Positions 1-64,000 of a stretch of 64,000 nt of DNA are shown piece after piece; position 1 is the first letter of the stretch, and each line of letters begins with the position of its first letter. A program made the translations under genes and the position numbers. The DNA is taken from the NCBI RefSeq assembly GCF_032854445.1, contig NC_088295.1, forward strand, positions 46,053,385 through 46,117,384, read 5' to 3'. The notes beneath the pieces were generated by a model, which was given only the letters and a program-made list of their open reading frames with translations, was not told the DNA's origin and did not search any database. This DNA is from Liolophura sinensis. Its lineage: Eukaryota; Mollusca; Polyplacophora; Chitonida; Chitonidae.

Positions 1-2362
1 CTGTGATCATTGGCTTTAGTCTCAGTTAATAGATTTTCTAGGCTCAAGTTCTTATATTGGCTTTTAATGTGTCCTGTATATGTATGTACTATTTAGTAGG
101 TGCTAACAAATGTTTGTTCTCATGGCGAGCTATTACTGGTATGTGGATGTTTACTGCAGAACCAAATACAGCTGTTCAGTTTGAGCATGAAGACAGCTTT
201 GGGACGAGCATGTTTAAGAAGGGAAAATATCCATAACAGAAAGGAAAGTGTTTAGTATATTTTTTCCTGAATATGGGTGAAATACAGGATTACTGGGTTC
301 CTCCTTTACCCTTTAGCTAACTCGAAAGGAAGTAAAATTTTCCCAGCGAAGCAATATTTTAGCAGCTTTTTCTACCTCTAATTTGAAAAGCACACTAAAG
401 AGAGGATAAAATTCCCATATTAAGGATACTTGAATTGGGTGGAAGCATTCCTTATTATAATAAGCACATTCTACCTTGTGGGATTCCTAGTGTAACCATA
501 TACACAAACACCAGGGCCTGCTTGTTCAAAACTGATTTAAGACTTAATAACCGTTTTGTGTGAAAAAAAAAAAAATTGCATGACAGTGTATTAAATACAA
601 AATTACACCGCTGCTGTTATATTTGACACTGGACAACTACATTGTTTGCTGATTTCTGCTAAACTTTATATTCAAAATCTGAATTAATACCAGTATTAGC
701 TAATACACTTTGGAGCATCTGGGCCCAACACTCAGATCATCATTTTTTTTTTCTTTTTTTTTTTTTTTTTTATGAACGCAAATCATTTTTCAGAGAAGCG
801 AAGAAAGTTGAAGAAGGTTACCGGAAGAAGTTAGTGTGGACATCTTTAGTCATTGTTTGATGTGTCCATCTTTATGCATTTCTTTTATTTTATACATGTA
901 TCTTTATATTTCCAACATGTTTCTCGGCTTTATGTTCTTGTGTTTTTTCTTTTTTTATACATGGAGTTTCTTTTAGCAGAATTAAACATTCTTGAGTGAA
1001 GCATAAAATACCAATCAAAATATGTAAATGAATATTATAAAAAAAAAAATGTAAGAAAGTTTCCCAAGGTTTAAAGCCTCAGAATGGAATGTTGGTAATT
1101 GTCTCAGTGGAAAGCGATCTGACTTAAATCTCAATTCTAGTATTAAGTAATGACTCATTCAGTGATAAATCACTGTGGATGATTTAGCACTGTTAAATTC
1201 AACAAACAACAGTACGCTTCTTTGTGTTTTCCCATACATTGTGTATATACATGTGCAAACTCACTTTTTCAAGGAATTTTCCTTCAAAAAAATTTAAAAC
1301 TTCATTTATAATATATGGTCATCTGTGTTTCCTAGTATTGTCATATTCAGTCGTTCATGAGTTTGCCTTAATTACCAATCAGTCAGTTATTCAACCAAAT
1401 ACACACACATGAACAGAAGACAGTCAAAACATATGCTTAGAATTTGTTGGTTGTAATACTGAAAACATGATCTGGAATTCAAAGCATATAAGCTATATCA
1501 GTCACAAATGAAGTTTCATTAGAACTGAGTTCTTCTATTTTTAAAGTTTAATTATATGAAGTATCAAAATTGAAGACGTATGAAAGTATAATTTTTTTTT
1601 TTTTTTTCAATTTTTTAAGAAAGTAAAGATTTTGCTGTTTATCACGTGTAATAAAAAAATAATTGTGAAACTTCTGTGCCGTGACTTCTATTTGGAATTA
1701 AAAGGCACAGTAATAGAGGTAGAAAGGCTTAGCATTGGCATGGGTACAAGAACAACCAGAAAGTCTGTCAATGGTAATGGAACTTTCTTGTGACTTGTGG
1801 AATGCTGTTCTGCTCTTATTTGTATTGTGTGATTTTTTACTTATTTATTTTTATTGTTGTTGTTTTTTTGTGCATGTTTAGAGTTTCCACATTTTTTTTT
1901 TCATCCAGTACATTCTCTATATGATGCCCTATATGATACCTGCAGTGGATTGACTTTTTTCTTTGTTCCAGCATCCATCTCATTCTCTATCTTCATTCCA
2001 CCCTCTTGAAGATCATAAAAGTTTAATATTGTATTATATATATTAAAGTGATCTGGTATTTGTCAAATTACATCAATGCAATGTACTTAACGTAAGAATA
2101 GGTTTTGTTTTCCTTAGGCAGAAAGGCTGTCTTAACATTATAAAAATGCTTGGACGACTTACATGTTGCTTAAAGATATACACGCATATGAAGAAACTTA
2201 TTTGCATTGGACAGTTTCTCCTGAAAAGAAAAGGTTATCAAACAATCATTTTCATGTCTTAGAATATTCTTCTGGCAGTAAAGTGTGACATGAAATGGAA
2301 TGTTGCTTAACAGTATAATTGTTTCTTTACTGTACAGTTGTTTTACATTCTGTTTCTCACAG
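1..2362. other. AT-rich intronic or intergenic sequence
   Basis: Mostly low-complexity AT-rich sequence with poly-T and poly-A runs. It probably includes the intron before the exon starting at 2363. One possible exon lies at about 795-866. A long polypyrimidine tract and TTTCAG precede it, and it reads EAKKVEEGYRKK and then a short tail to a stop. No good donor follows, so I do not call it a gene. Nothing else coding was recognised. Confidence 0.4.
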
Positions 2363-3239
2363 GTAATCGTATCACCCCTGCCAACGTGGATGTACTGTTG
2401 GAGTCCCACACCTCAGGCTTGGGCCCAGAGCGAAGCACCTCTCTTCAGTCTAGAAGGGAAGAACCAGATGAGAAGGCAGCTCAGTACCTGCAAAACCCAC
2501 GCGTTCGACTAGCCAGTGACGCGGCTGCTCACAAAAACCGGCTCAAATCCACGGACAGCTTAGGGAAGAAGTTCCTACACCGGAGTGTACCGTGCAGTAT
2601 CGACGCTGCTGAGGCTAGCGGAGGCACAGGGGTGTTGTACAAATCGCAGCCAATCGCTAAAGCCCAGGTACTCTGAGTGGTTTAATGTTCCAGCGGGTGC
2701 TGTGCCCGATGAGCTCCCTGGAGTGGTGTGTCAGGCTGCAGGGGTAGAGCGGCATGTGCCCCCGGGATACACGGATGCCTGTTACTTCTACCCTGCCTCT
2801 CAGTTCTCTGCGCTTGACCACCAGGACAGTGCTGACCTGGGGTCAGACTACGATGCCGAGGATTGGCTAGACGAGGCAGAGTGTGACGAGGAAGTGAAGA
2901 AAATCACTGGGGAGGAGGAGGAGGAGGAAGATGTGGCACCGACACTGTCTGACTATGCACCGGAAGAGGAGCGACATCCCTCCCCCTCCTCCATCGCTCC
3001 TCCCAGGGCTCGCTCACCCAGCCACCTGCTCACCCTGCCCACCCAGAGGACACCCGTGTCGCAGGTCAGAGCCCTCCGACGAGGGCCATCCCTCAGACAA
3101 TGGCCAGCCCTCTATAGCAAGGTGTCACATAGTCAACGAATCTTCAGATCCCCGGCAGTCAGGGTCAGTTCACCTCAACACTGAGACAGCCAAGTTAGGC
3201 AGTGCTTCACCTATACCTATGACGCTAGACGTCTTGTGA
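2363..3239 (+). CDS. Terminal coding exon(s) of an unidentified gene, with two frame breaks
   Basis: The exon follows a clear acceptor (TTTCTCACAG at 2353-2362). It reads in frame 1 from NRITPANVDVLLESH to a stop at 2674-2676. Gene-like composition continues without a gap in frame 2 from 2669 (YSEWFNVPAGAVPDELPG, then the acidic stretch SDYDAEDWLDEAECDEE and a run of Glu). It continues again in frame 3 from 3066 (SEPSDEGHPSDNGQPS) to a TGA at 3237-3239. Each switch is a single extra G inside CAGGT, at 2668 and 3065. The product is hydrophilic, Ser/Pro-rich and acidic, as in the disordered tail of a large cytoplasmic or nuclear protein. I do not recognise the family. If the breaks are real the protein ends at 2676. 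If they are sequence errors it ends at 3239. Earlier exons lie outside the window or were not recognised. Confidence 0.55.
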
Positions 3240-6200
3240 CAGACAGAACTCGACGACAAGACGTCAAACATCCACTGCGGCAGAATCTGAGTCTGTGTGT
3301 CACGTGCGACTCCCAAAGACAGTGACTAATACAGAGTACACGCATGTGTGAAGTGATTTCCAAGAGATACTTTAGTTCCCTTGGTGAAGGGGAGCAACTC
3401 TGTCTAAGGGCAGATAAGTGAGATTTCTGGGCCATGACAGGGTGGGTGTGTGATTGCGGCAAGTTGTGTTTATGAAATGTCTGAATTTGATCGACTATCA
3501 TGTTTTCTTCTCCAATGCATTTCATTTGCCCTGCATCAAGTTTGCACATAGGTTTGTACAGTCTACTTAGTTCTCAATGCACTGTTTTGACTGCATTTTT
3601 TTCTACTTGTTTATAATTGGTGACCAACAGTCTCGTACTGTGTGACGACAGTGTCGTGGTGAGAAACGCAGGCGTGATCTCCCGCCTCTATGCTGGACTA
3701 TTACTTCTGCCTGTCTACAGTTGCTCCTTGTCTTACGGTGATGTACAGTGACTGTAGTTGTACAGAGTTATTTTTGATAAGCTTTTAGTAAGGCAGTAGA
3801 ACAAGATATTAATAATTGTCCAAAAGCAAAAAAAAAATCGGGAAAAATTGTGTGAAAAAAATAAAAGTGTTACAAAAAAAAAAATTATTGAAAGATGGGA
3901 ATACACCTCCATGTTAGAATTTAGCCGTGTTTATGCTGGTCTTGGGGCTCTCCCAAGTTGTGATACAAAAGTTACTTAATGTTTGTATTTGTCAGTGATA
4001 TCTTGGACTGCACATGCCTTACTATTACTCGATGCAATTGGTATTGTTTATCCTGCACCTGTTTACCAGTTCAATGTATGCGGCCGTTCTACATACGCTA
4101 GAACTGAAAACCTCACTGTCCCCAGGGGATGGTGTTGTGGTACGGCTAAATGCTTAGCACCTGGAAACAGCTCGGACAAGGTCAGGAACACTGCGATCAC
4201 ATCAGACAATACTAACTTTTGTCGGTTTTTAACGCTTTTAATTATTCACTGGCTTTTGGATGTTGTAATTTATTGGTATTTATTGAAGCAAGTGTAGAAT
4301 TCACTTTTTATATTGATCTTGCTTGCATTATAATTTATGTTTCTGCTCTTCTATATTTTTTTTATTGTGCATACTATGTATTGCTGTATGCATGTAGTTA
4401 CATTTTTTTCCCTGTATACAAAAGATGCACAGTGCAGTAATTTTTAATTTTGTAGTATACAGTTGCACTTAAAGCTTACTATATAGGTTGCTATTCATTA
4501 ACGCCGTAAAGACAAAGTCATGCTACCCCTTGTGCTCTGTGAACGTTCATTTCCCGGCTGTCTTTCTTTGGTCACACATTTTTGATGCCATGTTGTTATC
4601 GTTAGATTTTGTTTACATGTGAAGCTGTGAATACAGTATAGTGCAATATTTTGAGATCTGTTCCAGTGAGTTATGTTTCCTTGTATCCATATAATGGTTG
4701 TGTTTGTTTTTTAGATGGAAGTTTGGTTGTGCTAAAAAGTGATTCTCTGGAAACCTTTCTCTTAAGGCATCATCCAGCAAAAAAAGATGTAGGAGAAGGA
4801 ATCCGAATAATGCTTTTTATTGGCCTGTGGGATTTATTAGCAGTGTATTGTTGAAACTAAGCACTCTTCTTTTACCTGGTGTAATCAAGGATAATGTATA
4901 TGGAGCAAAAGAAAAGGCTTGTTATACCTGATAATGTTGAGGATTGTACAGTTCATGTCAGATATACAGGTGCAGATAACAATACTTAAAAAAGGACATT
5001 TTTACTGATGGCAAGCCATATATAGTGTCTGGATTAATGTTGAATCCATGCCATGAGCAAGATTTTATTATGCTTCATTAATCTACAGCAAAAATTTTAT
5101 TTAGATAAAAGTGAGAATTGGTCTTTATGCTTAATATATAAAACAAGTTGAATGTTGTCTTTGGTTTATGAATATTGGAAAAGATATACTAGTATGCAGA
5201 AACCTGTTCATATTTTTTGCAAAGGTGGCTTGCTTAATTTTCAGAGGTGTTTTTTTCCTGTAATATTGAAGTTATAAACATGGAAATTTTGTGTTTCACC
5301 TTTGATATGTTTTTTTTTTTTTGGCGTTCTCGTGTTTATCTTGCTGTTTTTAAAATATGGAACTGTGTTCAAAAACTGATCTCTGTGGTTAATTGTTTTA
5401 TGATACATGCCTAGTTATTGACTTTGTTGACCTTTTGTAGTTTTATCCAGTCCTAGCCTTCAGTGTGATATGCATCAATGCCTATGAAAACACCTGTTTG
5501 CAGACTTTGTGAACATTGTTTCGTGTCTTCTTACATGGAGTTGCAGATTCTGTTACATGGACATTGGGTAGATGCGCCCTGTCTGTAATGGATGATGTTC
5601 GTGTAGTACATGTCAGCTCTGTGATGGGTGTATGTGGCAGCGCGGTGAACTGTTTTCACTCTCACATTTAATCAGAGATGTTAATAATGGACTATGTCAT
5701 ATGTATAAATGTATATATGTATCAATATATATGCAGGCAAAATTCACTCGTTTGGGGGTTTGCGTACTTTCCATACATAAGCTATACATGTAGGTACCAT
5801 CAAACTGGAGGTGTACATATTTTTAACCAATGTCTATCTGTGAAAGACCTACATGTACCTACAAGGGGTAACTTTTTGATAGACGTATGTGTAGCTGTTT
5901 TCTGGATCATATCAGATAATCCCTAACTACCACCACCACCACCACTTTTGTGATGCAGTCAGTCTTTGGCCTTGTATACCATGTATGTAGTTGTTTGTAT
6001 ACAATTTTTACCACTGGGGAAATCTTGGATGATCTGCCTGTCCCTCTCACTTTTACTGACAACACGGGCACACTGGGGGTGTGGAAAATCATCAGCAATG
6101 TGGAGAAACCCCTCATCTGGGAAAGACTTAGCCTGACTGTGATGTTTTATAGTACTTAATCAAGAATCTCACTATAAGCTGTCAACAGCAGGAACTCGCT

Positions 6201-7690
6201 AGTCCTTGGTGAGAGGCAGCCTATGTCTAGCACACTGTTTTAGTCTTTTACTACTACTTTTCAAATTAAGTCTTTTTCTAACACACGTACATTTATAGCT
6301 GTTAAAGTCTCTCCTTATACAGAAAAAGAGACTTGAATAGTTAACAGATGCATATGCACAAGGTCAGACAACTCTAAGGAAGTTGTAGACAAGCTTTTTT
6401 TTTTTAACTTGCAAATGTTCTGGCCTTACATTAGATGTAGATTTTCAAGGGAGAGGGAGCAAATTTTCCATAATAGCATGACCCTTTTGATGCCTATACC
6501 CAGAAATCTGACTTAACAGTGACAGTTTTTGAAGGAGCTCCTGGCAATCAATGGTAGTTTGTACACAGAATTTTGTAATGTTTTGAGCACAGATTTATGT
6601 GCAATTTTAGTCATTTTAATTCTAAGTAAAAGAGGTTAACATTAGTTCAGTGTGGCTCTTGGGCAGACAGTAGATACTAATTAACTTTTATAGCCTATAA
6701 ACATACTGGATTTGCTCTGGTGAATTTTAGGGATTAATTTATTAATTTACATATTTTATTGTGAGTTAAGACTCATTAATGCTGAAATGTAATATTGTTT
6801 TTAATATTTTAATTCATTTTTCCCCCTTAAGAAATCTCTGATATATTTCTTTGTTTTGGGATTTTTTCTTTCCTTTTTTTTTTTTTTTGTGTTCCAGAAC
6901 CAGAAGACTTTAAATGTCGATTGCTTTTCACGGTGAAGTAGCCACTTGAATCAGTTCTTAATCATGGACCCGAAGACTGTGACAGTTATGAATTTGTGAC
7001 ATATGATGCAGACTCAGCTGGTCTGAGCGTACAAAAATCAAACTGATTTTTCGGTCATGTAGTCCTCAGAACAGTCATTACGTCACTGGTCTAGATTATA
7101 GAGGCAATTTCTTCAATTTTCTATCCTGACAATTTTTTTTTGTTTTGTTTTTTTTTTGTTTTTTTGTTTTTTTTTGTTTTGGGGTAATCATAGCAGCAGA
7201 CTGTGATGGTTGGTTTGTATAGGTTATGATGACTGGCACCATCAGAATGAGTGTGTTGCCAATAATGTCTAGGAGTTCACAAGGTTTATATTCCTATAGC
7301 CAACTCTTCAACCAAACTGATACGTGTAAGGCCTTTAGCATCTTGTGCCACCCACATTGTAAAATGATCAATACCACTTTAATACTATACATTTCTTCTG
7401 CACCATCAGCCTTCTCATTGTGTAGGGAGAAGTTTATTGTTATTTTTTCCTGTTCCAGTACAATGCAATACGAGTTAGTTTTTCCTTCTTCTACATATAT
7501 ATGATAATAAATATATTTACTGGTATACTGTATGATGTTCTCTTTAATACGACAAGTGTCGCTTTTCACTGAGCATTTCACCTGTGAAACTTACATCTGT
7601 GTGTGCACAGCAAAGCGTCCCGTGGTTTATGACAAAAGGTCTCACATATTTTGATATTGTATGATTAAAGTGTATGATTACATTGTTGCA
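3240..7690 (+). other. Probable 3' UTR followed by intergenic DNA
   Basis: No splice-supported coding exon was found. The stretch is T-rich with many short spurious ORFs, as expected for a long 3' UTR on the plus strand. A likely end is the AATAAA at 3860-3865. It is followed by A-rich sequence. Poly-T and TG-rich runs occur near 5310, 6390, 6875 and 7130-7180. Confidence 0.4.
3860..3865 (+). terminator. Candidate polyadenylation signal (AATAAA)
   Basis: AATAAA about 620 bases after the last candidate stop codon (3239) of the 2.4-3.2 kb exon, followed by an A-run. It is the first canonical signal I noticed on this strand downstream of that stop. Confidence 0.35.
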
Positions 7691-7895
7691 AATTATGAAT
7701 TACACAGATCAGGGATAAAAAAAAAAACATTTTATATGAAATAAACTTCCTGGAATGAAATCTGATCAACAAAATGGTCTTCTGCCTTTTTTGTTGTGTT
7801 TTGGATTTTCATAGGTGTCCTCTCTAAGTTGCTCCAGCAATAATTCACTTTGCCTTCATTTTTTCTTTTGTAATCGCTCTGAAGCACAAAATTTT

Positions 7896-8165
7896 TACAG
7901 ATGTTATGTGGACTGAAGGGTTTTGGGGAGCTGTCTATATACATGTACTGCCTATTAACTCCTGCACTACAGATGTTGTGTGGACTGAAGGGTTTTTGGA
8001 AGCGGTCTGTCTGCATGTACTGCCTATAAACTCCTGCACTACAGATGTTATTTGGACTGAAGGATTTTTGGAAGCTGTCTGTCTGCATGTACTGCCTATT
8101 AACTCCTGCACTACAGATGTTGTGTGAACTGAAGGGTTTTTGGAAGCTGTCTGTCTGCATGTACT
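7896..8165. repeat. 72-bp minisatellite, about 3.7 copies
   Basis: CAGATGTT recurs at 7898, 7970, 8042 and 8114, exactly 72 bases apart. Each unit holds a copy of GGACTGAAGG and TGCATGTACTGCCTATTAA. Because 72 is a multiple of 3, both strands show long repetitive ORFs (for example units containing MQTDSFQKPFSPHNICSAGV on the minus strand). These are by-products of the periodicity. Confidence 0.85.
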
Positions 8166-8479
8166 ACCTATTAAATCCTACACATCTACAAGATTTCCTG
8201 CACATCTACCATTATATAGTAGCTTCGTCTTTCAGAGATGATTGTTTCCAGGATTTTTTTCTTCTAAATTCCTTACAAATTATAAAGTTAACTAAATTTT
8301 GTATATAATGGGACTATTCCCTTGATATTTAATATTTCTATGCTTACCTGGTCTTGATCTGTATATTCAGTTCAAATTCCATACAAGCCATTATTTTCAT
8401 TGATCTTCAGATAAAGGGTTTCAGTAATGACAATTTTTTGTAACTGATGCAACAGTAGACTAGTTTGCTTCATCACACA

Positions 8480-9060
8480 AGCACATGTATCATGCTGAAG
8501 ACACCAGACATGACACCCCACCCATGCACATACTGACACAGGGCAAACCAGTCCCGTTTTCTTGCTCCGGCCTCTGCTCAGCACCAAAAAATTAAGTACC
8601 ATTCTTAAAGTCTTTGTTATGGCCTGACTTTTCATCCCAATTCTCCTGATTTTGAGCAAGTGAGTAAGAGCTTGGAGTTTAATGTCCTACTTAATAATTC
8701 TTCAGTCATATGACGACAAAGGAGTGCAATGTAAAGTGCCTCCTTGTTGCAGGACAGATTTCCACTTCTCTTTTATCTAGTGCTGCTTCACTGAGATGAC
8801 TTACCAAAGGCAAGTAAGCCGCCCTGCCCAAGCCATTGTACTGATACGGGTCAACCAGTCGTTGCACTATCCCATTCATGCTGAATGCCAAGCGAAGAAG
8901 TTACAACTTCCTCTTTTAAGATCTTAGGTGTGACTCGACCCAGGATTGACCCTGGATCTACCGCCTCCCGCAGCGGACACTCTGTCAACTGTGCTATCAG
9001 AGCCGGTCCTGATTTTGAGGAGGACGCTCTAACCAAAAGGCCACCGATATGATCAATTAT
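8480..9060. repeat. SINE-like dispersed element(s)
   Basis: GACACCAGACATGACACCCC at about 8500 recurs near 35400. The right part (8930-9050) contains gene-trap-like text ending in CAACTGTGCTATCAGAGCC, reminiscent of a tRNA-derived head on the minus strand. Boundaries are uncertain. No coding exon is seen here. Confidence 0.45.
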
Positions 9061-10190
9061 TATACAGAAGTGAAATAATCTTGTTATTCTCACAACATCA
9101 CAGTGCATGAAGGGGATATATCTTCCCGCTCCCTCAATGTGTCAACTAAGTTACACATTACACTAACTAAATGGCTGCTGTTGTCAAAGTTAAAAATTCC
9201 ACATTCCCATAAATTAAATATCAATTACCGTAAGCCAAGGAACTGAAGTAGTGAGAGGTGCATTCAAGCCGGCATTCAAGCTGGCATCCTCACTGGCCAG
9301 TGGCTGATTGGCTATGGTTAGAACAAGTATTTGAGCCAAATGAGCCAGTAATGACCACCTTGACTGACCAGATTCCACAGGTTGTAATATTCACAACTGC
9401 AGCAGAAAAGAAGCTTGTAATGTATGTAGTTATTACTCCAAAAATATTTGTCAAACATAAATTACATTTATTCTATGTATTAAACCTCAACAAAGTATTA
9501 CATAAACAATCACTACAAAAAATTGTAAGATGTTGCCTCAAAGTTTCCACCTGTGAACAAAAAATGAATTTCCAATACTTTTAAGGACTATTCAGTTTAA
9601 GTACAAACCTTTATGTGGAGATTAATGGAAACTATTTTGGTAGCTTTAATATTTATCGATCCATTTCAAACTTAATCATGCAATGTATACATGAGAAATC
9701 AAGTACTTCCAAGTACTTATCCTAAAAAAATTTCTTTCTCAAGGACTTTCAAGGTTTTGAAAAACCTTTCAATGAAATCCAAGTACTTTCAAGTACTCAT
9801 CAAGAAATGGCGGATGTGGAGAGGTGTAGATGGCATAAGTGGAATATCAAGGGAAAAAAGGGTAAAATTCACAATTCCATGCTTGAACGGTTATTTTTCA
9901 TTTCTTTTCCTTCCTTCATGTTTCTCTCACTTTTGTTTCCAACAACCTAGATGTGCGGCCGTTATTTCTAAATGTAAGGCATTATTCTGTGACACAAGAA
10001 TTCAAATACAGATGCATTTACATAATGGAATCTCGTCTTCATGAAGTGCATACAAATACTTAGAGATACATACACCTATCTTTCATTTCCTTTGCATTTA
10101 TTTCACATTGTTACGTTACTGTTCTTGAGATGACTACTATTTCTACAGGTCACTAAATAAAACTCTCACAACTTATCAAATTAAACCTAA
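9060..10190. other. Intergenic / annexin 3' flank
   Basis: No exon recognised. It contains imperfect CAAGTACTTTCAAG-type short repeats at 9690-9800 and a minus-strand AATAAA at 10097-10102 that could end the annexin transcript. Confidence 0.4.
10097..10102 (-). terminator. Candidate annexin polyadenylation signal
   Basis: TTTATT on the plus strand, that is AATAAA on the minus strand, about 640 bases past the annexin stop codon and just beyond the 59-bp array. If used, the whole array is transcribed as 3' UTR. Confidence 0.35.
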
Positions 10191-10191
10191 C

Positions 10192-10800
10192 TGTAGAGGT
10201 TTCTTGTAAATGTCCATTGCAGTTATCCTTCAATCTCAGCAATTGAAATGTGGTGGAAGTTTCTTTTAATCCTAACTGTAGTCATCCTTCAATCTCTGCC
10301 ATTGAAGATTGCATGTAGATCCCCTACAATCCACGCCCACAAGAGCTTTTGGAAGTTTCTTGTAATCCCCACCCCATTTATCCTTCAATCCCTGTCCACA
10401 AAACTTGTAAAAGCTTCTTGTAATCCCCACCCCATTTATTCTTCAATCCCTGCCCACAAGAACTTGAAAGAGCTTCTTGTAATCCCCACCCCATTTATCC
10501 TTCAATCCCTGCCCACAAGAACTTGTGAAAGCTTCTTGTAATCCCCACCCCATTTATTCTTCAATCCCTGCCCACAAGAACTTGAAAAAGCTTCTTGTAA
10601 TCCCCACCCCATTTATCCTTCAATCCCTGCCCACAAGAACTTGTAAAAGCTTCTTGTTATCCCCACCCCATTTATTCTTCAATCCCTGCCAACAAGAACT
10701 CGAAGAAGTTTTACTGTAATCCCCACAGAAACCATCCTTCAATTCCTGCCAACGAGAGCTTGTAGAAGTTTCTTGTAATCCCCACTGCAGTCATCCTTCA
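10192..10800 (-). repeat. 59-bp minisatellite derived from the annexin last exon
   Basis: CTTCAAT anchors occur at 10228, 10287, 10383, 10441, 10500, 10559, 10618, 10677, 10737 and 10796, with a degenerate one near 10324. Spacing is mostly 58-60. The unit at 10737-10796 lies in the annexin terminal exon and encodes its end ([14 protein letters not shown], stop). The downstream units keep the same reading frame and stop, for example GDYKKLFQVLVGRD-stop and GDYKKLSQVLVGRD-stop. The units between 10383 and 10677 are nearly identical and the outer ones are diverged. Confidence 0.9.
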
Positions 10801-13800
10801 GCCAACGCCACAAAGTTTGTTTGGTCAGCTCCAAGAACCACTGTTTAATCTGTTCCATGTCAATCTGAGAAGAAAAACAAGCCAGTTTATCCTCATAAGT
10901 CCAATAATGGTACTAAGATTGATTCCTTGATTGCCGCTTAGCTCCATACTACAGGTCAGTTTTATTCATTTCGGAAACTTGAGTGCTCCTAAGATTTGAT
11001 TTACAGACTTGTAGGCCTTAAGCCATATTGGTCTAAGGTAATAAGCAGTCAATGACACTCATACGGCTGTTTTGATCAGTTTTATATCCATTGAGGAACA
11101 CTTGTCAACAGCGGAACAGAGGAGTATCCCCTACAAACAGTGAGATTGCAAAAACTTGGGCTTCAGTTGTCCACCCACACCAGCATTACCTGATTGCTTT
11201 GATAAGTTACATACGGAACAATCACAACATTGATGAAAAATATGCAATTTGCTGTAAAATTGACATCAACTCTATATTCCTTGCTCCTGTGGGCGACTCT
11301 CGAGGACCAGGTACTCAACATTGACAAAAGTTGGACCAATGAGTTTGTGTCTTTTAGTCCATTTTTTGGTTCCTCGACTGATCCTCTAATTTCCTGCTCC
11401 CTTTGCTTTACCTATAAGCCTCCATGTTTGTTTGCAAATTTGTATAAATCTGAATGGGAGCAGGCCATGAACGAGTGGTTAACATGCTGCAGGCGCCTCC
11501 GTGACCGAGGGGGTTAGCATGCTAGCACAGTGCAATGACCCAGGAGCCTCTCACCAATGCGGTCGCTGTGAGTTCAAGTCCAGTTAATGCTGGCTTCCTC
11601 TCTGGCAATACATAGGAAGGTCTGCCAGCAACCTTTGGATGGTAGTGGGATTCCCCCAGGCACTGCCCGGTTTCCTTTCACCATAATGCTGGCTGCTGTC
11701 GTATAAGTGCAATATTCTTGCGTAAAAAATAAATACATAAATCCAACCTTGCCTTGAACAGGGATTTGTACATTCAACCAGCACCTGTCTTCCACTAATA
11801 AGGTGTGAATATCTGTACATTACATTTGGGTATGTTTGTCAATAAGTTTCATCCACCCATAAAACTGCCAAAGATTTATTTATTTATTTGATTGGTGTTT
11901 TACGCCGTACTAAAGAATATTTCACTTATATGACGGCGGCCAGCATTATGGTGGGTGGAAACCGGGCAGAGCTTGGGGGAAACCCACGACCCTCCGCAGG
12001 TTGCTGGCAGACTTTCCCACGTACAGCTGGAGAGGAAGCCAGCATAAGCTGAACTTGAACTCACAGCGACTGCACTGGTGAGAGACACCTGGGTCATTAT
12101 GTTGTGCTAGCGCACTAACCAACTGAGCCATGGAGGCCCCCTGCCATTACAAAAGAAAAAAAATTCTTGAGTATAGCGTAAAACCAACAATCAAAAAATG
12201 TGACATAAATTTGTACCAATGCTTTGGTACACATGGCAGGCTCTATGAGACAATCGCTGACACCCTCGTTTTGGGTGTCATGTACACTGTAGCGTGCAGC
12301 TGCAAATCTTTGAAACCATGGAATAGAAATTGTTGACATTTGTCACATGTCAGTTTTGGGATGATGTAAGCTCTGAAGTTCAACAACTGCTGATGGAGAA
12401 ACAAGCAGAGACTAGAGTTACGTGCATGGTTTTAAAAACTAAGACTTTAACACTGTATTTCAGCTTTTTTTCAAATGACACATGTTGTTTCATTCTGACT
12501 GATTCATCCACCTTATTGGGGCCCTTAAGAGTTTTTTTTTTATAAAGTTTGATTAATTTCTTAGCAGAAAAACCAAAGTGTTGACATCAAAATTACCATT
12601 TTCAGGCCTTTATGCTTGTGAAATTTTTACATACAAGATTTCAGGTCAATAGAAAGATTTACCTCAGAGCGTGACACGATGATCCTGATCAAGGAACGAT
12701 CATCCGTCCCCAATCCCTTCATTGCCTCGACGAGACGTTCAGCAAAGTAACGCGGCCGACAGCGAACGTTCATTACTGCAAAAAGAAATCAAAATAAGAA
12801 TGTTTGTTTCTGGTGCATTTGACACTAAAACTAAACTTCAGTGACTGGTTACAGGTTACATTTCTACTTCATCCAATCATTTACTGTCAACAAACCTGCA
12901 CCATGAAGGTGCAATTGTTAATCACAATACAGTCCTGTTCAGCTTTATTTTATGGTGGCCAGTGACATGCAAGAGCCTCTTATTTCCCTGATTATAAAAT
13001 CCTCATTTTACACTTTATTTTAATTTCTTTATCATTAAGGAATTATCATTAAGGAGTCCTTTTCATAACTCTTGATTCATTAACTCTCGATATTTTATCT
13101 TTAATTCTTAGATGCCATTCTTATAACAAGATTTTAGAATTTATGCCCAGCTCTATCTTGAAACATAACTGACTCACCAATGGCCCGGAGACCTTGCTTA
13201 TAATCCCCAGATGTTTCACGATCAACAGAATTGAGGATATCCCTCTGTGTCAACTAGAAAGTAACAAAACTCTAATTCAGCCATTTGCATGCTTCCTTTC
13301 TACACAAAGCTAACTATATGTATAAGTTCTATACGGCTGACTAGGGATCTGGTAGTGGGGGGGGGGGGGGGGGGGCGTAAAGTAACAATGTGGGACACTT
13401 AGTGTATTAAGGCAAAGAAAACACTAAAATGAAGTGTGCATCAGATGAAAGATCATTAAACACTGTTTACAGAAATATTTCCATTATTATTTTCTATTTA
13501 GTTTGAAGACAAAGAATACACTAAGATGAAGTGTGTGTCAGATGAAAGACCATTAAAACTGTTTACATAAATAATTCTATTACTATTTTCTATTTAGTTT
13601 GAAGGCAAAGAAAACACTAAGATGAAGTGTGTTTACAGAAATAGTTTGGTTATTATTTTCTATTTAAAGGCAAAGAAAACACTGAAATGAAGTGTATTAA
13701 TGAAAGATCATTAAACAGTGGTTTTGCCGAAATAATTTTATTACTATTTTCTATTTAGTTTGAAAGCGGAGAAAACACTAAAATGAAGTGTGTTTACAGA

Positions 13801-16800
13801 AATAGTTTGCCTATTATTTTCTATTAAAAGGCAAAGCAAACACTGACATGAAGTGTGTATCAGATGAAAGATCATTAAACACTGTTTTGTCGAAATAATT
13901 CTATTACTCTTTTCTCTTTAGTTTGAAGTCAAAGAAAACACTAATATGAAGTGTGTGTCAGATGAAAGACCATGAATCATTGTTACAGAATCAGTTGTAT
14001 TATTAGTATTTTCCATTTTGTTTTTTTTTTCTATAAGAAAAACAGTCACTTTAACTGCCTGACCGAGTCATGGCCCAAATGCATGTCTACCTTGGTGTAC
14101 TGTTTCCAGGTTTCTCTGAGCTGATAGTAGTCTCTGGTGGCAAAAATGCGAGTAAACATTGCTTCATCAGTTCCCCATCGGTCCTCTCCTGCCTTGAATA
14201 AGTTGTTGGCGTCACGTTTGGCCTTTTCCACATCACACAGCTTGACATAGTTCACATTGTACATGCCCGTAGGCTTCTCATCAGCCATGACTTCCTCCAC
14301 GGCCTGCTCCAGAGTTTCCCGAGGTATTGCGGCACGATTACCCTGGCAGCAAAACAGGCATGTGTAACTGAAGTTTGTTTTATTGAAAGTCAAAGCATAA
14401 AGAAATTTATTTCTAATGTGATGAATTATTAGCTATGATGAATTAATAAACTTCTTATTCCAATTACCCCAAATTACACAAGGTAGACTGATCTTTCTTC
14501 AATGAGCATGATGTACACATTAATTGAATCAATAAAATATCAAGTAAAATAGTACTATGTACAAGATCTCTAATGAGTGACCATGTAGCATCAAATGTAT
14601 TGAATGACAGTTTATAAAAATTTGTTTCCTCCGAGACTCCAGCAATATATTTATTATATATAGTTATCCCGCCCCCTTTATTCCATGTTCTTGGTTACAT
14701 TTATGGGATAAATAGAGGACATTTTATTGTAAAATTTTCAAGTGAGAGGCAGAAATGATAACCCATTTTACTGGAAAAATATTTATGATATTATGATATC
14801 ATACAGTACAGTATCCTGTATATACGTGAATGCATCTGTATATGATCGACATCAATGCAGCATATGTATCCATGTAGGATGTAATCACAATCCCTGTAGG
14901 ATCTGATTAGCATTCCTGTAGGATGTAATCAGCATTTCTGTTGGATGTGGTCAGTGTTCCTGTACAATGTGGTCAACATTCCTGCTGAATGTGATCAACA
15001 TTCCTGCTGAATGTGATCAACATCCTTGTAAAATAAGATCAGCACCAATGTAGGATAAGATCAAATTTCATATATGTATCAACATCCATGTAGGATGTGA
15101 TCATCATCTGTGTAGGATATGATGAATTTCCATGTAGGATAAGATGTGATTAACATCCATGTAGAATAAATGTAGGATATAATCAACCTCACTGTAGGAT
15201 AAGATCAGCATCCATGTAGGTATTAACATCTGTGTAGGATTTGATCTACATTCGTGTAGAATATTATCAATGTCTGTGTTTGATGTTCAGTAAGATTCAG
15301 TCCACAGAACTCACCTGAGAGGCAGAAATCAGAAGCCGTTTAAAATCTCCACTGGTATCATCTTCTATGTCCTTCTCAATCAGGGTTTGTGACTGCTTCC
15401 GGTGGGGACTGGCCACTGTCGAAATTGGTGCATTTATTTGTTGATTTTATTATTCAACTGTCGTTTAATGTCATGCAAGAGGTTTTCACCAATATGTGGC
15501 AATCAATTTTATGAGTGGAAAAAAAACATGCCCAATTTAAACCACAAACCACGGGCAGTTATGTTGGAAACTTTCCCACATGTGACATACTTATATGCAC
15601 ACAATACTGGTGGAAAACGGGTGGTCCAAAAAACGTAACACAGTGCATTTGGCCACCAGGAACATCATTGATAAGCTCTTGTCACCAATGCCCCAAGAAA
15701 CAGAGCATTTTTGTTATATTTTACACTCAAAAATACACATTGGTTGGGTGGGGGATGGGTGTCGAGAGAAGGGTGAATTTGACTGGAATGACAGTGTTGA
15801 GAGGGCAGGAACCACCAACCTTTAGCAATTTACTGATGAACTTTCTCAAATATCAAGATGTCTTCAACAAACACAAGGCTCAGCACAAACACCCCCAGCA
15901 GAGCCATGGAGCACTTACGGTCACCAATATCAAAGCCCTTGTGTGATGACTGAGAGAGTGGAAATTCAACAAATTCCCTGTAAAAGGCGGGTGTTCTTAT
16001 GCCTGAAGTGTAGGAGTCGCCCCAAGGTACCCCAGTCACCCCCAGTATAGCATGTAATATATAACACAACAGTAGACATAAACATAAGTGCAGAATAATA
16101 CTTACCATCCACATAGGCATTTCTAAGCTCCTGTATCTGAGCATTGGTCCGCGTCATCAGAATCTCTATCAGAGTCTTCTCATCCGTTCCCGGACCCTGA
16201 AATGTGACATTTAATATTATTATACATGCACTATCCACATTTGCCTATCTTTTCCTCGGTAAGTATAGATTGTCACACAGCTGGGACAAAGCAGTGGCAA
16301 CTGTGCCTGGCTTAGCTTCCATTCCATATTATATGGTGCAGATATTCATGTATATCATCATGGTATATGTGCTTTACGCAGCACAGCCATTGCTTAGTAA
16401 ATGTCTTGCAGGGCACATATGAGTACAACCTCAGTTTAATGCGTCCACTGATCATATACGATCAAACATCACATTTTTAAACCATTTCCAACGTGGGGCT
16501 TCCTTGGCATGGTGCAATACCCCAGGAACCTCTCACAAATGTCAATGCTGGGAGTTCAAGCCCAGCTCATGCTGCGTTCCTCTCCAGCCGTAAGTGGGAA
16601 GGTGTTAGCAACCCGCAGATGGTCGTGGGTTTTCCCCCGAGCTCTGCCCAGTTTTCTCCCGCCATAATGCTGGCCACCATCGTACAAGTGCAATATTCTT
16701 GAGTACAACACCAATCAAATAAATGTAAACGCGATAGTAATCTGCTACCCAGTAAATTAAAACTAGATCATGTGTAAGTTTGCAAACAGCATCATTTACT

Positions 16801-19800
16801 ATTCACTTTGAACCAAACACATTTTGTCTACAACTAATTAGTGAAAATCAAAAACATGTTTTAAAGGGATACAAAATCAATTCATATTGGCTGTGAGACA
16901 GTGGCATTGAATCTGTCCTTTGAGGACCAAAACAAGGGAGACAATCTGCTTAACTACTTACATAGATGGCTTCCTTCACACACCAAGCATCATACACAGC
17001 GGGATGGACAAAACAGGCCATGATGGCTTCTTTATAATCTCCACTCAGTTCACTCTCTAGGCACCTGATCAAATCCTGTAAGTCAATATATGAAAACAAT
17101 CCTTTAGATTAAGATGGTTTCTTTATAATTAATACTTAACACATGGCTGAGTGGTTAGTGTGACAGCATGGTGTAACCACTCAGGAGCCCCCCAGCTTTC
17201 ACCAATGCAGTCACTGTGAGTCAAGCTCAAATTGACTTTCCTCTCCAATCCAACATGGTAAGATCTACCAGCAGCCTGCAGATGGGCATGGGTTTTTCCC
17301 CAAATCACGATTAAAAATCTACCAGTGACACCAAAATAAAAGTAAATGTTAACATGAATTTACAAATCTTACAAAAAGACTCATTTGGATCCACCTATAA
17401 AATGTTAACTTATTTTTCTAGTAATCTAGGAAAATCTATATATTTAGAGAGCTTGTGTACAAGTTAAATTTACATGCAAAAAAAAATCTTGCACTTGGAA
17501 AAAAAACCATCTGGGTGTACAGGCTGGGTATGAACACTGTTTATATGACTTGAAAAACTGTGTTAGGATTTACCCTGAAACTATCAACCATACACAATAA
17601 CCCCAGATGTTTATTTGATCTGATCATTATTTAACGCTATAGTCAATAATTTGTGGGTTTCTCCCAGGCTTTGCCCAGTTTCCTCCCACCATAATGCTGG
17701 TCGCCATCGTATAAGTGAAATATTCTTGGGTACTTGATCCCCAATCAAATAAAAAAATCAAATAAAAAATAAATCAATAATTTGTGTATTATATTACAAG
17801 AGTGAGTTTTATAGAGGAAACCGGTGGCTTCACACCACTGACCTTTATGCCATGAACTTCCCACATGTGATGTACAGATATACATAACATAGTTCAATGG
17901 CCACTCAAGCATCATCTGCACTTACTGTCACCAAGGTGCCACAAGTTGTGGGAGGCTGAGCGGTGGAATCTACAAACTCCTAGTCCATTAAGGCCGGGAT
18001 TGAAATCACATAGATGTTGTTTTCTACAAGAAAATTGCTGTTTCCTAAGACTTCTCAACATCTAAATGCCTCAGAAAGATGCTATAATGTGTAACGGGTC
18101 ATGAATTTATAATAAAGAAAATCTTAAACTTCAACAGAATTTCAAAGTTTTTACAAATGACTCAAACCTTCCCAAATGCTGTTTTATACATTTTCTTCAG
18201 TTCCTGTCTTTGAGAATTGTTACGAGTGGCTACCACATGGGTTATGGCATCCTCGTTAGCTCCTGAAACACATGCAGAAAGCAATGTTCAAAACGTTTAC
18301 ACTCACACTAGCTGTAGTCATACAGCATGTCATGGTATATATCAGCAATGCACAATGCAACATAGTATTACACTTTATGAGGTGGAGAGTTATCTCCCCT
18401 CCAGCGGGCTGGCGAATCTCTTCCAAAATGAATTTTTTTTTTATCATACTGATCAAATTTATTATGACATGGACATGTGAAAAAAGTTTCACAAAAAGTT
18501 ATTTAGTAGAGTAGAGGAATGATGGAGAAAAGGAGCAGACAAAGTTTCTACTAGGAAGGAAATTTCATTTGTAAAATTTCATCTGGTAAAACAGATGATC
18601 AAAAAATAAACAAGAGCACTCGGAATTCCCCTACCATAGTTATATGCAGCATAAAATAATAGTTGCTTTAATTACCCAGCCCATCCATTGCATTCTTCAG
18701 ATAGCAGCAGTCTGCCTCAGGGTCCCAGGGTTTACCAGTTTTATCCTCGCCATCCAGTGTCTTGTAAAAGGCCACAACAGGGTCGTCACTGCTATAAAAG
18801 TGTGTCCCCTTCACTGTGCCCTCGGTCATGTCAAATGTCCCTGACACACCTTGTCGTCTGACCAATTCCTCCACAAATATCTTCTTCAAATGAGCCTTGA
18901 TATCTTCGTCATTAGTTCCCTGTCAAATAAAGGATTGTACTGACCCTTCCAAAAATAAATAAATAAATAACAAGAAACATACAACAATACAGTGAACAAA
19001 TACAATGATTTTAAAGAGGAAACATGCACAAATATAACAAAAAATTAAAATTAGAGCGCATAATTCCTGTGTTTGTATAATTCGGAACCATACCTTAAGG
19101 GAATAGACAATCAGATTACAAAGGTCATCATAATAACCTGACAAACAACTGAAAACTTTATCTAACCATACATTTGCATATCTTTGAAAACATTCTTGAA
19201 AAAAATTAAATTAATTTAAACATATTTATTGGCACCAATTAAATCAATCATAGTAACTCTCCATACCTTGCCAAATATTCTTGTGAATTGCAGCATGTTA
19301 TTAATATACACAAAATAGCTACCGGTATATCCTGACAATAATTAGTTGCTCAACAGAATTAGGGTATAAAACAACAGTTTGTGATTTTCTTCCTCTGCAC
19401 CCTACACAAGCAATATGGTCCAGAGAGCTAAAAGAAGTTCAAATATTTCAATACAAAGGAATATAATTTCGTTCTTGGTTGGTTTCTTTTTTCTGACTTT
19501 GGTACCGGTACTTAGATTGGGTCCCCAATGGTGTGTCTGACAATAATGATCACCCACAAAAAGATATGAAAATAGACCTCTCCAGATTTTCTAATTTTCT
19601 CAGATTTTCTGTGTGTTACGGATAATCTACAGGTGAACAGTTACATGTAATACTCACGTTATCTACTTCATCTTTAGTAGTGGAAGAATCTACTGGAATC
19701 TCGGCTTGCTGGATATATGTAAAAATGAAACAAAAATTGCACATCAGTTACAAAAATTTTGATAGACAATTTATTTTCTCCAATGCATGTACCAACGCTT

Positions 19801-22800
19801 AAACTGTACATGAGACACACGTGTGCAATGCATGGACATAACTGTAATTTTGTAATGCCTTATAGGTTTTGGGGGTTGAAAAAATACTATTTTAAAGGAC
19901 CTGAGTGTTCATTTCATAAGAAAGAAGAAAGTTCATAATATTATATTTTTTGCAAGCTTGTTCCATACACAGGGCCTGCAATAACAGTTGAACTGCTGAT
20001 TTCAGGAACTGTTCTCTGCTGAGCAGTGTTTATACGGCTGTAATTATTGACAGGCTGGATGACACAGCCAACATTCAAAATGGTTGCCATTTCTACAACT
20101 CTGTAGAAAGAAAAAAAAGTTCCACTGACTTTGTCATATAGTTTTCAAGCAAAATTAAAATCAAGCTATGAAATGTCTACTCAAAGTGTTATGTAACTGG
20201 TTACATATAGAAAATGTGACATGGCTTTACATCACACTGCAGTTACGTGATAAAATTCATTATGAAACTACAAGTGGCCCATTTACAGTCAAACAATATG
20301 ACTAATTGTGGCCTGTAACAGGTAGATTAGGACAAGTTACTGATGCTTTCTGACCTGCTGCTGAAGTTGCTGTCTGGCTTGCTACAATGAAAAAAAAATA
20401 AGAATTAAATTACAAGAAATTGCTGAAAAACATATGATACATAGGAACATTTGTTTATTTATTTATTTCTGTTTTTTATGCCGTACTCAAGAATATTTCA
20501 CTTATACAGTGACGGCGACCAGCATTATGGTGGGAGGAAACCGAGTAGAACCCGGTGGAAACCCACAACCACAGGAAAAATTTGATCACAAACACTAATT
20601 TTGTGCTGGTCAATTTGATCACATACACCAATAATGTTCCACAGTTTATCTTCTGCAGTGATTACAAATGCACTTAACAAACACTTAACCATATATTTTG
20701 TTTCTATATACCACTCAGGGATAACATCTGTACATATTGTTTTTCAGTGTTATGGAGGCCTCCGTGGCTTGGTTTGTTAGCCTGCTAGTAGCCTACAGTA
20801 GGCTACAATGTCTCAGAAGCCTCTCACCAACATAGCCACTGTGGGTGCAGTTTATGCTGACTTATACATGGGAAGGTCTGCCAGAGATAAGCGGACGGTG
20901 GTGGTTTTCCCCTGGGCTCTGCTTGATTTCCTCTGGCCACTATAATGCTGGCCACCATCGTATAAGGGAAATATTCTTGAGTAGGGCGTAAAACTCCATA
21001 AAATTTAACATTATTTTGGGGAGTATCTCTAAGTAGCAGTTCCAATGCAGAGAGTAAATCATCAGCTCCAAAATGTACCATTTATTCATTTTTAAACACT
21101 TGCTGCTATATTGTTTTAGCAGTTGATTATTTTTCAAGAATCCCCACTTGAGCATTAGTCGTGTGAGTGGTTAAGGGCGATGACTTGTACCACCTGAGTG
21201 CACCTTCGCGTAGTGTATGGCAGAGCGGGATTCCAACCCACGAACAACAGGCTCTAAAACATTCTGATATCCAACTGAGCTATCCGGGAAGATCATACAA
21301 TCTTCTACTTTTAGACGACTTTAAAAGTTTGTTGTGATGTCAGTCCTTTGTCTAACTGACCGCTTCTTTTTCAAGAATAGGCAGGCATTGGGAAAGGTGT
21401 CTCGATATAACCTGATACCAAACTGCATAATGCATTTGTCTTTGCAAGGGACAAAGAAGAGAAAAATGGTTATGAATCTGTGGCTATCACAGCATGAAAC
21501 AGAAATACATGCTATTTTCTCATTACTTATGGCAGTAAGCCAACTGTAATTGTTTCAGTTAATTGCTTTGCAATCTGGAATGGTTGTCTACCTTTTCTGT
21601 AGCATGTATGGATACAAGGCAAGAGTATAAAGTCTAACGTCATGTTATAAACAGCTTTTGTAGAATTATGAACAGTAAAAAAATCCACTGACAAACAGAT
21701 GTGTTGTAATTTATTGCGTGTCAAAGGTCACTCATATTATTAAGCCATGCACTGAGAATGGGATTTGCTCCATTACATAATCTTACACACCCAGTGTATG
21801 CTCATGTAGTAACCTATATATAGTACAAAAGACTGGACTCCCATTGGCTAAAAGTTCTAATGCTGATTCACATAAAAACTTCTTGTAACATTGTCATGAA
21901 AGATAAACCATACTACATAATATGTTCATCTATGCGAAAAAATGCGGTCGAAAAAAAATGCGAAAAAAACAAAGTCGGCACAAAGGAGCATTCATTGATG
22001 CTAAATGCGATGTAACATTTTTTTTTATATGCACCGCGTGATTCTTGAAAAATAATTGATAGTTGCTACATTACCACAAACACGTTTAAGTAAGAAAAAA
22101 CGATTTGGAACAGTTGTATCTTGAAAAAGAATCGACGCAGTGCTCCATGCCTTGTCAATTTTTTCTTTCAAGAATCAACTGTCCCTCATTTCTCCAACAC
22201 ACTGTTGTTGTTTCACACCATGCTGAAGAATTGTTCACTTACACGATGGCAGGGGAGAAAACCAATGTCCTCTAATTAGCAAGTCACTAACAAACTTTCC
22301 CACACGTGACATACAGATGTGACAAGTGTCAGACATACTGCCTGAACATCCACATGAGTGTCGTCTACCACTTATATGGTACACTCACACATACATGTAA
22401 GTGCACAAATGTGAATAGGATAACATAATGAAAAATAAATTGCTCAAACCCACCATTTTCATTTGTTCCTGCATCTCCATTTGATACTGATGAAGGTGTT
22501 GATCATAAGCCTGCAGAGACAGCGACACTGGTACAGGCATTGGGGCAACAGGCTGGACTGGAGTCTCCTAGAATAAACAATATTCCATTACACATATAAA
22601 CACACTCTGGCCATCATTCAAAATATCTATGTTGGGGGTAACCCAACCAACTACTGAAAAAAGGGCCTACTCTAAAAGTCTTTGTTTTTGTGGGGGGGGG
22701 GGGGGCACTTTTTTATACTAGTGTGTCAAGATTAAACTAGAGTGCCTGGAGAAAAGTAGAGTGCCTGGAGGAAACTAAAGTGCCAGAAGGAAACTAAAGT

Positions 22801-24136
22801 ACCTAAGGTAAAACAGTGACCGGAGGAAACTGTGTCCGGAGAAACAACATGCCTTAAGGAAACTGGTGTATTTGGAGGAAACCAGTGTATCTGGAGGAAA
22901 AAAGCATGCCTGAAGGAAAACTGACAAAATCAGGATTGGATTTTGAGTCCTGTGAGTGGCTTCTCTAGTAATCTATCAGACTGAATAGGGTTATTTCACA
23001 ACAAAATGTCCTTACCTGAGCACATGGATAATTCTGTTGATGAATTTGCTGTACAGCTGGCACATTATAACCTTATAACACAGAATACATTCCAAAAACA
23101 TTAAGTACTAATATGCCATGCATCAGTGCGATCAATGCAATTATAGCCAACAGAACAGCTTAACTTACAGAAAAATGTATCAAAAATACATCAGAATTAA
23201 ATTTAATATTACAAACTTAAGTCAAGTTTGAATGGTCAACATTATATCATGTACATCACCGATAAAAGGATAAAAAAAAAATAAAAAGCTGAAGAAATGT
23301 CTGCAAAATTAATTATTTAATTCTTCAACCTTTTTGCATGTTTGCAAGGAGTCTGTTCAAGCATATCCTGAAGGCATTATCCTGTGTTGACTGCTAAAAC
23401 TATTCTTTTTGCTAAGCCCTGAAACTGTCTAATCTAACCAGTGTAGTTTTGTCTAAAAAAAATAAATAAATAAATACAAAAAACAATTAACAATGTGCAT
23501 ACATTGCATTAAAAGTTGCTCTTTCATGTGCAAAAAGCTTGAAAAATTAGGGTAGGTACATTTCTGCATGAATATTTCAGTCACCATTATTGGCCTCTGG
23601 TTGGAAGTAAGAAACAAAGAGACTGGAACATATACCTCCGTAACCAAATGCTTGTCCCTGTGGATACTGATTGACACTGTATGCAGTCCACTGCTGACCC
23701 CAGTGGTATGCCCCAGGGGGTGGAGGTGGACCAGAGCTTGGTGGAGGAGCTCCATATGGTGACCCGTAACTGGGATAGTTAGACTGAAACAAATAATATC
23801 AAATACAGAAGTTTTGCCTCTCTCAACAAATAGAACTGTCACCATGAAAAAATAAACTAATGTTGAGCTTTAAGCTTTCTGTAATATTTCAAAACTGTTT
23901 TAACCTTGTTCATAGGTTTTAAAAAGTGCATGGAAGACACCAGGATATGTGTACATACCAACACATAATCCTGTATATGTTTTTAGGCCGAAAGCATGAA
24001 TGGCCCTGTCCCCTCTCTCAACAAAGAAATACACAAAAAATGAAGCCAAATACAAAATATAAATAAATATTATTCAACAGGACAGTATTATATTAAATGA
24101 AAATGACAACTAAAATCTTACCTGGTAATACGACAT
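10739..24136 (-). CDS. Annexin, A7/A11-like with Pro/Gln-rich head (15 coding exons, 540 aa)
   Basis: Ca2+-dependent phospholipid-binding protein of membranes and vesicle traffic. Coding exons: 24136-24122, 23783-23636, 23071-23016, 22567-22454, 20381-20355, 19708-19658, 18919-18676, 18262-18168, 17075-16962, 16196-16106, 15415-15315, 14342-14091, 13253-13178, 12775-12663, 10864-10739. All are GT-AG and the phases join. Start is MSYYQ. The head (1-120) is rich in Pro, Gln, Tyr and Gly ([20 protein letters not shown]), then [20 protein letters not shown] and a poly-Gln patch, as in annexin A7/A11. Four annexin repeats follow from about 213: MDGLGANEDAI with [17 protein letters not shown] with [17 protein letters not shown] with [17 protein letters not shown] with DDCSGDY. 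It ends LVGRN. Repeat 1 has Ala-Asn where type II Ca2+ loops usually have Thr-Asp. Residues about 138-210 form an unfamiliar linker. The 5' edge of the exon at 15415 is the least certain boundary. Confidence 0.93.
11494..11742 (+). mobile_element. tRNA-derived SINE A, near full length
   Basis: Starts GCCTCCGTG, contains GCGGTCGCTGTGAGTTCAAG (B-box-like) and GCCCGGTTTCC, and ends with an ATTCTTGCGTAAAAAATAAAT-like tail that has lost part of the usual tail sequence. Confidence 0.85.
11874..12141 (-). mobile_element. tRNA-derived SINE A, full length
   Basis: Reverse orientation: ATTTATTTATTTGATTGGTG tail, ACGGCGGCCAGCATTATGG core, and at the far end the tRNA-like head (CTAACCAACTGAGCCATGG). Lies 130 bases from the preceding plus-strand copy. 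Confidence 0.9.
13357..13375. repeat. 19-base poly-G run
   Basis: Uninterrupted run of G inside an annexin intron. It is a potential G-quadruplex or sequencing-error site; the exact length is uncertain in any assembly. Confidence 0.8.
13390..14030. repeat. Higher-order minisatellite in an annexin intron
   Basis: AAGGCAAAGAAAACACT-like anchors lie near 13410, 13504, 13602, 13668, 13763, 13829 and 13926. Spacing is about 95, 98, 66, 95, 66 and 97, so long and short units alternate. Shared segments include ATGAAGTGTG, GATGAAAGATCATTAAAC and TATTTTCTATTTAG. It lies between annexin exons 12 and 13. Confidence 0.8.
14860..15270. repeat. Degenerate ~29-bp minisatellite
   Basis: Repeated units of the form CATCCATGTAGGATGTGATCA with point changes, roughly 14 copies, in the annexin intron between exons 11 and 12. 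Confidence 0.8.
15560..16010. repeat. SINE B-like dispersed repeat
   Basis: Shares CACATGTGAYATRC, ACAATACTGGTGGAA and CAAATTCCCTGTAAAAGGC-type text with the copies at 17810-18010, 29590-29840 and 31400-31650. The ORFs inside it are spurious. It fills most of the annexin intron between exons 10 and 11. Confidence 0.6.
16496..16728 (+). mobile_element. tRNA-derived SINE A
   Basis: GGGCTTCCTTGGCATGGTGCA head (degenerate), then CTCATGCTGCGTTCCTCTCC, GGTCGTGGGTTTTCCCCCGA and tail AACACCAATCAAATAAATG. Inserted in the annexin intron between exons 9 and 10. Confidence 0.8.
17143..17770 (+). mobile_element. SINE A split into 5' and 3' parts
   Basis: The 5' part (17143-17315) has the tRNA-like head and body up to GGGCATGGGTTTTTCCCC. 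The 3' part (17640-17770) resumes at GTGGGTTTCTCCCAGGC and ends in CCAATCAAATAAAAAAATC. The sequence between is AT-rich and unrelated, so an older copy was interrupted or two fragments lie near each other. Confidence 0.6.
17810..18010. repeat. SINE B-like dispersed repeat
   Basis: CTTCCCACATGTGATGTACAG and GTCACCAAGGTGCC match the element at 29590-29840. It lies in the annexin intron between exons 8 and 9. Confidence 0.55.
20456..20575 (-). mobile_element. SINE A 3' fragment
   Basis: ATTTATTTATTTCTGTTTTT tail followed by GACCAGCATTATGGTGGGAG. The tRNA-like head is missing. Confidence 0.75.
20755..21003 (+). mobile_element. SINE A, diverged
   Basis: GGCCTCCGTGGCTTGG head, CTCACCAACATAGCCACTGTG, GGCCACCATCGTATAAGGG and TTGAGTAGGGCGTAAAACTC. 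It has a small insertion in the head (TAGTAGCCTACAGTAGGCTA). Confidence 0.75.
21150..21290. repeat. Possible second tRNA-like SINE fragment
   Basis: Ends in TCCAACTGAGCTATCCGGG, which resembles the 5' end of a tRNA on the minus strand. No intact tRNA cloverleaf could be recognised, so this is not called a tRNA gene. Confidence 0.35.
22692..22930. repeat. Poly-G run plus GTGCCTGGAGGAAACTAA-like short repeats
   Basis: A 14-base poly-G run (22692-22705) is followed by about eight degenerate 20-23-base units of the form GTGCCTGGAGGAAACTAA, in the annexin intron between exons 3 and 4. Confidence 0.65.
23315..23556. mobile_element. Small terminal-inverted-repeat element (MITE-like), copy 1
   Basis: Left end TTAATTCTTCAACCTTTTTG, right end whose complement reads CCCTAATTTTTCAAGCTTTT. 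The interior (CAAGCATATCCTGAAGGCAT) matches copies at 33263, 48813 and 59958. No coding capacity. Confidence 0.7.
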
Positions 24137-24180
24137 TATTATGGCTCTTAACCTCAGCAAAGTAAGTCAGATTCTACCAC
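24122..24180 (-). other. Annexin exon 1 with 5' UTR
   Basis: The ATG at 24136-24134 is followed by four codons and a GTAAGA donor. Upstream, TTCCTCAG just before GTGGTAG (about 24180) looks like an acceptor, so an additional non-coding first exon probably lies further upstream. Confidence 0.55.
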
Positions 24181-27100
24181 CTGAGGAAGGAAATAGTGTT
24201 TAAAACATAACATTATCTGCACTGCTGATTAAGAGGTAACGGATAACAGAAATCCTAGTAATTTAGATAAAATTTACGTATATATCAGATAAAGTGATGA
24301 TTTTTAATCAAATCAATATTTATGAATACCGGTAATGTTTTATTCCTTTCTTCATTATTTTTATTAATAATTATATTTACTTTTTAGCATTTTGTTTTAA
24401 CAAGCCAGATCTGTCACAACATATATATATGTATATATACATACATATGGGCTCTGTGTTCCAAGCACCACTATCCAGTCTGTGGTAGAAGAAAGTTTAT
24501 ACAAAAAAAAAAACAGAAAAAGTAACATCCGGCCCTCGTTAACTTTTCAGTATCTGACCACTAAAGTGAGTCCGAACAAAACAAGAACAAGCCTGTCACT
24601 AATTGGGTCCATAAAGTGTGGGATAAGCCTTCATAGTTACTTAATCTGTATGGGATTATTTCCCAGCTGCTGGGCCATAGGCATTTACTAGTTTCTGAAT
24701 TTCGCAGGGTTTTTTTTGTGTGTGTCAATTACTATAAATATACAGCCATAACCTTTAGTATGGCGGCAGTAGTCTAACTCAGAAGGTAAGATATATCCCA
24801 ATTTATGTATAGTCTAGGTTTTGCATTTATTTATTTCACTGGTGCTAAACGACACGCTCAAGAATTTTTCTGACGGCTTTATGTATGCTGGATCCTTGAA
24901 GTAACGGGTCGGATCGACTCCAGACCCAAGACGGAAAAAAATGTACTTCACAATGCAAGTAGGCCATGGGAAGTGCTGATATCGGTACAGATCAGTTTTG
25001 CATTATGCTTTTTCTATGCAAGGCTAAGCGATTTCTAATTTACTTCATACCTTTTGCATGTATATGTCACACAGTTTCCCACAGCTATTTATTTCCCAAT
25101 GCGCGTCGCCGTTGCTACGTATGTCGCGCGCATACAAACTAAATGTGCAGTAAGTCGCGCGCACGCACCTGTCAGGTTTGTCTCGTAACACCTGAACCAC
25201 TATGTACCAGTTTTACCCTACTATACTGTGCTCTGCGCTATACTGACATGAGGCCCGACCGTGAAAGACCGATGTCTACAATTATGAAGGACCATGCAAC
25301 ATTTACCCAGACGTGTGGAACGCAAAAAATAAAAAAATAAATAAATAAATAAATAAATAAAATTATCATGGTCTTATCTCTTCATTACATGAAATAACTG
25401 ATAACTCTATGGGGCTGTGTTAATAAACATAAATATAGCAACTCCCTCTGTAATGTCTACATATGATAAAATTATACATTAGAATTGCAGAGGTTAATTA
25501 CATTGGTGGAAAAAAAAAAAAATAAATCACAATCCACATCCAAATTTCATAATCTGAAACAATCAGTTCAGTGTGTGTTCTGTGTATATTCGTCAGTTTC
25601 CCCGTTAGACCCAGGCCTATATAATGTTAAAGAACCACTACCAGTGCTTTTATAATCATTGGAAATTTTAACAACCATAAACCGAAAATGGCAGTATAAT
25701 AATATAAATGTTAAGTACAGTTTTTTTTCTAAAGAGGAACTGTGTTATTTCAATGATAATTCTAATACATTTGTAGGCTTACCAACATCAAACATGTAGG
25801 GACCTACATACTTACATGCCATTTCATCACTTCTCTGTGATTTTTTTTAGAAAGTGCATGACGATATTTGTGGTACTTAGGATTTTCCTATTATCTTAGA
25901 TCATCTCACTACTGATTCTTTAAAATGAAGTTCGATGGAGCGGATTGGATGGTATTTGAGATGTTATATGAGGCTTACATCACTCTGTGCAGAGACTTTT
26001 AGTGCTGTAGATAATATTAAAGTTTAACGGCCTCATGAAATCTGAAACTGAAAAGTAAACCCCATGCAGTATACCACAAAAATTGTCGCCAATCCAGTGG
26101 GAATTGTAAATTGGACAAGCGCAGTTTTGTGCTTCAATATTAATTTTAACCAGGTTTGTATTGTTAAGAGCTAAATCTGGTCCATTAATCAGTAAACAAG
26201 ATGCCCTTGTTAATTGGAAGAACTTCGTTTCAGGCATTAGGTAAAAAACACTCCCATGGGTAAGGTCTTGAATATGGTTCAAAAGCTGAAATGCCAAAAA
26301 TTAAGTCCATCATTTCAAGGATGGTGAAGATAACCTCTTCATGCAGAAGGCCTGTACTGTAGTTAGATGCCTAATGTTTCTGAAACAATGTCTCAAACAA
26401 ACCAAGTATAGTTTTAACGAGGTGTCTTTATCATGCCTTCTTGTTTAACATACAATCTTATTCTCGTGGGGAGTACCGCCCCCAGGTGTGTTCTGCGTCA
26501 TGCTCTATGTGGCATACACCTTATCCTGGTTGACTTTGTAGACTTTGATTAAGATCAGTTAAAGTTCTGCACTCTCGACTTGATATTGTTTCACAGCATC
26601 ATTCATTCACGCTTTAAATTAAAAAAAAAAGGTCTATGCAACATTTACACATTTACATTTTTGATAGGTGGAGGAAAACCGAGTGTCTGGGAAATAATCT
26701 ACCAGCCTTTGGTAAGTTGTTGACAATCTTTCATGCATGCAATATGTGTAGAAGACAATTAAGTGATCTTTACTAGCTTTCCCTTGAACGCTGTCACCAA
26801 GACCAAGACCAAGATCAATGAGATTGGGTGTCTATTGAACAACGTACATGCTGAAACTAATCCGATGCATGCTTCATATCAACCAAATTAAGGGGACAAG
26901 CAGCTTAATGGAAGGTTGTCTTCAATAACAATCAATTTTTGAAAGGCACCGCATGCTGCTTTATCGAAAAAATGATTTTTACTGATCGGTAAAGCCTTAC
27001 TTTTCTATGCCCGAACTTGATCGATGGTTAAAGAGCTAATTTATCCCCGCAATTTCATTATCTCTTTATCCATCACTGTATCAATGTGAGAGATACGGTA

Positions 27101-28508
27101 CTCCTTGCTGAGGCAATTAATGTCTTCAGTAACAGTTAATTTCCACTGAACTGAATGATTGTAATGAACATCCGCTGTTTCCAGTAAAAATACACACAAA
27201 AGTGAACTGAACATGGTCATCTGTTTTAATTGAAAAATACAAAGTAACAACATGATACCATGATCAAATGTTTAAAATAGCTTTAAATCTACACCTGCAT
27301 ATATATTGATGTAAAATACTGAGATAATACAAAAACATACAGAAGTAATTAAATATGTATAATTAATAATCAAATACCCATAATTCATATTGGTCAGATC
27401 AATATTAATGCCTATTATATTTCACCAAGAATTTGAAAATAAAAATCTTATTGTACATACTTGTATATACAATATAGAACAGCTGTGAACAGTAATGACT
27501 TACTGTCAGTCTCAGCAAGACTAGTATGTATTTTACATTCATTTATTCACGTTTTAATGCATAAGTGTTACACTAGAGTCATACACTAATTATTACACTT
27601 GATGAATGCATTTTTGCATAAAGTACTAAATACTACTAACATGAAACTAACTAATGAGATGGATATTCTGAGATGAAAAGTATTTTTTCCACTGTCAGTC
27701 AATTTCTCGTAATGTCATTAAATTGGTTAGTAAGGTTATAACCGACACTACTTAGTATTGCAAATCTTGAACAAGTAACTAAATGTGCATACAACCCATT
27801 CAACGGCATAAAGAAACCATCATAAAAGCCTTCATTCGTTTTAAGAAAAATTGACCACAGGTAAAAAAATCTGAAAGAATTTGCAAGCCGCAAAAAAATC
27901 CTTTCACTTTACAACAGTCTTCGCTGCTCACTGCGAAGATTAATTCTAATCTGCTTATTTATCTATTTAATTGGGGTTTAAATCTGCACTAAAGCATACT
28001 TCACTTAGTTTACAAGTAAAAAGACATTCGAAAAGAAAAACAAGTATTCAAGTTAAAACAACGAGTATTCCACAGAAAACACACAAACAACACATACCAA
28101 CAATACTTATCTTAACATTCCCTCAAAAATTAAAAAACAAGATGATACATGACAGATTTTGAAGTCAAGAAGAGCAAGGTCTATGCCATGGTTATGTACA
28201 ATATACATCGATGGTCAACAAGGTGGATTTTCTTCATCACAGTCTTGTGTAGATCCATATTCCTTTGCCAAGTGACATTTCTGTTTTGTGGCCACTCACA
28301 ATAAAAAACATCTGACGATGCCAATAATTATAAAAATGTCATTCTGAAATATCCCAATGTATATGTGTCTCCAAAAAAACGTGAAGAAATAAAATCATCT
28401 TAGCAGAATAAAAATTTCATGTTATGAAAGATCTCTGTTTGCTTTTCACACATGTTGTTTCATATTGTTTGCAGTTAGGTGCTTGCCATCTTACGTTGTG
28501 GAATGATT
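24181..28508. other. Intergenic region between annexin and the adaptor gene
   Basis: AT-rich, with several TTTATT/AATAAA hexamers and no splice-supported exon. A CpG-rich patch at 25095-25175 (GCGCGTCGCC, GTCGCGCGCACGC) stands out from the background. On the minus strand CCTGACAG|GTGCGTG there is a plausible donor of an untranslated first annexin exon, so this patch may be the annexin promoter. The ORF at 25980-26297 has no splice or start support. Confidence 0.45.
25090..25180 (-). promoter_or_regulatory. Candidate CpG-rich annexin promoter / first exon
   Basis: Local cluster of CpG dinucleotides (TCGCGCGCACGC) in otherwise CpG-poor DNA, about 1 kb upstream of the annexin start codon and next to a donor-like CAG|GTGCGTG on the minus strand. 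Inferred only from composition and position. Confidence 0.35.
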
Positions 28509-31500
28509 TTACACTTTTCCACGCGCAGAGAGAAACTGATCCAGTTTGTTGATGGCATCATGGCGGGTCATAGGACCATAGCATAGCGATGCAATTGGGA
28601 TGGCATTGGAATTGACATCTTTGAGCGTGTTGCTGTTGGCAGAATTCATTGTTAGTTCATCAGTGTCATCGGCAGCCTGAGGAACTGAGCCAGGATTGGC
28701 TTGCTGCTCAGAAGACTGACAGCTCATTGCATCATTGTAAATCTCTTCAGGCTGTGCAGTTAACACAGCTGGTGTTGATGTCCGCACGTTTGCCGAAAGT
28801 GGGCTTGGTGCTGGCGTCGTTGAAACCACTTTAGTTGGCGTAGCTGGTGTTGGCAAAGCTGTTGTAGACAGAGGTGGTGTTGACACAGGTGTCGTTGACG
28901 TAGGTGGTGTTGACACAGATGTGTTTGATGTAGGTGGTGTTGACACAGGTGGCCTTGACGTAGGTGGTGTTGACACAGATGTGTTTGATGTAGGTGGTGT
29001 TGACGCAGGTGGCCTTGACGCTGATGCTGGCAACACATCTGCGCAGATATCCTTCGCTAATGAATAAATACCAGATTGAGTTATCTCCTCTTTCCTTGTC
29101 TTGACCTTTGACACCTGTGAGTAGAGCCCCTCAATGGGCTGATCAACACTTACGTAGGCCTCGCTATAGCCGGAATTCCCCACATTACCATCAGCTGACC
29201 CTGCAGGCTTACCCTTCTCACCCTCCTGTCTTCTTTCTCCTTGTTCCTCTTTTAGCTTCTTACATTCAGTGTACAGATCTGACCTTTTTGGCATAACCTC
29301 CGAGTATAACGGAGGCTCTTCTGGTTGAGATTCAGTGGGCGACATGTTACCTGGAGTGGTGCCTGGGGGTCCCCTCAGGGTGTCTACAGTCATACACACT
29401 CCCCTATTGCGAGGGGCTGGGATAGGTCTGTTCTCATGGCCGGGTGATTTAGGAATTAGACTTGGTTTCGGAAGGAGAGGTGGTGGAGTCTTTAGTCTGC
29501 AAAACATATCTTCTTTTTTTTAGCTTTTCACATTTGCTTTATTTATTTAATTGTAGTTGATGAGAAACTGTCGCATGCACTTCCACCTATCAACCTATGA
29601 TGACGGTCAGTTTACCAGTAGAGTACCAGTAAACCACTGACCTTCAGCAAGTTACTGATGAGCTTTTCCACATGTGATATGCAGATCTGCACACCATACT
29701 GGTGGAAGACAATGTCAAATGGTCTTCCACAAATATGCAAATGGCCGTGGTTGACTGCTTATTGTCACACCAAAGCACAATGAGTAGTGAGAACGAGGCA
29801 ATCTACAAATCCCCTGCCAAAGGCAGATTTTGAACCTATACTTTGTGTGTCATAGTTTTTGCTCCCTACCTGATAGATTAAGACGATACCAGAAGGCACT
29901 GCAAGAATGCAAGCTTATGCCCCCAGCAAATTGTACAATAGTCACAAGGGTGATTAGTTGGTTATTTATTTTGATTGGTGTTTTACGCTGTAATCAAGAA
30001 TGTTTCACTTATACAACGCTGGCCAGCATTATGGTGGAAGGAAACCGAGCACAGCTCGGGGGAAACCCAGGACCATCTGCAGACTGCTCTCAGACCTTCC
30101 CCGCGTACGGGCAGAGAGGCAGCCACATTTAACTTTTTCCCTGTTGAAAAGTTTGTATGACACACAAAACTGTGACAAGCTATTAAGACATCCTTCATTA
30201 TACATGTACACATACCTTGCTGGTTTATGTGAATCAGAACTAATTGGAGCCAGGTTGTGTTTCTCCGAGGACTTTGGCTGAGTGGATGGGTTTCCCTGTG
30301 ATAAGACGGTGTCAGGTGGCCCTCCTAAAGCATCAACTGTACTACAAACACCTCTTGTAGCTGGCTTTATCTTGGGTTTATCCTCCTTGGGCTTATCTAT
30401 CTTGGGTTTATCCTCCTTAGGATTATCTATGTTAGGTTCATCCTCCTTGGGATTATCTATCTTGGGTTTATCCTCATCATCTAAGTCTACTGTCTCATAT
30501 GCATGTAATTTGAATGTTGGCATATCAGGTTGGGAACTGTTCTTTCTAAAAAACAAAAAAAAAATCAACAAGAAAAATCAATATCATGAAATTTTAATCA
30601 AATGCAAAAAATAAATTTCCTTATTTCAGGAAGGTAGTTAATGTTTTTTGTTCAACTACCAAGGGGGTATTAGTATGTACTGAACTGTCATCTGGTTTAT
30701 AAGCAGAGGAAGCTGGGCAAACCTGAAACAAAACAACCACTCTTCCCGTTTTTCAATGTTATCAGAGGGTATAAAACAAAATAGAACTTGAAAATCATCT
30801 AATTTATGGAAAATGTGGCCTATCCTGGCAGTTCTTCCTGTTGAAAACATACTTTTATGATCAGAAAGCTTAAAAAAACGGAAAAATCATAAAAACACAG
30901 AGACCGGATAAAATCAAAAGGTGGATTTTCAGATTTATTTTTATTCCATTTTTGGGTTCGTTAACGCATGAAATATAATTTGTGTTGACTTACCCAGAGG
31001 CAATCTTTGGGCCCTCATCATCAATGTCCACTTCTTCATTAGGGTGACCACCATATTTGGCGACTGGCGACCTGGTTGATTCCATGCCTCTGGAAATTCA
31101 TGAACAAATGTAAGTATTGTTCAAATAAAATTCATGAACAAATGTAAGTATTGTTCACCTAAAATTCATGAACAAATGTAAGTATTGTTCACCTAAAAAT
31201 TCATGAACAAGCTTGTTTCCCTAAAAATTCATAAACAAACACAAATATTGTTCATTTAAAAATGTACAAACAAACATAGGTACTGTTCACCTAAAAAGTC
31301 TTTAGTCTGCAAAACATATCTTCTTTTTTTAGCTTTTCACATTTGCTTTATTTATTTAATTGTAGTTGATGAGAAACTGTCGCATGCACTTCCACCTATC
31401 AACCTATGATGACGGTCAGTTTACCAGTAGAGTACCAGTAAACCACTGACCTTCAGCAAGTTACTGATGAGCTTTTCCACATGTGATATGCAGATCTGCA

Positions 31501-34500
31501 CACCATACTGGTGGAAGACAATGTCAAATGGTCTTCCACAAATATGCAAATGGCCATGGTTGACTGCTTATTGTCACACCAAAGCACAATGAGTAGTGAG
31601 AACGAGGCAATCTACAAATCCCCTGCCAAAGGCAGATTTTGAACCTATACTTTGTGTGTCATAGTTTTTGCTCCCTACCTGATAGATTAAGACGATACCA
31701 GAAGGCACTGCAAGAATGCAAGCTTATGCCCCCAGCAAATTGTACAACAGTCACAAGGGTGATTAGTTGGTTATTTATTTTGATTGGTGTTTTATGCTGT
31801 AATCAAGAATGTTTCACTTATACAATGCTGGCCAGCATTATGGTGGAAGGAAACCGAGCACAGCTCGGGGGAAACCCAGGACCATCTGCAGACTGCTCTC
31901 AGACCTTCCCCACGTACGGGCAGAGAGGCAGCCACATTTAACTTTTTCCCTGTTGAAAAGTTTGTATGACACACAAAACTGTGACAAGCTATTAAGACAT
32001 CCTTCATTATACATGTACACATACCTTGCTGGTTTATGTGAATCAGAACTAATTGGAGCCAGGTTGTGTTTCTCCGAGGACTTTGGCTGAGTGGATGGGT
32101 TTCCCTGTGATAAGACAGTGTCAGGTGGCCCTCCTAAAGCATCAACTGTACTACAAACACCTCTTGTAGCTGGCTTTATCTTGGGTTTATCCTCCTTGGG
32201 TTTATCTATCTTGGGTTTATCCTCCTTAGGATTATCTATGTTAGGTTTATCCTCCTTGGGATTATCTATCTTGGGTTTATCCTCATCATCTAAGTCTACT
32301 GTCTCATATGCATGTAATTTGAATGTTGGCATATCAGGTTGGGAACTGTTCTTTCTAAAAAACAAAAAAAAAATCAACAAGAAAAATCAATATCATGAAA
32401 TTTTAATCAAATGCAAAAAATAAATTTCCTTATTTCAGGAAGGTAGTTAATGTTTTTTATTCAACTACCAAGGGGGTATTAGTATGTACTGAACTGTCAT
32501 CTGGTTTATAAGCAGAGGAAGCTGGGCAAACCTGAAACAAAACAACCACTCTTCCCGTTTTTCAATGTTATCAGAGGGTATAAAACAAAATAGAACTTGA
32601 AAATCATCTAATTTATGGAAAATGTGGCCTATCCTGGCAGTTCTTCCTGTTGAAAACATACTTTTATGATCAGAAAGCTTAAAAAAATGGAAAAATCATA
32701 AAAACACAGAGACCGGATAAAATCAAAAGGTGGATTTTCAGATTTATTTTTATTCCATTTTTGGGTTCGTTAACGCATGAAATATAATTTGTGTTGACTT
32801 ACCCAGAGGCAATCTTTGGGCCCTCATCATCAATGTCCACTTCTTCATAAGGGTGACCACCATATTTGGCGACTGGCGACCTGGTTGATTCCATGCCTCT
32901 GGAAATTCATGAACAAATGTAAGTATTGTTCAAATAAAATTCATGAACAAATGTAAGTATTGTTCACCTAAAATTCATGAACAAATGTAAGTATTGTTCA
33001 CCTAAAAATTCATGAACAAGCTTGTTTCCCTAAAAATTCATAAACAAACACAAATATTGTTCATTTAAAAATGTACAAACAAACATAAGTACTGTTCACC
33101 TAAAAAGTTTGCACCTGTAACAAGTGCCTTGAATTCCTTTTAGTAGTATTTTAATGGACTGAATCTATAAAATTAATGGCTTGGAAAGCCATTTCCTGTC
33201 TCCTAGATTAAACATGTCCTTGCCAGCCCACAGGGGTAAATCCATGATCGTTCATTCTTAATATTACTGTAATTCTTCAACCTCTTAACATGTTTGCTAG
33301 TTGTTTATTCAAGCATATTCTGAAGGCATTACTTTGTGTAGACTGATAAAGTTATACTTTTTATGAAGCCCTGAAATTGGCCAATCCGATCAATGGAGCT
33401 TTGTCTCCAAAATCAGATAACATATGTGCATAAATCACCCTCAAAGTTGATTTTTCATGTGCGAAGAGGCTGAGGAATTAGGGTAATACCTGTAATATAC
33501 AAGTCTGTATCTGAGGTTTGTTAATTCACCTTTTGATAATCCATCCCAAACTAAATGTCTGATCTATGCGGTTTTCTGATTGTTGCACCCAATCTGACAC
33601 TACTGTTGGCTAATCTATGAAACCTTCATGGTTTGTATCATCTTATCACACTGCACTCTTATTTGTTACACCATTACAATGACTATGTTACTTTTAGATG
33701 AAACTGTTTTAAGATGGTTTGAACACAAGTGTGGAAGAACATTCATTATACAAACCCTGAGTTCGCTGATGAGACACTAATTCGTCTGTTGGTCAGTAAG
33801 GTAGACTGTATAGCCTTTAACCATTGCTGACATATTTCAAGAGAATCTGCAGCCTGTAGTACAAAGTAATACATGAAAATTTATAATATTTGCAAATTAA
33901 TATATATGATTGTTGTTTAACACAATATGGAATTATTTTTCACTTTACACAATTATTTTTCACTTGCATGGAATAGCAGTATGCTGCACTGAATAACTTT
34001 CCTGTGCAAGATGTATCTTTACTGAAATCAAATATTTTTAATGAATGGTAAATTTTAATTTTTTCTTTCTATTAGTGTTTAGCTGAGGACTCCAGCAAAT
34101 TGTACAACAGTCACAAGGCTGATTAGTTGGTTATTTATTTTGATTGGTGTTTTACGCTGTAATCAAGAATGTTTCACTTATACAATGCTGGCCAGCATTA
34201 TGGTGGGAGGAAACCAAGCACAGCTGAGTTTGTGTTTAGCTGAGGACTCAGCCAATTTTGATGGTTTTCCCTCCGGAGCTCTCCATCCAAAAGCATGTAT
34301 AGCCCTTGATATAATATAAGGTTCATATTTTGATACTTTTGTCCGAATCTAAGTGGTCTCAATTTTTGAACGTGTATGACGAAAAAATAACTGGAACCGC
34401 ATAAATCACATCTCAAATGTTGACATCATTCAAAACTACAATGCAGGTTCGTGGAATCGACCCCAGGTAAACATAAACTTACGAAGGTTTCAGTTTTGTG

Positions 34501-37500
34501 ATGTGTAATGATCTCGAACTGAAATCCTTTACTAGAGTGATCTCTCTTTACCGCTTGAACGTCTTGGAGGGAAACATGCTTCACAGATCCACGAGCCTGA
34601 CAAAAGTAATGAGATTTACCACAAAAAATGTAATAAACGTATGAATGATTGCAATACATAGAATATGCTTAATCAGTGTCATGTCATTCATAGAGCTTGT
34701 CTGTAGGAGACACATGAATACAAGAAGGGCTCGAATATTTACCTTAAAATGAATTCTAATGCACAAGAGAGATATGAAGTTCATGAATTCGGCAATTTAC
34801 GCTAATTAACGCACATGCAGGGTATCAACAATGGCACATCCTCTAATCTTCCTCTCTAGTGTATGTAAAAGATAAGCTCAATACACGCAGTGCTTTTTGA
34901 GATACCATTCTTAACATTTACTTTCACACTGATTCCAATACACAACTGAATTTGTAGTTGACGATAATTAATAGTACTTTTGAAATATTTAAAGATAAAC
35001 CCCAATGTTTTTTTTTTCTCTTAAATTTTAAGGAATAGTTCTTGCATTTCGATCTCTTCTGAGAAAAAATCCCCAACTTTCTTATTTTGCGATAAAGATG
35101 GAATGGTCACTTTAATACCCTGTAGCTGTTTTTTTTTTCAGAAATTTGAGTGGTCCACAATGGCAATTATATGACTTCCGCATTAAAGTGGCATGTCTTA
35201 TAATATACTGACGATCTCTGGTAGCTAGCTGACCAGTATGTACATATATGTGTATGTATAATTTGAGTGTTACGTTGTACTCAACAATTTTTCAGTCTTG
35301 ACTACGAGGAGAGATTAAGTGTATGGCGATGTACTGTGTCTTCTTGTAGCACAGCGAGTCCATGCCGCCAAAGTGCTGCCACCAATAAAGTGTCCTGCCC
35401 AAGACACCAGACATGACACCCCACCTAGTCGCATTATTCTAATTCTGGCGCAACCATGATCGATTGAGGCAGACACTCTATCCAATAGGCCACCAAAGCA
35501 GTTCTGACCAGTATGAACTGCCTTACCTTCGCCACAGAGGCCATGGTAAGACGAGCCAGTTTATTCACAATGTAATTAGAAATACACAATATTCTATTTG
35601 ATCAAATACAAACTATGCTGATTTAAGTGACAATTATAATCGCATGCAAAGGGCATTATATGTTAACTTGAATAGTTTTGTATTAGATGCAATATAAAAA
35701 ATGTTGGCTTTGTTGATAAACTTAACCCATCCATGGGGGTAATGTGCGGTAAGTTGAGCCGCCATATAAAAAAGCAAGCACATGTATCCTTTATCTATTA
35801 TTTAATAAGCTGTTTTATTTCAGCACAGTTACATTTGCTGAACTGCAAGTATTTCTGTTTGCTTCTTTCAATGTCGACACAGTACATGTACACACACCTA
35901 ATAACTCCTCCTCCTCATATGACTTAAAAATCGTTAAGAACCATGCTAAACCTATAGCATTCATTCATTCATTCTGTCATTGTCAGACTAGACTGGCATT
36001 GTAATGCAAAAGTTGCAATGTTGTCAAAATGACAGATAAGTAATTATGAATAATTTAAAAAAATACCTTGAAGATAATAACAAAAAATCAGATTTCTAAG
36101 CACAAGTTTAACAATTTATATTGTACTTCTATTAGTCCCATGGTAAATTTAGCAGAGTAGATCTTCAATCAGATCCTCGAAGAGTTGGTAGGCTGCAGAG
36201 TTTTTGAACGACATTATCATATATGAAACAGGTTTCCTGTTGATAAAGAGTTCATTTGCTCAGATGCTTCTGTAAGAATAAACATCCATAAGTAGCATTT
36301 TCTTTGGCTTGTCTTATGTTTATATTAACCAAGGTTGATCTAAAATCATGTGTATTCACTCTATTAACTTAAAAAATAACTAACTAAAATATTTGTAGGC
36401 CAAAATGACTGATACCATGAACAAGTTGTATGAACATGTTCCACAAATAACTGAGATATCAACATCAAAATATGTCAACAACAGTCTGTGGGGTCAGTTC
36501 ATCCATGTACCCCATGATGAATGGCTCATCATGCCCCATCTACCCGCGGCAACTACTTTTTTTGTTGAGAGCTACACTAGTAACTAATAATGCTAAAACT
36601 GATTTTACATCACAAATCAATGTTTAAGTATAAGGTCTTAGATGCGAAATCAGTTCCGAGTTAACTATTATTTTCTGTTTACCAGAAGAACACATACCTG
36701 TCTCAGCATTATTCACTTTATGTCACAAAAACAAACAATCATGAACAAAAAAAAAAAGAAGAAGAAAGCAAGAAAGAGTTATAATTGCAATACACATGCA
36801 TGTCTTACCTTATGGTCTGAGTAATAAAAGAATTCTGATTTGGTGAGAACGCATAACTTCCTTGAATTAAAGCCAATTTTCTGAAAGTAAAAATCAGTTG
36901 TCAAATCTCAATCACAGAAAATGAAAGTGAGCATATCAGGTTAATCAGGCCTACTGGTGGGGAAAGTAATATTAACAAGTATGTATACAGAGACAGCAAA
37001 AAAAGAAACAAAGTCAAGAAATTTTGTGAAATCAGAAAGAGAATACTCCAAAATGCTATTTTGCTTCAATCTACACCCATATTAACTTTTAATACCATCA
37101 TGGCTGTTGAAGAGAAGTCATGCTTTCTACCCATAATTTGGTCCTGTACTTCTTCAACCTATTAGCAAATGCCCTGACCTGGCTCATACAATGCATTTCC
37201 CAACATTTTCATAGGCGATGGAACCAGGGGTGAGGTGGGTGATTAAGTGGGGAGTTGGGTGAGGGGAGTGGAGGGAAGCTGTACTGCTTGGGTTGGGTTG
37301 AAGAGATCCCCCCACCCCCCGAACAAATGACATATCTGTTGAGCGTTGAACAAAAATGCTTAATAAACAAAGGACAACTTGCAGTTTATCCCAGATTTAT
37401 CAAAATCTTTTCAACAGCTCCCCCCGACCCCCCAAAAATTTTACAACATTCCGCTGCTCCTGGTTTTATATTTGTTGCACCTCAGAACAACAGTTAATTC

Positions 37501-38174
37501 AGGGGGGCAAAATACATGAATCTTCCCTAACTGGTAGATCCCATTTAAGCTTTTCAATCGTCTTTGCACCAAATATTTTCAAACATTCTGAGAGAACTAA
37601 GGTGTGAAGAGAAATAAATTGCAGAGTTTTATAAAGCCTACGTCTTTTTCCACATACACAAATAATTTTAGCATATTTCTGATAATAATTGTATGCATAA
37701 ATTCTAATGAAAAAAGTGCTTCAGAGGTCGAAAAAGTTGAAGATTTACAGTATCGCTGTGTAGAACATCCCCAGGGTTTTCGCCAGAAAATAAATGATTC
37801 ATAGCGTCTTGAGCTAAAAATAAAAACAGCATACGAGGAAGTGAAGTCAACTGTCAAGCTAGTAATACAAGCTGAGGGCCATTTCCAGTTCCGAGTGAGA
37901 TACCGGTACCCGTCGAAGGCATCTCGCCTCGACGCCTGGTGCAGTTGTCACGTCATTTAAGGAACTTTTTTTTTTTCTTTTTTTTTCTAAAGCTGTGGGC
38001 CTACTGATATAACGAGAACACCTGTAACGTTTGATCTTTAAGGTCTCTGGTAATAACTTATTTAGGTACAATGTAACTTACGCTGACTTTGTCCAAAACA
38101 CCTTGTAAAACCACTACTGTACACTCTGAATCCGTGATGCTGCTGGCAGGCCTACCAGTAACGCCCCTCTTCAT
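28509..38174 (-). CDS. PH-domain tyrosine-motif docking adaptor, DOK-like
   Basis: Probable cytoplasmic scaffold recruited to membranes by its PH domain and to SH2/SH3 proteins by its tail. Recognised coding exons: 38174-38082, 36880-36809, 34596-34483, a gap, 32898-32803, 32354-32025, 31089-30994, 30545-30216, 29496-28509. The PH domain starts near residue 22: VVLQGVLDKVS, then KIGFNSRKLCVLTKSEFFYY and SLQDVQAVKRDHSSKGFQFE. The rest of the PH domain must lie in an unfound exon, because the exon ending at 34483 closes in phase 0 while the one at 32898 needs two carried bases. The last exon has SH3-type proline motifs (TPPPLLPKP, RPIPAPR) and tyrosines in LYSEV, LYTEC, YSEAYVSV, LYSQV and IYNDA, reminiscent of DOK tails. 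I found no IRS-type PTB domain, so GAB or SH3BP2 relatives are alternatives. The PH-to-tail link is inferred from order, strand and spacing. Confidence 0.72.
28861..29020 (-). repeat. In-frame 30-bp coding VNTR in the adaptor tail
   Basis: About five units of GTAGGTGGTGTTGACACAG plus a variable part. On the coding strand this gives alternating STPPTS followed by NTSV, RPPV or TTPV. Length variation would add or remove ten residues without frame change. Confidence 0.85.
29590..29845 (-). mobile_element. SINE B-like element in the last adaptor intron
   Basis: Family with CCACATGTGATATGCAGATC and ACCATACTGGTGGAAGAC. Its far end reads GGTTCAAAATCTGCC on the minus strand, similar to a tRNA B-box. 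It was duplicated with the 1.81-kb unit (31400-31655). Confidence 0.6.
29958..30123 (-). mobile_element. SINE A, 5'-truncated, in duplication copy A
   Basis: ATTTATTTTGATTGGTGTTT tail, CTGGCCAGCATTATGGTGG core, ends near GCAGAGAGGCAGCC. It has a duplicate at 31767-31932, so it predates the duplication. Confidence 0.85.
30216..30545 (-). CDS. Adaptor cassette, second exon, copy A (110 codons)
   Basis: Acceptor TTTTTTAG and donor AG|GTATGT. Encodes KNSSQPDMPTFKLHAYETVD, then about four DNPKEDKPKI-like decapeptide repeats, the motif RGVCSTVDALGGPP and an end at HKPAR. The tyrosine in HAYETVDLDDED is a plausible SH2 docking site. RGVC-TVD-L-GPP reappears once in the terminal exon, so the tail grew by internal duplication. 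It splices in phase to 29496. Confidence 0.85.
30994..31089 (-). CDS. Adaptor cassette, first exon, copy A (32 codons, Tyr lost)
   Basis: Acceptor TTTCCAG and donor GG|GTAAGT. Encodes GMESTRSPVAKYGGHP, then N-E-E-V-D-I-D-D-E-G. The matching codon in copy B is TAT (Tyr) but here it is AAT (Asn), so the acidic Y-E-E-V motif is absent from this copy. Confidence 0.85.
31091..31290. repeat. ~34-bp intronic tandem repeat
   Basis: Units of AATTCATGAACAAATGTAAG followed by TATTGTTCACCTAA, about six copies with decay. It is duplicated at 32900-33100. Confidence 0.85.
31767..31932 (-). mobile_element. SINE A, 5'-truncated, in duplication copy B
   Basis: Copy of 29958-30123 with CpG to TpG/CpA changes (TTTATGCTG for TTTACGCTG, ACAATGCTGG for ACAACGCTGG). 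Confidence 0.85.
32025..32354 (-). CDS. Adaptor cassette, second exon, copy B (110 codons)
   Basis: Same splice sites as copy A at an offset of 1809. It differs by a few coding bases, for example DKPNIDN here against DEPNIDN in copy A. It splices in phase to the copy A first exon at 31089, so both cassettes can be read in one protein. Confidence 0.85.
32803..32898 (-). CDS. Adaptor cassette, first exon, copy B (32 codons, Y-E-E-V intact)
   Basis: Encodes the same stretch as 30994-31089 but with TAT, giving HPYEEVDIDDEG. Y-E-E-V matches the general Src-family SH2 preference for acidic residues at +1/+2 and a hydrophobic residue at +3. Phosphorylation is inferred. Confidence 0.85.
33263..33487. 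mobile_element. MITE-like element, copy 2
   Basis: The left end ATTACTGTAATTCTTCAACC and the complement of the right end ATTACCCTAATTCCTCAGCC form terminal inverted repeats of about 25-30 bases. The interior is shared with the other copies. Confidence 0.75.
34093..34231 (-). mobile_element. SINE A insertion with 18-bp target duplication and extra flank
   Basis: GTGTTTAGCTGAGGACTC occurs at 34075-34092 and 34232-34249, exactly flanking the insert. Besides a 5'-truncated SINE A, the insert carries about 40 bases beyond its tail (CAGCAAATTGTACAACAGTC onward). The same bases lie beside the SINE copies at 29958 and 31767. Confidence 0.85.
35310..35500. repeat. SINE-like dispersed element
   Basis: Shares GACACCAGACATGACACCCC with 8500 and ends with GCAGACACTCTATCCAATAG, a tRNA-head-like end on the minus strand. 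Confidence 0.5.
35527..35544 (-). CDS. Candidate alternative first coding exon (MASVAK)
   Basis: On the minus strand TTACCATGG gives a strong initiation context. It is followed by five codons and AAG|GTAAGG, a consensus donor. The phase is 0, which matches the acceptor of the adaptor exon at 34596, so an isoform starting MASVAK and skipping the first half of the PH domain would be in frame. It could be chance, as the exon is only 18 coding bases. Confidence 0.35.
35545..36808 (-). other. Adaptor intron 2, no further feature
   Basis: AT-rich sequence. Plus-strand ORFs at 35733-35927 and 36405-36587 lack splice signals and recognisable composition. Confidence 0.5.
36881..38081 (-). other. Adaptor intron 1
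   Basis: AT-rich, with a C-rich stretch near 37300-37440 and a poly-T run at 37968-37988. No exon recognised. Confidence 0.6.
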
Positions 38175-39220
38175 TTTGATGTGCAAAAGTTCGTCACGTC
38201 GTTCTGAATGCCTTTCACTATTTTCAGTTCTTTAAAGTTACCATTCTGCTGTGCCTTAGTCGATACAATGAATCCAGGAGTCAACGTGGAAACTGCTCTT
38301 GTGAAGGAAGTTAACACTTTAATATCATGGCGATGTTCTATTTCATCTCTTCCTGCTTGTATGAACATAGGGAAGGGAGATCACTCTGCCGGTACATCAC
38401 AAGGGGACAAAATTCTTTCTCAACACATATTCGTGTCCAAAGCTTCACCACAGTGCTCGCCGGTCCGAATGTAAACCTGACCTCAAGCGTCCATGATTTG
38501 TCACAACATCTGGGTTGTTTTAGTTCTCAGAAGATAAACCATTACAATGGTCAATAGGACAAATGCAACCTCTGCACTCTTCTAGTATATAAATGAGTTG
38601 AGCAATATACTTCAGATGATTGATCCAGCCTTGATAACAGCAAATTATCAATCTGGGCATAATTTCCACTGGACAGCTATAACTTTTTTTTCTATATATT
38701 TCAATAACATAAATTTATTATTAAAGTCAATATTATAATTTTAAAAGTATTTCTTCATTACAAAGGTTAGCCTAATCCTGGAAAAGTTTTATCAGTAGCA
38801 TTTATGCTATTCTATGCTTTATTTTTTGAAGGTACATTATTCTTCAAAATACAGTTCATTTAATATCTATTGATTTTTGGGACAACTGGGTCTTTTCAAC
38901 CATAAAATTTAACACCAGAACTAAAGATAATAACCCTTCTCTCCCTGAGATTTATTTGATTGTTGTTCAGCATTAATGTTCACTTCTACAGTGACGTACA
39001 ATTTTATGGGTCGATTGCCTGGAGTAAGCCCTTTTCTAGGCAAGTTTTCAAGCACCATCGGCAACTCATTGCCACCAAAGCCCCAAAGATGGTGAAAGCA
39101 GGAGAATCCAGAAAATTCTTTTTGAAAATGGGACAGACACCACTTCCTAGGGTTTGAAAGCAATGACCTTAACCACTTGACCACAACCCACTCCCTCCAT
39201 GCCATTAACGGTCTGTACCT
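38175..39220. other. Adaptor promoter side / intergenic
   Basis: The adaptor start codon (38174) has purines in flanking positions and the upstream 300 bases are less AT-rich than the intron. A third SINE-like fragment sits near 38970-39190. Its minus-strand end, GGTCAAGTGGTTAAGGTCAT, resembles a tRNA A-box region. Confidence 0.4.
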
Positions 39221-39293
39221 TTATTTGATTGGTGTTTTTCACTTACGCAACGGCAACCAGCATAATGGTGGGAGGAAACCCGGCAGAGCTTGT
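39219..39293 (-). mobile_element. SINE A 3' fragment
   Basis: TTTATTTGATTGGTGTTTTT followed by CGGCAACCAGCATAATGGTG, then cut at GGCAGAGCTTG. Confidence 0.7.
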
Positions 39294-39393
39294 ACCTTTA
39301 ACTGCTTTGAACTTTAACCAATAAAACTAATCCACTGTGTTGTTCTAAAAATCGAATGAGGTACCGTGGACAAATTTCTTAACATGACAATAT

Positions 39394-39749
39394 GTGACTT
39401 CAACTGCTAACATCATACAACACTGGAGACGGAGGAAAATCCCGAGAAATACACTCAAGTACTATAGAAGCAGTGAAAAAGAAATACTTAAGCAATTCAG
39501 AAAGTTACTGAGTAAACAAACAAGACTGGTAATAAGGACAACTCTGTGTTTATTGTCAGTTTTTCTTTTTTCATTTTTTCTTTTCAGCCAGCTGGCATTC
39601 CTAGTAGCCCTCCATTCCACTGCTCTTTTACTATATACAATGAGCCCTACTATAACTTTATAACAGCACAGCAGGGCCCTACTAGAGTCAATGGAAGGGG
39701 AGATACCAGAAAGCTGCTGTACAAAAATAAGGATGATGACAAAGAGTAA
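39394..39749 (+). other. Possible small plus-strand coding unit
   Basis: The ORF starting MTSTANIIQHWRRRKIP reaches a donor-like CTG|GTAATA at 39528. After 58 bases with a strong polypyrimidine tract and TTTTCAG (39580-39586), the same phase resumes as PAGIPSSPPFHCSFTIYNEP and ends KNKDDDKE-stop at 39749. The implied intron is unusually small. The second part looks more protein-like than chance ORFs nearby, but I do not recognise it. It is convergent with the CNOT3 3' end. Confidence 0.3.
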
Positions 39750-39820
39750 TGTCTCCACATCATCCTCTGGTGCGTCTCTTCCACTCCATGATAAAACGAT
39801 AGATAGCTCATTACTAATCT

Positions 39821-39826
39821 TTTATT
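39821..39826 (-). terminator. Candidate CNOT3 polyadenylation signal
   Basis: AATAAA on the minus strand about 270 bases after the CNOT3 stop codon (40099-40101). Confidence 0.5.
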
Positions 39827-40098
39827 TTTAAGTTACTGATGGGAAACGACACCCCAAAACTTTTGCACGGCTCGTTGACTTGTATGTAACGTGAAGGAAG
39901 CCTGGTGGACATCCATACCAACAAACCAGGCCGTAGCTTCACCAGACCAGCTGATCTCTGTAAGTAGGATATCCCTGTCCCACCAACCAAAACCTGGTCG
40001 ATTTGCGTAGCTGCTTCACCATAACTCCTGTGTATCTGGTGTTCAGTCAAAACCTAGTGATTAGATCACAAGATACAACCAGTCTCTGCCACAGGACT

Positions 40099-55088
<14,990 letters not shown>

Positions 55089-56967
55089 GGCTACGTATAA
55101 TTTGACTCTGGATACTGAGGCATTCTATGCGAGTTCTTGGATAAAATCAGGTTGGCTTTTAAGGTCTTTAAAAGCAGGGAATCCTTCTTGGTTTATCTTT
55201 GTGATAGATACAAAATGGCTGCTTCATTTCTTGACCGCGTCACCTCTGACGGAAGCAATGGCGCACCAAAAAATCGTTGTTGTTAATTACGATACTGTGA
55301 CAGCTCGTAACCACTTGAAAGCAGTTCTGACAGTGTATATATGTCTTTGAATAATATTAGGCATTCATTCACTATTTTTACTATCATAAAAGACAAGCAA
55401 AGCTAATTAGGTCAACAAACCAGCTGGGGTTGTATTACTGCCCCTATCCCCGTAATATTTTTCGCCTAGTGCATCATGGGATGGAAATCCTCATGTCACA
55501 GGGAGAGAAAACACCGCAGGATAGGAGTCTGTCAGAACGTTTGTGCTAGCCTAACGGGCGTCTGACCACGCGGCTGTTTGTTTTGTTTTAACAAGAAAGT
55601 GCCATATTAAGATACCGTCAGAAATCGATGAAAATGTATAATAGTGCGTGTCCGAAGCTTTGGTTGTCGTGTCACGATGAGCACTTGTTTGGACTCGACT
55701 GATCACGATTGTATTACTTTCAGTCGCATAGTATCTGCTTACTGCATAACCGCAGTCAACAAACTTCCGTTAGGTTTGCAAGGGATACCCTTCGTCATTA
55801 TCTTTACGGGAGCCTGGCATAATACTGCGTGAGGATAAACGTAATCTGCAGATCTGCTATCATGAATGTATTGAGATAACGCTTTGAAGATAAGCGTTCA
55901 AGCCAAAGACAAGCAGTTTGGATATGAAGAATATTGCATCTTTGGTTCATTTCTTGAGTTAATCAATTTAATGGTGTTTTCACATGTATTTTGACATATT
56001 TTATTTGCATTTATTACTAGATACCATCTGTGGAAGTGTTTGACAACATGTTTCATGTTAATTACTGCACTGGTCTACCCAGTGTTTAAGTGTTTAATAT
56101 TATAAGCAGTAATCTGGATTACTATTATAGTTTGAGAGCTCTATTCTTGACCACTATAAGTGGTAGTTTTATTCAGTTAAATTCTTTAGTTATTAGTCCA
56201 CTTGAATATATTGCAAGCACATGTTATTTTTTTGGTAAAGAAAAAGTAGGGTAGCTTGCAGTAGCTTTATATTAATTTATTAACTCTTTAGAACTACATT
56301 ATTTTACGTGTGCTTGATTTATAAAAAAGCTGTTTTCAGTTTGAAATCAAACAATATGGTGTTCAGCAGTGAAGAGCAATGATGACATTAGTTTTCGTCA
56401 AAATATGATAAAATTTCAGACGTGGAAGGATGTGATATAGATTTCTAGAACTTGCGATTTTTCAAAACTCATATTTCAGTGTAATCTGTATTTCACTGAG
56501 GCCAGATTATTAACTTCTTTAGCCTTTTCCTCAAGAAAACTTAAGTTGTTACCTGTCCAAGTTTTAAAATTTAGCTGTCCACTCCACAGTTGGCCTGAGT
56601 GCTATCGTCTAACAAAGTTTGTATAACCATGACATGAGTATTCCTCAGTTTCCTTTTCACTTAGAGCATAGAATTTGCATTACTGAATGCAGCTCCCAGT
56701 TTATGATCTGAGGCATGCAAATATGTCTGGAGGTTTGCAGACACAGAGGTTAAGTTTGAGCTCTAAATTAATTTTTTTTTTTTTTTTTTTTTTGCTTTTA
56801 TGCTGGTTTTATGTGATTGCATTGCTATACCAGTAGGATTGCTGATGTAAAGCAACAAATAGATTTGCCTGGAAAAGCAATGCAATTAACAGAAACGTTA
56901 CTTTTGTAATTTATGTTTTGAGCATACATGAATTATGTTGAAATATGCATCTTTTGTCTATCCACAG
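55089..56967. promoter_or_regulatory. Divergent CNOT3/CEP131 promoter region and CEP131 5' leader
   Basis: The start codons of the two head-to-head genes are 1.88 kb apart. The half nearest CNOT3 (55480-55860) is less AT-rich and holds more CpG (AACGGGCGTCTGACCACGCG) than the remainder. CEP131 must have a non-coding first exon in this interval, because its start codon lies 3 bases inside an exon with a good acceptor (56958-56967). Which core promoter elements are used cannot be read from sequence. Confidence 0.5.
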
Positions 56968-56970
56968 GCA

Positions 56971-59900
56971 ATGTCTGGGACATTTAGGAAAGGGTCATGT
57001 GCAGATGACCTAGATCTGAGTTTAACTGGCTCACATATTGGTAGTTTGACTCCTGGACGTAAAACATCTTCTGGCAGGACCTTAAGACGGCCAAATTCCC
57101 TCACTGATGTCAGGGACAAGACAAAATCTACAGTAAGACCCTGTACTGAGGTTTTAGCTATTCAAAGTATTACTTACAACACTGCAGCCCTCCCTTTTTT
57201 TTTTTCGTTCTTTTTGTTACGTTGTTTAGTACATAGTACTTGTACATATAACACCCTAAACTAAAGCAAAATGAAAACTTAATTTGTAACTATTCATATA
57301 ATTTAGATTGTATATTAAGTAGAATCTCTTTTTCTGTTCAACTGATTTATATGTAAGTGCCTGGATTATCTTTCTCAGGTTACAGACACAGGGAAAAGCA
57401 CCCCGAGGAAAAGTACTCCCAAAGGTAAAAATCACTTGCTAATGCACGGTATTATGCTAGTAGTATAAGTTGTTTTCTTTTATTTTTATTTTTTTTGTTC
57501 GTATTCTCTTGAGACTAAATATGCCCAGATTGTTGCGATACCAGGATTTTGTGCATGGCTCATATGTAAGTCCAAATCTTAACAACCGGAAACTCAAAAT
57601 TGATTTTTTTTTTCTGGTCGGATTGAGTTAACTTGTATTTTAAATGCCGACTTTAACCTGGTATTGAGTTTAATTCCTCTTCAGTGACCGGTAATTTTGT
57701 GAACGTGAAAGTATACATGAAATATATATATAGAAAGTTTAATTTCATTTGAGGTTCATTTCTGATCATGATTTTATTTTTGGTACTCACATAGACTTTT
57801 ACAAATATATAATCCTGATCAGAGATATACATTGTATAAGAAAATAGATATGAACCATGGTGATGTATTAAAGGAAAGAAAGGAACTAACAAACATTATA
57901 TCAAAAGTAAACGTGCAAAATACAGAAATAAGGCATATCCTGTTCAGACTAGAGGTAAATAATGAAACAGTTACAAACCCTGCATATGTCATCAACAAAG
58001 AACAGCATATGCAAAAATAAGGACTGGGCTTATCCTGATGACAGATACATGTATAATTATAATAAAGGTAAAAACCATCCACGTTCAGTTATTGGTTGTT
58101 ATATTAAACAAAAAAGCACTAGAAAATCCTCCACACAGGTACACTGTATGCTTGGCTATGTTGTAAGCACCCAAGGGAGCCTCACCTCAGATCACTGAAT
58201 AGGTCTGACCTAATATACAGTGGCTGTAAAACACTGATACTTCAGGAAGAGAAGAGCCAAGATTATGTTGGGTTGTTTGAAGTTTTAGGGTGAAATATAA
58301 GCCTTGTCCTTGTGTATGAACTTCCCTGTATGGATTTGGGAAGTGCACAGGTGCGCCTTGACATTATGGGGCTGGTGACTGTCACTAACAGCTCAGGAAA
58401 TGATACCAAGTACATGGTCCCTGATGTACTTTTGACCGGAGAAATCCATACACCTTATCCATACACCTGACTAACCTCTTTGCTTAATATGGGATGTCCT
58501 AAACCATACATTTCTTGTGCCAAAACAAAAGGCTCAAGCTGTGAAGAAACTGTTTGATGCCAACTTGAAAAACGGGGCACTCTTGAGGATTTTTTTGATG
58601 ACGTAAGTTTGATGCAGATGGTTATGTGATTAGCATTAGGTGTTAAAAGGGTGTTTGATCTCAAATCTTCTGTGATGGCTGTCCGTCTTTAAACACTGTA
58701 GGTGGGGAAAGCAACACAGCTTCAGTCCATTCACTCAACCCATGTCGGCACAATTAGGGGGTCTATTTTGCCATCTTGGACTTGAAAATCACGGTTGACT
58801 ACTTCGGCTTGTCACGGGTCCAGCCATGGATGATCGCAGTCAAAAGCTACGCGTATATGATTCACAAGCAATTCAGCTTTTATCCACAAATTTTAGTTTT
58901 TGTACCAGAAAGACACAGAATTGATTTTTTTTTTACCCCAGTACTCAGTTTTTAACTGAATTTTACCACCGAATACCAGGGCCTTAAGTTGACCTGTACG
59001 AATCCCTGCTCATGTCTTATTTAATGACATGTATGAAGTCTTAGTAAGATTAAAGTGGCTTTTCCACAGGGACATCACCCCGCTCAGCGAGAAGCAATAA
59101 TTCCTCTGTGCTACCAAGTCCAAAAGTTAGATCTAAGAGTGGGAGCAAACCAAAAACAACTGCGAGGTATGTCCAAATTAGTATACATCTGTATTATATA
59201 TTCTGGAATAAAGCCTGATAACTCTTCACACATAACATGTGTATTTTTGTGTGAATATTGCACTCATTTAATTGACTAGCTGTTATGTAACACTCTTACC
59301 TTCATGATTTGACGTTATAAATGCTAATAAACATATATACATATATATATATGTGCATGTTATATTAAAAAGTGCACAGAAAAAACAAAGTGTCTATTTT
59401 GGTAATCAGTATGTTAGCATTCATTTCGTGCCATTTCTTGGAGGTAATTTCCTCTCTTTTGTCTAATCAAAAATATCTTTGGTGGATATTGTAGATATAC
59501 ATGTACTCAAGTGAAAACTTATTGTTTTTGCTATAGCAGTTGTTAACTGTATCAAATTTATCGTAACATGATACTATTTTCGAAGGGAATAGGCTATTGT
59601 CTAGTAGTTAATAGTGCCTTTTCTTTCATTTGCTTGTACACATGAGGCGTAGGTTCAAATCCAGCATTGGTCAGGAAATTTGTTGATTTCCCAGCTCTAA
59701 GTGCTTGTGCCTTTGTGATAATAAGTGGTCAGTCACACTTTTCTTGCCATTTGTGGAGTCCAAGATCGCTTTTCTTCAACCAGTATGATGTGCATACATG
59801 TATAAGTAGGTCACATGTGTGAGAGTTGTTCATTATCTTGCCAAAGGTCATTGGTTTACAGTGGACACTGTCATCATATAAGTGAAAAATGTTTGAGTAT

Positions 59901-62900
59901 GGAGATAAGCAACAATCAAATAAATAACTATTCTGAGATTACCTTACCTGGACATCATTAAGTTACCCTTATTCCTCAACCTCAACTTGCAATGCAATTT
60001 ACTCTTATTTTTAATTTAATTTTGGAGACAAAAATACATGGGTTGGATTGGCCAGTTTCAGGGTTTTACACAAAGTATAACTTTTTATCAGTGTACACAG
60101 AATAATTCCATCACAGTATGCTTGAATAATTATTATAGTTTATTGTTGTGTTTTTGTCTTTTAACAGTGAAGATTTCTTAGCCCTATTTGAAAACAGTGT
60201 TCAGCCTAAGATAAAGCACCATGGTGATTCCAGGGCCTGGAAATCATCCGCAGATCCCACCAGGGGTGTATGGCAAGATTCGGTAAGAAGTCGTATAGAA
60301 ATTTTTTTAATACTTAAGACTGTCTGTAGTGTTTTGCTGTTTATTACCACTTATCAGCTCAAGCATTGTTCCCTTTTCAGTATGGTGTTGGTTTGGTAGT
60401 GTTAATTTAGTGTGGAAAGTTGATCCATAATTTATTTCCATTAATTTATTTATCTCCATTTTATGGTACATGCAGCTCTATTAGAAATTAAGAAAATTGA
60501 TTATGGCAACTTTTTGTGTTAGAGGCTGACTAGCCCTTGAACATTGAAGTTGCCTGTCTGAATCCAGCTGCCACTGGACTGGCTGCACTCTGTTATCTGG
60601 AAATTTTGTTAGGTATTTTATGTCTTAGACATCCACCTTAGCATTTTTTGCCCAGAAATCCGCTTTCCAGCAAACCCAACCACAATTCTTTTGTACCACA
60701 TTGAATATCAGTGATTCAATTCATGTCAGTGAATTAGGCAAGTGAGATAATTAAAGTTAGCTTGTATGTGCAAATAGGCACTTGTATTCAATCTGATGAT
60801 TGTTCAGTTTACCTGACTCAGTGATCATGGCCTAATGTCAGTTGTATCATGTTGGCAGTTTACCTGAGGTTACTGTTTTTCTTACAGACATTTCCAAGGA
60901 AATTCAAAGGTGCTCCCCCTGTTAGTGCAAGAAGTGTGAGCACAGTGACAACAGAAAACGGTTCACGGGGTGGAGAAGCCACCCCCACCCCCAAAATATC
61001 ACCCAATCAGACGCCCAGAAATGTGTTTGGGCCACTGTCAGCCCGCAGTAGCTCAGATGAGTCCGAGGCTGTGCCGTCTAGGTCAAGAGTGTCTGCTAAC
61101 AACACCTGGGCATCTTTGATTGCAGAAAATGGGCCTAGTACAGACAACAAACCAGAAGTGGTTATGGATGACCAAGGGAATAGTAGTGAAAGATCACAGC
61201 AGATCACAGGCATCACAAACAACATGACTAATCAAGGGAGATCACCAAGGAACAAACAGAAAACGGCTCTGTCTAACTTGGAGAACTCCTATCAGAATAT
61301 TCGTCATAAGGCTCCAGTGAATGAGACAAAGCAGACTGGTTCTAATTCGGTAGGAAGGAACATAGCAGAGGATTATATACAGCTGGTGAACATGGCTGCC
61401 ACCAAAATCCAGGTCTGGTACAAAAGACATATAACAAGAAAGAGAGCAGGTCAGGCTGCCATGAAACGACTTCTTTCACAGAAAAGAGAAAGTATTGAAA
61501 GGGACAGAGAGGCAGAAAAAGCAGAAGAGCAGAGAAAAGCTGAGGAGAGGAAGCGCATACGAGAAGAGAAGGCTAAAGCCGCCAGGCAACAAGCTATACA
61601 GGTAATATTTCAGCAGGATGTACATGTAGTTATTGTGTAAATGATGAAAACTGAGGGAAAGCAGTATCCTTAATGAAAGATCAAATAATCGCAATATCAT
61701 CAGGTGAAAAAGTGTAGCATTTGCAATTCTTTAAGAGATCAAAATACCTCTGCAAAAGGAAATAATATTAACTTCATTAAAGTTTTGATGCATCAATTAG
61801 GGGATTTGGCAAAACTGTCAAACAGGAGTTATCACCCTCCAGGCGGGAGTTTATCAAGTACATATTGCACCATTCCCTTGTGTAGTAACACAGGTTGACA
61901 TTTTTTGTCACATGATTATCATAATATGACCTATATCAAATGAGGCCGTGTGCCGAGTTGGATTGCTGAATTGTTTACTTCATTCTTTAAAGTCAAATTT
62001 TAGCAGCTCAGTTGTAATCAGTAACGAGACACTGGCAAATTCTTTACAGCCTTCAATTACTCAGTGAAATATCTCCATGAACAACAAATGTGACATGATT
62101 TTAGATCGTCTTATTTACCTGAACTTGATTAGGCCTACCCTACCTCTCTATAAGTTGATGTTTTTTCCCCAGATACCAGCTCCTCTTCGTTGTAGCTTTT
62201 CCTTGAGCTGATCAGTTGTAAAGGATTTGTACATGTAGCTGCTCATCTTGAAAGGCAGTTACCTACAAGTTCCCAAGCGGTGTATTTGAGGCCCTCTAAT
62301 GGCACTTCCTCATAGCAACCAGAACAAAGAACTCTTTCCAAGTCTCCCATTGCCCAGGAAGGATGCATCTGTTTTTCATAAATTCAAAAAAAAAATATCT
62401 TTGTTTGAAAGATGAGAATATGTTAGTACGAGATTATTATTTTTTTTTTGATTCTTAATTTATTATGATGCGATTGTTAATATGGTTGTGTGATATTTGG
62501 AATGCAATGTTAACAGGAACTTAAAGTGAAAAGAGAAGGGAGAAAAGAAGAAGTGAAAAAGAAAGCTGAGGAGCAGTTAGCTTTGCTACAGGCCTCTGGT
62601 AAACTTCCTAAATCTCCCACATCAGCTCGAACTAAAGGGGAGAGAACTCCACGACTGCAGACACCTGTGTCACCAGCAGAGGGCAAGGCTGAGGGGGATA
62701 TGACCAACAACCTGAACATGTTTCTAGAGGTACTGGGAATGACCTAAAATTTCAATCGTTACTAAAGTTAACATTTTGTCTGTTTTATAGAGTTGATCTT
62801 AGAAAGCTTTCATATTCTTGAGTATGGCGTAAAACACCAATCAAATAAATAAATAAATCAAATACGATAGAGGTTTGTTTGGAAAGCAGGGTGGTATCCT

Positions 62901-64000
62901 AATGATTCAGCACCAAAAGAAATATTTCATAGCTTCTGAAAATTTGGTTTAGGTGATAAACAAAAATGAATGAACTTTTGGGATATGACTTACCATGTTT
63001 CTGGAGATGCTGTAAATGACCTAAAGTTTCATTCATGCGACATGCAATTTCATATTTCGCCTCAATGTTAGAGTTGATTGTTTTGAGGTTTGTTTGGAAG
63101 GTTTGATGATATTCTGATCGTCATATAAGTCATGAAAAACATGAAATATGGGATGAAATTTATTCATCTAGTAGAACTTCCTTATTTTTATTCGAACGAT
63201 GCCTTAAAAGATACATGAAACGCTTTAGTTTTCTTGCCTAATGGGCTGTTTAGGACATTAATAAGATGTAACGGTACCCCCAAAAAATTTCAGTGTTCGT
63301 TTTGAGGGCTAAAAGTAAATAAATCATTATAAACCATGAAAGATATATCATTCAGCATACAAACATATCAGTTTGAACCTAGAAGCTATAACTGTTTAAT
63401 ACGTGACAGGGACAGATCAGAACTTTCCAATCCAGTTGCGAAGGGAAAAGTTGGATCCCTTCGTTTTCTTTATCTATTCTGGTCGAAATATCACATTATG
63501 TGGAAAGATGATGCTCGAAAACTATCCCACTTACTTTGGAATAACTAAAGCTGGCACAACAAACCATTCAGTGGAAAGCAAAATGTGATCGCAATAGTGA
63601 TCGACCCTGCTCAGGGCCCTTCGCTGAATCATGTAATTTCAAAAAAAATCTGATTATTGACGGAAAATATGCATAAAACATAGGGGTAATTAACAGATGT
63701 AAAAAACCTCAAAAAATTTTTTTTTTAAATTTTCGTATTGTTTTTTTAAAACTTTCTGGCATAAAGTTTCTTCATTTGGCTGAGAAACATAATCTTTGTT
63801 TTAGACACCCTTTTCACATATCCTTTAAATTTCAGTAAATGAGGGGTTTCTCATGATTGATTGAGTGTGGGAATTTAAATCTGGCTGTTATCAGTTCTTC
63901 TGTGTAGTTCAGTTTGCTCGGTCGTGTTAGTGTCACATAACCAACATATCTGGTCTGAAGTGATCTTTCTGTGAATAACTTCTTGACCCTGTTGATGTTT
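56971..64000 (+). CDS. CEP131: Centrosomal protein of 131 kDa (CEP131/AZI1), 5' part
   Basis: Centriolar-satellite and ciliary protein; the gene runs off the window. Coding exons: 56971-57132 (exon from 56968), 57379-57424, 59070-59166, 60168-60282, 60888-61601 and 62517-62729, which join in phase to 449 codons. The start MSGTFRKGSCADDLDLSLTG parallels the vertebrate N terminus with its DLSLTG motif. LRRPNSLTDV and SEDFLALFENS match conserved N-terminal blocks. Residues about 310-328 are an IQ motif (AATKIQVWYKRHITRKR), followed by a Lys/Glu/Arg-rich coiled coil (EEKAKAARQQAIQELKVKRE). Two internal blocks are Ser/Pro/Thr-rich and probably disordered. After the donor at 62729 no further exon was recognised before 64000, so the remaining coiled-coil region lies beyond the window. 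Confidence 0.93.
57425..59069 (+). other. CEP131 intron 2 (coding-exon numbering)
   Basis: AT-rich. It includes a partly palindromic low-GC stretch at 57700-58200 with overlapping ORFs on both strands that lack splice context. Nothing else is supported. Confidence 0.6.
59590..59935 (+). mobile_element. SINE B, near full length
   Basis: Head with GTAGGTTCAAATCCAGC (B-box-like), body with AACCAGTATGATGTGCATAC and TAGGTCACATGTGTGAGAG, and a tail ATAAGTGAAAAATGTTTGAG then CAATCAAATAAATAA. The tail is the same as SINE A, so the two families share a 3' end. Confidence 0.65.
59958..60150. mobile_element. MITE-like element, copy 4 (reverse orientation)
   Basis: Left end TTACCCTTATTCCTCAACCT. The interior (GGTTGGATTGGCCAGTTTCA, AAGTATAACTTTTTATCAG) is the reverse complement of copy 2. 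It ends within 20 bases of the CEP131 exon acceptor at 60167. Confidence 0.7.
61602..62516 (+). other. CEP131 intron 5 (coding-exon numbering)
   Basis: No exon, SINE or tandem repeat recognised. It holds two T/A runs near 62385 and 62440. Confidence 0.6.
62808..62862 (+). mobile_element. SINE A tail fragment
   Basis: ATATTCTTGAGTATGGCGTA followed by AAACACCAATCAAATAAATA. Only the last ~55 bases remain, consistent with strong 5' truncation. Confidence 0.8.
62863..64000 (+). other. CEP131 intron continuing out of the window
   Basis: Two overlapping ORFs at 63336-63588 lack splice sites. No exon was recognised up to the window edge. Confidence 0.5.

Follow-up and report, generated by a model that had tools for sequence, protein, structure and literature searches.

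A tandem array of units of about 59 bp was found immediately behind the coding sequence of an annexin gene in the window (the whole 64-kb stretch of DNA analysed here), and this array is very probably a minisatellite that arose from the final 59 coding bases of the gene itself. By its structure, with head-to-tail units within the range of about 10-100 bp, the array is a minisatellite. The proposal of the initial annotation, that coding DNA of the last exon had become a minisatellite behind the stop codon, was borne out, its location in a 3' untranslated region (3' UTR) being presumed.

The window has a GC content of 0.37 and carries a spliced gene, which gives it a eukaryotic character. The gene was assembled from nine exons (E1-E9), whose borders were chosen by hand; AG precedes every exon and GT follows all but the last (eight GT donors), and the joined exons, open across all joins, encode a 403-residue annexin core. 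The features of this gene that are relevant here are as follows.

10739..18919, minus strand: annexin core gene with exons E1-E9, all nine positioned by hand
12663..12775, minus strand: exon E8, first half of annexin repeat 4, ending in phase 0
10739..10864, minus strand: last annexin exon, second half of annexin repeat 4, placed by Pfam, its acceptor and the C-termini of PDB entries

Eight open reading frames (ORFs), not including that of E7, were scanned against Pfam: five scored above the cut-off, one reached 24.3 against a cut-off of 25, one was weak and one unmatched. The joined protein matched 77 distinct PDB sequences (best E 8.3e-131), and the 60 matches listed of these 77 are to annexins or to fusions of annexin A2. 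About 7 extra residues appear at E5 in the PDB alignments, which makes the border of this exon uncertain. With annexin repeats and spliced exons forming one open gene, the host gene is an annexin; a Pro-rich ORF near 23.6-23.8 kb probably contains its Pro-rich N-terminal exon. As for the last exon, its acceptor reads TTTTTCTTCTCAG, and Pfam family PF00191 matches the ORF at 10739-10912 (E 5.6e-07). PDB alignments run to the C-termini of solved annexins, query residue 402 being paired with residue 301 of 301 of 8w5s_A, residue 401 with 314 of 315 of 1aei_A and residue 403 with 325 of 326 of 6tu2_A. Solved annexins therefore end within a few residues of the end of this protein, and in the same alignments the protein text of the last exon is conserved across annexins. 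The annexin introns hold two more tandem arrays, at 13409-13956 (between E6 and E7) and 14873-15220 (between E5 and E6). The last intron also contains, in opposite orientation, two members of an interspersed repeat family of about 250 bp, 73-90% alike (11492-11742, 11878-12140, 16521-16724, 41852-42105, 43110-43380 and others), which we take to resemble the SINEs of molluscs and related animals.

Tandem Repeats Finder (TRF) reported a single array at 10323-10800 with a period of 59, 8.1 copies, 87% matches and a score of 660. When cut by hand, the array was found to extend beyond the TRF limit to about 10180, and to consist of seven near-complete units, one remnant and two degenerate units that directly adjoin the last 59 coding bases. 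The initial count of about nine units downstream of the annexin stop agrees with these ten copies (U1-U10), the remnant U8 included. Self-matching over lags of 40-199 peaked at lags 59, 118 and 177 (0.63, 0.54 and 0.49; median 0.27), and the match at lag 59 starts abruptly at the TGAAGGATG of the exon. The units, in the order of transcription, are listed below; U2-U5 are 59 nt long each, and U6 and U7 58 nt each.

10742..10800, minus strand: U0, the probable founder unit, last 59 coding bases, starting within the Leu-Lys codons cTGAag
10739..10741, minus strand: TGA stop codon in use, which is the first three bases of U1
10682..10741, minus strand: U1, first copy, 60 nt, diverged and unhomogenised, its frame broken by one inserted base
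10388..10681, minus strand: U2-U6, homogenised block, 54-58/59 identical
10330..10387, minus strand: U7, judged by eye block-like in its first half and closer to the exon in its second; over the whole unit U4 comes nearest (51/59)
10292..10329, minus strand: U8, 38-nt unit remnant lacking its unit start
10233..10291, minus strand: U9, degenerate, 59 nt, with an exon-like GATGAC and inner stops
10180..10232, minus strand: U10, last degenerate unit, 53 nt, its end ill defined

All ten copies but the remnant U8 (31/60) match the exon unit at 42-48 of 59-60 positions (U1 48/60, U2-U7 46-48/59, U9 44/59, U10 42/60). Four comparisons with the exon unit, U8 not being among them, were set against 2000 shuffles each; z values were 11.3 for the consensus of the middle units, 10.9 for U1, 9.4 for U9 and 8.7 for U10, and the observed score was reached by 0 of the 2000 shuffles in every case. 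These values bear out the initial description of the units as diverged copies of the last coding unit. The exon unit is the nearest relative of U1, U9 and U10, and marginally of U8, and the agreement of U9 and U10 with the middle units is only 35-40 positions over 59-67 columns. U7 and U2-U6 are closer to one another than to the exon, as would be expected under homogenisation, and this closeness would not by itself count as evidence for an origin from the exon. In a comparison of six unit types, the exon unit also lay closest on average to the other five (mean distance 0.225, the others ranging over 0.269-0.375), as expected if a founder is held by selection while its copies drift apart. No independent repeat with a better match to the units was present in the 64-kb window: outside 10100-10900 the best ungapped matches were 30/59 for the middle consensus and 31/59 for the exon unit, values that 40 shuffles of each unit also gave (29-33 and 29-34, respectively), and a blastn search of the window returned 167 off-array matches, all with E values of 0.099 or worse. 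Since U1, U9 and U10 are nearest to the exon, off-array matches stay at shuffle level and the position of the annexin C-terminus is kept, the exon is most likely the founder of the array. A 21-base core of the unit was also compared with bacterial, archaeal and viral contigs. It gave one match among the bacterial and archaeal genome contigs, to a Lachnospiraceae MAG, which was single there, was judged on 241 bases and is read as chance, and no match among the viral contigs; having covered bacteria, archaea and viruses, these scans do not bear on copies in animals.

The stop codon follows from the register of the units. U1-U7, U9 and U10 all start with TGA, and in the exon unit this TGA spans the Leu and Lys codons (c-TGA-ag) and is out of frame. 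As the period of 59 equals 3 x 19 + 2, that is 3n+2, the next TGA falls in frame, and the stop that the gene uses (10741-10739) forms the beginning of U1, so that the array begins at the stop codon itself, as expected of a 3'-UTR variable number tandem repeat (VNTR). The 59-base copies U2-U5, read likewise, also end in TGA; the repeated 'stop' is thus explained by the initial TGA of the units together with the 3n+2 period, and selection is not needed. The sequence GDYKKL(F/S)QVLVGRD-stop, previously noted in several units, is exact in three of the ten copies (U3, U4 and U5), and the other copies are altered, broken or incomplete: U2 reads GDNKKLLQVLVGRD-stop, the frame is lost in U1, U6 and U7, U9 contains internal stops, and U8 and U10 are incomplete or diverged. 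The idea that the units keep the text of the repeat 4 helix and the stop in a selected sense was not supported, the stop being a consequence of the period and the reading surviving only in U2-U5.

The 11 differences between the exon and the middle consensus fall on codon positions 1, 2 and 3 in the ratio 5/1/5, and the 15 differences between the exon and U9 in the ratio 7/6/2. Changes in the middle consensus show no third-position excess (p 0.29), so the check on codon constraint that had been suggested found no concentration at third positions in either comparison. The second-position deficit of the middle consensus (1/11) was borderline (p 0.05), and it can come in part from constraint on the exon alone. 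No clear codon constraint was seen in the copies.

The proposed birth of the array builds on what is directly visible in the DNA, namely the relation of the units to the exon, their register, the frame arithmetic, the homogenised centre and the diverged edges, and on the probable role of the exon as founder, to which the distances and the conservation of annexins point. We infer a slippage or template-switch duplication in which the base preceding the stop would have become linked to the TGA 59 bases upstream, this TGA being in frame at the junction owing to the 3n+2 length. U1 would then provide a stop at the usual end of annexins, leaving the protein unchanged, while later copies, lying in the presumed 3' UTR, would be free to drift. 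The middle block U2-U6 would have multiplied and been homogenised later, older differences being retained by the exon, presumably held by selection, by U1 and by the far end U8-U10. If the ancestral stop was already TGA (or TGAAGGATG), the stop would have been kept rather than rebuilt.

Close to the two ends of the unit stands a 7-bp direct repeat, CGTTGGC (10807 and 10754), at a spacing of 53, not 59; the TGAAGGATG found at spacing 59 may be either the copied start of the unit or a short homology that seeded the duplication. PMC3389668 describes two models of minisatellite birth, slippage at noncontiguous repeats and duplication between flanking repeats of 5-10 bp, attributes birth by slippage to Haber and Louis 1998 and Taylor and Breden 2000, and gives 7 bp as the commonest size of flanking repeat in its set; it also states that the two models account for only 6% of its transposon-derived arrays. 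The annexin array resembles the slippage-born minisatellites described there in its head-to-tail 59-bp units, its diverged and incomplete far end, its homogenised centre and the 7-bp direct repeat near both ends, here spaced 53 and not 59, and differs from them in that the founder is a protein-coding C-terminus and the start of the unit supplies the stop. A more specific version, in which the stop codon itself seeded the minisatellite because the polymerase paused in the stop TGA and then paired anew with the TGA lying out of frame 59 bases upstream, is possible but rather unlikely. A duplication seeded in this way rebuilds the stop in place and leaves the protein intact, and hence would pass selection.

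Two other accounts of the resemblance between array and exon were considered. The array might be an independent satellite, either similar to the annexin exon by chance or inserted beside it. The window is rich in tandem arrays and the search for other copies was limited to it, yet the match to the exon (z 8.7-11.3), the lack of any further copy in the window and the fact that the exon part is conserved annexin sequence leave this account barely conceivable. Alternatively, unequal crossing over or gene conversion might pass sequence between the array and the adjoining exon and thereby rewrite the annexin C-terminus, as had been suggested in the form of C-termini donated by unequal exchange. The array does adjoin the exon, and U7 looks by eye like a mosaic of the block and exon types. 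The initial remark that the middle units are homogenised held, U2-U6 being 54-58/59 alike and differing among themselves by 1-5 positions, whereas the exon differs from them by 11-13/59 and the intervening U1, which matches them at 43-47/60, is likewise unconverted. As the exon and U1 stand outside the homogenised block, nothing points to recent exchange between the array and the coding unit, and such exchange is very improbable. Descent from the exon, followed by homogenisation of the middle block, is the reading retained.

Hexamers typical of poly(A) signals occur in the array, AATAAA units (U2, U4, U6) alternating with GATAAA units (U3, U5, U7).

10671..10676, minus strand: AATAAA in U2
Starts at 10558 and 10440, minus strand: AATAAA in U4 and U6
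Starts at 10617, 10499 and 10382, minus strand: GATAAA in U3, U5 and U7
10097..10102, minus strand: AATAAA beyond the array, a possible distal poly(A) signal

The array could therefore be conceived as a set of tandem poly(A) signals, a ladder of cleavage sites whose copy number would tune the length of the 3' UTR. The first AATAAA lies 65 nt past the stop, and within U2-U6 units of the same type are closer to each other (mean distance 0.038 against 0.065), which suggests a last expansion by 118-bp pairs; this alternation is reached by 12 of 120 orders, the best value the test can give. It also speaks for a ladder that the AATAAA beyond the array (10102) has no better downstream GU score (41st percentile). 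Against a ladder, these scores, a crude count made for this analysis, put the three AATAAA sites of the array at the 51st, 51st and 83rd percentiles of AATAAA sites, at least three AATAAA per 400 bases occur in 6% of same-strand windows, the array's own included, and the exon unit, U1, U9 and U10 carry no AATAAA. The hexamers are real, their number and surroundings are ordinary, and a regulatory ladder appears improbable. Still less can be said for the array as a row of alternative last exons, in which E8 would be spliced to GGCAG and give a shortened repeat 4 ending in (G)LK..GGD.KKL..LVGRD. GGCAG had been said to precede each unit, which is not so, only seven sites being present in 10800-10180 and one of these at the end of the exon unit itself. 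Since E8 ends in phase 0, four of the seven sites would give a 21-residue tail ending in LVGRD-stop, and a fifth, that in the exon unit, a 41-residue tail; an in-frame result has a chance of one in three, common to the copies. The suggestion of internal splice acceptors fared unevenly: the seven sites are weak, with 7-8 pyrimidines in 14 positions against 13/14 at the upstream acceptor of the last exon, while the nine real annexin acceptors range over 8-13/14 and three of them, at 8, are as pyrimidine-poor as the two best GGCAG sites. With a far stronger acceptor upstream and a product short of 21 residues of repeat 4, alternative last exons are hardly credible.

Other signs of function were sought in the same region. 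RNA structure of the presumed 3' UTR (10741-10080) gave a z of -1.26, with 2 of 20 shuffles as good, which makes no case for a structured RNA element, and Rfam returned no match in the whole window at the gathering threshold. On the sequence, the best reading is a neutral minisatellite in the presumed 3' UTR, and its effect, if any, would most likely be variation in copy number, and with it in 3'-UTR length and in the number of AATAAA hexamers.

Tandem arrays are common in this window. Nine with a score of at least 100, after merging by the author, cover 3.9% of it, and four of the nine sit in the two copies of one 1.8-kb duplication; the annexin array is special among them in having a coding-DNA founder at a stop codon. 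The duplication is in tandem (29487-31299 and 31297-33108), is 99.3% identical, being either very recent or an assembly duplicate, and carries an ORF containing PKEDKPKID repeats as well as an interspersed repeat. A 72-bp array at 7896-8183 has four copies and can be read through on the minus strand as a repeat of 24 residues, and a 15-bp array at 28841-29021, within a minus-strand ORF of 336 residues, codes for a Ser/Thr/Pro-rich stretch.

Among known systems, the 40-bp repeat of DAT1/SLC6A3 is a 3'-UTR VNTR. The annexin array is like it in having tandem units behind a stop codon and differs in that its units come from the last coding bases of its own gene and in being known here from one sequence. 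In D4Z4/DUX4, also a tandem array, the position of a poly(A) signal could decide the end of the mRNA; the annexin unit is far smaller, with no evidence of such a role. Within the annexin family (PF00191), the founder corresponds to the last part of annexin repeat 4; the array itself does not consist of annexin repeats, 59 nt being less than one third of the 66-position Pfam repeat and the copies lying behind the stop. A literature search of titles and abstract openings found no description of a minisatellite in the last exon of an annexin gene.

The annexin array would be an ordinary minisatellite. Its founder can be read alongside its copies, the founder presumably having been held still by selection on the protein, which makes the case a clean one. 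The frame arithmetic places a stop at the junction, so that an array can abut a stop codon without harm. If the duplication was indeed seeded at the stop, such events would offer a general path along which C-terminal coding DNA turns into minisatellites of the 3' UTR.
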